This document shows positions 1-64,000 of a stretch of DNA of 64,000 bases, piece after piece. Position 1 is the stretch's first letter; each line of letters starts with the position of its first letter. Both the position numbers and the translations under genes were made by a program. The notes beneath the pieces are model-generated. The model saw nothing but the letters and a program-made list of their open reading frames with translations, was not told the origin of the DNA and made no database searches. The stretch comes from Euhalothece natronophila Z-M001 (lineage in GTDB: Bacteria; Cyanobacteriota; Cyanobacteriia; Cyanobacteriales; Rubidibacteraceae): assembly GCF_007904085.1 (NCBI RefSeq), contig NZ_CP042326.1, positions 2,666,001-2,730,000 of the forward strand, written 5' to 3'.

Positions 1-2
1 TG

Positions 3-671
3 CGTTCTCTAGCTATTCCCCCTGCAAACAAAAGTAATTGGGATCAGCTAGCAACAGATGTCATTAACTTAGTACGACAAGAACAAGCGCAAAAGCCAAA
101 CTTGCCCACTTATCTCTGTGGAGAATCGTTTGGTGGCTGTTTAGCATTAAGAGTGATTGAGAAAGCCCCAAACTTGTTTGATCGGATTATTCTAGTGAAT
201 CCTGCTTCTTCCTTTCATCAACGCCCTTTTTTAGCCTGGGGGGCCGTAGGCACAGGTTTAATGCCAGAACCCCTTTATCGCTCTTCTACAGTGCTAATTT
301 TGCCATTTTTAACCGCCATGGGACGTATTGAACCAGAGGATCGTCGGGCGTTGTTAAATGCGATGAAATCAGTGCCACCGCAGACAGTTCACTACCGAAT
401 TTCTTTGCTAGATCAGTTTAGGGTTGATCCCAAACGATTAGAAGCCGTTACCAGTCCTGTTTTATTGCTAGCAGGGGCTTCTGATCGGATGTTACCGTCT
501 CAACAGGAAGTGCAACGATTAAGCCATTTATTTCCAGCCTCACAAGTGGTAATTTTACCTAATAGCGGTCACACCTGCTTATTAGAACGGGAGAATCGCT
601 TATGTGACATTCTAAAGGAGGCAAATTTCTTGGAAAAAGAAGCATTTGATCAATTTTGCGCCGCATCTTAG
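3..671 (+). CDS. alpha/beta hydrolase, 5' end outside the window
   Basis: The frame is open from the first bases of the window, so the gene begins upstream and only its last 222 codons are visible. The nucleophile elbow GESFGG is present with its serine, followed by an aspartate in GASDRM on the late strand and a histidine in NSGHT near the C-terminus. This gives a complete Ser-Asp-His triad in the usual order. The family covers esterases, lipases and other hydrolases, and the substrate cannot be read from sequence. The TTG at 102 is an internal codon, not a start. crtR follows on the same strand after 82 bases. Function within the family is unknown. Confidence 0.75.
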   Translation, partial: RSLAIPPANKSNWDQLATDVINLVRQEQAQKPNLPTYLCGESFGGCLALRVIEKAPNLFDRIILVNPASSFHQRPFLAWGAVGTGLMPEPLYRSSTVLILPFLTAMGRIEPEDRRALLNAMKSVPPQTVHYRISLLDQFRVDPKRLEAVTSPVLLLAGASDRMLPSQQEVQRLSHLFPASQVVILPNSGHTCLLERENRLCDILKEANFLEKEAFDQFCAAS

Positions 672-753
672 CGGTTTTTTGCGACAATAAATAAAATGAG
701 ATCATTTAATAAAAATTAATATCTAGATTTAAGGTAAAGGAGACGATAAAACA

Positions 754-1644
754 ATGGTGCAGATGCAACAGTCATTGAGAGTACCGAAAGATTATATTGA
801 CCCTGATAGCGGTTGGAATATCAATGTCAGGATGTTTATGGCGGCTTGGGCAATGTTTATCTTGTCTCATTGCGGTTACTGGCTTTGGCATTGGCAAGGT
901 TGGGTTTGTTTTTGTATTAATGTCTTGTGTTTGCATTTAGCAGGAACAGTTATCCATGACGCATCTCACCGCGCAGGGCATCGTAATCGGGCAATTAATA
1001 CCATTTTGGGACATGGTAGTGCCTTAATGTTGGGGTTTGTATTTCCTGTGTTTACTCGGGTTCATTTACAGCATCATGCTCATGTTAATGATCCCAAAAA
1101 TGATCCTGACCATTTTGTTTCTACAGGGGGGCCACTGTTTCTGATTCCCGTGCGATTTTTCTATCATGAGGTTTATTTCTTTAAGCGTCGGTTGTGGAAA
1201 AATTACGAGCTTTTAGAATGGTTTGTTAGTCGCTCCTTATTGGGATTAGTGATTTTTTTATCCCTGCAATATGGCTTTTTTAATTATGTGATTAATTATT
1301 GGTTATCCGCGGCGTTAGTGGTGGGTTGGATGTTAGGATTATTTTTTGACTACTTGCCTCATCGTCCCTTTCAAGAGCGCGATCGCTGGAAAAATGCCCG
1401 TGTCTATCCCAGTAAAATTCTCAATCTTCTCATCTGTGGGCAAAATTACCATTTAGTGCATCATCTTTGGCCCTCGATTCCTTGGTATAAATATCAACCT
1501 GCTTATTATCAAATGAAACCTTTATTGGATGCAAAAGAGTCTTATCAGTCGTTAGGATTGTTAGAAGGGAAGAAAGACTTTTTCGGCTTTATTTACGATA
1601 TTTTTCTCGGCATTCGCTTTCATAAAAAAGAAAATAAATCATAA
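754..1644 (+). CDS. crtR: beta-carotene hydroxylase (CrtR type)
   Basis: This 296-residue membrane-bound di-iron hydroxylase of the fatty acid desaturase superfamily most likely hydroxylates the beta-rings of carotenoids on the way to zeaxanthin. The histidine boxes are visible in order: HDASH near residue 69, HLQHH near 105 and HLVHH near 234. Hydrophobic stretches lie between them as expected for an integral membrane enzyme. The HDASHRAGHRNR stretch and the overall length resemble cyanobacterial CrtR rather than acyl-lipid desaturases. A good ribosome site AAGGAG lies about 12 bases before the ATG. tldD starts 3 bases after the stop, so the two are probably co-transcribed. Other desaturase-superfamily hydroxylases are the main alternative. 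Confidence 0.85.
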   Translation: MVQMQQSLRVPKDYIDPDSGWNINVRMFMAAWAMFILSHCGYWLWHWQGWVCFCINVLCLHLAGTVIHDASHRAGHRNRAINTILGHGSALMLGFVFPVFTRVHLQHHAHVNDPKNDPDHFVSTGGPLFLIPVRFFYHEVYFFKRRLWKNYELLEWFVSRSLLGLVIFLSLQYGFFNYVINYWLSAALVVGWMLGLFFDYLPHRPFQERDRWKNARVYPSKILNLLICGQNYHLVHHLWPSIPWYKYQPAYYQMKPLLDAKESYQSLGLLEGKKDFFGFIYDIFLGIRFHKKENKS

Positions 1645-1647
1645 CTT

Positions 1648-3045
1648 ATGAAATCCTATCGCAATCTACTCGCTGATTTAATTCAAAAATATCGCGATCG
1701 CGCTGACTTTTTACTCATTCGCTTAGAAGAATCAGAAAGCACTGACATCCTCCTTAGGGGGGATAAAATTGAAAATCTCAGTGAAGAAGTCAACATTGGC
1801 GGACAAGTACGAGCCTGTTATCGGGGGGGCTGGGGGTTTGCCAGTTTTAATCGCTTAGAAACCCTTTCTGAACGCATTGAAGACGCGATCGCGGCAGCTA
1901 GGCTAGTGGGAACCAAACAAACTTGTTTAGCCCCGATTCCCACCTTAGAAGGCACTTATTATCTCCCTCTCCCGGCAGGTGATCCCCGAGATATTCCCCT
2001 TGCCGAGAAAAAAGCCCTTTGTGATCACTACAATCAAATCTTAAAAAGCCATGATTCCCGTATTACCAGTACCACCGTCGGTTATAGTGATATTACCCAA
2101 CAAGTCACCATTGCCACATCAGAAGGAACATTAGTGGAACAATCTTTTGCCGACTTAGAAGCAAGATTCAGCGCGATCGCGCGAAACAGTGAAACCGTAC
2201 AAGTGGGACGAGAAACCACAGGCTCCCGTCGTGGATGGCAAGACCTTCTTAACCTAGAAACACAAATCATCACCGCCGCCGAAAGAGCCGTTAACGCCCT
2301 CACGTTACCCTCCATTAAGGGCGATACCTATCCTGTCGTCATTGATCCCATTCTCAGTGGCTTATTCGTTCACGAAGCCTTTGGTCATCTCTCCGAAGCG
2401 GACATGATCTACGAAAACCCCGACTTGCAAGAAGTAATGACCATGGGGAGACAATTTGGTCCCGAAACCCTACAAATTTTTGATGGGGCAGCCCCAGAAG
2501 GGCATCGCGGTAGCTATCAAGTAGATGACGAAGGAACACCTGCTACCACCACTCAACTTATTGAAAACGGCATTTTAGTCGGGCGACTCCATTCCCGAGA
2601 AACCGCAGGAAAATTAAAAGAACGTCCCACTGGTAACGCCCGTTGTTTAGACTATCAATATCCTCCTTTAGTTCGCATGACCAATACTTGGATTGAACGG
2701 GGAGACACTCCTGTAGAAAAACTCTTTCAAGACATTCCTCTTGGGGTTTATGCCAAAAATTGGCTAGGAGGCATGACCAACGGCGAAATGTTTACCTTTT
2801 CTGCTGGGGAGGCTTGGATGATTCGAGATGGAAAAATTGCTGAACCTGTCAGAGATGTCACCCTCTCTGGAAATGTATTTAAGACCCTTGCTAATATTGA
2901 AGCCATTGGCAATGACTTTTACTGGGATGAATCTGGTGGCTGCGGAAAAGGCGGACAAAGTGGCTTACCTGTCGGTTGTGGTGGCCCCAGTTTACGCATT
3001 AAAGATGTGGTAGTAGGTGGTGAAGATAGTGATACTGAAAACTAG
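1648..3045 (+). CDS. tldD: TldD-type metalloprotease subunit
   Basis: This 465-residue protein belongs to the TldD/PmbA family, which forms a heterodimeric zinc protease that degrades unfolded peptides and in some bacteria matures peptide toxins. The metal-binding HEAFGH (HExxxH) motif near residue 242 marks it as the catalytic TldD partner rather than PmbA. The Gly-rich C-terminal stretch with GGCGKGGQ is typical of the family. It lies 3 bases after crtR. No pmbA partner is visible in the window. The biological substrate is not known. Confidence 0.85.
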   Translation: MKSYRNLLADLIQKYRDRADFLLIRLEESESTDILLRGDKIENLSEEVNIGGQVRACYRGGWGFASFNRLETLSERIEDAIAAARLVGTKQTCLAPIPTLEGTYYLPLPAGDPRDIPLAEKKALCDHYNQILKSHDSRITSTTVGYSDITQQVTIATSEGTLVEQSFADLEARFSAIARNSETVQVGRETTGSRRGWQDLLNLETQIITAAERAVNALTLPSIKGDTYPVVIDPILSGLFVHEAFGHLSEADMIYENPDLQEVMTMGRQFGPETLQIFDGAAPEGHRGSYQVDDEGTPATTTQLIENGILVGRLHSRETAGKLKERPTGNARCLDYQYPPLVRMTNTWIERGDTPVEKLFQDIPLGVYAKNWLGGMTNGEMFTFSAGEAWMIRDGKIAEPVRDVTLSGNVFKTLANIEAIGNDFYWDESGGCGKGGQSGLPVGCGGPSLRIKDVVVGGEDSDTEN

Positions 3046-3119
3046 AGTTACACGCTGATTGGGTAAGATTGTTATTTGTGACCGTAACGCGAATATTAAG
3101 GAAATAGTATTAGTTAAGA

Positions 3120-4436
3120 ATGAATAGAAGGAAAAAAAAACGCGCGATCGCTGTTGATTTATTTTCGGGCGTTGGGGGAATGACATTAGGCTTTGAACAA
3201 GCAGGTTTCGATGTTCTGGCTTCAGTGGATATTGATCCCATTCACTGTGCTGCCCATAAATTTAACTTTCCCTTTTGGTCAATCATTTGTCAAGATGTAC
3301 AACAACTGACAGGAGACGACATTAGACAATCTTCTTTAATTCAAGACCAAGAAATTGATGTGGTTTGTGGTGGCCCTCCCTGTCAAGGGTTTTCTTTAAT
3401 TGGAAAGCGTGTTTTAGAAGATGACAGAAATGCCTTAGTGTTTCATTTTTTGAGGCTAGTTTTAGAATTAAATCCAAAATACTTTGTCATGGAAAATGTT
3501 GCGGGGATGGCGATTGGCAAATCACAGCAATTATTAGAAGAATTGATCGCCAATTTTCAAAAAAATGGTTATAATATCCAACTGCCTTACCAAGTTTTGA
3601 ATGCATCTAACTTTGGCGTTCCTCAAAACCGCAAGCGTTTATTTTTATTAGGAAGCCGTCAAGATCAAGTTCTTCCGAATTATCCCACTCCCATAACAAA
3701 ACCTGCGAAAGGGAAAGTTACATCATTAAATAGTAATTACCCTGATAGTCCAACAGTAAAAGATGCACTCATTGATTTACCAAGCATTGAAAATTACCCT
3801 GAATTATTAACCCAAGATACGGTTAAAGCTGAGTTTGGTCAACCCAGTTCTTATAGCTATCAGTTGCGACACAATGGAAAAGCGAGCAATGATTATAGTT
3901 ATCCTCGCAATTATGATTCGAGTCTTTTAACTGCTAGTTTAAGAACCCAACACACCGAAAAATCAAGAGCAAGGTTTGCTGAAACTCCACCTGGCAAAAC
4001 TGAACCGATTAGTCGGTTTTATAAACTTGATCCTGATGGGATTTGTAACACTTTAAGAGCAGGAACTGCCAGCAATCGTGGCGCTTATACCTCTCCCCGT
4101 CCCATTCATCCTTATCTTCCCAGATGTATTACGGTTCGCGAAGCTGCAAGGTTGCATTCGTATCCCGACTGGTTTCGCTTTCATGTTACAAAATGGCACG
4201 GTTTTCGACAAATTGGCAACTCAGTTCCCCCTTTTTTAGCAAAAGCAGTCGCCCAAGAAATTATCAAAGTTTTAGGCGTTATCCCTTTACAAATTTCAGA
4301 TTACTCTGATTTAGGAGAAGAAAATTTATTAAGTTTAGAGATGTCAAAAGCGGCTCAACTCTATAAAGTTAGCCCTCATGTTATTGCTCCCAGAACTAGA
4401 AAAAATAAGCAAGGTGTCAAGAACAATGACCAATAA
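3120..4436 (+). CDS. DNA (cytosine-5-)-methyltransferase
   Basis: This 438-residue C5-cytosine methyltransferase shows the family's ordered motifs: DLFSGVGGMTLGFEQAGF (I, SAM binding), GGPPCQGFS with the catalytic Cys (IV), MENV (VI), QNRKRLF (VIII), and near the end VREAARLHSYPDWF (IX) and QIGNSVPP (X). The variable target-recognition region lies between VIII and IX. The stop overlaps the start of the next gene by 11 bases. With its endonuclease-like partner this looks like a type II restriction-modification pair. The recognition sequence cannot be read. The alternative is an orphan methyltransferase such as the HIP1-linked CGATCG enzymes, but the tight pairing argues against that. Confidence 0.9.
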   Translation: MNRRKKKRAIAVDLFSGVGGMTLGFEQAGFDVLASVDIDPIHCAAHKFNFPFWSIICQDVQQLTGDDIRQSSLIQDQEIDVVCGGPPCQGFSLIGKRVLEDDRNALVFHFLRLVLELNPKYFVMENVAGMAIGKSQQLLEELIANFQKNGYNIQLPYQVLNASNFGVPQNRKRLFLLGSRQDQVLPNYPTPITKPAKGKVTSLNSNYPDSPTVKDALIDLPSIENYPELLTQDTVKAEFGQPSSYSYQLRHNGKASNDYSYPRNYDSSLLTASLRTQHTEKSRARFAETPPGKTEPISRFYKLDPDGICNTLRAGTASNRGAYTSPRPIHPYLPRCITVREAARLHSYPDWFRFHVTKWHGFRQIGNSVPPFLAKAVAQEIIKVLGVIPLQISDYSDLGEENLLSLEMSKAAQLYKVSPHVIAPRTRKNKQGVKNNDQ

Positions 4437-5229
4437 TAAAAAAGGGATGTATAATGAAGTGATAAAAGAAATTTTTAGTAATCATTATGAAGAAGGTCTT
4501 GAGCATTTTGAATTTACTCGGGAAGAGATTTCTGAAGTGTGTAGCAAGCTAAATATTAGTCCTCCTAAAAATCTTGGTGATGTTTTATATAGCTATCGCT
4601 TCCGAAGACCTCTCCCTAAAGAGATATTAGATACAGCACCTTCAGGATTAGAATGGATAATAGAATCTGTAGGAAAAGGGAAATATCGCTTTACTTTATC
4701 TACTAGGAACCGGATTACTCCTAATCATAATTTAATTTCCATTAAAGTTCCTGAAGCAACACCTGAAATTATCACAAGATACTCATCAGGCGACGAGCAA
4801 TCTTTACTTACGAAGATTAGATATAATCGTTTAATAGATATTTTCTTACAAATTACAGCATATTCCTTACAAAATCACTTAAGAACTACTGTTAAAGATA
4901 TTGGACAAGTAGAAATTGATGAAATTTATGTAGGAATTAATAATAATGGATCACACTTTATTCTGCCAGTACAAGCTAAAGTCGGCAATGATCAATTGAG
5001 TGTTATACAAACTAAACAAGACATTGCTTATTGTGATCAAATTTTTCCTGACTTAATCTGCCGTTCAGTATCTGCTCAATTTATGGAAAATTACTTAATT
5101 GCCCTTTTTGAATTAACTTTAGAAGAGAGTGAAATCAAAGTAGTTCAAGAAAAGCACTACAGAATCGTTCCTAGTAAAGATATTTCTGAAGAAGATATTA
5201 GGAGTTATATTTCTAGGGATGCAATTTAA
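4426..5229 (+). CDS. probable type II restriction endonuclease partner
   Basis: This 267-residue soluble protein is translationally coupled to the methyltransferase. The chosen ATG overlaps its last 11 bases and has AAGGTG about 9 bases upstream; the frame stays open further up to 4378. The central segment has acidic residues (QVEIDEIYVG), a beta-strand, then LPVQAK. This is an E/D...QxK arrangement compatible with a PD-(D/E)xK nuclease core in which the second acid is replaced by Gln. Position next to a C5 methyltransferase and a similar layout in restriction enzymes support the call. No activity can be inferred with certainty, and it could be another kind of accessory protein. Confidence 0.6.
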   Translation: MTNNKKGMYNEVIKEIFSNHYEEGLEHFEFTREEISEVCSKLNISPPKNLGDVLYSYRFRRPLPKEILDTAPSGLEWIIESVGKGKYRFTLSTRNRITPNHNLISIKVPEATPEIITRYSSGDEQSLLTKIRYNRLIDIFLQITAYSLQNHLRTTVKDIGQVEIDEIYVGINNNGSHFILPVQAKVGNDQLSVIQTKQDIAYCDQIFPDLICRSVSAQFMENYLIALFELTLEESEIKVVQEKHYRIVPSKDISEEDIRSYISRDAI

Positions 5230-5293
5230 TGTTTTGCTATTTCAATTGCACTTTCTAAAAAAAAATTAATTAATGTATTAACTTTTTAGCCAT

Positions 5294-5476
5294 TTAGTCT
5301 TGCGTGGCCCTTATCAATGAACGCAAGGCTTCATTAACGGAGTTAGAATCAGGAAATTTTTCCGCAACATCAGGGTCTAATCGAACAATTGTTTGACCAA
5401 GGCTTTTTCTGTCTCGCCCTAATTTTCTAACTTTTAAACGCTTTAAGTTATATTCTGTCCGTAGTTCATCTTCCAT
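5294..5476 (-). CDS. BrnA/CopG-like antitoxin, orphan
   Basis: A 60-residue protein with a basic N-terminal half (LKVRKLGRDRK) and the pattern IVRLDPDVAEKFPDSNSVNE, which resembles ribbon-helix-helix antitoxins that accompany BrnT-type toxins. Such antitoxins bind the toxin and the operon's own promoter. Here only the last 29 codons of a toxin-like frame lie immediately upstream (5484-5573, minus strand), so the antitoxin appears to have outlived its toxin. It is convergent with the restriction gene. The family call rests on a short sequence and is moderate. Confidence 0.55.
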   Translation of the reverse strand: MEDELRTEYNLKRLKVRKLGRDRKSLGQTIVRLDPDVAEKFPDSNSVNEALRSLIRATQD

Positions 5477-5483
5477 ATGTTAA

Positions 5484-5573
5484 CTATTCCTCCTCATAAA
5501 ATTCTCGTTCACGGCGTGTTAATTCATAGTTATAGTCTCTATATCCATTACCTCTCTGCGTTGCATCTAGTTC
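5484..5573 (-). pseudogene. C-terminal remnant of a BrnT-like toxin
   Basis: On the minus strand an open frame of 29 codons ends in LTRREREFYEEE and a TAG stop 7 bases before the antitoxin ATG. BrnT toxins commonly end in a motif like SARxATxRERxxYEE, and toxin-then-antitoxin with a tiny gap is the usual operon order. Upstream the frame runs straight into the T-run of the terminator that ends the GGDEF gene, so the rest of the toxin is absent. It looks as if the neighbouring GGDEF-terminator segment replaced it. The sequence is short and the assignment tentative. Confidence 0.4.
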
Positions 5574-5617
5574 AAAAAAAAATTCCCCCACTCGACGATC
5601 GCGCGATCGTTAGTGAG
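5574..5617 (-). terminator. intrinsic terminator of the GGDEF gene
   Basis: Read on the minus strand, a near-perfect palindrome built around GATCGCGCGATC (arms CACT/AGTG at 5589-5615) is followed by GGGGGAA and a run of nine Ts. This is a textbook rho-independent terminator for the gene ending at 5642. A close copy lies at 28074-28116. Confidence 0.75.
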
Positions 5618-5688
5618 GAAATTAAATTAAGCCTTAAACCACTATTTCCCCTTCTTATCCCGTGATTGGCGGGGGCGATCGCGCTTAC
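5574..5688. repeat. 3'-end/terminator cassette, copy 1
   Basis: This segment holds the last codons of the GGDEF gene, its stop and its terminator. It closely matches 28074-28175, which holds the last codons, stop and terminator of the small gene after petN. Both encode a tail ending RQSRDKKGK, and both then have the GATCGCGCGATC hairpin and T-run. The order and orientation are the same, so one is probably a recombinational copy of the other. Confidence 0.7.
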
Positions 5689-6607
5689 ATTCATACATCT
5701 TCTGATCAGCTTTTTCACAGGCTACCCATAGCCCTTCACTGGAATGACGGGCAGCATAACCGACAGAAGCCTCAATTGATTCTTGTTCTAAAGCATTAGT
5801 AATGCGATCCACTAAACCTTTAATTTGTCGTTGATTGCATTCCACAGCTAACACTGCAAATTCATCCCCACCGACACGGGCAACAATATCCTGTTCTCGG
5901 AGGGCAGATTTAATAGTTTTGCCAGCAGTATAAATTAATTTATCCCCTGCAGCGTGTCCTTTCGTATCATTAATCGGTTTTAAGTTATCCAAGTCAATAT
6001 AAATTATCCCTGCAGGATGCCCATAGCGCTGACAACGAAGTTCTTCTGCTTGCAATAAATTTTCCCAACCCCGACGATTATATAATTCAGTGAGAACATC
6101 ACTCATGGCTTCAGCTTCCATGCGTTCAATTTGACGCTGTTGATCATTGCCTTTGAGTTCATTTTCCAAAATAGTCGAGAGAAGATTTGCCAAAACCCGA
6201 AGCATGGGCAATTCTTCCGTAATTGCCTCTGGCATTGAATGGGTATTAATAGCACAAAGAGTTCCAAACAGAGAACCATCACTTAGAACAATGGGAATTC
6301 CAATATAGGCTCCAATGGATACTTGCCTACCAATAGGAGCTTCTAAATAGGCTTGAACAGCGCTAACGTTTGGTGGAATACAAGGCCCCTCTCCTTCTAC
6401 CATGCGAGAACAAAAGGAATCTGACCAGCAAAATACTGATCCCTCTTTCACTCCATAACCATGATCTTCCACTTGTAACATTATCCAGTCATTTTCTTCC
6501 CGCCGAGTAACTGCCCAAAGGTCAAAAGTTAATCGTTGACGAAGGAAAGTTAGAACATGATGGGCAGCGGAATCAAAATCAGTAAAAGGACCGATACTTT
6601 CGAGCAT
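5642..6607 (-). CDS. GAF-GGDEF diguanylate cyclase
   Basis: This 321-residue cytoplasmic protein has an N-terminal GAF domain (about residues 10-150; PIVLSDGSLFGTLCAIN is typical) and a GGDEF domain (about 165-315). The active-site motif GGDEF is intact in ARVGGDEFAVL, and the substrate-binding DLDNLKPIND segment is present, so it should make cyclic di-GMP. No membrane segment is seen. The very C-terminal tail RDRPRQSRDKKGK is not part of the GGDEF fold and matches the tail of the small protein downstream of petN, suggesting the 3' end was replaced by recombination. Which ligand the GAF domain senses is unknown. Confidence 0.88.
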   Translation of the reverse strand: MLESIGPFTDFDSAAHHVLTFLRQRLTFDLWAVTRREENDWIMLQVEDHGYGVKEGSVFCWSDSFCSRMVEGEGPCIPPNVSAVQAYLEAPIGRQVSIGAYIGIPIVLSDGSLFGTLCAINTHSMPEAITEELPMLRVLANLLSTILENELKGNDQQRQIERMEAEAMSDVLTELYNRRGWENLLQAEELRCQRYGHPAGIIYIDLDNLKPINDTKGHAAGDKLIYTAGKTIKSALREQDIVARVGGDEFAVLAVECNQRQIKGLVDRITNALEQESIEASVGYAARHSSEGLWVACEKADQKMYECKRDRPRQSRDKKGK

Positions 6608-6734
6608 CCGTTAATTATTCATGAGTTAAGTCTTAAATCTATACTAACAAAGTGATATTGTCCCTAACTAATCTTTCGATGTAGTTGAGGACTCTTAGCC
6701 TTCCTGCTAATGTTCACAAGGAAAAATGAAAGAA

Positions 6735-7508
6735 TCAAAACAAATTGACTTTAATAACATCACCATAGTTTAAAGATAATGCCTCACTGGCATTTCCTTG
6801 ATTCATTGCAATTTCTATCCAACCATGGCTCCCAATAATGGCAACTAATTCTTGAGGATCGCTTTCACTATAAGTATTTTTACTTTCTATATTATCATTT
6901 TTAATACTCACAGACCATTGCTTATTATAAACCCTAGAAGCGGGGATATTGCTAATTAGATTACCAAAATAATCAATATACTGAATATAACCAATAATTG
7001 TATTTTGCTTAATTTCTGGACGAGGAAATGAAACATCAATTAATTCCTCTTTTAGGATTTCTTTTCCTAAATTTTCTATAGGAACTCCTGTAGCTAAATA
7101 AGCAGCAACGGGGGCAAAAATATCTCGCCCATGAAAAGTAGAGCTAACTTCTTGTGTTCGCCAGTATTTTGGATTAGTTAAGGTCACAATTTTTTCTGGG
7201 GGAAACTGGGCTAAAATGCCACTAAATAACCCATTATTTGGCCCCACTAAAAAACCTTGAGAGAATTGAATGGCACACCCTTGGCGCTCGCTACCCACTC
7301 CAGGATCGACTACAGCAAGATGAATAGTTCCTCTTGGAAAATAAGGAATAGAGTTGAGCAAGGAAAAGCGTCCAGCTAAAATGTTTTGGGGAGGGATTTG
7401 GTGAGTTAAGTCGATGATTGGAACTTCTCGGTTGATGGTGGCAATTACACCTTTCATTATCCCTACGTATGGATCTTTTAAGCCAAAATCAGTGGTTAAA
7501 GTCAACAT
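6735..7508 (-). CDS. SAM hydrolase (hydroxide adenosyltransferase, DUF62)
   Basis: This 257-residue protein belongs to the family that includes SAM-dependent fluorinase and chlorinase. The common bacterial members instead split S-adenosylmethionine into adenosine and methionine using water. Family landmarks are visible: TTDFGLKDPYVG at the N-terminus, DPGVGS near 68, GPNNGLFS near 92, HGRDIFAPVAAYL near 123 and YIDYFGNLISN near 175. It is of normal length. The gene is divergent from rpsD across 262 bases. Its cellular purpose, perhaps SAM homeostasis, is not established. Confidence 0.88.
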   Translation of the reverse strand: MLTLTTDFGLKDPYVGIMKGVIATINREVPIIDLTHQIPPQNILAGRFSLLNSIPYFPRGTIHLAVVDPGVGSERQGCAIQFSQGFLVGPNNGLFSGILAQFPPEKIVTLTNPKYWRTQEVSSTFHGRDIFAPVAAYLATGVPIENLGKEILKEELIDVSFPRPEIKQNTIIGYIQYIDYFGNLISNIPASRVYNKQWSVSIKNDNIESKNTYSESDPQELVAIIGSHGWIEIAMNQGNASEALSLNYGDVIKVNLF

Positions 7509-7770
7509 TAATTGAACAAAAGGGCTGAGAATCTTACGACTACAACTTGCGCGTTACTTTGCACCAGATGACGGCACAGGGTCACTCGTCAATTTTAATT
7601 GATATCAGGTTCTGGTGATCACTTATAATTCATTTTAGGTTTTGCTATTCTCTACAAGAGCTTAACTTTTCTCATTGCTTGAGAGTTATGTGCTTCCTCC
7701 TGCAACAGGGAAGATTCTATGTTAAAATGGCAGGTCTGTGAAGGAAAATTTTAAATGAAGTCAAAGCTAT

Positions 7771-8379
7771 ATGTCTAGATATCGAGGTCCTCGTCTGCGA
7801 GTTACGCGACGCTTAGGGGATTTACCTGGTTTAACCAGAAAAAGCCCTCGCAAAGCGTATCCTCCCGGTCAACATGGTCAAGCACGGCGCAAACGTTCCG
7901 AATATGCCATTCGCCTAGAAGAAAAGCAAAAACTGCGCTATAACTACGGAGTTACAGAAAAGCAGCTCATGGGCTATATGAAAAAAGCTCGTCGTGCTAC
8001 TGGTTCTACCGGTCAGACTCTTTTAGAGCTACTAGAAATGCGTCTGGATAATACTGTTTTTCGGATGGGGATGGCTGGAACGATTCCTGCAGCACGTCAG
8101 TTAGTTAATCATGGCCACATTTTAGTTAATGGTGGGAATATGGATATTCCCAGTTATCAGTGTCGCCCTGGAGATGTTATTTCTGTGCGCGATCGCGATC
8201 GCTCTCGACAATTAGTAGAGCGCAATATGGAATACCCAGGGCTAGCCAACCTCCCCAGTCATTTAGAATTTGATAAAAATACCTATACAGGTAAAGTGAA
8301 TGGCATTATTGAACGGGATTGGGTAGCTCTACAAGTAAATGAACTTCTCGTAGTTGAGTATTACTCACGAAAAATTTAA
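7771..8379 (+). CDS. rpsD: 30S ribosomal protein S4
   Basis: A 202-residue small-subunit protein that binds 16S rRNA early in 30S assembly. The N-terminal [16 protein letters not shown] segment and the basic KAYPPGQHG stretch are diagnostic. The S4 RNA-binding fold ([16 protein letters not shown] through [17 protein letters not shown]) occupies about residues 90-155. Length is normal. It stands alone, not in an alpha operon, as is usual in cyanobacteria. Two HIP1 palindromes overlap at 8189-8202. A hairpin separates it from the convergent recA gene. Confidence 0.97.
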
Positions 8380-8385
8380 GGCTTG

Positions 8386-8414
8386 CTTACCTTCCCCCGT
8401 TTTTGGGGGTAAGG
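8386..8414. terminator. hairpin between convergent rpsD and recA
   Basis: CTTACC-TTCCCCC, a loop of Ts, then GGGGG-TAAGG form an imperfect stem a few bases after rpsD and before the recA stop. There is no clear T-run after the stem on either strand, so it is a weak or bidirectional terminator candidate. Confidence 0.5.
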
Positions 8415-8422
8415 CGCATAAT

Positions 8423-9532
8423 TTATTCTTCTTCTACCCCTGCTTCAGCTTCTAACTCCTCACTAGAATTGCTATTCTTTTTAGACTTCTTATTAGAAGT
8501 AGAACTCCCCTGCATGAGTGCTCCCATTTCAATTTTTTCCTGAACTGCCGCTTCAATCTCAGTTACCTGCTCAGGATTCTCTTCCAAGTATTTAATCGTA
8601 TTGTCCCGGCCTTGAGCGATATTCTCACCATTATAGCTATACCAGGCTCCCTTGCGATTAATTACATCAGTTTGCTCAGCAATATCAACCAAACAACCTA
8701 ATTGGGAAATCCCATGTCCAAAGATAATGTCAAACTCAGCAATTCGGAAAGGTGGGGCAACCTTATTTTTCGCCACTTTTACCTTCGCCCGAATTCCATA
8801 TTCTCCCTCACTGCCTTTTTTTAAAGTTTGAATGCGACGAATATCAAGCCGAACGGAACAATAAAACTTGAGCGCATTTCCTCCTGTAGTCACCTCAGGG
8901 CTACCATAAGTAACACCAATTTTTTGGCGTAATTGGTTTAAGAAAACAACTGTACAACCTGATTTACCAATATTTCCCGCAATTTTCCGTAACGCCTTAC
9001 TCATTAAACGGGCTTGTAATCCCACCTGGGTATCACCCATTTCCCCTTCAATTTCGGCTCTAGGGGTTAAGGCAGCTACCGAGTCAACTACCACAATATC
9101 AACCGCCGCGGAACGAACTAGCTGATCCACAATTTCTAATGCGGCTTCTCCTGTGTCTGGTTGTGATACCAACAGGTTTTCAATATCAACTCCTAAAACA
9201 TCAGAATAAGTGGGATCGAGAGCGTGTTCCGCATCAACAAAGGCTGCTACACCTCCTGCTTTTTGGGCTTCCGCGATCGCGTGTAAGGCTAAAGTGGTTT
9301 TCCCAGAACTTTCTGGCCCATAAATCTCAATAATTCTTCCTTTCGGTAATCCTCCCCCTAAGGCAATATCTAACGTGTGCGCTCCTGTGGGGATAGTTTC
9401 TACCTTCATTTGCGCCGCATCCCCAAGGCGCATAATCGATCCTTTGCCAAAATTACGTTCAATCTGATTAAGAACGAGATTGAGGGCTTTTTCTTTATCG
9501 GGATTATTCGTGATTGTCGTAGTTGAAGCCAT
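8423..9532 (-). CDS. recA: recombinase RecA
   Basis: A 369-residue DNA-dependent ATPase that forms filaments on single-stranded DNA for homologous recombination. The Walker A motif GPESSGKTT is near residue 70 and the Walker B region [17 protein letters not shown] near 145. Loop L2 and the QLRQKIGV(T)[10 protein letters not shown] segment follow. The C-terminal tail is acidic ([12 protein letters not shown]) as in most RecA proteins. No intein interrupts it. It lies convergent with rpsD and divergent from petC. No obvious SOS box was recognised upstream. Confidence 0.98.
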
Positions 9533-9787
9533 TACGGTAACGAAGCCTTTGAAACTTTCTTAGCTTCTATTGTATATACTTTTGCCCACCTTGATGCACT
9601 GAAGCTATAACTCATCTTTAAGCCCCTAAATGTAACCAAGATAGAGCAAATTTGTTAGATTATGAGGTATGGATATCAAGAAATTTAAAGCTGATATCTT
9701 GACGGTTGCGAAAAGTTACCGTTTTTGGAAAAGAGTCGTTTACAATCGTTAAGGTTGTGTCATCATTTTAAGCACAACATTACTCAG

Positions 9788-9808
9788 ACAGTCACCATCA
9801 GACTGTCC
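9788..9808. promoter_or_regulatory. inverted repeat in the petC leader
   Basis: GACAGTC and GACTGTC form a perfect 7-base inverted repeat with a 7-base loop about 40 bases before the petC start. It could be an mRNA hairpin or a protein-binding site. No known regulator was recognised. Confidence 0.35.
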
Positions 9809-9849
9809 CATTCGTGTAAGTTTAAGTCTGGGAGAGAGAAACACTAAAC

Positions 9850-10389
9850 ATGACAATTTCAGAACAGCAAGAAGCTCCCAATATGGGGCGAAGACAATTC
9901 ATGAACTTCTTAACCTTCGGGACAATTACAGGAGTCGCTCTCGGCGCTCTTTATCCCGTTGTGCGTTACTTTATTCCTCCAAGTGCTACTGGTGGTGGAG
10001 CAGGAACCACTGCTAAAGATGAGTTAGGAAAAGATATTATTGCAAGTGACTTTTTAGGAGAACATAAACCCGGCGATCGCGCTTTGGCTCAAGGCTTAAA
10101 AGGCGATCCTACCTATGTCATTGTTACTGAAGAGGAAGAAATTGCCAGCTATGGTTTAAATGCTGTTTGCACTCACCTCGGCTGTGTTGTTCCTTGGAAC
10201 GAAAGCGAAGGCAAATTTATTTGCCCCTGTCATGGTTCTCAATATGATGCTACTGGCAAGGTAGTTCGAGGCCCCGCTCCGCTTTCCCTAGCCTTAGTCA
10301 ACGTTAAGGTTAATGAGGATGAAAAAATCTTATTTACTCCCTGGAAAGACACTGACTTCCGTACTAATAAAGAGCCCTGGTGGACATAA
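9850..10389 (+). CDS. petC: cytochrome b6f Rieske iron-sulfur protein
   Basis: This 179-residue subunit carries the 2Fe-2S cluster of the cytochrome b6f complex and passes electrons from plastoquinol to cytochrome f. Both cluster-binding loops are intact: CTHLGC near residue 108 and CPCHGSQYD near 126. One N-terminal membrane anchor ([19 protein letters not shown]) follows a GRRQF start resembling a twin-arginine signal. Length fits the family. petA follows 99 bases later on the same strand, the standard petC-petA operon. The RBS region GGGAGAGAGAAA precedes the start. Confidence 0.97.
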
Positions 10390-10488
10390 GTCTCCAGTAT
10401 TTTTTAGCAATTGCTATCTCTCAATTGCCTCTTAATCATGTCCTTTTAATTAATTTGCAAGTCGAGTTTTAAAATTACAAAAGAAACA

Positions 10489-11475
10489 ATGAATAACTCT
10501 TTTTGGCAAGCGTTTACTCAAACCACTAAGCGCATCGTCACTCAGTTGCTTTGTATTACCATTGCAACTCTCACCGTCTTTTTTGCCAGTGATGCTCTTG
10601 TTCCCCAAAGTGCTGCCGCTTATCCATTTTGGGCCCAAGAAACAGCTCCAGAAAATCCTCGGGAAGCAACAGGACGCATTGTCTGTGCTAACTGTCATCT
10701 TGCAGAAAAAGAAGCAGAAATTGAGCTTCCTCTCTCTGTAGCTCCTGATAGTGTCTTTGAGGCAGTGGTTCATATTCCTTATGACACCGATGTTCAACAA
10801 GTTTTAGGGGATGGTTCTAAAGGGGATCTCAATGTAGGTGCCGTTTTAATGCTTCCTGAAGGATTTAAAATTGCTCCTCCTGAGCGGATGACCGAAGAAA
10901 TGCAGGAAAAAGTGGGAGATGTCTTCTTCCAGCCTTATCGCGAAGGTTTAGAAAATGTTGTTTTAGTCGGTCCCTTACCTGGAGAGCAGTATCAAGAAAT
11001 TACTTTCCCCATTTTATCTCCAGATCCCAATTCCAATCGCGATCTTCACTTTGGGAAATATCCCGTTTATTTAGGGGCTAACCGCGGACGAGGTCAAGTT
11101 TATCCTGCTGGTAATAAAAGTAATAATACCGTCTATAATGCTAGTAAAGCTGGAACCATTGCCTCCATTGTCGATAATGGCTTTGGTTATGATGTCACAA
11201 TTGAAACCAGTGAGGGAGACAATGTTGTTGAAAGTATTCCTCCCGGTCCAGAGTTAATTATTTCCGAAGGGGATGAAGTTGGAAAAGGTGATCCCTTAAC
11301 TAATGACCCCAATGTTGGTGGCTTTGGACAAGAAGATAGTGAAATTGTTTTACAAAGCCCCGCTCGGATCAAAGGGTTAATTGCCTTTATGGGAGTCATT
11401 ATGCTCGCGCAAGTGCTTCTGGTTCTGAAGAAGAAACAGGTAGAAAGAGTCCAAGCTGTAGAAATGAATTTCTAG
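10489..11475 (+). CDS. petA: cytochrome f (apocytochrome f)
   Basis: This 328-residue c-type cytochrome of the b6f complex receives electrons from the Rieske protein and hands them to plastocyanin or cytochrome c6 in the lumen. A signal peptide ends in PQSAAA just before YPFWAQ. The mature N-terminal Tyr is the heme axial ligand and CANCH (near residue 66) binds heme covalently. A single C-terminal membrane anchor ([16 protein letters not shown]) is followed by a short stromal tail. Length and order after petC are standard. A strong terminator follows. Confidence 0.98.
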
Positions 11476-11506
11476 GTTTTGTCTCAGAATTGATTATTTA
11501 TTCTTT

Positions 11507-11531
11507 TAGCCCCCTTTCGGGGGTTTTTTTT
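11507..11531 (+). terminator. intrinsic terminator after petA
   Basis: AGCCCCC-TTT-CGGGGG stem followed by eight Ts, about 32 bases after the petA stop. This is a classical rho-independent terminator. Confidence 0.88.
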
Positions 11532-11539
11532 GCTCTTAT

Positions 11540-11811
11540 ACTGCCACGGCTTTGAACAAAACGGAAAAGTAGTTGCTACAAATAAGTTTTACGGCTAGGG
11601 CCAGTAGCTCAAAACCTCGCAGGGGCAAGAATGGCAAGCCACTATATTGTTCCCGCCTTAACCAAAAATAGTTTAGTGGCATATTTCCATTAGGATTACC
11701 AATCACTACACCCAAAAATTTTTATGCACTTTTTCAAGACATATTGGGGACAATCCTCGTTAGTATCAAGATAAAGACTTTAAGATTAGGTGATTACTCC
11801 AACAATTAAAA
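11540..11811. other. intergenic region petA-mrp, no gene seen
   Basis: About 270 bases with no convincing reading frame and no tRNA-like fold found by eye. One 7-base inverted repeat, GCCACTA and TAGTGGC separated by about 30 bases, lies near 11637-11680. The mrp promoter should be in the last part. No known regulatory motif was recognised. Confidence 0.4.
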
Positions 11812-12873
11812 ATGACAGATACCAATACCATTTTAGAAGCACTGCGTCCTGTACAAGACCCAGAATTACAAAAGAGTCTGGTAGATTTAAACATGATCCG
11901 AGATGTGAACTTAGATCAGGGGGCGTTAAGTTTTAAATTAGTGTTGACCACCCCTGCTTGTCCGCTAAAAGAGATGATTGTGGATGATTGTAAAAAGGCG
12001 GTACAAGATTTACCTGGAGTGGAAACCGTGGATGTAGAAGTGACCTCGGAAACTCCACAACAGAAATCAATTCCCGATCGCGAGTCAGTGCCTGGAGTTA
12101 AAAATATTGTTGCCGTTTCTAGTGGTAAAGGCGGTGTCGGTAAAAGCTCAGTTGCAGTGAATTTAGCCGTATCCCTTGCTCAAAGTGGGGCCAAGGTGGG
12201 ATTACTTGATGCTGATATTTATGGCCCCAATGCCCCCAGTATGCTGGGTTTAGCTGATGCAAAAGTGCGAGTGCAAGAGTCAGAAAAAGGGGAAGTCTTA
12301 GAACCAGCGTTTAATCATGGTGTAAAATTAGTCTCGATGGGCTTTTTAATTGATCCTGATCAGCCTGTGGTTTGGCGTGGACCAATGTTAAATGGGGTTA
12401 TTCGTCAGTTTCTTTACCAAGTAAATTGGGGAGAATTAGATTATATGGTAGTGGATTTACCCCCAGGAACAGGAGATGCTCAGTTAACCCTAGCGCAAGC
12501 TGTTCCCATGTCAGGGGCAGTAATTGTCACCACACCCCAAGATGTTTCCCTAATGGATGCTCGTCGTGGCTTAAAAATGTTTGAGCAGTTAGGGGTGAAT
12601 GTTTTGGGAATGATAGAAAATATGAGTTATTTTATTCCCCCTGATTTACCCGATCGCCGCTATGATTTATTTGGTTCTGGCGGTGGTGAGAAGGCAGCCA
12701 AAGAATTGAATGTTCCCTTATTAGGCTGTATTCCCCTAGAAATTTCCTTACGGGAAGGGGGAGATAGTGGTATTCCGATTGTGATATCTCATCCTAACTC
12801 AGCTTCAGCAGAAGCCCTTCGCGCGATCGCGCAACAAGTAGCTGCTAAAATCTCAGTAGTTGCTTTAACTTAG
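11812..12873 (+). CDS. mrp: Mrp/ApbC family iron-sulfur cluster carrier ATPase
   Basis: A 353-residue P-loop NTPase that carries iron-sulfur clusters to target proteins. An N-terminal MIP18/DUF59-type domain (about residues 1-80, with PVQDPELQKSLVDLNMI) precedes the ATPase domain. The deviant Walker A SSGKGGVGKSS is near residue 104, and DADIYGPNAPSM follows. The MIP18-ATPase arrangement is the usual bacterial Mrp layout. The expected C-terminal CxxC is not obvious, as this protein has few cysteines after residue 300. rodA starts 6 bases after the stop, so they are likely co-transcribed. Confidence 0.9.
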   Translation: MTDTNTILEALRPVQDPELQKSLVDLNMIRDVNLDQGALSFKLVLTTPACPLKEMIVDDCKKAVQDLPGVETVDVEVTSETPQQKSIPDRESVPGVKNIVAVSSGKGGVGKSSVAVNLAVSLAQSGAKVGLLDADIYGPNAPSMLGLADAKVRVQESEKGEVLEPAFNHGVKLVSMGFLIDPDQPVVWRGPMLNGVIRQFLYQVNWGELDYMVVDLPPGTGDAQLTLAQAVPMSGAVIVTTPQDVSLMDARRGLKMFEQLGVNVLGMIENMSYFIPPDLPDRRYDLFGSGGGEKAAKELNVPLLGCIPLEISLREGGDSGIPIVISHPNSASAEALRAIAQQVAAKISVVALT

Positions 12874-12879
12874 ACTCAG

Positions 12880-14142
12880 ATGGCGAATGTTCCTTGGAAA
12901 AAATGGAGTTGGCGCAATTTAGTGAATCCTTGGCTAGGAGTAGATTGGTTTTTATTCCTCCTAGTCATTGCCGTCACGGTTTGGGGAGGAATCACCATTC
13001 ACAGCGTCCAACTTCATGATGAAAACTTAAACAATTGGATACAACATAGCATTTTAGGTGGAATTGGGGCATTTATTGCCCTATTATTGGCTCGCTGGCG
13101 ATATGAGGAATTATTAAATTGGCATTGGATCGTTTATGTTGGCACTAATCTTTTGCTGGTTTCTGTCATCTTTGTGGGAGTCACGGCCCAGGGGGCGCAA
13201 CGATGGATTACCATTGCTGGTTTTAATATACAACCTTCGGAGTTTGCGAAGTTGGGGGTAATTATCACCTTAGCTGCGATCTTAAATAATCGCGGTGCCG
13301 AGCGCTTATCATCAGTATTTCAAGCACTAGGAGTGATTGCCCTCCCTTGGGGGTTAGTGTTTTTACAGCCAGACTTAGGAACATCTTTAGTATTTGGCGC
13401 GATCGCGATCGGAATGCTTTATTGGGCAAATGCTAATTCAGGCTGGTTAATCCTTTTAATTTCTCCTGTAGTGGCGGCGATTTTATTCCATGTTTATCTC
13501 CCTGCTTGGTTAAGTTGGGCGGGATTAATGTTTGTCATTGGTTGGCGAACCTTACCGGGGAGTTGGGTATCAGGATGTGGCGCGATCGCGCTAAACTTAA
13601 TTTCAGGAGGTTTAGGAAACCTTGTTTGGGACTTACTGCAAGACTACCAGAAAAACCGTCTAATTTTGTTTCTTGATCCTGATCTTGATCCCCTTGGCGG
13701 TGGTTATCACCTGATTCAGTCTCGAATTGCAATTGGTGCTGGTGAAATGTGGGGACGAGGCTTAAATCAAGGAACCCAAACCCAGCTTAATTTTATCCCC
13801 GAACAGCATAATGACTTTATCTTTAGTGCTGTGGGAGAAGAACTGGGATTTGTTGGCAGCTTTGGCTTATTGTTTCTGTTTTGGCTAATTTGCATCCGTT
13901 TACTGATGATCGCATTAGGGGCAAAAGATAATTTTGGCTCACTTCTCGCGATCGGGGTATTCTGTATGATTTTCTTTCAGGTGACTGTTAATGTCGGGAT
14001 GACCATTGGCTTAGGGCCAGTGACAGGGCTTCCCCTTCCTTGGATGAGTTATGGGCGTTCGGCATTGCTGATGAACTTTATGGCAATTGGGCTAGTAGAA
14101 TCAGTGAATAAGTATCGGCAACGAACTAACTTTTTCAGCTAA
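12880..14142 (+). CDS. rodA: rod shape-determining SEDS glycosyltransferase RodA
   Basis: A 420-residue polytopic membrane protein of the FtsW/RodA/SpoVE family that polymerises peptidoglycan glycan strands during side-wall growth. About ten hydrophobic segments are visible. Family motifs include AQGAQRWI and QPSEFAKLG near residue 110, PDLGTSLV near 165, and the C-terminal GPVTGLPLPWMSYG. It lies 6 bases after mrp. RodA is favoured over FtsW because of the motif style and lack of cell-division neighbours, but this is not decisive. Confidence 0.88.
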   Translation: MANVPWKKWSWRNLVNPWLGVDWFLFLLVIAVTVWGGITIHSVQLHDENLNNWIQHSILGGIGAFIALLLARWRYEELLNWHWIVYVGTNLLLVSVIFVGVTAQGAQRWITIAGFNIQPSEFAKLGVIITLAAILNNRGAERLSSVFQALGVIALPWGLVFLQPDLGTSLVFGAIAIGMLYWANANSGWLILLISPVVAAILFHVYLPAWLSWAGLMFVIGWRTLPGSWVSGCGAIALNLISGGLGNLVWDLLQDYQKNRLILFLDPDLDPLGGGYHLIQSRIAIGAGEMWGRGLNQGTQTQLNFIPEQHNDFIFSAVGEELGFVGSFGLLFLFWLICIRLLMIALGAKDNFGSLLAIGVFCMIFFQVTVNVGMTIGLGPVTGLPLPWMSYGRSALLMNFMAIGLVESVNKYRQRTNFFS

Positions 14143-14212
14143 CATGGCTTTAAATAGTGATTTTTGATTTTGAGATGCCAAAATAGAAAAGGTAACCCAA
14201 CTGTTTTGAAAC

Positions 14213-14752
14213 ATGGCAGCCACCAATTCTTCTACCGCCATCTCTAAACAATTTGCCCACAGCTACTATGACATTTTAGGAGTGCATCCTTCTGCTTCTC
14301 CTTTAGAAATTCGACGAGCTTATCGTGAGTTAAGTAAGCAATATCATCCTGATACTACCCAATTGCCTCAAGATTTAGCAAAAAAGAAGTTTCAAAACCT
14401 CAATGAAGCTTATGCTACTTTGAGTAATCCTCAACGACGAGTTTTATATGATCATCAAATTGGCTATTCCTCTCTACATGTAATCCAACCCTCTCTCCAC
14501 TTTCAAACCCAAGAAAAACGGGCAAACAAAGTTGCCAATCGTACTGCGTCTTATGTTGATCGCAGCGATCGTCCCCTTTCTTCAGGAGAAATTTTTGTCT
14601 TGTTACTTTTAGGGGCGACATTTTTGGTTTGTATTGGGTTAGTCATTATTATTGGTTTAACTCGTGGTGAGGGAGCCTTTCGAGTTCCGGAAATCACTAA
14701 AACTTCATCAACTGTCATCAAATCCTATCTAGATTTATTTAAGATCCTATGA
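14213..14752 (+). CDS. J-domain protein with C-terminal membrane anchor
   Basis: A 179-residue protein. Residues about 16-82 form a J domain with the Hsp70-stimulating HPD tripeptide intact (QYHPDTTQ) and the flanking YDILGVHPSAS and RRAYRELS-type helices. The middle is polar and basic. A single hydrophobic helix (IFVLLLLGATFLVCIGLVIII, near 125-147) anchors it in a membrane, followed by a short tail. It lacks the Gly/Phe and zinc-finger regions of full DnaJ. Its stop overlaps the next ATG by 4 bases, implying translational coupling with the DUF3143 protein. The Hsp70 partner is unknown. Confidence 0.82.
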   Translation: MAATNSSTAISKQFAHSYYDILGVHPSASPLEIRRAYRELSKQYHPDTTQLPQDLAKKKFQNLNEAYATLSNPQRRVLYDHQIGYSSLHVIQPSLHFQTQEKRANKVANRTASYVDRSDRPLSSGEIFVLLLLGATFLVCIGLVIIIGLTRGEGAFRVPEITKTSSTVIKSYLDLFKIL

Positions 14753-15021
14753 GTTTGCCTGAAGCTGATACCCCCCTCTATAATCATCCTTTACCAAGCA
14801 TTGAAGAATGGCTGCAAAATCTAGGTTGCAAACAGAATTCTGAGCAGCTCCATTGTTGGTTTATTGAAACTGCAAATTGGAAAGCAGAAATTACACTAGA
14901 AGTAGAAGAATTAACCGTTTCTTATCTTAATGCTGGCGAGGGAAATAGTAATCTCAGTCGCTCTTTTCCCTATTCTCTCAGCCGTGGAGATATAGAAGCA
15001 GCAGTTTTTTCGGGACCTTAA
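14749..15021 (+). CDS. DUF3143 family protein
   Basis: A 90-residue soluble protein that fits the cyanobacterial DUF3143 family: PLYNHPLPSIEEWLQNLGC at the N-terminus and FPYSLSRGDIEAAVFSGP at the end. No catalytic motif or membrane segment is visible. The start overlaps the J-domain gene in an ATGA, so the two are made together and may act together. Function is unknown. Confidence 0.75.
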   Translation: MSLPEADTPLYNHPLPSIEEWLQNLGCKQNSEQLHCWFIETANWKAEITLEVEELTVSYLNAGEGNSNLSRSFPYSLSRGDIEAAVFSGP

Positions 15022-15070
15022 GTCAATCAAATATTACGCTCACTACTGAGGAGGATAAAGGAAAAAGGAA

Positions 15071-15661
15071 ATGGCTCGTCATAATTATAAAAATAAGGGA
15101 GTAGCTGAAGAATTCAAAGATCAAATGCTCATTTTATTGGGGCTGACAGCAGTTCTATGGTTAATAGAAATTATTGATTATTTTATCCTTCAAAACTATA
15201 GCCTAAACCGTTATGGAATTGTACCTCGCGACTTAATTGGATTACGAGGAATTTTATTTGCCCCTTTTCTACACGGTAATTTCCCTCATTTAATTGCCAA
15301 CACGATTCCGTTTGTCTCTTTAGGTTGGCTTGTAATGTTACAACGGACTAGTGACTTTTGGCGAGTTACAGCCCTTACTATGTTAGTGGGAGGCTTTGGA
15401 GTTTGGACACTTGGTCGCCCTGATTCAGTTCATATTGGGGCAAGTATTTTAATTTTTGGCTATTTAGGGTTCTTGTTATTCCGAGGTTATTTTCAACGAA
15501 ATGCTCCTTCAATTGCTCTTTCTATTATTGTGGGAATCTTCTATGGCAGTTTAATTTTTGGGGTGTTACCACTGCGAAGCGGCGTTTCTTGGGAAGGACA
15601 TTTATTTGGCTTTATTGGTGGAATTATTGCTGCCTATCAGGTTGCTAAATCAGCACGTTAG
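15071..15661 (+). CDS. rhomboid-family intramembrane serine protease
   Basis: A 196-residue protein with about six membrane segments. Rhomboid landmarks are present in order: FLHGNFPHLIANT (the HxxxN of the oxyanion region, near residue 75), HIGASILIFGYLG with the catalytic serine in GAS (near 124), and SWEGHLFGFIGG with the catalytic histidine (near 177). The usual GxSG is GASI here, which is a variant but keeps the serine. Such proteases cut single-pass membrane proteins. The substrate is unknown. A ribosome site GAGGA lies upstream of the start. Confidence 0.82.
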   Translation: MARHNYKNKGVAEEFKDQMLILLGLTAVLWLIEIIDYFILQNYSLNRYGIVPRDLIGLRGILFAPFLHGNFPHLIANTIPFVSLGWLVMLQRTSDFWRVTALTMLVGGFGVWTLGRPDSVHIGASILIFGYLGFLLFRGYFQRNAPSIALSIIVGIFYGSLIFGVLPLRSGVSWEGHLFGFIGGIIAAYQVAKSAR

Positions 15662-15815
15662 TTAGGGAGGCAAAAATCCCCTTATTTCTATTACCTTCCT
15701 TCGGTTAGAGGAGCTATGCTTCTCTTTTGCGTCTTATGAAAGATGTAAACTGATGTAATTACCGCTAAATTAAGTTATACGCTGGCGCAGTCAGCACTCA
15801 TACAGAAAGAAAATA

Positions 15816-16325
15816 TTGCAAAAAATGAAAGACAATCAACCTCAGTCCTTAAACCAAGAATCAACTAATGCCATCGCGTCAAAAAATAAACCTTTCCTAG
15901 AAAAAGTAAAAGTTAAGGCAGGATTAGAAGATATATTTGATGCCAGAGATATCTCAGAAGTTGTCTTCCGAGCGATGCGCGATCTAATGAGCACAGAAGC
16001 TTCTGATCGGGTTTCTGATGAGCTGAAAGGCTCAAAAGCAGTTCCTAGCGAGGATCAATCTTTACAAGATGATATTTCTGAGCTGTGGAAGGATACCAAT
16101 CCCATTGTTAGTTTTCTCAGTCGTATTCGTCCGGTATTAAAAGTTGATGATGAAACTTTCTTATTTCGTATTCGCCAAGAAGGGGGAGTGCAACGAGGTA
16201 TTGACCCTGAGTTAGTGGTAACGGCAGTTTTTTCTGCAACCAAAGATGAGTTATCCAAAGATCGGATTCAAGAAATAGGGGAAGCCCTTCCAGGCAAAAT
16301 ACGTCAGCTTTGGGAGAATGCTTAA
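15816..16325 (+). CDS. DUF2267 family protein
   Basis: A 169-residue soluble protein. From about residue 32 the DIFDARDISEVVFRAMRDLM and later AVFSATKDELSKDRIQEIGE segments match the helical DUF2267 pattern, which usually appears as a repeated unit ending in a short LPGKIRQLW-type helix. The N-terminal 30 residues are polar and probably disordered. No signal peptide. Function is unknown. It stands alone with about 150-190 bases of non-coding DNA on either side. Confidence 0.7.
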   Translation: MQKMKDNQPQSLNQESTNAIASKNKPFLEKVKVKAGLEDIFDARDISEVVFRAMRDLMSTEASDRVSDELKGSKAVPSEDQSLQDDISELWKDTNPIVSFLSRIRPVLKVDDETFLFRIRQEGGVQRGIDPELVVTAVFSATKDELSKDRIQEIGEALPGKIRQLWENA

Positions 16326-16515
16326 CTTGAATAACTAATGAATTAAAATTATTCCTTGTTTAATCAACCGCAATCTATTATAACTAGAGTAGTGCTTCTT
16401 AAAATCAGTCACTGCTTTAGATAGCTAGCTTTGTTTTCTGTCACATCTCCTATAATTGTTCCAGACAAGAGTTTGATAAATTAAGGTTGGTATCAATTAT
16501 TAAAAGTGATAGTGA

Positions 16516-17043
16516 ATGATGAAAAAATTATTTTCTAGTTTAATATTAGCAGGAGGAATATTAGCCTTAGCTCCTGTAGCAGAAGTGTTAGCCCAAGCCC
16601 GAGGAGGCAACCCAGGATTAACTATTTTTAGTGGGGTAGAACGGGAAAATATCCTTGATTATCGCCTTGACTTCCGAGGAAGACGAGGACGTTGGGACCG
16701 CTATCGTTTACGTGTCCCTGGAGACAAGTTACCCCAGGGAGCAGCGGAATTTCGGATTAGTTACCCTGATTATTACAACGGAAGATTTGACACTGATGAA
16801 ATTGAAGTTCGCATTGATGGAGAATCTCAGCCTCTGAAAGATGTAGTTTGGGATGAGGAGGGACACTTTATTGCCATTGATTTAGAAGAGCCCCTTGAAC
16901 CAGAACAAAAAGTGGAATTAGTTTTCTCCAATGTGAGAAACCCTCGGCAGGGAGGAACCTTTTATTTTAATGGACAAGTTAAGCCCGCAGAAGGGGTAGC
17001 AATTCGCCAACATCTTGGCACTTGGATTATTGACATTAATTAA
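16516..17043 (+). CDS. secreted DUF2808 family protein
   Basis: A 175-residue protein with a clear signal peptide (MMKKLFSSLILAGGILALAP, cleavage probably after EVLAQA). The rest is a beta-rich domain typical of cyanobacterial DUF2808 proteins, with YRLRVPGDKLPQGAAEFRIS, a DEIEVRIDG strand and a C-terminal HLGTWIIDI. An Arg/Gly-rich stretch RGRRGRWDRYR lies near residue 55. It is probably periplasmic or outer-envelope. Function is unknown. Confidence 0.75.
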   Translation: MMKKLFSSLILAGGILALAPVAEVLAQARGGNPGLTIFSGVERENILDYRLDFRGRRGRWDRYRLRVPGDKLPQGAAEFRISYPDYYNGRFDTDEIEVRIDGESQPLKDVVWDEEGHFIAIDLEEPLEPEQKVELVFSNVRNPRQGGTFYFNGQVKPAEGVAIRQHLGTWIIDIN

Positions 17044-17119
17044 GATTTGGAAATTTAGAATTGAAAAGCGCAAAGAGGAGGTGAATAATAATCAATAGCA
17101 AGGAGTGAACAAATGGAAT

Positions 17120-18049
17120 ATGACAACAACAGCAGTAGGAAAATCAGCTTTAACGTCCCGTTTAGTTAACGGGATACTTAGTATTAAGCCTGTTTATCAG
17201 TTGGCAAAATCACGGGCGCGACAAATGATGATTAAACGTGCTGAGGAAATTGGCGTTCCTTGGCGCGATCGCGTTGCCGAATTAAAACAACATGACTGGG
17301 AACAAGAACTGGCTTCAATTCAAAATCCCCATATTAGCTATCCCGATTATTATCTTACTTCTTTCCATGCCTATGATCAGGGAAATTTAAGTTGGGATGC
17401 AGCGTTAGAAGTAGAAGTAGCTGCCTATGCTGTTCATGCCAAACTATGGGGAGATACTGGGGCTGATGGTGATCGCCGCTTACGAGACAGTTATCATCAG
17501 ATTCTAAAACAAGAACTCCCTGACTTTAATCCAAGCGCGATCGCGGATTTAGGATGCAGTGTTGGCATGAGCAGTTTTGCCCTACAAGAGCAATATCCTA
17601 ACGCTAAGGTTACAGGCATCGATCTCTCTCCTTACTTCCTTTCAGTGGCTAAATATGAAGGCAGAGAGAAAGGATTTAATATTCAATGGCATCATGCCCT
17701 TGCTGAAAAAACTAACCTAGCCGATAATAGTTTTGATCTGGTTTCTGCCTTTTTAATGTTTCACGAACTTCCACAAGAAGCAAGTCATGCAATTTTTGCA
17801 GAAGCAAAACGAATTCTCAAGCCAGGGGGATATTTCTGTTTTATGGATATGAATCCGCGATCGTCGGTTTATCAAAAAATGCCCCCCTATGTCTTTACCC
17901 TGCTCAAAAGCACAGAGCCTTATCTTGATGAATACTTCACTCTTGATGTTGAGGAAGCGATGACGGAAGCAGGATTGAAAACACCAACCATCATTCCCAA
18001 TAGCCCCCGTCATCGAACGGTGATTTCACAACGACCAAAGGGTGAATAA
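17120..18049 (+). CDS. class I SAM-dependent methyltransferase
   Basis: A protein of about 309 residues. The Rossmann SAM-binding motif ADLGCSVGMSSFAL lies near residue 140, followed by KVTGIDLSPYFL, the NSFDLVSAFLMFHELP motif and KPGGYFCFMDMNP. This is a complete class I methyltransferase core after a 130-residue N-terminal extension. The chosen ATG gives MTTTAVGK. A GTG at 17105 in frame is possible, but the AAGGAG box touches it. The substrate is unknown; the domain resembles ubiquinone/menaquinone-type C-methyltransferases. glnA follows with its own promoter. Confidence 0.8.
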   Translation: MTTTAVGKSALTSRLVNGILSIKPVYQLAKSRARQMMIKRAEEIGVPWRDRVAELKQHDWEQELASIQNPHISYPDYYLTSFHAYDQGNLSWDAALEVEVAAYAVHAKLWGDTGADGDRRLRDSYHQILKQELPDFNPSAIADLGCSVGMSSFALQEQYPNAKVTGIDLSPYFLSVAKYEGREKGFNIQWHHALAEKTNLADNSFDLVSAFLMFHELPQEASHAIFAEAKRILKPGGYFCFMDMNPRSSVYQKMPPYVFTLLKSTEPYLDEYFTLDVEEAMTEAGLKTPTIIPNSPRHRTVISQRPKGE

Positions 18050-18078
18050 GCCTGTATTTAGAAATTGATCCTAATTCT

Positions 18079-18121
18079 GTAACTCTGAATACAAAAAAAA
18101 TCCTAAGTCAGTATCTAGGAT
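18079..18121 (+). promoter_or_regulatory. NtcA-type promoter of glnA
   Basis: A perfect NtcA palindrome GTA-N8-TAC at 18079-18092 is followed after 23 bases by TAGGAT (18116-18121), which fits TAN3T. This spacing is that of class II NtcA-activated cyanobacterial promoters. It would raise glnA transcription when nitrogen is short. Established knowledge supports NtcA control of glnA; binding here is inferred. Confidence 0.8.
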
Positions 18122-18170
18122 CAGTCGAGAGCGTGTAATGTAGATTAGGAAAACTTTAAGGAAAAGACGA

Positions 18171-19595
18171 ATGCCAGAAACTGCCCAAGAAGTCCTGCGA
18201 ATGATTCAGGACGAGGATATTAAAATTATTGACCTCAAATTCATTGATTTACCGGGGATTTGGCAACATTTCTCCATTTATCGCAGTGAGTTAGATGAAG
18301 ATTCTTTTACCGATGGGGTTCCTTTTGATGGTTCAAGTATTCGGGGTTGGAAGTCCATTAATGAATCCGACATGATGATGGTTCCCGACCCCACTACAGC
18401 TTGGATCGACCCCTTCATGAAAGAAAAAACCCTCAGTATGATTTGCTCGATTAAAGAGCCACGAACTGGGGAATTTTATGATCGCGATCCGCGTACCATT
18501 ACCCAAAAAGCAATTGACTACCTCATTTCTAGTGGTATTGGGGATACAGCCTTTTTTGGTCCCGAAGCAGAGTTTTTCGTCTTTGATGATGTGCGCTTTG
18601 ACCAAACCTACAACAAAGGCTTTTACTATGTAGATAGCATTGAAGGACGTTGGAACTCAGGACGGGAAGAAGCCGGCGGTAACTTAGGCTATAAACCTCG
18701 TTATAAAGAGGGGTATTTCCCTGCTCCTCCCACGGATACCCTGCAAGATATGCGAACCGAAATGTTGCTAACCATGGCAGAGTGTGGGGTTCCCATTGAA
18801 AAACACCACCACGAAGTAGCAAGCGGTGGACAGGGTGAACTTGGTTTCCGTTTTGCCACCATGGTGAAAGCAGCGGATTATTTGATGACTTATAAGTATG
18901 TCATTAAAAACGTTGCCAAGAAATACGGGCGCACTGTAACGTTTATGCCCAAACCCATCTTTAACGATAATGGTTCTGGGATGCACGTTCACCAATCTAT
19001 TTGGAAAGATGGACAGCCCTTATTCTGGGGAGAAGGTGGCTACGCAAACCTCAGTGATATGGCTCGCCACTATATTGGTGGTCTTCTCAAACACGCTCCT
19101 GCGGTTTTGGCTTTCTCTAACCCTTCTACTAACTCTTACAAGCGATTAGTTCCCGGTTTTGAAGCTCCAGTGAACTTAGTTTACTCTCAAGGTAATCGCT
19201 CTGCGTCGGTTCGTATTCCGCTTACTGGAACCAATCCCAAAGCCAAGCGATTAGAGTTCCGTTGTCCAGATGCAACTTGTAATCCCTATCTTGCTTTTGC
19301 TGCCATGCTTTGTGCTGGTATTGATGGGATTAAAAATAAAATTGAGCCACAAGAACCTTTAGACGTAGATATTTACGATCTCAGCCCCGAAGAGTTGAAC
19401 AAAATTCCTTCTACCCCTAGTTCTCTGGAATCGGCGTTAGAAGCATTAGAAAACGATCACCAATTCTTGATTGATGGGGGTGTATTTACTCAAGAGTTTA
19501 TTTATAACTGGATTGAGTATAAGTTAGATAATGAAGTGAATCCTCTTCGCTTGCGTCCCCATCCTTATGAGTTTGCGCTCTATTATGATGCTTAG
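18171..19595 (+). CDS. glnA: type I glutamine synthetase
   Basis: A 474-residue enzyme that joins ammonia to glutamate with ATP in the GS-GOGAT cycle. Visible landmarks are [10 protein letters not shown] near residue 51, the metal and glutamate site [11 protein letters not shown] near 126, [11 protein letters not shown] near 267, the ATP-site [16 protein letters not shown] and the NRSASVRIP loop. The length and DIYDLSPEE segment place it in the GSI-beta group. In cyanobacteria activity is usually controlled by small inactivating factors; none is seen nearby. An NtcA promoter lies upstream and a terminator downstream. Confidence 0.97.
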
Positions 19596-19627
19596 TCAGC
19601 ATTAGGAATAGTTCCTTCTCAAATCAA

Positions 19628-19656
19628 TTTCCCCCTTTAAAATTAGGGGGATTTTT
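19628..19656 (+). terminator. intrinsic terminator after glnA
   Basis: TCCCCC and GGGGGA arms (19630-19651) with an AT-rich loop are followed by TTTTT, about 35 bases after the glnA stop. Confidence 0.75.
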
Positions 19657-19717
19657 GATTGAGTAATTATACAATTTTGAGAAATTAGTGCTACGATACG
19701 ATGTCCTCTTCACCTTT

Positions 19718-19824
19718 TATAGTCGTTCCAATTCAGTTCCGTAGTGCAGCCATCTTGGCTGCTACTAGGGAGCAAGATGCTCCCACTACTTTTAGGTTGC
19801 TGTTTTTTATTTGGAATCACTATA
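19718..19824 (+). mobile_element. 107-bp miniature inverted-repeat element, copy 1
   Basis: The element begins TATAGTCGTTCCAA and ends with the imperfect inverse TTGGAATCACTATA. It has no coding capacity. A copy identical except for one base near the right end (G here, A there) lies at 60796-60902. Inside are two hairpins side by side: GCAGCC-ATCTT-GGCTGC and GGGAGC-AAGAT-GCTCCC, enclosed by GTAGT and ACTAC. The two loops are complementary to each other. The near identity implies recent movement, probably by a transposase encoded elsewhere. TA at the outer edge may be the target duplication. Confidence 0.8.
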
Positions 19825-19844
19825 ATAAAGGAAGTTTGGGAGAT

Positions 19845-20306
19845 CTACTCTTCTTTGATTGATATGATGTTTCCTGATTCTGGATCGATTTTAAGTTGAT
19901 ATTGTTGTCCATTTTGACAGGCTTCTATTTCCCAAATATTAGTTTCATATTCAACTTCTATGGGTAAATATCCTTTAGCCTCAACATTAGCTACAATCTT
20001 TGATAACGCTTTTGGGTACTGATGAAGCTGAGGAGGTAAAATGTTTCCTGAGCGGGGATCAATTGTTAACTCATATTGTTGACCATCTCGATAGGCTTCT
20101 ACGTCCCAAACCTCATTTTCAAACTCTACCTCGATTAAAAAATAATCCTGAGATTCAAGGTTACCAATTATTTCCGACAAAGGGACATCATCAGACGGTA
20201 GCTGTTCACTGGCTAGAACCAGTATTGGATTAAACAGAGAAATCGTTAAGAAAATTCCAATCAAAATTGCTAGATTTTTGATTGGCTGGACTAAATGATT
20301 AATCAT
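19845..20306 (-). CDS. secreted protein with two PepSY-like repeats
   Basis: A 153-residue protein with an N-terminal signal or anchor segment (LAILIGIFLTISLFNPILVLA). Two tandem units of about 55 residues follow. Each has a FLIEVEFENEVWDVEA or LPIEVEYETNIWEIEA strand, then a G/NGQQYELTIDP or QYQLKIDP strand and SGNI. This matches PepSY-domain organisation, often found in periplasmic inhibitory or folding helpers. The repeats arose by duplication. Its ATG overlaps the GAPDH stop by 4 bases, so translation is coupled. A functional link to GAPDH is not obvious. Confidence 0.75.
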   Translation of the reverse strand: MINHLVQPIKNLAILIGIFLTISLFNPILVLASEQLPSDDVPLSEIIGNLESQDYFLIEVEFENEVWDVEAYRDGQQYELTIDPRSGNILPPQLHQYPKALSKIVANVEAKGYLPIEVEYETNIWEIEACQNGQQYQLKIDPESGNIISIKEE

Positions 20307-21301
20307 GAATAATTAGCGGCTAAATCAACGAGGCGAGCACTATATCCCCATTCATTATCGTAATAAGAAAGAATTTTAACAAAATTACCTGCCATTACTT
20401 TGGTTGAGCTTAAATCAACAATAGAAGAATGAGGATCAGCAACACAGTCAGATGAGACTAAGGGCAACTCACTGGTGGCTAAAATCCCTTGCATTTTCCC
20501 TTGAGCATAGTTTTTGAAAGCTGTATTGATCTCTTCGGCGGTAACAGATTTTCCTAACATGGCGTTTAAGTCAACCACAGAACCTGTGGGGGTGGGAACT
20601 CGTAGGGCAATACCATCGAGTTTGCCTTTTAGTTGCGGTAAGACTAAGCCGACTGCACTGGCGGCTCCGGTGCTGGTGGGGACAATATTTTGAGCGGCGG
20701 TGCGTCCTCTTGTCCAGTTGGGGTGCGCCATATCCACAATTTCTTGATCGGCGGTATAAGCATGAACCGTGGTCATCCAGCCTTTTTCAATGCCAAATTC
20801 TTTGTCAAGGATATCAGCAATGGGGGCGAGACAGTTGGTGGTACAAGATGCCCCCGAAATAACGCGATCGCGCTCAAGATCAATACTATTTTCATTCACG
20901 CCATAAACCACCGTGGGGACATCTCCCCCTTTCGGTGGCGCACTGATAATCACCCCTTTCGCCCCAGCTTTAACGTGCATTCCTGCTTTTTCTGCGGTTC
21001 GGAAGACTCCTGTGGATTCAATCACCACATCAATTCCCATGTCTGTCCAAGGTAAAGCGGAAGGGTCTTTTTCTGCCAAAATGGGAATCGATTTGCCATC
21101 AACCACTAATCCTTGCTCATTGTGAGAAACTTCCCCCGGAAAGCGACGATAAACTGAATCATTCTTTAATAGATAAGCGGCTTGGTCAAGGGGCAGGGCA
21201 ATATCATTAATCGCAACGACTTCTACCTTGGGATGGGAGTGGGCAATCCGCATAAAAGCCCGTCCAATGCGACCAAAGCCGTTAATTGCAACTCGTGCCA
21301 T
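20303..21301 (-). CDS. gap: glyceraldehyde-3-phosphate dehydrogenase
   Basis: A 332-residue enzyme of phosphorylating GAPDH type. The catalytic SGASCTTNC is near residue 149, with the N-terminal dinucleotide fold INGFGRIGRAFMR and the C-terminal SYYDNEWGYSARLVDL. The S-loop reads TADQEIVDMAHPNWTRGRTA, which resembles neither the usual photosynthetic Gap2 (TGDQRLLD-like) nor typical glycolytic Gap1. The region after INDIALPLD also departs from the common INDLTD. It may therefore be a third paralogue or an unusual Gap1; coenzyme preference is uncertain. It is translationally coupled to the PepSY gene. Confidence 0.92.
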   Translation of the reverse strand: MARVAINGFGRIGRAFMRIAHSHPKVEVVAINDIALPLDQAAYLLKNDSVYRRFPGEVSHNEQGLVVDGKSIPILAEKDPSALPWTDMGIDVVIESTGVFRTAEKAGMHVKAGAKGVIISAPPKGGDVPTVVYGVNENSIDLERDRVISGASCTTNCLAPIADILDKEFGIEKGWMTTVHAYTADQEIVDMAHPNWTRGRTAAQNIVPTSTGAASAVGLVLPQLKGKLDGIALRVPTPTGSVVDLNAMLGKSVTAEEINTAFKNYAQGKMQGILATSELPLVSSDCVADPHSSIVDLSSTKVMAGNFVKILSYYDNEWGYSARLVDLAANYS

Positions 21302-21379
21302 AGTTATTCTCCAGATTACTTACATAAGTATTTTTGCGTCCTTATGCCTAGTATATCGGTAGCAACAATAACAAATTAG

Positions 21380-24300
21380 TTAGTTATCAACGGCGGCTGC
21401 TTCGGAAGGAGGCGGTAGTAACTGCTGCTTAGAAGCAGGACGGAATTTATCCGTTTCTCGGAGGCGTTGGCTTAAGAATCGGCAAATTTCTAAGATAATA
21501 TGGGGTCGCTGACTAATGAGACTAATAAACCGGCTTTTTTCTAGTTTAAGCAAAGTACAATCCTGGAGCGCGATCGCGCTTTCCCAATGGGGGGCTTCAT
21601 CAAAGAGAGACACCTCGCCAAAATACTCCCCAACAGATAAATGTCGTAAGTCTTGGGGTTCACCGTCAAATTCTTTCCGAATGCGGACACTGCCTTCAGC
21701 AATAATATAAAGGTGTGTTCCCCAACTTCCCTCAGTAAAGATCGTTTGATCGGCTAAAACTTGTTCTTGGGAAAGGGCTTTATCAATTAAGAGTAATTCT
21801 TCGAGGGAGAGATTCTTAAACAGGGCAACATTTTTGAGGAGAAGTAAGCGATTCATAAGTACCTTCTGAGAAGATGGACGTTGTAGGATGGGCAGAAATA
21901 GCTGTTGTGCGGTATTTTTAACTAAGGGATCAGGGTCTTTCATCAAGGTAAAGGGAATGGTTGCCATCACAATTAAAGCCCCAACCCGAATCCAACGATC
22001 CCTTGCTTCTAAAGCCTCTAAAAGCAGTTTATATCCTTTTGCTCGTAACCAAGCCGAAGAAGTGACACGAGAGCGACCATTATAATTGATTTGCGGTTGC
22101 CCAATTTGCTCTAAAATGGGCATTAAGGGCATGGCAAATTGTCGATGAGGAAGCGTGGCAAGAACTTCCACAGCATTGGCGACTTCCCGAGGATTGGTGG
22201 AGTTAAAAGCCCGACTAACGGTGTTAACAGTGCGAGAATGCCCTAAACAGGATAAAATATACAGCACTCGTTGCACAATGCGGTTATGATAGTCGGCAAT
22301 CGCGATCGCGAGCGGTCGCCAGTTGGGATCTGATTTGGGAATTTGTTTTTGCCAAACTTGGGTTTTACTAATTTCCCGAAAGTCAGGGGCAAGGTATTCT
22401 AAGAGAATATCACTAGCTTTTTGGCTACGAACTTGGCTAATGGCGATAATGGCAGCATTAACCACTTCTGGGTTAGGAGAAGAAAGGCTATCTCGGGCAA
22501 GAGCTAATCCTTGTTCCCCATAAGAAGCTAACACTTGGGCGGCTTCTTGGCGTACTCTGGGATCACTATCCCCTAAGCCTACCCCGATATGATGGAGCAT
22601 TCCCTGACAGCGAGTTACCCCTAAGAGGTGGAAAGCAGCAGCGCGAACTTGGGGGGAAGAATGTTGTAAATGACGAACCGCAATATTGGCAATTTCAACA
22701 TCATCCTGTTCTGTGAGTTGGGCTAACGCTTTTAATCCCTGTTCTTGAACTGAAGGGGAATTACTGTTTAGGATGGGCTGTAGAAGTTCTAGCCAGTCTC
22801 GGTTTTCTGTCTTACTAATGATTCGCGCGATCGCGCTAGCACTATTTTCATCCCAAGGCGACTTCCATACTTCATCGGCTAACTCTTGGAGTTTCTGATC
22901 AAGGCTGACTCCTGAAATCTTTTGTCCTAAAGCCGCTAATAACCGAATTTCTGCATTTTCATCGGTTAACAGTTCCTGTAATTTTGACGGGCTAATGGAC
23001 TCCTCATTAGCAATTAAAATTTCTAAAGCGGTTGCCTTTAGGGTAATATACTCACTATCAAGGAACTCTCGGAATTTTTCTAGCGTCTGTTCATCGCTAT
23101 CATTGACAAATATATCGACTACAGTAGAACGAATCCCTGAGTCAAGTTGACTTTCTTGTAAGAGGGCTTTTACTTCTGGTAAAAAGCGACTGGCTTCCCC
23201 GAGGCGATGAGCAAGTTCTAATCCTTTTACTTGTGTATAATAATCCCCATTGATAATTAAGTCTTGAATAGCAGAACTAGACCCAGATGGTAAGTGAGTG
23301 CGATAATTAAAGTCATCTAGTTCTAGGCTATTACTGCGAATCATACTTTCTAAGCCTTGCGCATACAACCGCCCCATAGGAAGTCGCGCAATTAGGGCAA
23401 TTCCCGTTAAGACGATAGCCATCCAGACGATTTCTGTGGGATGGAGAAAGGATTGACAAATAAGTAAGGCTCCCCCGGCTACAGTTAAGCCCACTGCATA
23501 AAATACGCCATCTGTCAAGGTTCGCACTCGTCCCGAAAATTCTGGGGGAATGGCATTGTAATTGAGTTGGTGGACAGGGATAGCAAGTCCTTTATTGAGA
23601 GAGTCGCCGTTAATATTGAGCGCGATCGCACTTTTTAAGTCCCCACGAACCGCAAACCCCAACAGAGCAATCAGGGTAACAATGGGATAAGCCACATTCA
23701 TCCGCGCTACGCCTAGCCACCGCAGAAGGGGGCGAGTAATGCAAAATAAGGTAACAATTTGCGTGGTACTGGTACCGATGCGAACAGTTCCTAAAAATCC
23801 TGTTAATTCTGCGTCAGAAAAGTTACTTGCATAGGTACTAAACCATAAAAATTCTGACATTACATAAATCAGAATAAAGAGAAAACTGCTACTAGCTAGA
23901 TAAAAGACTAACGGATATCTTTCTACTAAATCTGGGAAAGTTTTTAGGGAATCAATAATTCCCATCTGTTTCTTATTAGCACTTTTTTCTAGCCGTTGTT
24001 GAGAATTATCTAAATAAGCAATTTGAGCAATTGTAATCGCAGATAGCAAAATTAGGCAAGCTAATAATTGCCGATTGGTTAAATATCCTGCTAATACTGT
24101 TGTTAAAGCACCACCTAAAAGAATTCCTACTGCTTGAGCAATGCCTAAGAAAGGCGCATAGCGTTTATACTCCAGAGTCGTAAAATACTCAGTAATGAGG
24201 TTAGGGTAGAGAATATTAACGAATAAATCAAATTGAAAAAAGGCGGTAATACTAATTAAAAAGTACAGTGGCAGCGTATTAAGTTTTAGGACTAGAGAAA

Positions 24301-24595
24301 AAATAGTAAATAGCCCCGCTAACCCGATAAGAACATACTGAAAAAGTCGAGAGCAACTAAATCGATCAATAATTTGGGAGACACCTGCATACCCTACAAT
24401 AGAAAATAATCCTAAAAAAATAAAGCATAAAGGCAAATATTCAGCGCCAGCGTTACTTAAGAAAAGAGAGTTGGCAATATTCATTGCCATGATGCTATAG
24501 GTAAGCATCGTTACTGCTAGTAAAAGAAATTGAGTAATACGGTTAATTTTCCAACTTGATAACTTGAAGCCTTGCTCCGCAAATTGATTGATCAT
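21380..24595 (-). CDS. MFS-like transporter fused to HEAT repeats and a cyclic-nucleotide-binding-like domain
   Basis: A 1071-residue multidomain protein. Residues about 20-430 hold some 10-12 membrane helices of an MFS/ATP-ADP-translocase-like type. From about 450 to 880 come helical HEAT-like repeats (for example VRAAAFHLLGVTR, VRQEAAQVLASYGE). From about 930 to 1045 a CNB-type beta-roll is seen (FTEGSWGTHLYIIAEGSVRI, VGEYFGEVSLFDEAPHWESA). The phosphate-binding cassette lacks the Arg that contacts the cyclic nucleotide phosphate in CAP/PKA, so ligand binding is doubtful. The transported substrate is unknown. The gene is monocistronic. Similar fusions exist in cyanobacteria, but the role is not known to me. 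Confidence 0.78.
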   Translation of the reverse strand: MINQFAEQGFKLSSWKINRITQFLLLAVTMLTYSIMAMNIANSLFLSNAGAEYLPLCFIFLGLFSIVGYAGVSQIIDRFSCSRLFQYVLIGLAGLFTIFSLVLKLNTLPLYFLISITAFFQFDLFVNILYPNLITEYFTTLEYKRYAPFLGIAQAVGILLGGALTTVLAGYLTNRQLLACLILLSAITIAQIAYLDNSQQRLEKSANKKQMGIIDSLKTFPDLVERYPLVFYLASSSFLFILIYVMSEFLWFSTYASNFSDAELTGFLGTVRIGTSTTQIVTLFCITRPLLRWLGVARMNVAYPIVTLIALLGFAVRGDLKSAIALNINGDSLNKGLAIPVHQLNYNAIPPEFSGRVRTLTDGVFYAVGLTVAGGALLICQSFLHPTEIVWMAIVLTGIALIARLPMGRLYAQGLESMIRSNSLELDDFNYRTHLPSGSSSAIQDLIINGDYYTQVKGLELAHRLGEASRFLPEVKALLQESQLDSGIRSTVVDIFVNDSDEQTLEKFREFLDSEYITLKATALEILIANEESISPSKLQELLTDENAEIRLLAALGQKISGVSLDQKLQELADEVWKSPWDENSASAIARIISKTENRDWLELLQPILNSNSPSVQEQGLKALAQLTEQDDVEIANIAVRHLQHSSPQVRAAAFHLLGVTRCQGMLHHIGVGLGDSDPRVRQEAAQVLASYGEQGLALARDSLSSPNPEVVNAAIIAISQVRSQKASDILLEYLAPDFREISKTQVWQKQIPKSDPNWRPLAIAIADYHNRIVQRVLYILSCLGHSRTVNTVSRAFNSTNPREVANAVEVLATLPHRQFAMPLMPILEQIGQPQINYNGRSRVTSSAWLRAKGYKLLLEALEARDRWIRVGALIVMATIPFTLMKDPDPLVKNTAQQLFLPILQRPSSQKVLMNRLLLLKNVALFKNLSLEELLLIDKALSQEQVLADQTIFTEGSWGTHLYIIAEGSVRIRKEFDGEPQDLRHLSVGEYFGEVSLFDEAPHWESAIALQDCTLLKLEKSRFISLISQRPHIILEICRFLSQRLRETDKFRPASKQQLLPPPSEAAAVDN

Positions 24596-24799
24596 GGGAG
24601 ACTAAATTAAGTGTAAAGGGGGACGGTATATAAAATAAGAGGGACTCGGTGAGTAATTTAGAACGACAATAACCGCTTGTAAAGTGAGATAATCAGTTTT
24701 TTCTCAACTAAGATAGTATGCCGAGCCTTTACTCATCCTGAGTTATAATCGTAGCTTAAAGCTTGCCCTAATTGCTGTCTTTTTATAACATCCAACAAC

Positions 24800-25795
24800 T
24801 TATTTCCAAGTTGCCATCTTCAACAAAGAATTGTCAGAATTTAATAAAGTTTGCAATTGAGATTTGCTTGTTTCCAGTTGACAAATGTGACCTTCGATAA
24901 AAAGACCGATTACTTCTGCAAATAGAGAACGAATGTCTCTCTCTGACTTGGTGGATGGAAAATCTAAGAAAACAGTAGAAGTCAGTGATTGATCAGACTC
25001 AGTTATACAAAAATGATTAGCTCCCTGTAATAAAACCACATAACTATCACCTCGTCCGCCTGCAATCGCTTCTTGAAACGTTCGTGATATCGGGGTTGTC
25101 GCCTCCTCCCATTCTACACCATAGCGATGGCTATTATTCGCAATTACTCCATCATCTGTGCCACCCAATAACAGTAAAGGAAGAGAGTCTGGCAAAGGTA
25201 AAATTGTTCCTGGATCATAGCCGAGATTTGCTCCCACTACGGTATGCCCACCATAAGAAAATGCACCTGCTAGCTGTGGGAAAAAATCGCGACTAGCACT
25301 TTCCATAGCAACGCGCCCCCCTGCTGAATGACCCCCTAAAACGACTTTTTCTAAGTTTAATAATCCCGCTAATAATCCTTCCTCTTGCAAATTTTCCAAC
25401 TTATTTAAAATAGCAGGTAAGGCTGATGCTGTAGGGGCTGTTCCATATTTTTCTGGTGACCAAATACTAATATCAACCCCAGGGGTGAGACTAATAAAAC
25501 CAGGTAAATTTTCAGCAACCCAAGCGAAAGTTACTACTACTAATCCTCGTTTGGCTAAGTCAATTGCCAACCATTGATAGGCCTCTGGACTACAATTAAA
25601 ACCATTAAACCAAATTACCACAGGAAAGGGGGCTTGCTCCGAAAAGGGAGGAGTCATCCCAAAGTCATTTGTTTCTGTCGTTTCTGAGGGGTTACTGGGA
25701 TAATAAATTTTAAGGTGAATTGTATCATAGGGAGGTTGAGCAGTTTCAACTTTAGTGGCTTGAAAAAATGCTTTAACGATTGTGTTGTTATTCAT
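24800..25795 (-). CDS. alpha/beta hydrolase, chlorophyllase/dienelactone-hydrolase-like
   Basis: A 331-residue soluble protein. The nucleophile elbow GGHSAGGR is near residue 157. WFNGFNCSPEAYQ supplies the oxyanion region, GGTDDG provides the likely acid near 218, and GANHFC the histidine near 265. No signal peptide is evident. The GHSAGG elbow and FPVVIWFNGF start resemble PET-hydrolase or chlorophyllase-like proteins. The substrate cannot be predicted. It is flanked by non-coding DNA on both sides. Confidence 0.72.
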   Translation of the reverse strand: MNNNTIVKAFFQATKVETAQPPYDTIHLKIYYPSNPSETTETNDFGMTPPFSEQAPFPVVIWFNGFNCSPEAYQWLAIDLAKRGLVVVTFAWVAENLPGFISLTPGVDISIWSPEKYGTAPTASALPAILNKLENLQEEGLLAGLLNLEKVVLGGHSAGGRVAMESASRDFFPQLAGAFSYGGHTVVGANLGYDPGTILPLPDSLPLLLLGGTDDGVIANNSHRYGVEWEEATTPISRTFQEAIAGGRGDSYVVLLQGANHFCITESDQSLTSTVFLDFPSTKSERDIRSLFAEVIGLFIEGHICQLETSKSQLQTLLNSDNSLLKMATWK

Positions 25796-26212
25796 TATGC
25801 TATTAAGATTTTTTTAATTGTTTTTAATAACATCTTTAAATAATTTACCTTAAATAATTGGCATCAATAAAAATAAAAAGATTTTAAGATTTAATAACCA
25901 AATTTAAAAGCAATAATATTAGCTTTATTTGTAAAAATAAGTTGTTTATTAATTTTGCCCAAAAACTAACTTAATTTAAAAGCAAATCAAGAAAATTATT
26001 AACCAAGTGTAGGTTTAGTTTAGCGATTCATTTAATTTTTATCAAGTAGCCCGTTCTAGTCGTTATCTTAACGTCCTGAGAAGATGCTCACGCTTTGCTC
26101 CGCTCCGTTATACCGTTAGGTTAACGGGTAGATCACTCAGGACAGTTACAATAAGTTTACCTATTATGTAAGATAGGTGCTAAAATCAGATTAATGTTGA
26201 GAAATCTGGTCG
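25796..26212. other. AT-rich gap and left end of the TnpB element
   Basis: The first about 240 bases are AT-rich without a gene. From about 26050 the sequence changes to a hairpin-rich left end of the transposon: CCGTTA and TAACGG (26105-26127), enclosed by GTCCTGAG and CTCAGGAC (about 26090-26142). The exact left edge is not defined. Confidence 0.4.
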
Positions 26213-27403
26213 ATGCTGAATTTAACGTACAACTACAAAATTAAACCAACGAAAGAACAAATTGAAAAGATTGAACACAATCTCAAGGTTTGTCGTTCGG
26301 TTTGGAATTATGCCTTGGCTGAAAGAAAGCTCTGGTATAACTCTCGTAGTTGTCCGATTAATTCATGCTCGATCACCTCGGAATATATTGTACCTCCTTT
26401 TGAATATCCCAATTACCACATTCAATCCTCTAACCTAACCAAAGCTAAAAAAACTTATCCCTTTCTTAAGTCTGGGAATGCTCAGGCTATGCAACAAACT
26501 TTGAGGAAACTTGACCGAGCCTTTAACGACATGAAGTCTCAAGGCAAAGGGTTTCCTCGGTTTAAGAAGAAGATGAAGTCTTTTAATCTCGTTAGTAACA
26601 AAATTGAAGTCGAAGGTAATCAGATTAAAAGGCCCTTACTGAAACAAGTAAGGTTCGTTAAATCACGGGAGATTCCAGAAGGATTCCAAATTAAACAAGT
26701 CCAAGTCATTAAGAAAGCGTCTGGCTACTACGTTAACTTAGCTTTGGAATTAGATGTGGATGTCCCAACACCACCACCTCATGGTCATGCAGTGGGGTTA
26801 GATGTTGGAATTAAAAGTCTGCTAGCTACCTCTGACGGTTTAACCATAAAAAGACCACAGTTTCTTGATCGCGTTCTGCGCAAGATTGGATTACTGCAAA
26901 GAAAACTACGCAACAAGAAAAAAGGGTCTGGAAAGTATCTCAAGCTACAAAAGAGGATAGCTAAGTTACACGAAAAAGTAGCTAATCAACGCAAAGATTA
27001 CCACTTCAAGCTTGCTCATCAACTCTGCGCTGACACTGGAATGCTCTTCGTTGAAGACATCAACTTCACAGCTTGGAGTAAGGGAATGTTCTCTAAGCAA
27101 TCCCTGGATATGGGCTTAGGTCAGTTCATAACTATTTTGGAAGATGTCTGTTCTCAAACAGATATCTATTTTGCCAAAGTGGATAAGGATTACACCTCTC
27201 AAGTTTGTCCTAATTGTGGAGTTCATACTGGTAAAAAGGACTTAAACCAACGTCTTCATGTTTGTCCAGAGTGTGGATATCAGCAAGATAGGGATGTAGC
27301 AGCAGCAGAAGTGGTGTTAAAGCGAGGATTAACTGCGGTCGGTGCGCCCGTGGTGAAACAGCCCAGTAATGGCGATCTGTCAGGGGCAACTACGGTTGCC
27401 TAG
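26213..27403 (+). CDS. RNA-guided nuclease TnpB (OrfB)
   Basis: A 396-residue TnpB of IS605 type. The RuvC-like active site looks complete: Asp in GLDVGIKSL near residue 199, Glu in LFVEDINF near 284 and Asp in QQDRDVAAAE near 363. The zinc ribbon CPNC...CPEC lies near 334-355. The basic N-terminal domain begins MLNLTYNYKIKPTKEQ. TnpB proteins cut DNA using an omega-RNA derived from the 3' end of their own gene and right end. No frameshift or stop is seen, so it may be active. Confidence 0.92.
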   Translation: MLNLTYNYKIKPTKEQIEKIEHNLKVCRSVWNYALAERKLWYNSRSCPINSCSITSEYIVPPFEYPNYHIQSSNLTKAKKTYPFLKSGNAQAMQQTLRKLDRAFNDMKSQGKGFPRFKKKMKSFNLVSNKIEVEGNQIKRPLLKQVRFVKSREIPEGFQIKQVQVIKKASGYYVNLALELDVDVPTPPPHGHAVGLDVGIKSLLATSDGLTIKRPQFLDRVLRKIGLLQRKLRNKKKGSGKYLKLQKRIAKLHEKVANQRKDYHFKLAHQLCADTGMLFVEDINFTAWSKGMFSKQSLDMGLGQFITILEDVCSQTDIYFAKVDKDYTSQVCPNCGVHTGKKDLNQRLHVCPECGYQQDRDVAAAEVVLKRGLTAVGAPVVKQPSNGDLSGATTVA

Positions 27404-27462
27404 ATAAGAGTCTATATGGGAATCTCCCGTTATAATCTTTGATTTAACGGGAGAGGTTCAAG
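27330..27462 (+). ncRNA. predicted omega-RNA scaffold at the tnpB 3' end
   Basis: In this family the guide RNA overlaps the end of tnpB and the right end, with the variable guide just outside. The region ends in the 9-bp hairpin (27424-27453) and GGTTCA. The host bases after about 27462 would be the guide. Position and hairpin are seen; transcription is inferred from the family. Confidence 0.4.
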
Positions 27463-27496
27463 TATAAAGGAAACACTCTATTAGGCTATAAATTAG

Positions 27497-28030
27497 ATGA
27501 AGTCAATTCTAGCACTACTTACATTTTCGGTGGCAGTTTTGTTGCCAGCTACTGGTAATACTCAAGGCTGTTATATGATTGATAAGTATGGAGAGCAGAT
27601 TGATCTAAGTTCGATCTGTGAAAAGAATGATAATTCTAGTGCTCCCACAGTAACTTCCACAGAGGGAGTTTTTGAATCCCCAATTAAACGCCATCAAGAT
27701 GGCATTCCAGTTATTGAGGTAAGTTTTAATGATCAAGAAACGGTGGAAATGATGGTGGATACTGGTGCTAGTGCAACTGTTTTACCCCCAGATGTAGCCG
27801 AAAGGTTGGGAATTGAACCAGAAAGAACTGTGCGTGCTAGTACACCTAGTGATAGGGAAGTTGAATTTCCAGCAGGGCGAGTGGCTTCAATGAATGCAGG
27901 AGGTGCAGTGGCGGAAGATGTAATGATTATTATTGCACCGGCTGTTTCCACGGGATTATTAGGACAAAACTTTTTTAGTCGCTATGATGTTTCTATTCGA
28001 GAAGATGTGGTCGAGTTTCGCGATCGCTGA
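27497..28030 (+). CDS. retropepsin-like aspartic protease, secreted
   Basis: A 177-residue protein with an N-terminal signal peptide (ILALLTFSVAVLLPATG). The second half is a single pepsin-like lobe: MMVDTGASATVLPPDVAERLG contains the active DTGA, and LLGQNFFSRYDVSI is the matching C-terminal strand. This is the clan AA, retropepsin-like family found as dimers in bacteria. Two Cys in the N-terminal part (GCYM, SICEK) may form a disulfide. It lies just after the TnpB element. Substrate unknown. Confidence 0.8.
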   Translation: MKSILALLTFSVAVLLPATGNTQGCYMIDKYGEQIDLSSICEKNDNSSAPTVTSTEGVFESPIKRHQDGIPVIEVSFNDQETVEMMVDTGASATVLPPDVAERLGIEPERTVRASTPSDREVEFPAGRVASMNAGGAVAEDVMIIIAPAVSTGLLGQNFFSRYDVSIREDVVEFRDR

Positions 28031-28073
28031 TCTCGGGTAAAACTTGATAATTAATATTCGCACTTCATTAGAT

Positions 28074-28116
28074 AAAAAAAATTCCCCCACTGACTGATCG
28101 CGCGATCGTCAGTGAG
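28074..28116 (-). terminator. intrinsic terminator of the petN operon
   Basis: On the minus strand CACTGAC-GATCGCGCGATC-AGTCAGTG forms a near-perfect stem followed by GGGGGAATTTTTTT. It ends the small gene at 28136. A close relative is at 5574-5617. Confidence 0.75.
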
Positions 28117-28175
28117 GAAACTAACCACTAATTTTTTATTTCCCCTTTTTATCCCGTGATTGGCGACGGCGATCG
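28074..28175. repeat. 3'-end/terminator cassette, copy 2
   Basis: Matches 5574-5688 through the coding tail (RQSRDKKGK), stop, spacer and terminator, in the same orientation. Here the tail belongs naturally to the small membrane protein, making this the likelier original. Confidence 0.7.
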
Positions 28176-28267
28176 CGCCACTCAATCACGGTGAGATAAA
28201 GAATGCCACCACTAAAGAAAATTAGTAGCACCAATCCAATCAAAAACAGCCAATTTAGGGGAGACAT
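28136..28267 (-). CDS. small single-helix membrane protein downstream of petN
   Basis: A 43-residue protein: MSPLNWLFLIGLVLLIFFSG starts one membrane helix, GGILYLTVIEW closes it, and a strongly basic tail RDRRRQSRDKKGK follows. It is too short for ordinary gene finders. A GTG at 28276, with GAGG about 7 bases before it, could add three residues. It lies about 20-25 bases after petN, so the two form an operon and probably share a thylakoid setting. It might be a small subunit of a photosynthetic or NDH-1 complex, but I cannot name it. Confidence 0.65.
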   Translation of the reverse strand: MSPLNWLFLIGLVLLIFFSGGILYLTVIEWRDRRRQSRDKKGK

Positions 28268-28288
28268 TCCTTCCACGATACACCTCTT

Positions 28289-28378
28289 CTAAAATCCGTT
28301 ACGCGCCCAAACCACCATAGTAATCGACCACGTAAATAAGGCGAGAAACATTACCCAACCTAAGGTTAAAATATCCAT
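28289..28378 (-). CDS. petN: cytochrome b6f complex subunit 8 PetN
   Basis: A 29-residue frame MDILTLGWVMFLALFTWSIT... ending VVWARNGF. This has the exact length and the strongly conserved MDILTLGW start and WxRNGF end of PetN. It is a single-helix subunit needed for assembly and stability of the b6f complex. It is so short that automatic calling easily misses it. A membrane-protein gene follows on the same strand. Confidence 0.93.
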   Translation of the reverse strand: MDILTLGWVMFLALFTWSITMVVWARNGF

Positions 28379-28537
28379 ATCCTAAATCACTTATTAAACA
28401 CTCTACTGGTGTATCATAGCAACTTCTCACAACAGAAGGAACAGGAAACAAGGAAAATTGCTCACTGTTCCGTTCTTAAGTTATCCCATTTTCAAAAAGT
28501 CAGGTTATATTAAATTCCCTCAACCCCCCTTTATTAA

Positions 28538-28781
28538 GCAGGGCTGTTTCATTCTCCTGAAATTCCCCTCAGGTGGGGAGATGGGGAGATAGGGAGATGG
28601 GGAGACAAAATCCCCTTCCAGCTTGGTTTGTGCTTCGTTCTAGACTTTAGGAAAAGAAGGCAATTTCGCAGCTTTTTCTTACTAAAAGGTAAAATCAGAA
28701 GAAATGATCGCGATCGCGCCACTCCATAGGGGTTTCAGGCGATCACTTTCAATTTTTACCCCGAGAATGAAACAGCCCTGC
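28538..28781. repeat. 244-bp unit bounded by 19-bp perfect inverted repeats
   Basis: GCAGGGCTGTTTCATTCTC at 28538-28556 recurs inverted at 28763-28781. Outside both arms are C-run/G-run and TTTATTAA blocks, so the similarity may extend. The interior has no gene. It could be a miniature element or the remains of one. Confidence 0.6.
28573..28604. repeat. tandem octamer array, four units of (AT)GGGGAG
   Basis: GTGGGGAG, ATGGGGAG, ATAGGGAG, ATGGGGAG follow one another. Short tandem arrays of this kind are scattered in cyanobacterial genomes. Confidence 0.7.
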
Positions 28782-28840
28782 CCTTTATTAAGGGGGGCGA
28801 AGGGGGGATCATCTAGTAGCACCAATTGTTCAAAATGGTA

Positions 28841-30274
<1,434 letters not shown>

Positions 30275-30278
30275 TTAT

Positions 30279-30330
30279 TTGTTATTGGTTATTTGTCATT
30301 GGTCATCAGTCATTAGTCATCAGTCATTGG
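30279..30330. repeat. degenerate heptamer repeat between chlL and chlN
   Basis: Units of the form GTCATTG/GTCATCA/GTCATTA follow each other, then ACAAAGG units to about 30352. These are the short tandem repeats typical of cyanobacterial intergenic DNA. They sit inside the chlL-chlN transcript. Confidence 0.75.
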
Positions 30331-30365
30331 TTTACAAAGGACAAAGGACAAAAAACTAAGGACAT

Positions 30366-31247
30366 TTACACCATTAAGGCTTCGAGTTCTTCACTTTCTT
30401 CCACAGGCGCACCTTTAGCACTGGCATTCTCGGCTGGATTGAGATAATAGTCAGAGAGTAAAGAGAAGAGATCGCGATCGGGTGCATCATTGGGAACCAC
30501 GCCTTCTGGGGCAGCTAAAAGCTGATCCGCAATATTGAGATAATACTGCGCTACTTCCTCTAACATCGGTTCCGTTTCTGCCATTTCAAAAATCGTTTTG
30601 CCTTTCACCCGAGACACTCGAATATCCTCAATCAAGGGCAGAATTTCTAAAACGGGCATCGGCACAGCTTCCGTGTATTTATTAATTAAATCCCGCTTAG
30701 AGGTGCGATTGCCAATTAAGCCAGCTAGACGGAGGGGATGAGTGCGAGATTTTTCCCGAATTGAGGCAGCAATGCGATTAGCAGCAAACAGGGCATCAAA
30801 GCCATTATCCGTGACAATCATGCAGTAATCTGAATAATTGAGAGGGGCAGCAAAACCGCCACAAACCACGTCACCGAGAACATCAAATAGAATTACATCA
30901 TATTCATCAAAAGCATTTAACTCTTTGAGCAGTTTTACGGTTTCACCAACCACATAACCGCCACAGCCAGCACCAGCAGGGGGGCCACCTGCTTCCACAC
31001 AGTCAACTCCACCATAGCCACGATAAATCACATCTTCTGGCCAAATATCCTCATAGTGAAAATCTTTTTCTTGTAGGGTGTCGATAATGGTGGGAATTAA
31101 AAATCCTGTGAGGGTAAACGTGCTGTCATGTTTGGGATCGCAGCCAATTTGTAAAACTTTTTTCCCGCGTTTTGCCAATGCTACCGAAATGTTGCAGCTA
31201 GTTGTGGATTTTCCGATACCGCCTTTTCCGTAAACAGATAACTTCAC
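30366..31247 (-). CDS. chlL: light-independent protochlorophyllide reductase ATP-binding subunit L
   Basis: A 293-residue NifH-like ATPase that passes electrons to ChlN-ChlB. The P-loop [11 protein letters not shown] starts at residue 6. The two cysteines that hold the bridging 4Fe-4S cluster appear in GAGCGGYV and [11 protein letters not shown]. It is the first gene of the operon; chlN follows 103 bases later, across a repeat. The enzyme is oxygen-sensitive and lets chlorophyll form in the dark. Confidence 0.97.
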
Positions 31248-31609
31248 AGCGTTTTCCTCTTAAAATTAGGTCTTTAACTTAGTTGATTGCAATTATTACG
31301 TAATTACTTTGGAAATGAAAGCCTATTTTCAATTACCTAGTAATTTTATTAAGCGTAAAACGAATTCTTATATTTTATGAGGTTACAATAGCTCACTCAT
31401 TACTTCTGAAGCTTATTTTAAGATTTTAATTTTAGTTTTTGTACGCTAAAATAGAAATGGTAAACAAAAAACAAAAAATAAATTATTTTATTGTACTATT
31501 AAATAAAAAGCTCGCTCAAAAGGGCTTTGGAATGAGTTTTCTACTCAATTCACCCATTACACATAGCAGTTTATAAAGAATATTGACAATCTTTTTAAGG
31601 GATAACTCT
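31248..31609. other. divergent promoter region chlL/pilB
   Basis: AT-rich region of about 360 bases with no supported gene; it must hold promoters for chlL (minus) and the pil genes (plus). A 112-codon minus frame overlapping pilB is not credible. Confidence 0.4.
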
Positions 31610-31693
31610 ATGTCTGAGAGAACAATAAATGGATATCCTAAAGATAGACCACCAGAAAACTCATCGCTAATTGCCCAAAAGACAGTTAGGTAG
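31610..31693 (+). CDS. possible 27-residue leader ORF before pilB
   Basis: An ATG with AAGG about 10 bases upstream opens a frame MSERTINGYPKDRPPENSSL... that stops 22 bases before the chosen pilB ATG, which itself has no clear ribosome site. It may be a leader peptide or chance. No family recognised. Confidence 0.25.
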   Translation: MSERTINGYPKDRPPENSSLIAQKTVR

Positions 31694-31715
31694 TTTCCAA
31701 TCCGCAACCGCTTAT

Positions 31716-33740
31716 ATGGCACAAAATTCATCAGGTAACAAACGTCGCACCGCCTTAACAACTTTACGGGATTCTTCTCCGTTTGGAAATAAATTAATCC
31801 AAGCTGGTTATGCCAATAGCCAGCAAATTGAACAAGCAAGACAACAATTATCACAAGCAGAAGGTAAGCAATCTTTTGCTGAAGTGATTTCTTCTATTAC
31901 AGGCAAAGAATTACCCCCGGAACTTTACCGTCAATACAAGAAACACCATTTATTTGAACTCAAAATTTATTACGGGGTGGAATCTCTTGATCCTGAGGTG
32001 ACAAACCTAGAAGACTATGCGATTGAAGAGTTAATTGATGATGTGATTCCCCTTGATGCTTGTCGCCGTTATAAGTTATTGCCTTTAGCGAAACGAGAGA
32101 CACGCCCCCCTTCCTTAGTAGTAGGAATGGTTAACCCAGATGACCTAACAGCTCAGGATGATCTCACCCGCATTCTTCGTCCTAAGGGGTTAAAACCTCA
32201 GCGTGTGGTGATGACAGCTGAGGACTATGAAAAGGTCATTACCGAGTATTTAGATAAACAATCAGCTAAACAAGAAGAAGAAGCTGAAGAGGAGCAACTT
32301 GATGTTACTCAAGATATTGCTAACCTTGACATGGAAGGGTTAGAAGAGAGTAATGAAGAAGCAGATACCGATTTAGAAAATTCTTTAGGGAACCCTCAAT
32401 CTGCCCCCATTATTAATGTTGTAAATCGAATGTTAATTAAGGCTTTGCGAGAAGGCGTTTCCGATATTCATGTGGAGCCACAAGAAAAGTATGTTCGTGT
32501 GCGGATGCGACAAGATGGGGTGTTACAAAAATCATTTGATAACTTACCACTCAAAATTGCTCCCGCGATCGCGGCACGTTTTAAGATTATGGCTGACTTA
32601 GACATTGCTGAGCGTCGAATGCCTCAAGATGGGAAAATTCGTCGTAAATATAGGGGGCGAAATGTTGACTTTCGAGTCAGTACCTTACCCAGTCGCTATG
32701 GCGAGAAAATTGTGTTGCGGATTTTAGATAATAGTGCCACCCAATTAGGACTGGATAAGCTCATTACTGACCAAGAGAGTCTTGATACAGTGCGAGAAAT
32801 GGCAAGTCGTCCTTTTGGCTTAATTTTAGTAACAGGTCCCACTGGGTCAGGAAAATCCACTACTCTATATTCTGTGTTAGCCGAGCGCAATGATCCAGGC
32901 GTGAATATTAGCACTGCTGAAGACCCCATTGAATATGCTCTTCCCGGAATTACTCAGGTACAAGTATTGCGAGAAAAAGGCATGGACTTTGCCTCGATTT
33001 TACGGTCATTCTTGCGTCAAGACCCTGATATTATTCTGGTGGGAGAGACCCGAGATAAAGAAACCGCAAAAACAGCCATTGAAGCCGCATTAACAGGACA
33101 CTTAGTATTAACGACATTACACACGAATGATGCCGCGGGCGCGATCGCGCGTTTAGATGAAATGGGAGTAGAACCTTTTATGATTTCAGGATCATTAATT
33201 GGGGTTCTAGCTCAACGTCTAATGCGTCGTGTTTGTGATAAATGTCGCATTCCCTATAACCCAAGTCAAGAAGAACTCGCTCGTTTTGGTTTATCGGCGG
33301 CAAAAGAAGAAGAAATAACCTTCTATAAAGCCAATGTCCTCAAACCTGATGAAATTGAACCCGCCCGTCAAAAAGGAAAACTCTGCTCTAAATGTAATGG
33401 CACTGGCTATAAAGGGCGAGCTGGTGTTTATGAAATTATGCAGATGAGCGAAACTTTGCAGGGGTTAATTAATAGTGGCGCACCCACAGAACGGATTAAA
33501 GAAGCGGCAGTAGAAGAAGGAATGAAAACCCTTCTTGCCTATAGTTTAAACTTAGTTCGGGAAGGATATACCACACTTGATGAAGTAGAACGAGTGACCT
33601 TTACTGACTCTGGCTTAGAAGCAGAAATTAAAGCTAAACGTAAAAGTTCTTTAACTTGTAATACTTGCCAGGCAGAACTACAACCAGAATGGTTAGAGTG
33701 TCCTTATTGTTTAACGCCACGTTTTCCAGAGGATAATTAA
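31716..33740 (+). CDS. pilB: type IV pilus extension ATPase PilB
   Basis: A 674-residue GspE/PilB-type hexameric ATPase that powers pilus extension. The N-terminal T2SSE_N-like domain (about 20-165) is followed by an acidic linker and the ATPase core. Walker A GPTGSGKSTT lies near residue 390, the Asp box follows, Walker B LRQDPDIILVGETRD, and the His box TTLHTNDA. A tetracysteine (CDKC...CSKCNGTG) is near 520-570. The C-terminus has a further CNTC...CPYC ribbon. The ATG at 31716 gives MAQNSSGNKRRTALT; the frame opens with TTG at 31671. pilT follows. Confidence 0.94.
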   Translation: MAQNSSGNKRRTALTTLRDSSPFGNKLIQAGYANSQQIEQARQQLSQAEGKQSFAEVISSITGKELPPELYRQYKKHHLFELKIYYGVESLDPEVTNLEDYAIEELIDDVIPLDACRRYKLLPLAKRETRPPSLVVGMVNPDDLTAQDDLTRILRPKGLKPQRVVMTAEDYEKVITEYLDKQSAKQEEEAEEEQLDVTQDIANLDMEGLEESNEEADTDLENSLGNPQSAPIINVVNRMLIKALREGVSDIHVEPQEKYVRVRMRQDGVLQKSFDNLPLKIAPAIAARFKIMADLDIAERRMPQDGKIRRKYRGRNVDFRVSTLPSRYGEKIVLRILDNSATQLGLDKLITDQESLDTVREMASRPFGLILVTGPTGSGKSTTLYSVLAERNDPGVNISTAEDPIEYALPGITQVQVLREKGMDFASILRSFLRQDPDIILVGETRDKETAKTAIEAALTGHLVLTTLHTNDAAGAIARLDEMGVEPFMISGSLIGVLAQRLMRRVCDKCRIPYNPSQEELARFGLSAAKEEEITFYKANVLKPDEIEPARQKGKLCSKCNGTGYKGRAGVYEIMQMSETLQGLINSGAPTERIKEAAVEEGMKTLLAYSLNLVREGYTTLDEVERVTFTDSGLEAEIKAKRKSSLTCNTCQAELQPEWLECPYCLTPRFPEDN

Positions 33741-33855
33741 TCCCCATTAATTAAAAGAATTCTCTCAGTAAAAACCACGAAAAAAGAATAAGAAAAAAGC
33801 AAAAATGCTAGACTACTATTATTAAGGTTTCTCGGGAAAGAAGGAATTAAGAAAC

Positions 33856-34968
33856 ATGGAATTAATGATCGAAGACTTGATGGAACAGCTGGTGGAAAAA
33901 GGCGGTTCCGATATGCACATTCAAGCTGGCGCACCTGTTTATTTTCGCTATAACGGGAAACTGCAACCAGTTGGTGATGAACCCCTAACTCCTCAAGAAA
34001 CCCAACGTTTAATTTTTAGTATGCTTAATAATAATCAACGTAAGCAACTAGAACAAAGTTGGGAATTAGATTGTTCTTATGGGGTAAAAGGACTGGCTCG
34101 TTTTCGGGTTAATGTTTATAAAGAACGGGGATGTTACGCCGCTTGTTTACGGGCTTTATCTTCAAAAATTCCGAATTATGAAAAGTTAGGGTTACCAGAA
34201 GTGGTTAAAGAAATGGCTGGTCGCCCTCGGGGGTTAATTTTAGTGACTGGCCCCACTGGTTCTGGGAAAACTACCACCCTAGCAGCGATTTTAGACATGA
34301 TTAATCGTAGTCGCTATGAGCACGTTTTAACAGTAGAAGATCCTATTGAGTATGTTTTTCCCAATGAAAAATGTCTATTTCACCAACGACAAAAAGGGGA
34401 AGATACTAAAAGTTTTGCTGATGCTTTGAGAGCAGCTTTACGGGAAGACCCAGATATTATTCTTGTTGGTGAATTACGGGACTTAGAAACAATTTCTCTA
34501 GCGGTTACGGCAGCAGAAACTGGTCACTTAGTTTTTGGTACATTACATACCAGTTCTGCAGCGGCAACGGTTGACCGTATGGTGGATGTGTTTCCTGCCG
34601 ACCAACAAGAGCAAATTCGCGCACAATTATCAGGTTCTTTAATTGCTGTATTCAGTCAATGTTTACCGAAAAAACAAAATCCCAAGCCTGGGGAATTTGG
34701 ACGCGCTTTAGCCCAAGAAATTATGGTGGTTACTCCTGCCATTGCTAACCAAATTCGAGAAGGCAAAACCTCACAAATTTATTCCTCCATTCAAACTGGG
34801 ATGAAACTAGGAATGCAAACCATGGAACAGTCATTAGCCAATTGGGTGAATCAAGGTGTGATTTCTATGGAGGAAGCCCTCTCTAAAAGCAGTAAACCAG
34901 ATGAACTTTATCGTCTGACTGCAGGTGGCGCAGGTAAAACCAAAGCAAAAACAAATGCTCGTCGTTAG
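33856..34968 (+). CDS. pilT: type IV pilus retraction ATPase PilT
   Basis: A 370-residue ATPase that drives pilus retraction and twitching motility. Walker A GPTGSGKTTT near residue 133, Walker B REDPDIILVGELRDLET with the family AIRNLIRE-type region replaced near the end by LGMQTMEQSLANWV. The GTLHTSSA His box is intact. It lies 115 bases after pilB and 14 bases before pilC in one operon. Confidence 0.95.
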   Translation: MELMIEDLMEQLVEKGGSDMHIQAGAPVYFRYNGKLQPVGDEPLTPQETQRLIFSMLNNNQRKQLEQSWELDCSYGVKGLARFRVNVYKERGCYAACLRALSSKIPNYEKLGLPEVVKEMAGRPRGLILVTGPTGSGKTTTLAAILDMINRSRYEHVLTVEDPIEYVFPNEKCLFHQRQKGEDTKSFADALRAALREDPDIILVGELRDLETISLAVTAAETGHLVFGTLHTSSAAATVDRMVDVFPADQQEQIRAQLSGSLIAVFSQCLPKKQNPKPGEFGRALAQEIMVVTPAIANQIREGKTSQIYSSIQTGMKLGMQTMEQSLANWVNQGVISMEEALSKSSKPDELYRLTAGGAGKTKAKTNARR

Positions 34969-34982
34969 GGAGTTAGGGAGTT

Positions 34983-36203
34983 ATGGCGACTTATGTAGTA
35001 GAAGTTCAGGACGCAAAGGGAAAACGCACTAAGGAAAAAGTAACCGCAGAATCACCAGCCCAAGCGCAATTACTGCTACGGGGAAAATATCCGAAAATCG
35101 GACGGGCAAAAAAAGCAGGCCTTGAGCTTGATATGGATCTATCCGTGATCCAAGAGCGTTTTAGTAGTGTCGATGTTAAAGATAAGGCAATTTTTTCCCG
35201 TCAGTTTGCAGCGATGGTCAATGCTGGAGTGGGAATTGTGCGCTGTTTGGGAGTGCTTGCGGAACAGTCGGGAAATCCGAAAATGCGTAAGGCTCTCACA
35301 AGAATTAATAGTGATGTGCAGCAGGGGGTGAATCTCTCTGAAGCAATGAGCAGACATCCTCAATGCTTTGATCAGCTTTATATCAGTATGGTGGAAGCAG
35401 GAGAAGCTGGTGGGGTACTCGATGAGGTACTAAACCGTCTTGCTAAGTTATTAGAGGATATTGCTCGCTTAAAAGGGCAAATTAAGTCAGCAATGGCTTA
35501 TCCTGTGGCAGTTGGGATATTTGCCGTTGCGGTGTTTATTGGGATGACAGTGTTTTTGATTCCCATTTTTGCTGATATTTTTGAAGGGTTAGGGGCAGAG
35601 TTACCTGCGTTAACTCAGTTTATGTTGAACTTGAGTGATTTACTACGAAGCCCCATGGTATTGATTCCCATTGCGATTATTGGGGGAACTGTTTTTGCTC
35701 TCAGGCAATACTATAAAACACCCGTTGGACGGTTAAACATTGATTCGTTGATTTTAAAGATTCCTTTATTTGGAGAATTGACGGAAAAAAATGCAGTAGC
35801 TCGTTTCTGTCGAATTTTTGGAACTTTAACCCGCTCAGGGGTTCCCATTTTGAATAGCTTGGAGATTGTGCGCGATACTGCTGGCAATCAGGTTTATGCC
35901 AATGCCATTGAAGCCTCGAAACAGGAAGTACAACAGGGAGGCATGATTAGCCTTGCCCTACAACGAGAAGGGGTTTTCCCGCCACTTGCTATTCAAATGA
36001 TGAGCATTGGGGAGGAAACCGGGGAATTGGATGCCATGATGATGAAAGTGGCTGATTTTTATGAAGATGAGGTGGAACAAGCGGTTAAATCGCTTACCAG
36101 TTTAATTGAACCGATTATGATGGTGGGAGTTGCTGTCATGGTGGGGGTCATTCTATTGTCAATGTATCTCCCCATGTTTGAAATCTTTGATCAAATTCAA
36201 TAG
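34983..36203 (+). CDS. pilC: type IV pilus inner-membrane platform protein PilC
   Basis: A 406-residue protein of the T2SSF/PilC family. Two homologous GspF domains are visible (about 65-190 with FSRQFAAMVNAGVGIVRCL, and 270-395 with RFCRIFGTLTRSGVPILNSL). Three membrane helices follow the usual spacing (AMAYPVAVGIFAVAVFIGMTV, MVLIPIAIIGGTVFAL, IEPIMMVGVAVMVGVILL). It links the PilB/PilT motors to the pilus. The next gene begins 7 bases after its stop. Confidence 0.95.
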   Translation: MATYVVEVQDAKGKRTKEKVTAESPAQAQLLLRGKYPKIGRAKKAGLELDMDLSVIQERFSSVDVKDKAIFSRQFAAMVNAGVGIVRCLGVLAEQSGNPKMRKALTRINSDVQQGVNLSEAMSRHPQCFDQLYISMVEAGEAGGVLDEVLNRLAKLLEDIARLKGQIKSAMAYPVAVGIFAVAVFIGMTVFLIPIFADIFEGLGAELPALTQFMLNLSDLLRSPMVLIPIAIIGGTVFALRQYYKTPVGRLNIDSLILKIPLFGELTEKNAVARFCRIFGTLTRSGVPILNSLEIVRDTAGNQVYANAIEASKQEVQQGGMISLALQREGVFPPLAIQMMSIGEETGELDAMMMKVADFYEDEVEQAVKSLTSLIEPIMMVGVAVMVGVILLSMYLPMFEIFDQIQ

Positions 36204-36210
36204 TGGAATC

Positions 36211-36786
36211 ATGGCGATTAAACAGTTACAGTATGAGACATTACTAGCCGAGTATAGTAACCCAAAAAGCGCGATCGCGCTCCTCAGAAAATATCGACCT
36301 TATTTGGAAATGTTGCCCAGTTTGCGTCGTCCTGATGAGAGCGTAATTACCATTCCGCTTCCTTTAGCCCGATTACGACCTCCCAAAAGTAACTCAACGC
36401 AAGGTTATTTCCCGCCACCGCCAAAAACAGTACAACTCCCCTGTGATTTAGCCATTTTGACTTGTGATCCCGAATGGAAAATCAAAATGGGGGTGGAAAT
36501 TATGATTTTTATTCATCGCCCCCAAGAGGAGTTTTCGGAATTTTTGCGACGTTGGCGAGAAACAGAAACGTTCCTATCTCAAGAATATGAGTGGGTAATG
36601 CCACCCGGAAAAGAACATATTTTCAGTGAGGGTACGCAAAAAGCCTATCCTTTGTTTGTGGGCTTTGAGGAAACCTCAGAATTGATCCAGCGTGGGTTTA
36701 AAGGCTCAGGATTACCATTTCTCATCCAACCTGTGGAAGTTGCTTCCGAAGCGGAGGAAGAAGTACCTTCTTTCTTTCAGGCGTAA
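36211..36786 (+). CDS. conserved protein of unknown function after pilC
   Basis: A 191-residue soluble protein. The chosen ATG, 7 bases after the pilC stop, gives MAIKQLQYETLLAEYSNPKS. A longer frame from 36130 would overlap pilC and is unlikely. Features are a proline-rich ITIPLPLARLRPPKS...FPPPPKT stretch and an acidic C-terminus EAEEEVPSFFQA. No known domain is recognised. It may be part of the pil operon. Its last codons belong to a 45-bp direct repeat whose second copy is at 37227-37272. Confidence 0.65.
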   Translation: MAIKQLQYETLLAEYSNPKSAIALLRKYRPYLEMLPSLRRPDESVITIPLPLARLRPPKSNSTQGYFPPPPKTVQLPCDLAILTCDPEWKIKMGVEIMIFIHRPQEEFSEFLRRWRETETFLSQEYEWVMPPGKEHIFSEGTQKAYPLFVGFEETSELIQRGFKGSGLPFLIQPVEVASEAEEEVPSFFQA

Positions 36787-36801
36787 CTCCTGGCATCGGC
36801 T
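36757..36801 (+). repeat. 45-bp direct repeat flanking an inserted segment, copy 1
   Basis: GAAGAAGTACCTTCTTTCTT... through GGCATCGGCT matches 37227-37272 with one inserted A and one substitution. It spans the end of the gene after pilC. The copy at the right spans the end of the radical SAM gene. Confidence 0.8.
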
Positions 36802-36945
36802 TCCTTTGACCCTTAATAGCAGGATTCAAGCCTCGCCATTCTAGGGCGATTTCATTTGTTGTTTTGGTTTTCAACCCTCCAGAATCCTTCAGTCTGCACT
36901 GAGGGGTAGATGGAATCGCCTTCCTTGAAGGAAGGCGAGGATGTC
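36802..36945 (+). mobile_element. possible right-end remnant of an IS200/IS605-type element
   Basis: A hairpin CGCCTTCC-TTGA-GGAAGGCG (36915-36936) followed by AGGATGTCAA resembles the right ends of TnpB elements in cyanobacteria. No transposase gene remains. A second possible stem CGCC...GGCG lies near 36838. Family resemblance is from memory. Confidence 0.4.
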
Positions 36946-36976
36946 AAAGAAAATTGGGAAGCACAAAGGACTCGTT

Positions 36977-37222
36977 ATGAACATGAACTATACAACTGAG
37001 GAACGTCGCAAACTAGCTAAAGCTAATTTTGAAGCTGCCTTTTCTCATCTGGAAGATTTGATGGATCATCCTGAGAAAATTTCATCAATTCCAGATGGCG
37101 CGATCGTAATTCTGCCCACAGAAAATGAATGGGTAAATCAGCAGAATGAGGCGATTGGTACTCAATGGTCAAAAGAGGAAAATAGACCTCTCTATCGCAC
37201 TAATTACCAGCCACTTGGTTAA
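36977..37222 (+). CDS. small hypothetical protein inside the inserted segment
   Basis: An 81-residue soluble protein beginning MNMNYTTEERRKLAKANFEA; AAAGGA lies 7 bases before this ATG, which favours it over the one at 36941 inside the repeat. It is helical and charged at the start, then ISSIPDGAIVILPTENEWVN and a polar end. I do not recognise the family. It lies between two copies of a 45-bp repeat, so it was probably gained by insertion between two originally convergent neighbours. Confidence 0.6.
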   Translation: MNMNYTTEERRKLAKANFEAAFSHLEDLMDHPEKISSIPDGAIVILPTENEWVNQQNEAIGTQWSKEENRPLYRTNYQPLG

Positions 37223-37226
37223 AAAC

Positions 37227-37272
37227 GAAGAAGTACCTTCTTTACTTTCAGGCGTAACTCATGGCATCGGCT
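37227..37272 (+). repeat. direct repeat flanking an inserted segment, copy 2
   Basis: See copy 1 at 36757-36801. This copy covers the last codons of the radical SAM gene on the minus strand. Confidence 0.8.
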
Positions 37273-38852
37273 AAATGCTTTTCAAGGGTGGCTTGGGGAA
37301 GGGATGCTTGGAGATGTGACCAAGGTAAGACTTGGCTGGTATCCCAGTCTTGATGAACATAAAACTCTAGGGGGGGAAGTTGCCCTTTTAATTCCTTAAA
37401 GGCACGTTTATAACTTCCCACTGAATCGCCATATTCCCGAGTTAATTTGAGGAGAGGGGTTAAACGCCGATCGCCGCGAGAAATTAGAGCTTGAATGACT
37501 GACCAATTATAGCTTTCTGGTCGAAAATCTATACCGCGCGATCGCAGTTTTTTCTGTAAATAATTTAACCGTTTTTTCCCGTCTTTTTGTACGCCAAACC
37601 ACTGAAAAGGCGTATGGGCTTTCGGAACAAATGTGGAACAACCTAAAGTTAATTTGAGTTTCGGCGCAGCTTTTTTTAAGTTAACCATCATTTCTACGGT
37701 TGCATCAATATCGGCTTCTTCTTCTCCTGGAACGCCTACCATGCCATAGAGTTTTAGGGCTTTTAATCCCCCTGCTTGGGCATTAATTCCGGCTTGAATA
37801 ATCTCATCATTTTTTAGTTTTTTATTAATAATTTGGCGGACTTTTTCTGACCCACTTTCTACAGCAATAGTCAGCGATCGCGCTTCCCGTTGTGCCAAAA
37901 TGTGCGCCATTTTTTCCGTAACGGTATTGGTTCGTACCGAAGAGACACTTAAACGAACCTGATCATATTCGGGGCGCGATAAATACGTTAATAAGTCTTC
38001 AAATTCAGGATGTTGGGTAACAGAAGCCCCTAATAATCCTAAGCGATTGGTTACCTTTAATCCTTGTTCAATCGCGGGAATTAATGACCCTTCCATCCCT
38101 GCTTTTCGGAATGGTAAAGTAAGATAACTCGCTAAACAAAAACGACACATTTCTGGGCAACTTCGTACCACTTCCACCATATAAATATTTTCCCAAGCTG
38201 CCTTTTCGGTTACGACGGTAGAAGCAGATAAGGTATTCCCCCGATAAGTTTGTTTCTGCACTTGGGCGGGGATATCAGAATCAATAGGAGAGATCTTGCT
38301 AATTGCCCCCTCTGGCGAGTCATAAGTTACTTCATAGAGACTGGGAACATAAATGCCAGGAACTTGCGCGAGGGCTTTTAATTGGGTAGCGCGATCGCGC
38401 GATCTCACCTCTTTCACTGTATCAATAAAACTGGGCAGTAACTCCTCCCCATCCCCCAATAAAATCACATCAAAAAACGCCGCAAACGGTTCTGGGTTTG
38501 CCGTTAAAACGGGGCCACCGCCGAAAATTAAAGGATGTTCTTCACTACGATCCTCACTATGCAGGGGAATATCAAAAGACTCTAAAAGACTAAGAATATT
38601 AATATAATCTAATTCCCAAGACATGGAAAAGCCCAATAAAACAGGATCACGAGGCAACGATTCCTGAATATCCGTAAATAAACGACTAACTGTCACATCT
38701 TCTCTTTGTGCTAATGTTGCCCAAATGACTTGATAACCTAAGCTGGTAATCCCAATATTGTAGGTATTAGGAAAGGCATAAATAATCGGTAAAGCATCAC
38801 TTGTAGGCGAAGTAGGGGTAAATAAAAGACGTTCTTGGGAAAAGACACTCAC
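37248..38852 (-). CDS. B12-binding-like radical SAM protein
   Basis: A 534-residue protein. The N-terminal about 170 residues resemble a cobalamin-binding Rossmann domain (LLGFSMSWELDYINIL, LIFGGGPVLTANPEPFAAFFD, LLGDGEE). The radical SAM cluster motif CPEMCRFC (CxxxCxxC) is near residue 235, followed by LSVSSVRTNT, IAVESGSEKVRQIINK and KLYGMVGVPGEE. This two-domain layout is shared with tRNA- and small-molecule-modifying radical SAM enzymes of the TIGR03960-like type. The reaction is unknown. It is convergent with the inserted gene. Confidence 0.85.
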   Translation of the reverse strand: MSVFSQERLLFTPTSPTSDALPIIYAFPNTYNIGITSLGYQVIWATLAQREDVTVSRLFTDIQESLPRDPVLLGFSMSWELDYINILSLLESFDIPLHSEDRSEEHPLIFGGGPVLTANPEPFAAFFDVILLGDGEELLPSFIDTVKEVRSRDRATQLKALAQVPGIYVPSLYEVTYDSPEGAISKISPIDSDIPAQVQKQTYRGNTLSASTVVTEKAAWENIYMVEVVRSCPEMCRFCLASYLTLPFRKAGMEGSLIPAIEQGLKVTNRLGLLGASVTQHPEFEDLLTYLSRPEYDQVRLSVSSVRTNTVTEKMAHILAQREARSLTIAVESGSEKVRQIINKKLKNDEIIQAGINAQAGGLKALKLYGMVGVPGEEEADIDATVEMMVNLKKAAPKLKLTLGCSTFVPKAHTPFQWFGVQKDGKKRLNYLQKKLRSRGIDFRPESYNWSVIQALISRGDRRLTPLLKLTREYGDSVGSYKRAFKELKGQLPPLEFYVHQDWDTSQVLPWSHLQASLPQATLEKHLADAMSYA

Positions 38853-39166
38853 AGTTAAACAGTTAGGATTACAACAACACCTTTGATCTTAACGAGTTCA
38901 TCATTAATAGGATCAGTAAGTTAAAAGAGTTACTGATGGCTAAACTTCCATAGTGCAAAATGCAAATAATCCTATCAGCTGCTTATAAAATCCTATTTCC
39001 CGATCGGATTATGAGAGATTGATTTACTAAAATATTTAAATAAGGTGATAAGCTAAATGGGTGGATTAAGTTGCTGAGAACTCGATCTAAATTTTTCATG
39101 AATCAGATTCCTTCCAATTCATCTCATCTCAACCAACAGACTAGCAACAATCAAAAATCAAACGCC

Positions 39167-39925
39167 ATGAGTGTTGCAACCCTAGAAGCCCTAAATTTAG
39201 ATTTAGATCAACTAAATGCTAAGTTAGGTGATGCAAAAGCTGAAGACTTAATTAAATGGGCGGATGAAACTTTTGGTCAAGGCTTAGTTATGAGTACCAG
39301 CTTTGGTATTCAATCAGCCTTGATGTTACATTTGGTTACTAGTATTATTCCCGATATTCCTGTCATTTGGGTAGATACAGGCTATCTACATCCTGAAACT
39401 TACCGCTTTGCTGCTCAACTAACCGAAAGACTGAATCTTAATCTTAAAGTTTATCAATCTCCTATGTCCCCAGCAAGAATGGAAGCGCTTTATGGCAAAC
39501 TTTGGGAGAAAAAAGATGTAGAATCTCTCAATCTTTATGATCAAATTCGTAAAGTAGAACCCATGGAACGGGCTTTAAAGGAATTAGGTGCAACAGCCTG
39601 GCTAGCTGGATTGCGACGAGATCAAACTAAACATCGTCAAAATTTACCTCGCATTGGTACACAATCAGGAATTTATAAAATTTTACCTGTGCTAAATTGG
39701 CATTCCCGAGATGTTCATCGCTATTTGACAGAACATGATCTTCCCTATCATCCTTTGTTTGATCAGGGGTATATGACAGTGGGAGATTGGCATTCTAGTC
39801 GCCCGATTTCTCTAGAAGATGAACATGAACGAGATACTCGTTTTCAGGGCGTTAAACAGGAGTGTGGCTTGCATCTCCCAAAGACTTCAGGGGAAGCGCA
39901 AAGTTTTGATTCGAGTTCCTTATGA
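39167..39925 (+). CDS. cysH: phosphoadenosine phosphosulfate reductase
   Basis: A protein of about 252 residues that reduces PAPS to sulfite in assimilatory sulfate reduction. The PP-loop-like start [13 protein letters not shown] is near residue 45, then [24 protein letters not shown] and the catalytic Cys in QECGLH at the end. No paired CC motifs of the APS-reducing, 4Fe-4S type are present, so the thioredoxin-dependent PAPS type is favoured. The frame is open to 39071 (TTG) with other ATGs at 39098; the start [13 protein letters not shown] fits family length. Its stop overlaps sbcD by 4 bases. Confidence 0.88.
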
Positions 39926-41193
39926 TTAAAGTTCTTCACGTTTCGGATATTCATTTGGGAAGTGGCTTATCTCATGGTCGAACCAATCCAGAAACAGGCT
40001 TAAATACAAGATTAGAGGATTTTATTAAGTCTCTGCGGACTTGTATTGATCACGCTTTAAGTGAACCAGTAGATTTAGTTCTCTTTGGCGGAGATGCGTT
40101 TCCCGATGCAACTCCTCCTCCCTATATTCAACAGGCGTTTGCGTCTGAGTTTCGGCGATTAGGGGAAGCCAATATTCCCACTGTTTTATTAGTAGGAAAT
40201 CATGATCAGCATTCCCAAGGAAGAGGGGGCGCAAGTTTATCGATTTATCGCACTCTCGCAGTTCCTGGATTTATAGTTGGGGATCAAATTACCACTCATC
40301 GTATCACCACTAGGAGTGGTGAGGTGCAAGTAATTACGCTTCCTTGGTTAACCAATTCTGCATTGCTCACTCGCCCAGAAACAGACGGATTAAGCTCAGG
40401 GGAAGTCAATAATTTATTATTGCAAAAGTTACAGCCGATCCTAGAAGCGGAAATTCGTCGCCTTGATCCGAATACCCCCACTATTTTATTAGCGCATTTA
40501 ATGGCCGATCGCGCTAAGTTAGGAGCAGAACGCTTTTTAGCAGTAGGAAAGGGGTTTACAATTCCTGTCTCCTTCCTAATTCGCCCAGAGTTTGATTATG
40601 TGGCGTTAGGTCATGTCCATTGTCATCAAAATTTGAACCCAAACGGAACGCCGCCTGTAGTGTATCCTGGGAGTATTGAACGGGTGGACTTTAGTGAGGA
40701 AAAAGAGGATAAGGGCTATGTTTTAATTGATTTAGAGAAGGGGAACACTCAATGGGAGTTTTGTTCGTTACCAGTGCGTCCTTTTTTAACCATTAATGTG
40801 GATGTATCGGATAAAGAGGATCCCCAAGGGGCAATTGAAAGCGCGATCGCGCAGAAGCAAATCCCTGAAGCCGTAGTTCGTCTCAAGTATAAACTGCGAT
40901 CAGAACAAATCGACCAAATTAATAACCGCGCCCTGCAAAAAGCCCTTAGTTTTGCTCATAGCTATAGCATTAACCCAGAATTAGTTAGCCAGTTAGCGCG
41001 CCCTCGCGTTCCTGAACTGGGTGAACAAGTCACCCTTGATCCCATAACAGCCCTAAAAACCTACATCAATAATCGGGACGACTTACAAGAGATTTCTGAA
41101 GAAATGTTAGATGCTGCTAATAAAATATTAAATGAAGAAAGCGATCAGGAAATAGAATCGCTTAAAAGTAAAGAACAATTAAATTTACTCTAA
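39922..41193 (+). CDS. sbcD: SbcD-type exonuclease subunit / metallophosphoesterase
   Basis: A 423-residue calcineurin-like phosphoesterase. Metal-binding motifs are seen in order: DIHLG near residue 9, GGDAF near 55, GNHDQH near 93, LAHLM near 192 and GHVHCH near 230. The length and C-terminal capping region fit SbcD/Mre11-type nucleases, which cut hairpins and protein-blocked DNA ends with SbcC. No sbcC is visible nearby. The ATG overlaps the cysH stop, a coupling without an obvious functional reason. Confidence 0.85.
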
Positions 41194-41516
41194 TCTTATT
41201 ACTAAAGTATAAAAATATTATTGCAGTTTGTAACAAATACTACTAACTACTTGACTAATCGAGTGGGCAAAAGTAGGTCTAAAGCCGATTTCAAGAAGTT
41301 TTGAAAATAGTTTAAGTATTGTTAAGCCCCCTCAACAGTTGGGGAAACTACCCTCTATTATTAACAAGTAAGGTACAGCAGTGACCCCTAAAAAGGAATC
41401 AGTTGTTGTATCAAACGACAACAATAGTGATCATAGATTTAGCAAATGATTGTTCTTTAACGGTTTATTCCATAATTGGGAATAAGAGTTAAAACTGTCT
41501 AGAGAGGAGAGCCCCT
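41194..41516. promoter_or_regulatory. psaA upstream region and long leader
   Basis: These 323 bases have no gene. A hairpin-like CCCCTCAAC-A-GTTGGGG is centred near 41336, and GAGAGGAGAG lies just before the psaA ATG as ribosome site. psaAB promoters in cyanobacteria are light-regulated and have long leaders; no complete HLR1/RpaB site was recognised here. Confidence 0.4.
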
Positions 41517-43769
41517 ATGACAATTAGTCCTCCGGAAAACGAGGAAAAAGTCAAGGTATCGGTGGATAAGGATCCGGTCGAAACTTCTTTCGAGAAGTGG
41601 GGAAAACCGGGTCACTTTGACCGCACCTTGTCAAAAGGACCCAAAACCACAACCTGGATTTGGAATTTACACGCAGATGTCCATGACTTTGATAGTCAGG
41701 GCAATTTAGAAGATATTTCGCGCAAAATTTTTAGTGCGCACTTTGGTCACTTAGCAATTATTTTTATCTGGCTGAGTGGAATGTATTTTCACGGCGCTCG
41801 CTTTTCCAACTATGAGGCTTGGTTAGGCGACCCCACCAGCATCAAACCTAGCGCACAAGTTGTTTGGCCCATTGTTGGTCAAGAAATTCTGAACGCTGAT
41901 GTTGGCGGTGGTTTCCAAGGAATTCAGATTACTTCTGGGTTCTTCTACCTCTGGCGAGCGTCAGGATTTACCAATAGTTATCAGCTCTACTGTACTGCCA
42001 TTGGTGCATTAGTCATGGCAGCGCTGATGCTATTTGCTGGGTGGTTCCACTATCACAAACGCGCTCCTAAGCTGGAATGGTTCCAGAATGTGGAGTCGAT
42101 GCTGAACCACCACCTCGCTGGTTTACTCGGATTAGGTTCTTTAGGTTGGGCTGGTCACCAAATTCACGTTTCTTTACCCGTGAATAAACTCCTAGACTCA
42201 GGAGTGGCCGCTAAGGATATTCCTTTGCCCCATCAATTCATCTTGGATAAGAGCTTAATGGCAGAGCTTTATCCCAGTTTTGAGCAAGGATTAAAACCCT
42301 TCTTTACCCTCAACTGGGGAGCTTATGCCGACTTCTTAACCTTCAAAGGTGGATTGAACCCAACCACCGGCGGTTTATGGTTATCTGACACGGCTCACCA
42401 TCACTTAGCCATTGCGGTGCTGTTCATTGTTGCCGGTCATATGTACCGCACCAACTGGCGCATTGGTCACAGCCTTAAAGAAATTTTAGAAGCTCATAAA
42501 GGCCCCTTAACTGGTCAAGGACACAAAGGGCTTTATGAAATCCTGACCACTTCTTGGCACGCACAACTCGCCATTAACTTGGCAATGTTGGGTTCATTAA
42601 CCATTATTGTTGCCCAGCATATGTATGCGATGCCTCCGTATCCCTACATGGCTACGGATTACGCGACGCAATTATCCCTGTTCACCCACCATATGTGGAT
42701 TGGTGGCTTCCTAGTTGTTGGAGCAGGAGCGCACGCGGCAATCTTTATGGTGAGAGATTATGACCCCGCGAAAAATGTCGATAATCTTCTTGACCGCGTT
42801 ATCCGTCATCGGGATGCGATTATTTCTCACCTGAACTGGGTTTGCATTTTCTTAGGCTTCCACAGCTTCGGATTATATGTCCATAACGACACCATGCGTG
42901 CGTTTGGTCGTCCACAGGATATGTTCTCTGACAATGCGATCCAGTTGCAGCCTATTTTTGCTCAGTGGATTCAAAATCTACACACCATTGCCCCGGGAGG
43001 CACTGCTCCTAATGCCATTGAGCCTGCTAGTTACGCCTTTGGTGGTGAAGTAATGGCTGTCGGTGGCAAAGTTGCCATGATGCCGATTGAATTAGGCACT
43101 GCTGACTTTATGGTGCATCATATTCATGCTTTCACCATTCACGTCACCGTGCTTATTCTCCTGAAAGGTGTGTTATATTCCCGTAACTCCCGTCTCATTC
43201 CTGATAAATCTGAACTCGGGTTCCGCTTCCCCTGTGATGGTCCAGGACGTGGCGGGACTTGCCAAGTCTCTGGCTGGGATCATGTGTTCCTCGGCTTATT
43301 CTGGATGTATAACGCCCTGTCCATTGTCATTTTCCACTTCAGTTGGAAGATGCAGTCGGATGTTTGGGGAACGGTTTTACCTGATGGCACCGTTTCTCAC
43401 ATTACCTCGGGTAACTTTGCTACCAGTGCCATTACCATTAACGGTTGGCTCCGTGACTTCCTATGGGGACAATCTGCCAATGTGATTAACTCTTATGGTT
43501 CGGCTCTGTCCGCTTATGGCTTGCTCTTCTTAGGAGCGCACTTTGTCTGGGCCTTTAGCTTGATGTTCTTGTTCAGTGGTCGCGGCTACTGGCAGGAATT
43601 AATTGAGTCCATTGTCTGGGCGCACAATAAGCTCAAAGTTGCTCCTGCTATCCAACCTCGCGCTCTCAGCATTGTTCAAGGACGTGCTGTGGGTGTTGCC
43701 CACTACTTGCTAGGAGGAATTGTCACCACTTGGGCGTTCTTCTTGGCGCGAATAATTGCCGTCGGTTGA
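41517..43769 (+). CDS. psaA: photosystem I core protein PsaA
   Basis: A 750-residue chlorophyll-binding reaction-centre subunit with 11 membrane helices, half of the PSI heterodimer with PsaB. The FX cluster ligands [13 protein letters not shown] near residue 570 are intact. Many histidines (for example [35 protein letters not shown]) coordinate chlorophyll. Length is normal. psaB follows 175 bases later as in nearly all cyanobacteria. A GAGAGGAGAG ribosome site precedes it. Confidence 0.99.
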
Positions 43770-43944
43770 CGGTAAGGATAAAAAGCGGTAACACTGGTTT
43801 AAAAATAAATAAATCAGTTAACCGCTACGGCTAATCCCTAAATCTTCTAGGGGTTAGCTCTCCCGAAACCAAACTAAACAATGAGTTTCATTAAATTGAA
43901 CTTATTTGCTCATTTATTTGCAAACGAGGATTTCCTGAAAGGCT

Positions 43945-46173
43945 ATGGCAACCAAATTTCCAAAATTTAGCCAAGACCTTGCCCAAGATCCAACCACTCG
44001 TCGGATTTGGTACGGGATTGCTACTGCCCACGACTTTGAAAGCCATGATGGCATGACCGAGGAGAATCTTTACCAAAAGATTTTTGCCTCTCACTTTGGA
44101 CACATTGCCATCATCTTTCTGTGGACTTCTGGCACTCTCTTCCACGTTGCTTGGCAAGGTAATTTTGAACAGTGGATTAAAGACCCTTTAAACGTTCGTC
44201 CTATTGCTCACGCGATTTGGGATCCCCAATTCGGTGAACCTGCTGTCGATGCGTTTACCCAAGCAGGTGCTTCTAACCCGGTTAATATTGCTTATTCTGG
44301 TGTTTACCACTGGTTCTACACCATTGGAATGACCACCAACAGCGACCTTTATCAAGGAGCCGTCTTCTTGTTATTGCTGTCGGCTGTCTTCTTATTTGCA
44401 GGATGGCTTCACTTACAACCGAAGTTCCGTCCGAGCCTCTCTTGGTTCAAAAACGCTGAATCTCGCTTAAACCACCACTTAGCTGGTTTATTCGGCGTTA
44501 GTTCCTTGGCTTGGGCTGGTCACTTGGTTCACGTGGCGATTCCTGAGTCTCGCGGACAGCACGTTGGTTGGGATAACTTCCTCTCGGTGAAACCTCACCC
44601 AGAAGGTTTAGGACCCTTCTTTAGCGGTAACTGGGGAGCTTATGCCCAAAACCCTGACACCGCTAACCATATTTTTGGAACATCCGAAGGTGCTGGTTCT
44701 GCGATCTTGACCTTCCTTGGTGGTTTCCATCCTCAAACCGAATCGCTTTGGTTAACGGATATGGCTCACCACCACCTCGCGATCGCGGTAATCTTCATTA
44801 TTGCGGGTCATATGTACCGTACCAACTTCGGTATCGGTCACAGCATCCGCGAAATGCTTGATTCCAAGAAAGGGTTAGTTGGTGGTAAGAGTGAAGGACA
44901 ATTTAACCTTCCTCACCAAGGGCTGTATGACACCCTCAACAACTCCTTACACTTCCAGTTAGCATTAGCACTGGCTGCGTTAGGAACCGTTACCTCTCTG
45001 GTAGCGCAGCATATGTATTCTTTGCCGCCCTACGCATTCATTGCACGGGATTACACCACCCAAGCGGCACTTTATACTCACCACCAGTACATCGCTGGTT
45101 TCATTATGGTGGGTGCGTTTGCTCACGGTGCAATTTTCTTAATCCGTGACTACGATCCTGAACAAAATAAAGGAAACGTTCTCGATCGCGTTCTCCAACA
45201 TAAAGAGGCGATTATCTCCCACTTAAGCTGGGTATCCCTCTTCTTAGGTTTCCACACCTTAGGACTCTATGTTCACAATGATGTTGTGGTTGCCTTTGGA
45301 ACCCCTGAGAAACAAATTCTCATTGAGCCAGTGTTTGCTCAGTTTGTACAGGCTTCTCACGGTAAAATGCTCTACGGCATGGATGTTTTACTCTCCAATG
45401 CCGATAGCATTGCCACCACTGCTTGGCCCAACTATGGCAACGTCTGGTTAGATGGCTGGATGAATGCCATTAACAGTGGCGATAACTCCTTGTTCCTAAC
45501 CATTGGACCTGGAGACTTCTTAGTTCACCACGCGATCGCGCTGGGATTACACACCACCACCTTAATTCTGGTGAAAGGTGCTTTAGATGCCCGTGGTTCC
45601 AAGCTCATGCCGGACAAAAAAGACTTCGGCTACAGCTTCCCCTGTGATGGTCCCGGTCGCGGCGGTACTTGCGACATCTCCGCATGGGATGCGTTCTACC
45701 TCGCTGTGTTCTGGATGTTGAACACCTTAGGCTGGATTACCTTCTACTGGCACTGGAAACACCTCGGTATCTGGCAAGGTAATGTGGCTCAGTTCAACGA
45801 GTCTTCTACTTACCTCATGGGTTGGCTACGGGATTATCTCTGGCTCAACTCCGCGCAGTTAATCAATGGTTACAACACCTTTGGCATGAACAACCTCTCC
45901 GTCTGGGCTTGGATGTTCCTCTTCGGACACCTTGTCTGGGCAACTGGGTTCATGTTCCTCATCTCTTGGCGCGGTTACTGGCAAGAGTTGATTGAAACCA
46001 TTGTCTGGGCGCACGAGCGTACTCCTTTAGCGAACTTAGTTCGTTGGAAAGATAAGCCCGTTGCTCTCTCCATTGTGCAAGCGCGTTTAGTCGGATTAGC
46101 TCACTTCGCAGTCGGTTACATCCTGACTTACGCCGCCTTCCTCATCGCTTCTACATCCTCGCTCTTTGGTTAA
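43945..46173 (+). CDS. psaB: photosystem I core protein PsaB
   Basis: A 742-residue partner of PsaA. It begins [20 protein letters not shown], a classic PsaB start. The FX cluster half-site [13 protein letters not shown] near residue 558 supplies the other two cysteines. Chlorophyll-binding histidines are many ([30 protein letters not shown]). It ends with a hydrophobic helix and SSLFG. A terminator follows. Confidence 0.99.
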
Positions 46174-46208
46174 TGTTCCTAAGAGTCTAGGATCCGTCTA
46201 GAAGTAAA

Positions 46209-46238
46209 GTCCCCTGCCAGAAATGGTGGGGGATTTTT
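46209..46238 (+). terminator. intrinsic terminator after psaB
   Basis: CCCC-TGCCA-GAAA-TGGT-GGGGG stem followed by ATTTTT, about 40 bases after psaB. It reaches the stop of the convergent efflux gene. Confidence 0.75.
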
Positions 46239-49200
46239 AAGCGTTTTTAATCCTGTGAGATAGTCTTCGCGGTAGGCGGTGCATTACGATTAAATACATG
46301 GCAGGGACAACATAAAGTGCTAGTAAGGATGATCCTAAAATTCCTCCTGCGATCGCGATGGATAGGGGTCGCCAAAAGGGGTCGCCTTCCAGCAATAAAG
46401 GCACAAAGCCCATCATGGTTGTGACGGTTGTGGTTACAACGTGCCGTGTGGATCTAATAACGACGTTTTGAATAGCTTTTGGATCACCGCGTTTCGCTTG
46501 CTGATCTTCATTCATCGCTGATAACACAACAATGGAATCATTAATCGCTACCCCGACTAAGCCCATGATTCCCACAATTGCCATAAAGCCTAAGATAGAG
46601 TTAAATAACCATAGGGAGAATAGTGCCATTCCGATCGCGCCTACAGCAACTAACCCCATAATTCCTGCTTGACGGAAAGAATTTAACGACAGCACTAAAG
46701 CAGTAATCATCACAATTACCAGTAGCGGAACATACAACAACAAATCTCCCACCGCCTGATCCCGTTCTTCTTGTTCTCCTCCCCAGTCGTAGGAATAACC
46801 GGGAGGCAATTCAAAATTATTTTCTGCGAGTGCAGTTTGAAAATTCTCTAATACGGTTGCTGGAAGGACACCTGCTTGAATAAATCCTTGTATCACATTG
46901 ACCCGTTGCTGATTACGTCGGGCAATTTGAGACAGTTGGGGAGTTAAATTAAATTCCCCCAGAGCCGAGAATGGACGGAATGGCGACTCACCTTCCCCTT
47001 CTGGCGTTAAGTCTAGAGAAGCAATTTCACTGAGATCCGCTCTTTCGGTGTTGCTAAGTCGCACTCTTACTGGCAGTTCCTCTGTTGCTTCTAAAATTGA
47101 TCCCCCAATACTTCCTTCTAAATAGGCTTCTAATTGTTGCGCGATCGCGCGATTACTTAATCCAGCTTGTCTGGCTTGTTCTTCATCTACAGCAAATCCA
47201 ATTTGGGGACGAGCTTCACTTAAATCATCCCGAGCATAGGTAACATGAGGGAGTTGGGTTAAAATTTGTCTCGCTTCATTGCCAAGACGGTGTAATTCTT
47301 CTAAATTTGGCCCATAAATTCGCATTTCTACGGGGGCATCAAAGGGTGGCCCCTGTCCTAATTGTTGCACTAAAAAACGAGCATTGGGAAACGCGCGATC
47401 CAGTTCTGTTTGTAAGGTTTGGACTAATATGGGTAACTCTGCTGTATCCTTTAGTTGTACCATTCCCTCAGCATAGTGGGATTGGTTTTCTCTCATCCCC
47501 GTAATGTTGTAATAAAACTTGGGGCCAGTTCTGCCAATAAACCAATTCACCTCCTCCACTTGGGGATGTTGTAAGATCAGGTCTCGGGCGCGGGCGGCTT
47601 GAGCCTGAGTTTGCGCGATCGCGCCATCAGGGGAAAACTCCACTTCAATATGTAACTGATCCCGTTCCACATCAGGGAAAAATTGCCGATCTAAATTTCC
47701 CAAGATGCTAAAGCCCATCAACGGAATAATAAAAACAAGGGCAACAATGAGTAACGGTTTTCGCGTTGCTTGTTGCAAACTCCAGCGATAAGATCGTCCC
47801 AACTGAGGAAAGGAAATCCCATTATTCCACCACCTTCTAGGCTGATTCGGGTTGAGACGACTTAAAAATCTCCCTGTCAGAGCAGCAATAACGGTTAAAG
47901 ACAGAGCAAGAGAGGAAACTAAAGCGAGAATTACAGTAATCGCAATTGATCCCACAAATTCACCTGCTGCACCTGGGAGAAGCGCGATCGGTAAAAAGGT
48001 CATTACTGTCGTAATCGTAGAAGCTAACAATGGTACTTTGAGGTAATTAACCGTTTTACTCACTGCTTTAAATGGCGTTTCCCCGTCTTCCAACTCTGAT
48101 TGAATATCATTAACCACAACAATCGCGTTATCAATTAATAATCCCAAAGCAATAATCAGCCCTGTTACTGAAATTTGATGTACTGCAATTCCCATCACGG
48201 TCATGCCCCCTAAAACCCCACATACAGTTAACGGGAGAGCCATTCCCACAATGAGCGAAGAACCCCAGCCCATCGCAACAAAGACCATGGCAATCACTAA
48301 TAGGGCAGCAAAAAGAAGATTGGCAATGAGACTGTTAATTCTATCGGCAACATAAGTGCTTTGGTCGAAAATTACCTCTAAACTGATTCTGCTTGGAAGC
48401 GTGCCTCGGAAGGACTCAAGTTCTTGATGAATAATGGGCGTAAATTCATCAATACGTTGTCCCGGCTTCATTAATACCCCAAGCGCGATCGCGGATTGAC
48501 CGTTGGTATAACTTAATTCTGTTGGGGGTTCTTGAACTCCTCGCTCTACCCTTGCAATATCTCCCAGACGAGTAAACTCTCCTTGAGGGGTATTTTGGAT
48601 GGGAATCTGACGAATTTGGTCTAGGGTACTGAGTTCTGTATCAACTTCTAGAGATAAATCCCGTTGCTCGCCCCGTAATTGCCCTGCAGATACTTTCGCA
48701 TCACTTGCCTCGATTTGATCCGCTAATTCTTGAGTGGATAATCCCACTGCTACTAATTCTGGCGCATCAATTTCCACTAAAATTTCTTCTGCTGGTGCGC
48801 CAAAAATCTCTACTTCCTCCGTATCGGGAAGACTACGCAGTTGTACCGCCAACTCTTTGGCATAACGATAGAGAATACCATAATTCGGGTTTTCTCCTTG
48901 CCATTGCAAACTAGGAATTAAAGTATAAGCACGAACATTAAATTCTTCTAGTTCTGGTTGACCTGCTCCTTCAGGAAAATCTATACTAGCTTTATCAATG
49001 CGATCGCGAAGGTCTGACCAAATCGGAGCAGCATTAAAGACATCATCGGATAACGTAACTGAAACACTAGAAAAGCCCACCCGAGAACTAGACTCAATGG
49101 TTTCCACTTCTTCAATCTCGGAAATCTCTCCTTCTAAAACTTCCGTCACTAGGGCTTCCACTCGCTCGGCACTAGCCCCCGGAAACACCGTTTTCACCAC

Positions 49201-49329
49201 AGCATTACGAGCAATTAAAGTGGGATCTTCTTGCCGCGGTAACGCCTGAAACGAGGCAATCCCTAAGGCGAGGATTAAAAAGATGGTGAGAATTAAGAGG
49301 CGGGTATTGCGATAAAAGTAGCGGATCAT
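46237..49329 (-). CDS. RND-family efflux transporter
   Basis: A 1030-residue inner-membrane pump of the AcrB/HAE1 type: a first membrane helix (LLILTIFLILALGIASFQAL), a periplasmic porter domain, helices 2-6, a second porter domain and helices 8-12. FQALPRQEDP, LGLLIDNAIVVVNDIQ (IDN rather than the AcrB IDD) and VGVAINDSIVVLS (no AcrB-type Lys) are visible, so the proton-relay set differs from AcrB, as in many related pumps. It follows the adaptor gene by 5 bases. The exported compound is unknown; an outer-membrane channel is not encoded here. Confidence 0.92.
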   Translation of the reverse strand: MIRYFYRNTRLLILTIFLILALGIASFQALPRQEDPTLIARNAVVKTVFPGASAERVEALVTEVLEGEISEIEEVETIESSSRVGFSSVSVTLSDDVFNAAPIWSDLRDRIDKASIDFPEGAGQPELEEFNVRAYTLIPSLQWQGENPNYGILYRYAKELAVQLRSLPDTEEVEIFGAPAEEILVEIDAPELVAVGLSTQELADQIEASDAKVSAGQLRGEQRDLSLEVDTELSTLDQIRQIPIQNTPQGEFTRLGDIARVERGVQEPPTELSYTNGQSAIALGVLMKPGQRIDEFTPIIHQELESFRGTLPSRISLEVIFDQSTYVADRINSLIANLLFAALLVIAMVFVAMGWGSSLIVGMALPLTVCGVLGGMTVMGIAVHQISVTGLIIALGLLIDNAIVVVNDIQSELEDGETPFKAVSKTVNYLKVPLLASTITTVMTFLPIALLPGAAGEFVGSIAITVILALVSSLALSLTVIAALTGRFLSRLNPNQPRRWWNNGISFPQLGRSYRWSLQQATRKPLLIVALVFIIPLMGFSILGNLDRQFFPDVERDQLHIEVEFSPDGAIAQTQAQAARARDLILQHPQVEEVNWFIGRTGPKFYYNITGMRENQSHYAEGMVQLKDTAELPILVQTLQTELDRAFPNARFLVQQLGQGPPFDAPVEMRIYGPNLEELHRLGNEARQILTQLPHVTYARDDLSEARPQIGFAVDEEQARQAGLSNRAIAQQLEAYLEGSIGGSILEATEELPVRVRLSNTERADLSEIASLDLTPEGEGESPFRPFSALGEFNLTPQLSQIARRNQQRVNVIQGFIQAGVLPATVLENFQTALAENNFELPPGYSYDWGGEQEERDQAVGDLLLYVPLLVIVMITALVLSLNSFRQAGIMGLVAVGAIGMALFSLWLFNSILGFMAIVGIMGLVGVAINDSIVVLSAMNEDQQAKRGDPKAIQNVVIRSTRHVVTTTVTTMMGFVPLLLEGDPFWRPLSIAIAGGILGSSLLALYVVPAMYLIVMHRLPRRLSHRIKNA

Positions 49330-49334
49330 GGTTA

Positions 49335-50663
49335 TTAATTATTTGCTAATTCCACAGGTTGGCCAGGCGCAAGGCGATGCGTTCCCTCAGATACAATTTG
49401 CGCCTCAGGGTCTAAAGTTCCTCTCACAAAGGCGCGATCTTCTTCTTGATGGATAATTTCTACCGCTTCCTGTTGCACTTTCCATCCCTCTGTATCTTCA
49501 TCAGGAACGACAACATAAGCTGTCCATAATCCCCGAATGCCCTGAGTCAGTGCTGACATCGGGAGCCAATATCCTGCACTTTCTATGGTTTGGGTAAGAT
49601 CTAAGCGTACAGTTTCCCCGGGACTGGTGGTAAGAAGCGCATCGGAGTCTAGTTGAAAGATAACTTCTTGGGTGCGAGTTTCTCCACTCACTTCTGGTAA
49701 GGTTGATTTAACTGTCCCCTGATAGGTCTCAGAGCCAATTCTAAGGGGATAATCACTTCCCACTTCTAGTTGTTGGGCAACCTGAGAGGGAACTCCAATT
49801 CTGGCTTCTGGCGCGGTATTTTCCATTAATTGGATTACAGGTTCTCCTGTTTGAACCACAGTTCCTTCATCTAAGGCTCGCCCCGAAACAATCCCTGCAA
49901 AGGGGGCAGTCAAAACACTTTGGTTAAGATTGACTTCAATATCTTCTAGGTTGGCTTCGATTTCGTGCACGGTGGCTTGTTGGGCGGCAATCTCTTCTTG
50001 ACGAGTTCCACTGCTTAGCTCTTGTAATTGGCTTTCTGCTTCTTCTAAACGGGCTTCTAAGGCTTGCTCTTGACTGGCGACTTCATCCAGTTGTTCGGCA
50101 GAAATCGCTCCTTCTGAGTAAAGAAACTCGCGGCGCGATCGCTGATTTTGCGCTAATTTCAGTTCTTCTTCAACATTACGGACTCTGGCTCTAGCGGCGG
50201 CAATCTCTTCTTGACGGGGGCCGGTTTCCAGTTGCTCTAGTTGGGCTAACGCACCACGACGTTGGGCTTCGAGTTGTCGTTTTTGGGCTTCTAAGTTCTG
50301 AGTGTCTAATCGGGCTATGGGATCACCTGCGGAAACGCGATCGCCTTCTTCTACTAAAATCTCAGTCACTTTACCACCGCGTTCTAACCCTAAATCACTT
50401 CTGCGTTGGGAGCGAATTTCTCCCGTATAGCGACGACTCACCTCATAAGACGATTCAGGGGTTACTGTAATTGTTTCCACAGGCAACGCATTAATCTCTT
50501 CAACGGTTTCCTCTCTAGGAGGGCTTGGTAGTAAACGAGGAATAATCATCGCACTACCACCGATTAATAAGATTATTCCTCCTAACCACAATAATCGTTT
50601 TTTTCTGCCAGTGCGACTGCTATTTTTTTCTTCATCAAAGGCAATTTCTTGATCTTTGACCAT
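49335..50663 (-). CDS. RND efflux periplasmic adaptor (HlyD/AcrA type)
   Basis: A 442-residue membrane-fusion protein. One N-terminal membrane helix (LLWLGGIILLIGGSAMI) anchors it. A biotinyl-lipoyl half (EGDRVSAGDPIARLDTQNLEAQKRQ), a long coiled coil rich in Glu/Gln/Ala (about residues 135-250) and the matching lipoyl half with SGRALDEGTVVQTGEPV follow. The start MVKDQEIAFDEEK at 50663 is preferred; an in-frame extension to 50705 would run into operator-like DNA. It forms an operon with the pump. Confidence 0.9.
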   Translation of the reverse strand: MVKDQEIAFDEEKNSSRTGRKKRLLWLGGIILLIGGSAMIIPRLLPSPPREETVEEINALPVETITVTPESSYEVSRRYTGEIRSQRRSDLGLERGGKVTEILVEEGDRVSAGDPIARLDTQNLEAQKRQLEAQRRGALAQLEQLETGPRQEEIAAARARVRNVEEELKLAQNQRSRREFLYSEGAISAEQLDEVASQEQALEARLEEAESQLQELSSGTRQEEIAAQQATVHEIEANLEDIEVNLNQSVLTAPFAGIVSGRALDEGTVVQTGEPVIQLMENTAPEARIGVPSQVAQQLEVGSDYPLRIGSETYQGTVKSTLPEVSGETRTQEVIFQLDSDALLTTSPGETVRLDLTQTIESAGYWLPMSALTQGIRGLWTAYVVVPDEDTEGWKVQQEAVEIIHQEEDRAFVRGTLDPEAQIVSEGTHRLAPGQPVELANN

Positions 50664-50683
50664 GTTTGATTCCTTCCCGTAAC

Positions 50684-50697
50684 GTACCGTATGGTAC
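50684..50697. promoter_or_regulatory. candidate TetR operator 1
   Basis: GTACCGTATGGTAC, with GTACC and GGTAC arms, lies about 21 bases before the adaptor start. It shares its core with operator 2 and sits between the divergent pump operon and tetR. Confidence 0.55.
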
Positions 50698-50748
50698 AAT
50701 GGCAAACATAGCGATTAACAATGTTGCTATTATTCTCTAATCCTTATC

Positions 50749-50767
50749 GTACCGTACAGTATGGTAT
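50749..50767. promoter_or_regulatory. candidate TetR operator 2
   Basis: TACCGTAC-A-GTATGGTA (50750-50766) is a 17-base palindrome with one mismatch. The TACCGTA/TATGGTA half-sites recur in operator 1. Likely target of the adjacent TetR regulator. Confidence 0.6.
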
Positions 50768-50835
50768 TGTCAACCAGTAAGAAAAAAACAATTGTTAAGG
50801 TATCCTGAAATACACAGATCAGCTAGGAGTATTCA

Positions 50836-51447
50836 ATGGGAGTATCCACAGCATACTCAGAACAGAAGAAAAAAGAAATTCTAACAGTGGCAACAGATTT
50901 ATTTATTGAGCGTGGCTATGATGGGGTGAGTATTGATGCCATCGTGAAAGAAGTTGGAGGGTCAAAAAGTAATATTTACAATTACTTTGGGGGGAAAGAG
51001 GGATTATTTCGAGCCATTGTCGAAGATGTGAGTGAGCAAATTTTATCTCCTCTCAAACAAGCAGAAGTAGAAAATTTACCCTTAAAAGAGGGCTTAACTG
51101 CCATTGGGAAACAGGCAATGTCTATTATTTTATCCGATCGCGCGATCGGGCTTTTAAGAATTGTCATTGCTCAAAGTCGAAAGTTCCCTGAAGTGGCACA
51201 GTTATTTTTTCAAGTGGGGCCAAAAACTCGTTGTAAGTTATTAGTAGAATATATTGAGCAACAACAAGCGCAAGGAAAAATCAAACCCTGTGATAGTTAT
51301 CAGGCAGCTACTCAATTTATTGGGATGTTTTTAGGCTTTCATCAATTACAAAGAGTTCTCGGTATTACGTCTAACCCCACTGAAGAAGAAATTAATGCCA
51401 TTGTTGAAGATGCAGTTAAAACCTTTATGGTCAGGTATTCCCAATGA
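50836..51447 (+). CDS. TetR/AcrR family transcriptional regulator
   Basis: A 203-residue regulator. The helix-turn-helix is at about residues 12-55 (ILTVATDLFIERGYDGVSID, GGSKSNIYNYFGGKEGLF), and the rest is an all-helical ligand-binding domain. It is transcribed away from the efflux operon, and two palindromes lie in between. By analogy it represses the pump genes and probably itself, until a toxic ligand binds. The ligand is unknown. Confidence 0.9.
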   Translation: MGVSTAYSEQKKKEILTVATDLFIERGYDGVSIDAIVKEVGGSKSNIYNYFGGKEGLFRAIVEDVSEQILSPLKQAEVENLPLKEGLTAIGKQAMSIILSDRAIGLLRIVIAQSRKFPEVAQLFFQVGPKTRCKLLVEYIEQQQAQGKIKPCDSYQAATQFIGMFLGFHQLQRVLGITSNPTEEEINAIVEDAVKTFMVRYSQ

Positions 51448-51573
51448 CTCATATAGGAGAACAGAAAAAATCCAGAGACTTAAACTATCAAGTAAATATT
51501 TAATGATTATATAGCAATATTAGTTAATTAGCAGTAATAATAAAAATATTACATCTAAAAAGGGGAGGCTTCT

Positions 51574-52311
51574 ATGCTAGAACTTGGTTTAATTTTAGCG
51601 GTGGGGTTAGCTCTCATTCATGCCTTCCTGTCTAAGTTTAACATTGAGGCAATTATCCCTGAATACCGCTGGCTTTCTTTTGCTGGCGGTGTTTCTATTA
51701 GTTATGTATTTCTAGAAATTTTTCCTGAACTGAGTCATGCTCAAGAAACACTGGAAAATGTAGCAATTCCACTGGTAGCTTATTTAGAAAATCACGTTTA
51801 TATTTTAGCTCTATTAGGACTTATTATTTTTTATGGTTTAGATGTTTTCGTCCTTAATCATGCTAAAAGTTTCGCTAGTAGTAATTCCCCAAAAAAATCT
51901 ACCTTTTCAGCGATATTTTGGTTACATATTGGCGGTTTTGCTTTACTAAATGTTATTTTTGGTTATTTGCTTCAAGATTTAGCTGAACATAGCTTAATTG
52001 AGTGTATTTTATTTTTTATTGCAGTCGGGCTACACTTTTTTATTATTGATTATGGGTTAAGAGAACATCACGAAAAAGTTTATGATCAAAAAGGGCGCTG
52101 GCTTTTGACAGGGTCAATTTTAGTTGGCGCAATACTTGGTCAAGCAAGAGTTATTAATGAAGCTGGCATTTTAATGGTTTGGTCTTTTTTAGCGGGAAGT
52201 TTAATTTTAAATGTCTTAAAGCGTGAACTACCTGAGGAAAAGAAAACTTGCTTTTGGTCTTTTTGTACTGGTGCTATTGTTTTCGCTACCTTATTTCTCA
52301 GTGCCACTTAA
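51574..52311 (+). CDS. polytopic membrane protein, possibly ZIP-like
   Basis: A 245-residue protein with about eight hydrophobic segments and no signal peptide cleavage site. Conserved-looking features are SFAGGVSISYVFLEIFPEL, several His (HVYI, HAKS, HIGG, HFF, REHHEK) and a C-terminal NVLKRELPEEKKTCFWSFCTGA. The His-rich, ELPEEK-type pattern recalls ZIP metal transporters, but the usual HxxxDG is not seen. The function is unknown. Confidence 0.5.
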   Translation: MLELGLILAVGLALIHAFLSKFNIEAIIPEYRWLSFAGGVSISYVFLEIFPELSHAQETLENVAIPLVAYLENHVYILALLGLIIFYGLDVFVLNHAKSFASSNSPKKSTFSAIFWLHIGGFALLNVIFGYLLQDLAEHSLIECILFFIAVGLHFFIIDYGLREHHEKVYDQKGRWLLTGSILVGAILGQARVINEAGILMVWSFLAGSLILNVLKRELPEEKKTCFWSFCTGAIVFATLFLSAT

Positions 52312-52384
52312 GCCTGAAACAATGAAATCATCTCATTAAAAAAATCATGTTATTCTCATTGTAAAATGGTCATTGATTTTTTAA

Positions 52385-55231
52385 ATGATAGATCAAACTC
52401 AACAATATCACCCCTTTCCCATTGTGGGCGTTGCTGTTTCCCCAAGAGATACAGAAACAATACAGCAATTTTTCTCGGAAGTTTCGCCAACCAGTAATAT
52501 TGCTTATCTCGTGCTTAGGACTACAGCTTCTCAAGAAGAACGTTTAAGTGCAGAAACATTACAGAGCTATACTTCTGTTCCTGTTTGCGTGGCAGTAGAT
52601 GATGAAGTAATCCTTCCCAACTATATTTATATCATTCCCTCGCAGACAAATGTTCACATTCTTAATGGGAAAATACAACTCCAGCCCAACAGCGAAGACA
52701 CAATTCTATCTCCCATTGATAGTTGCTTCCATTCTTTAGCTCAGCATCAGGGCAACAAAGCAGCCGCCGTTATTCTATCAGCAATGGGGAGTGATGGAAC
52801 AACAGGCATTAAAGCAATTAAGTTTCAAGATGGCTTAGTGCTGGTGCAACTAGAAGAAACCGCTTCTTATCAACAAATGCCTCAAAATGCAGTTTTAACA
52901 GGGGCTACTGATGCAACACTACCTCCTAGCCAAATTCCTAGGACAATTGAACAATACTTTCAGCATCAAAATATTAGCTCTCAAGATACCGAATTAGTAG
53001 AAACATCTCAAGAGTGGTTAGAAAGAATTTTCACCCTGCTAAGATCGCGCATTGGTCACGACTTTACCGCTTATAAACGCAATACACTCATCCGTCGGAT
53101 TACACGGCGGATGAACCTGCGACAAATTGAAACCTATGAAGACTATACTAATTTTTTACAAAAGAATCCAGAGGAAGTCAAAGCCTTATTTCGAGAATGT
53201 TTAATTGGTGTTACTAGCTTCTTCCGCAATCCGCCTGCATTTAATATTCTAAAACAACAATTCCTTCCACCACTTTTAAATTCTTTATCAGAGGGAGACA
53301 CATTCCGTGCTTGGATTCCTGCTTGTTACACGGGAGAAGAAGTCTATTCTTTAGCCATAATTCTCCAAGAAATTATTGATAGCATGAATAAAGACATTAA
53401 ACTTCAATTATTTGGAACAGATATTGATCAACGAGCAATTGAAAAAGCACGACAAGGAATTTTTCCTCTCAGTATTCAAGCTGAAGTTACCCCCAAATAT
53501 TTAGAACGCTTTTTCGAGCGAGATAACCAATTTTATTATATCAATCAAATAATTCGTAACTCCATCGTCTTTTCAATTCAAAATATCCTCAAAGATCCCC
53601 CTTTTTCTCGCCTGCACTTTTTAAGCTGTCGAAATTTATTAATTTATTTAGAGCCAGAAACGCAAAAGAAAATAATACCACTCTTTCACTATACCCTCAA
53701 TCCTTCTGGAATTTTAATGTTGGGATCTTCTGAAAGTATTGGCAGTTTTCAAGATTTATTTTCTCCCTTAGATCATCGCTGGAAAATTTTTAAGCGTCGC
53801 CATATTAAAGAATATCCACGTCAAGTCATTAACTTTCCTACTGGTTCTCAATTAAATTTAAGTGTTACCAAAACATCTACTAGTGATTCTTGCCCTAAGG
53901 ATCAAGAAACTAATCTGGAAACACTTATTAAGAGAAAACTGCTTAACGAATTTTGTCCCACAGCAATTTTAATTGAAACTAATGGTGATATTATTCATAT
54001 TCAAGGGAGAACTGGAAAATTCCTAGAAATTGTTAGTGGCTATCCAACAAATAATATTATTAATTTAGCGCGAAAAGGATTAAAGTTTGAATTATTTTCT
54101 GCTATTCAAGCAGCTATTTCCTCAGAGAAATCAGTAACTCGACAACAAATTCCTGTTAATTCTAATGGAAACACTGAATTAGTTAAATTACAAGTTGAAC
54201 CTTTAGATTCTCCTCCACCTTTAGCAGGTCGTTTATTAGTAATTTTGAATGTCATTGAAAGTCATTCTACAAGTAATGAGCAAGAAAATATTCCCCAAGA
54301 TATTGCTTTACAACAGAAAGATAATCGTATTGCACAATTAGAAAAAGAATTACAAGATACGCGAGAAAGTCATCAAACCACTATTGAAGAGCTAGAATCC
54401 TCTAATGAAGAACTACAAGCTACTAATGAAGAGCTAGAATCCTCTAATGAAGAACTACAAGCTACTAATGAAGAACTAGAATCCTCTAAAGAAGAATTAC
54501 AATCACTAAATGAAGAATTACAAACCCTCAATCAAGAGTTACAAAGTACTATTAATGAGTTATCAGTTACGCAAAATGATCTAAGGAATTTGCTTAATAT
54601 CACGGAAGTTGCTACTATTATTGTGGATCACCAAATGCGGGTAAAACGTTTTACCCCAGAAGTAACAAATATTATGCCCCTCATCCCTACAGATATTGGT
54701 CGTCCTATTCATGATGTCACGACTAATCTTAATGATGATGGGATGGTACAAGATATTTTAGAAGTTTTGCAAACATTAACCCCTAAAACCAAATTAGTTG
54801 AAACCAGAGAGGGGGGATGGTACCGCATGGAGATTACCCCTTATCGTAAAGACAACTATCAAATTGAAGGAACAGTAGTGAACTTTATTAATATTAATGA
54901 GTTAAAGCAAAAAGAAGAAGCCTTAAAACAAGCACAGTTACTTCAGCAAAGCCTTCTTGATACCTATACCCAACCTGCAATTTTACTCACTAACCAGTTG
55001 GAGATTATTAATATTAACCTAGCCCTACAAAACCAACTAACTATTGAACAGGTGGAAGAGAAGATTATCAAACCACTGGAAATACGACTTCAAAATAATG
55101 AGCCTTTCGAGGAAACTATCTCATTTTCTCTTGATAATGAGAGGCCCTATCGCTATCTAGTCCGTTGCTCTATTATTCCCGACCAAGAGACTAGGATTAA
55201 ATATTGTTTATTATTCTTAACTAATTTGTAA
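52385..55231 (+). CDS. CheB-like/CheR/PAS hybrid signalling protein
   Basis: A 948-residue cytoplasmic protein. Residues about 10-195 form a CheB-like methylesterase fold, but the serine motif GASxGG is replaced by GVAVSPRD and the catalytic His is not evident; only LSAMGSDGT with its Asp remains. Residues 210-475 are a CheR methyltransferase (IGVTSFFRNPPAF, RAWIPACYTGEEVYSLA, HFLSCRNLLIYLE). A coiled coil (about 640-730) with 14-residue repeats ELESSNEELQATNE follows, then PAS-like regions. Substrate and partner are unknown. It lies just before a PAS/GGDEF protein. Confidence 0.82.
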   Translation: MIDQTQQYHPFPIVGVAVSPRDTETIQQFFSEVSPTSNIAYLVLRTTASQEERLSAETLQSYTSVPVCVAVDDEVILPNYIYIIPSQTNVHILNGKIQLQPNSEDTILSPIDSCFHSLAQHQGNKAAAVILSAMGSDGTTGIKAIKFQDGLVLVQLEETASYQQMPQNAVLTGATDATLPPSQIPRTIEQYFQHQNISSQDTELVETSQEWLERIFTLLRSRIGHDFTAYKRNTLIRRITRRMNLRQIETYEDYTNFLQKNPEEVKALFRECLIGVTSFFRNPPAFNILKQQFLPPLLNSLSEGDTFRAWIPACYTGEEVYSLAIILQEIIDSMNKDIKLQLFGTDIDQRAIEKARQGIFPLSIQAEVTPKYLERFFERDNQFYYINQIIRNSIVFSIQNILKDPPFSRLHFLSCRNLLIYLEPETQKKIIPLFHYTLNPSGILMLGSSESIGSFQDLFSPLDHRWKIFKRRHIKEYPRQVINFPTGSQLNLSVTKTSTSDSCPKDQETNLETLIKRKLLNEFCPTAILIETNGDIIHIQGRTGKFLEIVSGYPTNNIINLARKGLKFELFSAIQAAISSEKSVTRQQIPVNSNGNTELVKLQVEPLDSPPPLAGRLLVILNVIESHSTSNEQENIPQDIALQQKDNRIAQLEKELQDTRESHQTTIEELESSNEELQATNEELESSNEELQATNEELESSKEELQSLNEELQTLNQELQSTINELSVTQNDLRNLLNITEVATIIVDHQMRVKRFTPEVTNIMPLIPTDIGRPIHDVTTNLNDDGMVQDILEVLQTLTPKTKLVETREGGWYRMEITPYRKDNYQIEGTVVNFININELKQKEEALKQAQLLQQSLLDTYTQPAILLTNQLEIININLALQNQLTIEQVEEKIIKPLEIRLQNNEPFEETISFSLDNERPYRYLVRCSIIPDQETRIKYCLLFLTNL
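54386..54487 (+). repeat. 42-bp tandem repeat in the coiled coil
   Basis: A 42-base unit coding for EELESSNEELQATN is repeated exactly, then a third partial unit with a few changes. The high DNA identity, with no silent differences between the first two, points to recent expansion. Confidence 0.8.
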
Positions 55232-55325
55232 CATTTTGTTGAGTAAAGTGACATTAATATGTTTAGTGTCAGTTATATGAACAACATTCGATATAATTTC
55301 TAATTTACAGAAATAAAGGAATATT

Positions 55326-57683
55326 ATGGATGACTATTTCGAGCAACTCCGAGAAAAAGCAGAACTTCGTCTCAATCAAAGAGATGATTTAGAGGCTTTA
55401 TCAGATCCTAACTTATATGAAGTAGGCGTTTATCAAACAGAACTACAAATTCAGCATGAAGAGTTACAAAGAGCTTATAGTGAATTAAGTGAATTATACG
55501 AGCAATATTGGTCTCTCTATGAATTTGCTCCTTGTGGGTATGTTACGCTCACCGAAAAAGGGATGATTGCTCGAATTAATTATCAGGGGAGAGCTTTACT
55601 AGGGGATATACCCGCTCCTATCACTAATTTTAGCTTTTCTCGCTTTATCCTCAATAAGCATCAACCTTTCTTTTTTACCGCGCTGCAACAAGCCAAACAA
55701 ACTGGGGAAAAACAAAATTTAGAGCTACAGTTGATTCCGTTAAATAATAGGGAGTTATTATGGGTTCATCTTGATATCAAAGCTACTTTTGATGATGAGG
55801 GAAAAGTTATTAGTTATGAGATGACTCTTACTGATGTCACTACCGATAAGGAAGCAGACCTTGTCCGCGAAAAAGCCAAACGCTTACAACTAATTACGGA
55901 TTCGATTCAGGGTAGTATTGCGTATGTTGATGCCAGTGAGCGGTATCAATTTATGAATCAAACCCATCAACAGTGGCTAGGAGTGACAGAGGAAGAAGTT
56001 TTAGGCAAAACAGTTGTTGAGGTAATTGGACACGAGTTGTATAGTCAGTTTGATGGTTTAATTGAGCAAGTTTTGCAAGGAGAAACTGTTAAGTGTGAGG
56101 CTCAGTTTCCTTATCAAAATCGACAATTAAGGGATGTTTTTATTGTTTTAGTCCCTGATTTTGGTAGTACAGAAAAGGTAGAAGGCTATTATGCTTTGAT
56201 GACAGATATTACAGACTCAAAGCATATCACCAGACAATTACAGGAACAAGAAGCCTTTCTACGGAGTATTTATGATGGGGTGCAACAAGCAATTTTTGTA
56301 GTGGATGTTTCGGAAGAAGGGAAATTTTATTGGGCAGATTGTAATTGTGTTAGTGAAAGGTTAATGGGAGTCTCTAGAAGTGAGGCGCAAGGACAACCTT
56401 TAGAACTAAATTTATCTAGAGAATTAGCTCTTCAACTTCGTGAACGCTACGAACTTTGTTTAGCTTCAGGGGACAGTTTAACTTATGAAGAATGTATTAG
56501 GGTGAATGGGGAAAAAACTTGTTGGTTATTGACGCTAACTCCCTTAAAAGATGAAAATGACCGTGTTTATCGAATTATCGGAGCAGGAGTTAACATTGAT
56601 GATCGCAAAGAGTTAGAAACAACCCTAAAAGAACAAGCAGAACGAGAGCGTTTAGTTAATATGATTACTTATGCGGTTCGTCAAAGTTTAGAATTGCATG
56701 AAGTAGTAGAAGAAACAGTTACCAAACTTTTAGAGGCTTTTGGGGTTGATGAAGTGGTTTTAGCACTTTATGAACAAGATGAAGATGACTCTCCTTTAGT
56801 GCGAGTGGCGACACAAGAAGTTAGTTATTGGTCAGAAAAAATTTGCGAATATTCACAAGCACAGCAAATTTTTCAACAAGAGGAAGTAGTAGTAATTAAT
56901 GACTCAGCTTTTAATGATACTGTCTGTTTTAGAGCAGAAAATGCCAAGTCTATGCTATTAGGAGGAATTTATTATAATCAACAATTACAAGGGATAATTT
57001 CTTTGCAATATCAAGACTCTAGCTGTGATTGGAGTGAAGCAGAAAAGAGTTTATTAAAACAAGTAGCCGATCAAATCGCGATCGCGCTTAAGCAAGCCCA
57101 ACTTTATAAACAACTAAATCAAGAATTAACCGAACGAACTCAGTTACAAAGCCAATTAAGCTACCAGGCTCATCATGATCGCTTAACTGGTTTACCTAAT
57201 CGTTACTTATTAGTAGAACGTTTACATGAAATTATTAAGCTCCGTGACTCAAAAGCAACTGATATACCATTTGCAGTTTTATTTTTAGACTTAAATGGTT
57301 TTAAGGAGGTTAATGATAATTTTGGTCATAACATTGGAGATCAATTATTAATTAATGTCACGCAACGATTTAAAAACTGTTTACGGGAAGATGACATGAT
57401 TGCTCGTTTTGGGGGAGATGAGTTTGTTATTTTACTAGAAAAATTACCTGAGAAAGAAGCTGCTATCCAAGTTGCTAATCGGCTTCATCAAGTGTTAGAA
57501 AATCCAATTAGAATTAACCATATTGAAGTAAAAATTAGAACTAGTATTGGCATTGTCTATGATGATGGTCAATATAGTAATTCTGATCCCATTTTGCGAG
57601 ATGCTGATATTGCGATGTATCAATCAAAAAATCAAGGCGTTGACTATATTGTTTTCGATCAAAAAGAGACATCAGATAGTTAA
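55326..57683 (+). CDS. PAS-PAS-PAS-GAF-GGDEF diguanylate cyclase
   Basis: A 785-residue soluble protein. Three PAS-like sensor regions (about residues 60-180, 185-300 and 310-430) are followed by a GAF domain (about 440-590) and GGDEF (about 615-775). The active motif is intact in ARFGGDEFVILL, with DLNGFKEVNDNFGHNIGD as the substrate site. A coiled helix QELTERTQLQSQLSYQ links GAF and GGDEF. No EAL domain. It probably makes cyclic di-GMP in response to light, redox or small ligands; cofactors are unknown. It follows the CheB/CheR hybrid on the same strand. Confidence 0.88.
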   Translation: MDDYFEQLREKAELRLNQRDDLEALSDPNLYEVGVYQTELQIQHEELQRAYSELSELYEQYWSLYEFAPCGYVTLTEKGMIARINYQGRALLGDIPAPITNFSFSRFILNKHQPFFFTALQQAKQTGEKQNLELQLIPLNNRELLWVHLDIKATFDDEGKVISYEMTLTDVTTDKEADLVREKAKRLQLITDSIQGSIAYVDASERYQFMNQTHQQWLGVTEEEVLGKTVVEVIGHELYSQFDGLIEQVLQGETVKCEAQFPYQNRQLRDVFIVLVPDFGSTEKVEGYYALMTDITDSKHITRQLQEQEAFLRSIYDGVQQAIFVVDVSEEGKFYWADCNCVSERLMGVSRSEAQGQPLELNLSRELALQLRERYELCLASGDSLTYEECIRVNGEKTCWLLTLTPLKDENDRVYRIIGAGVNIDDRKELETTLKEQAERERLVNMITYAVRQSLELHEVVEETVTKLLEAFGVDEVVLALYEQDEDDSPLVRVATQEVSYWSEKICEYSQAQQIFQQEEVVVINDSAFNDTVCFRAENAKSMLLGGIYYNQQLQGIISLQYQDSSCDWSEAEKSLLKQVADQIAIALKQAQLYKQLNQELTERTQLQSQLSYQAHHDRLTGLPNRYLLVERLHEIIKLRDSKATDIPFAVLFLDLNGFKEVNDNFGHNIGDQLLINVTQRFKNCLREDDMIARFGGDEFVILLEKLPEKEAAIQVANRLHQVLENPIRINHIEVKIRTSIGIVYDDGQYSNSDPILRDADIAMYQSKNQGVDYIVFDQKETSDS

Positions 57684-58150
57684 TTGAGTGACTTTCCAGC
57701 AGCTTTCCAACCTTCAACACTGCCAGGATATCCCATCACATTATCATAGCCGAGAAGACGCAACGCTTCTAAGCCAATGGCAGTGCGATACCCAACTGAA
57801 CAATATAGAATAACAGGTCGATCTTTGGCAATTTGATCTTGCTTTTTCACTAAGTCTCGTAGGGGAATATTAATCGCATTGAGGATATGCCCGCTTATAT
57901 ATTCTAAAGGTTGACGAACATCAATCAGTTGAGCATTTTCTTCTTCCACTAATCTTTCAATTTCATCAGCTTGTTTTACCCCATAATATCCTCTGGGAAT
58001 ATTAGTGAGAAATTCATCAACAACTTCTTCTATTTCTTCTGAATAAACATTAGCACTGAATGCACTATTAGAATAACTTGGAATCAGATAACTTGCTCCT
58101 CCGATCCAAATAAAAAAGCTAAGACAAATGGTTAGTAATGTTTTCCACAT
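57680..58150 (-). CDS. secreted rhodanese-domain protein
   Basis: A 156-residue protein with an N-terminal signal or anchor (LLTICLSFFIWIGGASYLIP). The rhodanese domain contains LIDVRQPLEYISGHILNAINIP and the catalytic loop YCSVGYRTAIG with its cysteine, and ends VEGWKAAGKSL. Such domains carry persulfide sulfur. Its export suggests a role in periplasmic or thylakoid-lumen sulfur handling. It is the last gene of the sulfur cluster, convergent with the GGDEF gene (stops overlap). Confidence 0.85.
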   Translation of the reverse strand: MWKTLLTICLSFFIWIGGASYLIPSYSNSAFSANVYSEEIEEVVDEFLTNIPRGYYGVKQADEIERLVEEENAQLIDVRQPLEYISGHILNAINIPLRDLVKKQDQIAKDRPVILYCSVGYRTAIGLEALRLLGYDNVMGYPGSVEGWKAAGKSLN

Positions 58151-58179
58151 TTGATTCCTCCTTAATTTTTAATCTAAGA

Positions 58180-58707
58180 TTAGCGTTTTTGAGCAACTTC
58201 TTTCCATTCTTGAATAGATAAAGGAGAAACTGGCATTTCCAGATTCTTTCCGTCTGTAATGGGTACAGAAAAAACAACTGCTAAGGTATTAGGTAGCTGA
58301 GAAATAATTTCTTCAAAATTGTATTGACCTATGTTACCAACAGGAGATTTATCAACAAACACTTTTTCGGAAATATCTTTAGCATAAAACGTTTCTCCTG
58401 TAGGCATCTTAACAGTTAAAGGTTGGGAGTGATCAATTTCGGTTCTACCTGGAAAACCAGCAAGGCGAATCGTAAATGGTTCTTTTCCTTCTGATGTAAT
58501 TCGCTGAAACGCGATCGCTTGCCAAGTGCGATTATAACTATCAAATAGTTTCTGTCGCGATTGATAAAGCACTTGATTTTCCCCTTCTTGTATTGTCCGA
58601 ATTTCGGCATAAGCAGAATTTGTAGGAATACTAATGAATCCTAAAATTAAGAAAACTATCGTTAGTCCCAATATGATTTTACGGAATGTTTTATTAATCA
58701 TATTCAC
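58180..58707 (-). CDS. secreted DUF3122 family protein
   Basis: A 175-residue protein with a signal peptide (IILGLTIVFLILGFISIPTN, cut near SAYAEI). The mature part fits the cyanobacterial DUF3122 pattern: VLYQSRQKLFDSYNRTWQAI, IRLAGFPGRTEIDHSQPL and a C-terminal LSIQEWKEVA. Function is unknown. It lies 7 bases after the heme-protein gene and before the secreted rhodanese, in the sulfur cluster, so an accessory envelope role is plausible. Confidence 0.75.
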   Translation of the reverse strand: MNMINKTFRKIILGLTIVFLILGFISIPTNSAYAEIRTIQEGENQVLYQSRQKLFDSYNRTWQAIAFQRITSEGKEPFTIRLAGFPGRTEIDHSQPLTVKMPTGETFYAKDISEKVFVDKSPVGNIGQYNFEEIISQLPNTLAVVFSVPITDGKNLEMPVSPLSIQEWKEVAQKR

Positions 58708-58714
58708 CTCCTTA

Positions 58715-59305
58715 TTACTGTAATGCCGCTTGAATTTGTTCTTTTACTTCAGGAACAACGACTCGATACATTCCCCGTAAATCCCCAACAGAAAAATCAT
58801 AGGCTTTATCATTAGGGTAACGTTGTTTAACAAATTCAGGACGCTCGGATTTGAGGCCATGGCATTTTAAGCAAGTGGCTTCCACATTAATGCGACGATA
58901 ATAATAAGTTTCTTGATCAGCCGTTTCCCAAAAACCGAAGAGGTTAGGATTATTGGCAAATTTTTCTAGAGCCATTGCTTCTTTTTCAGTTGGCGCATGA
59001 TCAGGATTCCGATATTTTTCAGCGACTTGTTTAACATCCCAAGGGTTTTCTTGGCTAAGTTGTTTAGCGCGCATTCCCACTGGTTTACAGACTTGTTTAA
59101 AGGTTTCTATAGTAGGAGTTTCGTCTGTTCCTTTGAGAGTTCCTGCTAGGCTAGAACGCATCGCATCTAAAGATTCAATTTCTTGCACAATTTCGCCTAA
59201 TTGTTCTGGTTGTGGTTGAGCGTTTGCTTCATTAATGGGAAGAATAAGCAGGCTAAAAGCTAATAAGAGGGAAAAAACGATTTTTAAGAGAAATTTAGAC
59301 ATTTT
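58715..59305 (-). CDS. mono-heme c-type protein, Tll0287-like (DUF3365)
   Basis: A 196-residue exported protein with a signal peptide (FLLKIVFSLLLAFSLLILPI, cleavage near ANAQP). A single heme-binding CLKCH lies near residue 142, in the Tll0287-like/DUF3365 fold that also has NPWDVKQVAEKYRNPDHAPTE. The start at 59305 gives a normal signal; an in-frame ATG lies at 59326. Its place next to the SQR-like gene suggests it might take part in electron transfer or sensing, but this is inference. Confidence 0.8.
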   Translation of the reverse strand, partial: KMSKFLLKIVFSLLLAFSLLILPINEANAQPQPEQLGEIVQEIESLDAMRSSLAGTLKGTDETPTIETFKQVCKPVGMRAKQLSQENPWDVKQVAEKYRNPDHAPTEKEAMALEKFANNPNLFGFWETADQETYYYRRINVEATCLKCHGLKSERPEFVKQRYPNDKAYDFSVGDLRGMYRVVVPEVKEQIQAALQ

Positions 59306-59361
59306 TAATGCTCCTTTTTTAGGCAATATTTACTTACTACGCTGTTTCCATACAGCCTTTT

Positions 59362-60675
59362 TTATTTTTCTAAAACTGTTAAAGGCTTTGATTGGTCGCT
59401 GCTTGGCGCGATGGGAGTCACTAAGGATAACTGCAATAAAAATAGGACTAACCGTTCAAACCAAGGTACAGCAGTTCCCCAGCGCATTTTCATCAGAAAA
59501 TACCACTCAAAAGCATTTTTCACCCAATTCACCCAAACTCCTCTCAATGCAGTAGCATGACGACGATGTCCTATACTGGGTTCAGGTACAACAGGGGCAG
59601 CAATAAAGATAATGCCATCATTGCCAAAATCTGCCATACAAATCGCATCTAAACTGGGCTTAACAGGGTGAGATTGAATTTCTCCTAATTCCCGAGCAAT
59701 GTTATGCGCTACCGCAATCGCCATTGATTCTGTCATTTGACCAGTTTTCGGCGCACCAAGAGGGACTTCTGTTGTTTCTGGTGGCGCAAGTTGTGTGATT
59801 ACCCCTGCACTATAAATCGAGGGATAGTCTGGATGTTGATAGGTGTCTCGTACTGGTACAAATCCCTTTTTATCAGTTAATCCAGGCACATTTCTTAAGA
59901 ACTGCGCTCCTCGGAAAGGAGGTAAAAACATGGCATATTGAAAAGGAAATTCCTGTCCATCTGATAATTTGACGTGATCTGGTTTAATCTCAGTAATAGC
60001 AGCATTTTCTACCCAATCAATGCCATGCTCTTGCATTACTTCTGTTACGACTTTGTCAGAATTTGCCATCCCCCCAATGCCAAGATGTCCTAAATAGGGT
60101 TCAGGACTGATAAAAGTAATCGTTGCTTGATCACGGATTCCTTTGTTTCTTAAACTATAGTCCGCTAATAAGGCCACTTCATACGCTGGCCCCATACAAC
60201 TTGCCCCCGGAACTGCCCCCACAAGAATCGGCCCTGGGTTTTCTAAAAATTCATTCCAGGCTTCCCTCGCCATTTCCGCATGATGAGCATTGCATACGGA
60301 TTGTGTATAACCATCTTCTGGCCCCAAACCTGGTATCAAATGATAAGCCAGAGAAGCCCCCGTAGCAATTATGAGATAATCATACTCTAAAGTTATCTCC
60401 TCCTCTACTGTCACTCGTTTTTCCTCAGGATCAAGTGCTGTCACCTTACCGTGTCGCCAATGGATTCCGTATTTTTGCAATAACGGTTCAAGGGGAAGTT
60501 GTACTTGATCTAAGCGTCTGAGATTAAACGTTACCCAAGGGAGAGAGGGAATAAAGGTAAAGGTGGGTTGATCGGAAATTAAAGTAATTTCATGTTTGCC
60601 TTTTAAGAGGTGTTTCAATTCGTAGGCGGCAGAAAGCCCTCCAAATCCTGCGCCGACAATGACAATTTCTGCCAT
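59362..60675 (-). CDS. sqr: sulfide:quinone oxidoreductase-like flavoprotein
   Basis: A 437-residue FAD enzyme. The dinucleotide motif VIVGAGFGGLSAAYEL begins at residue 5, and LIIATGAS closes the site. Three cysteines fit the SQR catalytic set: SVCNAHH near 131, GASCMGPAYE near 158 and AICMADFG near 345. The C-terminal segment is amphipathic (AFEWYFLMKMRWG, LVLFLLQLSLV), suited to membrane association. SQR oxidises sulfide and reduces quinone. The neighbouring persulfide dioxygenase, rhodanese and heme genes support this over NDH-2. Confidence 0.82.
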   Translation of the reverse strand: MAEIVIVGAGFGGLSAAYELKHLLKGKHEITLISDQPTFTFIPSLPWVTFNLRRLDQVQLPLEPLLQKYGIHWRHGKVTALDPEEKRVTVEEEITLEYDYLIIATGASLAYHLIPGLGPEDGYTQSVCNAHHAEMAREAWNEFLENPGPILVGAVPGASCMGPAYEVALLADYSLRNKGIRDQATITFISPEPYLGHLGIGGMANSDKVVTEVMQEHGIDWVENAAITEIKPDHVKLSDGQEFPFQYAMFLPPFRGAQFLRNVPGLTDKKGFVPVRDTYQHPDYPSIYSAGVITQLAPPETTEVPLGAPKTGQMTESMAIAVAHNIARELGEIQSHPVKPSLDAICMADFGNDGIIFIAAPVVPEPSIGHRRHATALRGVWVNWVKNAFEWYFLMKMRWGTAVPWFERLVLFLLQLSLVTPIAPSSDQSKPLTVLEK

Positions 60676-60983
60676 AGTGTTATAAATCCTTTTAATAAAA
60701 CTATTTAGTTATATGAATATAATAATAGATATAGAGTTTAATTGTAAATTAACTAAATGATTAATTAGTAATATAATATCAAAAGAACGGTGAATTATAG
60801 TCGTTCCAATTCAGTTCCGTAGTGCAGCCATCTTGGCTGCTACTAGGGAGCAAGATGCTCCCACTACTTTTAGGTTGCTATTTTTTATTTGGAATCACTA
60901 TAAATTTCTAAAATCCCCTAATCTGCGCTGAATGACAAATATACGATCGCGCTGTTTTAGGGGTTCCCCCATGAAAGAGTGTT
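60676..60983. other. gap with miniature element between SulP and SQR genes
   Basis: Holds the 107-bp element (60796-60902) and AT-rich DNA before the SQR start. No gene. The SQR promoter, if separate, should be near 60680-60780. Confidence 0.5.
60796..60902 (+). mobile_element. 107-bp miniature inverted-repeat element, copy 2
   Basis: Differs from copy 1 (19718-19824) by one base near the right end. It has the same ends and the same pair of hairpins with complementary loops. Here it sits inside a run of co-oriented minus-strand genes and may add a hairpin or promoter between the SulP and SQR genes. Confidence 0.8.
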
Positions 60984-62708
60984 CTAATTTGTGGTTAAGG
61001 TTCGCATCGCTTGATCGGTGGTGAGAAAAACATGATCTTTACCTAGGTAGTCAATGAAGCCGATTTTTTTTAGTTTATCCATCACCGGTCCCTTGACTTC
61101 TGATAAGTATAATTCAATGCCAAGACTTTTGAGATCAGCCACTAAGCCTTCTAAAATCTCTAAACCACTGGCATCAATGAGATTAACGGCATTGCAAACC
61201 AGTAAGACTTTCTTCACTTCTAAATTATCCGCGATCGCGCTATTAATAAAATTCTCTAAATACTTAGCATTGGCAAAATAAAGACTTTCATCCACTCGCA
61301 CGGCTAATACTTCAGGATGGGTTTTCACAGGATGGCGTAAGACATTACGGAAGTGTTCAGACTCCCCTAAACGCCCAACAATAGCAATATGAGGATGGCT
61401 GGTGCGCCATAAATGAAAGACTAAAGCAATCAAAGTTCCCCAAAGAATCCCCTGTTCTACGCCTAAGCCTAAAACAATGATAAACGTGGCTAACCACGCG
61501 ATCGCGTCTGCTTTATCATACACCCACATCCGCCGTAACTTTCCCACCTCAATCAGACGATAAACCGCCATAATAATAATCGCCGCTAAAGCAGTTGCCG
61601 GGAGAAAATAAAATAAAGAGGTAAGAAACATTGCCGTAACAGCAATCAGTAGCCCAGTTATAATAGAGGCAACCCCTGTATTTGCCCCAGCGGCAAAATT
61701 AACCACAGATCGACTTAATCCCCCAGTAACGGTATAACCACCACTCAATGCTGATCCCCAATTAGCTGCCCCTAAAGCAATTAATTCTTGATTCGGATCA
61801 AGTTTTTCTCGTCGTTTACTGGCTAAGGCTTGTCCTCCTGCAAATCCTTCTAAATATCCCACAAGCGCGATCGCGATCGCGGCAGGTAATAATAATTCAA
61901 CAGTTTCTAAGTTCAAATTAGGCAGATTTAAACTCGGTAATCCTGCAGGAATTTCCCCCACCACTTGCAGATTTGCCCATTCATCTAGGCGCAATCCCCA
62001 CACTAATAATGTCCCTAAAATCACCACTAATAAAGGGGCACTTTTAGAAACAGGGAGAATCATTTGATCACTCCACCCTAAGCGTTTTAGTTGCTTAACT
62101 AAGGGATTATTAAAATAAAACAATATCCCCATACTCGCCAACCCCAAAGCGAGATTAATCAAATTGGTTTCAGGTAAATTGCGAACCAGTAAAACGAATA
62201 ACTCAAAAAATGACTCGGTAGAAGGAATTTGTAAGCCTAATAAATTTCTAATCTGACTAAAGGCAATAATCACTGCTGCGCCACTAATAAACCCTGAAAT
62301 CACAGCGCGACTAATAAAATTAACGAGAAAGCCTAATCGCAATCCCCCAATTAAAATTTCAATTCCCCCCACTAAAAAAGCTAGGGTTATAGCTAGACTC
62401 ATATATTCAGGGGTACTTTCTACAGCAAATTGGGAAATCGCTGTTCCCACCATCAGGGAATCTACTGCTACTGGGCCCACTGCTAAAACAGCACTTGTCC
62501 CCAATAAGGGGTAGATAATTGCTGGTAAAATACTGGCATAAAGACCCACTTGCGGCGGTAAACCCGCTAAGAGGGCATACGCCATACTTTGAGGAATTAG
62601 CAGGCTAGTAACAATAATCCCTGAAGTAACATCTCCCACTAAATACTGGGGTCGATATTGAGGAATCCACTTAACTGCAGGAATATAGCGACGCAACAGG
62701 TAATTCAT
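60984..62708 (-). CDS. SulP-family anion transporter with STAS domain
   Basis: A 574-residue polytopic protein. About 12 membrane helices (GIIVTSLLIPQSMAYALLAG, GFISGAAVIIAFSQ, SRSVVNFAAGAN) precede a cytoplasmic STAS domain (about residues 455-565, with VCNAVNLIDASGLEILEGL). The family includes sulfate permeases and bicarbonate transporters (BicA type). Its place between sulfide-oxidation genes suggests movement of sulfate, sulfite or a similar anion, but bicarbonate cannot be excluded. It begins 3 bases after the rhodanese gene. Two overlapping HIP1 sites lie at 61867-61880. Confidence 0.85.
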   Translation of the reverse strand: MNYLLRRYIPAVKWIPQYRPQYLVGDVTSGIIVTSLLIPQSMAYALLAGLPPQVGLYASILPAIIYPLLGTSAVLAVGPVAVDSLMVGTAISQFAVESTPEYMSLAITLAFLVGGIEILIGGLRLGFLVNFISRAVISGFISGAAVIIAFSQIRNLLGLQIPSTESFFELFVLLVRNLPETNLINLALGLASMGILFYFNNPLVKQLKRLGWSDQMILPVSKSAPLLVVILGTLLVWGLRLDEWANLQVVGEIPAGLPSLNLPNLNLETVELLLPAAIAIALVGYLEGFAGGQALASKRREKLDPNQELIALGAANWGSALSGGYTVTGGLSRSVVNFAAGANTGVASIITGLLIAVTAMFLTSLFYFLPATALAAIIIMAVYRLIEVGKLRRMWVYDKADAIAWLATFIIVLGLGVEQGILWGTLIALVFHLWRTSHPHIAIVGRLGESEHFRNVLRHPVKTHPEVLAVRVDESLYFANAKYLENFINSAIADNLEVKKVLLVCNAVNLIDASGLEILEGLVADLKSLGIELYLSEVKGPVMDKLKKIGFIDYLGKDHVFLTTDQAMRTLTTN

Positions 62709-62711
62709 TCT

Positions 62712-63227
62712 TTAAACTTTCTGATTCCAGGGCATTTTAGCTAATAGCATCCCCAAAGCACAAGTGTTAGTGACACCAGCAAAAACTAAACCACTGCCCA
62801 CAAAACCACTTAAAATCAAAAACCAGGGGGAAACAAATGCTCCTAAAACTGTTCCCGTTACCACTAAAGAACCAGCGACAATTTGTACCTGACGCATGAG
62901 ACTAATGGGGGCATTTTTATTAACTTGGGTGGGATAGCCTTGTTCTTTCCACGCCACTAATCCGCCATCTAAATGAACAATATTATTTGCCCCTGTTGTG
63001 GATAGTTTTTGCATGGCTTGTGCCGATCGATTTCCCGTGCGACAGTAAAGAACAGTTAGTTTATCAGGATCATTTGGCACTTGTTTGGGATCAAAATTTG
63101 ATAAAGAAACTAGCGTTGAACCCGCAATTTTTTCTCCAGAATGTTCAGCCGGTTCACGCACATCCACTAAGGTAACATCACCTTGATCTAAATGATTTTT
63201 CAGAGTCGTTGCATCAATCGTTTTCAT
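62712..63227 (-). CDS. rhodanese with DUF2892 membrane tail
   Basis: A 171-residue protein. An N-terminal rhodanese domain (LVDVREPAEHSGEKIAGSTL, catalytic loop YCRTGNRSAQ near residue 62) is joined to two hydrophobic helices of the DUF2892/YgaP type (SLVVTGTVLGAFVSPWFLIL, GFVGSGLVFAGVTNTC). It should lie on the cytoplasmic membrane face and carry sulfane sulfur, probably between the SQR product and the persulfide dioxygenase. It is 3 bases before SulP and 18 bases after the dioxygenase gene. Confidence 0.88.
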   Translation of the reverse strand: MKTIDATTLKNHLDQGDVTLVDVREPAEHSGEKIAGSTLVSLSNFDPKQVPNDPDKLTVLYCRTGNRSAQAMQKLSTTGANNIVHLDGGLVAWKEQGYPTQVNKNAPISLMRQVQIVAGSLVVTGTVLGAFVSPWFLILSGFVGSGLVFAGVTNTCALGMLLAKMPWNQKV

Positions 63228-63245
63228 AGTTTTATTCTCCTTTCG

Positions 63246-63944
63246 TTATTTATTCAAAACAGCACCACAATTTTCATTCGCCGGTACAGCTTCCATAATT
63301 TTTTTCGGGTTGGGTAAATCGAGATTATTCATAAACTCAATAAATTGTTCCCGATTACGTCCCACAAACCGAGGATTCCATTGTTTTTCTTCCCCAATGG
63401 TAGAAACCGTGTGACCGCGATAATCATGTCCAGGATAAACTAGGGTGTCATCAGGGAGGGTAAATAGATTATTCATGACTGAGTCATATAATGTCCCTGC
63501 ATCCCCGCTTTGAAAGTCAGTTCTACCACAGCCACGTATCAGAAGTGCATCTCCTGTTAAAACGCGATCGCCGTTGACTAAGTAAGCCATATGACTATCA
63601 GTATGTCCTAGAGTAGCAATCCCTTGAATTGGAATCCCACCCACTTTAATCACGTCTCCATGTTTAATAAAGTCGCTAGCACAGTCAACTTGAGCATTTT
63701 CAGGAACCATTCCTGCACATCCTGTCAATTCCCGTAATTTAGCAGTTCCCGTAATATGATCGGCATGAACATGCGTTTCAAGGCAGTATTTTAAGGTTAA
63801 GCCTAATTCTCTAACTAGTTTGATATCGCGCTCCACTGTTTCAATAACAGGATCAACTAGTGCTGCCTCTTGGGTTGTTGTATCGGCGATTAAATAGGTG
63901 TAAGTAGAGGTTTCCGCTTCAAATAACTGGCGAAATAGCATCAT
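63246..63944 (-). CDS. ETHE1-like persulfide dioxygenase (metallo-beta-lactamase fold)
   Basis: A 232-residue MBL-fold protein. The metal ligands are in THVHADHITG near residue 57, GHTDSH near 113 and TGDAL near 131. GCGRTDFQSGDAGTLYDSV and YPGHDYRGHTVSTIGEE near 169 mark the ETHE1/persulfide dioxygenase branch, where a single iron oxidises glutathione persulfide to sulfite. It is the first gene of the minus-strand cluster visible here; anything upstream (an ArsR/BigR-type regulator would be typical) lies beyond the window. Confidence 0.88.
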   Translation of the reverse strand: MMLFRQLFEAETSTYTYLIADTTTQEAALVDPVIETVERDIKLVRELGLTLKYCLETHVHADHITGTAKLRELTGCAGMVPENAQVDCASDFIKHGDVIKVGGIPIQGIATLGHTDSHMAYLVNGDRVLTGDALLIRGCGRTDFQSGDAGTLYDSVMNNLFTLPDDTLVYPGHDYRGHTVSTIGEEKQWNPRFVGRNREQFIEFMNNLDLPNPKKIMEAVPANENCGAVLNK

Positions 63945-64000
63945 CGTTTGTTCTCCCTAACTTTCTTTATGCTTACTTATATATTAATCTATATTTTCTT

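Follow-up and report, generated by a model that had tools for sequence, protein, structure and literature searches.

A head-to-head REP hairpin pair as probable passenger of an IS630-type MITE in Euhalothece natronophila

The 107-bp element at positions 19718 to 19824 of the window (the whole 64,000-nucleotide stretch of Euhalothece natronophila Z-M001 DNA analysed here) is very probably a non-autonomous MITE of the IS630 family that carries a head-to-head REP heterodimer in its interior as a passenger. An earlier note on this DNA had read the complementary loops of its two hairpins as a sign of selection on folding. Like the potential long hairpin, this loop complementarity is a by-product of the opposite orientation of two REP units, and no special RNA fold can be read from it.

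Results

The earlier note had described terminal repeats and two hairpins within 19718-19824 (plus strand), and both were found there. A second copy on the same strand of the window (60796-60902) differs by one substitution which lies outside the hairpins, as the note had said. We counted 50 two-ended copies in the genome, that is, examined loci with both ends recognisable, a few degenerate or one-ended copies being left out. Both window copies are among the 50, of which 28 are identical to the first window copy and 36 have the 49-nt core unchanged. Complete copies begin and end in TATA and no longer flanking duplication was seen. The element has no coding capacity. The placement of 37 copies was checked. 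Three overlap a predicted ORF, and the other 34 are intergenic. The genes on either side are tandem or convergent for 32 of the intergenic copies, and divergent for only two. A degenerate pattern of the MITE gave no match in the named genomes. Between the first window copy and the end of the 18171-19595 ORF lies a terminator-like hairpin, TCCCCCTTTAAAATTAGGGGGA (19630-19651). Elsewhere in the genome, one MITE copy is broken just inside its right end by an IS630-like element of the same genome with different ends, which is a nested insertion (L103:1509-2761; G000:C1:2950009 onward).

The ends of the MITE match those of a 920-bp element in a congener (G005; L186:1072-1991). The left end, TATAGTCGTTCCAATTCAGTTCCGTA (19718-19743, plus strand), agrees at 24 of 26 positions and the right end, the last 22 bases terminating in ATTTGGAATCACTATA (19803-19824, plus strand), at 20 of 22. 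The 920-bp element encodes HTH_Tnp_IS630 (PF01710) and DDE_3 (PF13358) proteins and shares no coding sequence with the MITE, only the ends match. It is the full-length relative with matching ends that the earlier note had proposed to look for. The same ends, without the hairpins, bound 96-bp elements found once in the E. natronophila genome and in seven copies in G005. Because its ends are common to the IS630 element of G005 and to the hairpin-less elements, we assign the carrier to the IS630-type MITEs with TA at both ends; judging from the ends, this TA may have been duplicated. The mobility claimed by the earlier note is thus borne out by IS630-type ends and by the number of two-ended copies. 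Since hairpin-less elements with the same ends exist, multiplication of the MITE does not need the hairpins. A 128-bp element with TATAGT..TTCCAA ends, also without these hairpins, occurs in G014, a genome of another family (L187:2206-2333 and L188:2030-2157); an initial look at that genome gave 173 candidates.

None of the IS630 copies of the host genome could be accepted as the autonomous parent: among the 30 examined of 31 DDE_3 matches, none has the MITE ends. No close relative of the G005 parent transposase was found in the host genome, where the best match has 31% identity, and the parent itself was seen as a single copy in that one congener. Two lone end matches (C1:1367521 and C1:1914759) were rejected as full-length insertion sequences, the flanking genes not being transposases. 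A MITE does not strictly require a cognate transposase in the same genome. For two MITE copies empty sites were sought in congeners; the two sides of each copy hit different places there, and no match spans the insertion.

Tail and hairpin comparison together with folding defined two units in the interior. The first (19741-19762, plus strand) has the tail GTAGT and the hairpin GCAGCCA-TCT-TGGCTGC with its triloop at 19753-19755. The second (19768-19789, minus strand) runs in the opposite orientation and has the same tail, read as CTAC at 19786-19789 on the plus strand, and the hairpin GGGAGCA-TCT-TGCTCCC. Each thus consists of a GTAG(T) tail, a 7-bp stem and a TCT triloop. The same type of unit with different yet paired stems is common in other cyanobacteria. 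This comparison places both hairpins in one cyanobacterial REP family, as two units with their tails outward, which makes the pair a REPIN-like head-to-head REP heterodimer. An Rfam search matched no curated RNA model.

Tailed hairpins of this kind stand near genes for RAYTs (REP-associated tyrosine transposases), mostly on both sides, in four genomes of the same order (G032, G041, G054 and G020); G040 and G042 have related hairpins there. When 25 RAYT genes were placed in a tree, all those with REPs of the CATCTTG/CGTCTCG type fall in one clade of seven rows (support 100/99), six of which have such REPs. The hairpin is therefore a widespread cyanobacterial one that is tied to one RAYT clade. 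The host genome gave no RAYT match to NF047646 at E<=1e-3, and no RAYT of the seven-row clade was found in nine genomes of the host's family. Cases are known in which REPs persist after loss of the RAYT. Free REPs were looked for in two 400-kb samples of the host genome (800 kb, about a quarter of the chromosome), and there each of the 22 tailed TCT hairpins lies inside a MITE.

The folding is well above chance. Against shuffled sequences, z is -5.5 for the 49-nt core as DNA and -5.7 for the whole element as RNA; both fold far better, and none of 200 shuffles was as good in either case. Across the REP family the hairpin arms pair at 4.7 of 5 positions, compared with 3.7 when the arms are re-dealt, and the pairs closing the loop are A-T in 61 cases, G-C in 17 and other in five. 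Each hairpin is a conserved structure whose stem and loop-closing pairs covary across the family. The earlier note had taken the loops to be ATCTT and AAGAT. The 7-nt complementarity of CATCTTG and CAAGATG that it pointed out is present, but the true loops have only three nucleotides (TCT or AGA), since the outer two bases form an A-T pair. The alternation between ATCTT and GTCTC is therefore a stem change in each hairpin. The predicted energy of two separate hairpins is -15.5 kcal/mol as DNA and -23.9 kcal/mol as RNA, that of the best form with both long helices, the single long hairpin, -10.8 and -19.4 kcal/mol; the separate hairpins should thus be clearly the more stable form.

CATCTTG faces CAAGATG because two units of one REP family with a conserved loop stand in opposite orientation. 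We compared 53 neighbouring REP pairs from elsewhere (other families), 19 of them running in the same direction and 34 inverted. In the same-direction pairs the loops were never complementary (0 of 19). Both loops belonged to one class in 21 of the 34 inverted pairs and in 15 of the 19 same-direction pairs (Fisher p = 0.24); for the inverted pairs the class frequencies predict 70%. There is no excess of loop matching where kissing would be possible. Neither this test nor the genome copies yielded compensatory changes between the two loops. This is a trap in the reading of hairpins, as two inverted units of one palindromic repeat always look loop-matched.

Some copies break the pattern. Loop complementarity is absent in five of the 50 two-ended copies. 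In L251 (G000:C1:1528002-1528108) the first hairpin has its loop exactly reversed (AAGAT in place of ATCTT), as a small inversion inside the palindrome would produce. The second loop is shortened in L098, the first hairpin is replaced in L091 and missing from L093, and L092 has no such hairpins. A further copy outside the 50, L095, has the loops GAGAC and AAGAT and no complementarity. An uncompensated stem change, GGCTAC, is present in three copies and an uncompensated tail change, CCTAC, in two; with either change the element has since multiplied. The earlier note had named copies without loop complementarity and copies with uncompensated mutations as the observations that would refute selection on the fold, and both kinds occur.

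Discussion

Capture of a REP pair followed by its spread as a passenger is the simplest account of the element, because no RAYT was detected in the host genome and the sampled tailed units all lie in MITEs. Each hairpin would fold by itself, with seven stem pairs and a TCT (or AGA) triloop, and its stem would have been selected in its original setting as a RAYT substrate. The REP pair may have entered an IS630-derived MITE in an ancestor, or been captured by one. The composite could then have been multiplied, with the REP pair as passenger, by an IS630 transposase that acts on the TATAGT..TTCCAA ends. A recent burst would have given rise to the 28 identical copies. The lack of a close relative of the parent transposase in the host, the failure to find an empty site and the single copy of the parent element count against this account. 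The element would clearly exemplify a REP pair that has seemingly outlived its RAYT in a lineage by riding an IS630-type MITE.

Part of this arrangement has a precedent. Di Nocera et al. 2013 (PMC3733652) described cyanobacterial GTAG-tagged REP dimers whose two units may form separate folds or a single large stem-loop, and many of their Anabaena variabilis GTAG-15 dimers sit inside palindromes with the consensus TATAGGA...TCCTATA. REP dimers inside TA-flanked palindromes are thus already published for that species. Matched by description, the pair in our element resembles the GTAG-12, -15 and -16 dimers in its GTAG tail, short palindrome and head-to-head heterodimer form. It differs from the GTAG dimers in that the terminal repeats are of the IS630 type (TATAGT..TTCCAA), and the GTAG-15 loops of 9-15 bp are unlike those of the MITE hairpins. 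The REPINs of Bertels and Rainey 2011 (PMC3116915), which include Nostoc punctiforme, likewise consist of two inverted REPs as a unit. There the REP doublet is taken as the mobile unit and is moved by a RAYT, whereas here it is the surrounding MITE that moves, in a genome without a detectable RAYT. Bacterial MITEs derived from IS630/Tc1-mariner elements are, like ours, short and non-coding, with terminal inverted repeats, TA ends and many near-identical copies; ours differs from them in its internal REP dimer and in that no matching transposase was found in its genome. Many head-to-head dimers of this REP family in other cyanobacteria lie inside larger repeated units, several of which are bounded by inverted repeats, e.g. 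GGGAGCATCCCAA.

The interpretation of the earlier note, in which the loops of an RNA or single-stranded DNA pair with each other or the core refolds into a long hairpin under selection, is now very improbable, being largely refuted by the orientation test and the copy comparison. It can point to the 7-nt match, which is kept in 45 of the 50 two-ended copies, and to related dimers in G003 and G005 in which both loops have shifted together to the GTCTC/GAGAC class. However, most copies are near-identical and their conservation says little, and the paired class change would equally result if G-C replaced A-T inside each hairpin in a compensatory way. Mixed-class inverted dimers are moreover common elsewhere (13 of 34), non-complementary copies exist, and the predicted stability favours separate hairpins with loops of only three nucleotides. 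It is just as improbable that the whole 107-bp unit is REPIN-like, with a RAYT still moving it by way of the GTAG tails and the IS630-like ends playing no part. The tails and hairpins do fit RAYT substrates, but the copy boundaries are the TATA ends and not GTAG, the host genome has no RAYT match and the seven-row clade is absent from the family genomes searched. Hairpin-less elements with the same ends have multiplied too, and L092 and L093 lost hairpins while keeping their boundaries, which demonstrates the point in part.

A benefit of the REP pair to the MITE or the host, such as transcription termination or protection of mRNA 3' ends between genes, would be compatible with the passenger account, and we regard it as possible, though unlikely. 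The scarcity of copies between divergent genes, a terminator-like match at 19768-19784 and the recurrence of the arrangement in unrelated terminal-repeat elements of other cyanobacteria would fit such a role. Avoidance of promoters, however, accounts for the placement equally well, and in the match the T-run does not follow the stem directly. It is likewise possible, though unlikely, that REP dimers of this family have been taken up repeatedly as the centre of unrelated cyanobacterial terminal-repeat elements because the paired hairpins benefit their carrier, for example through insertion tolerance, transcript insulation or folding at the replication fork. If this is true, a RAYT-made repeat has been handed over to DDE transposases.

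Among the named cyanobacterial genomes (L303-L382), head-to-head REP dimers of this family occur in several repeated units that are unrelated to one another, and terminal repeats bound some of these (GGGAGCATCCCAA; AGGGACATCCAA; TCAAGTAAAAATAA). Calothrix, Desmonostoc and Symploca are among the host genera of such dimer-bearing units. On a contig labelled as a Verrucomicrobia MAG, a REP dimer that has the CATCTTG core was also seen (L318:3985-4047), where either transfer or mis-binning is possible.
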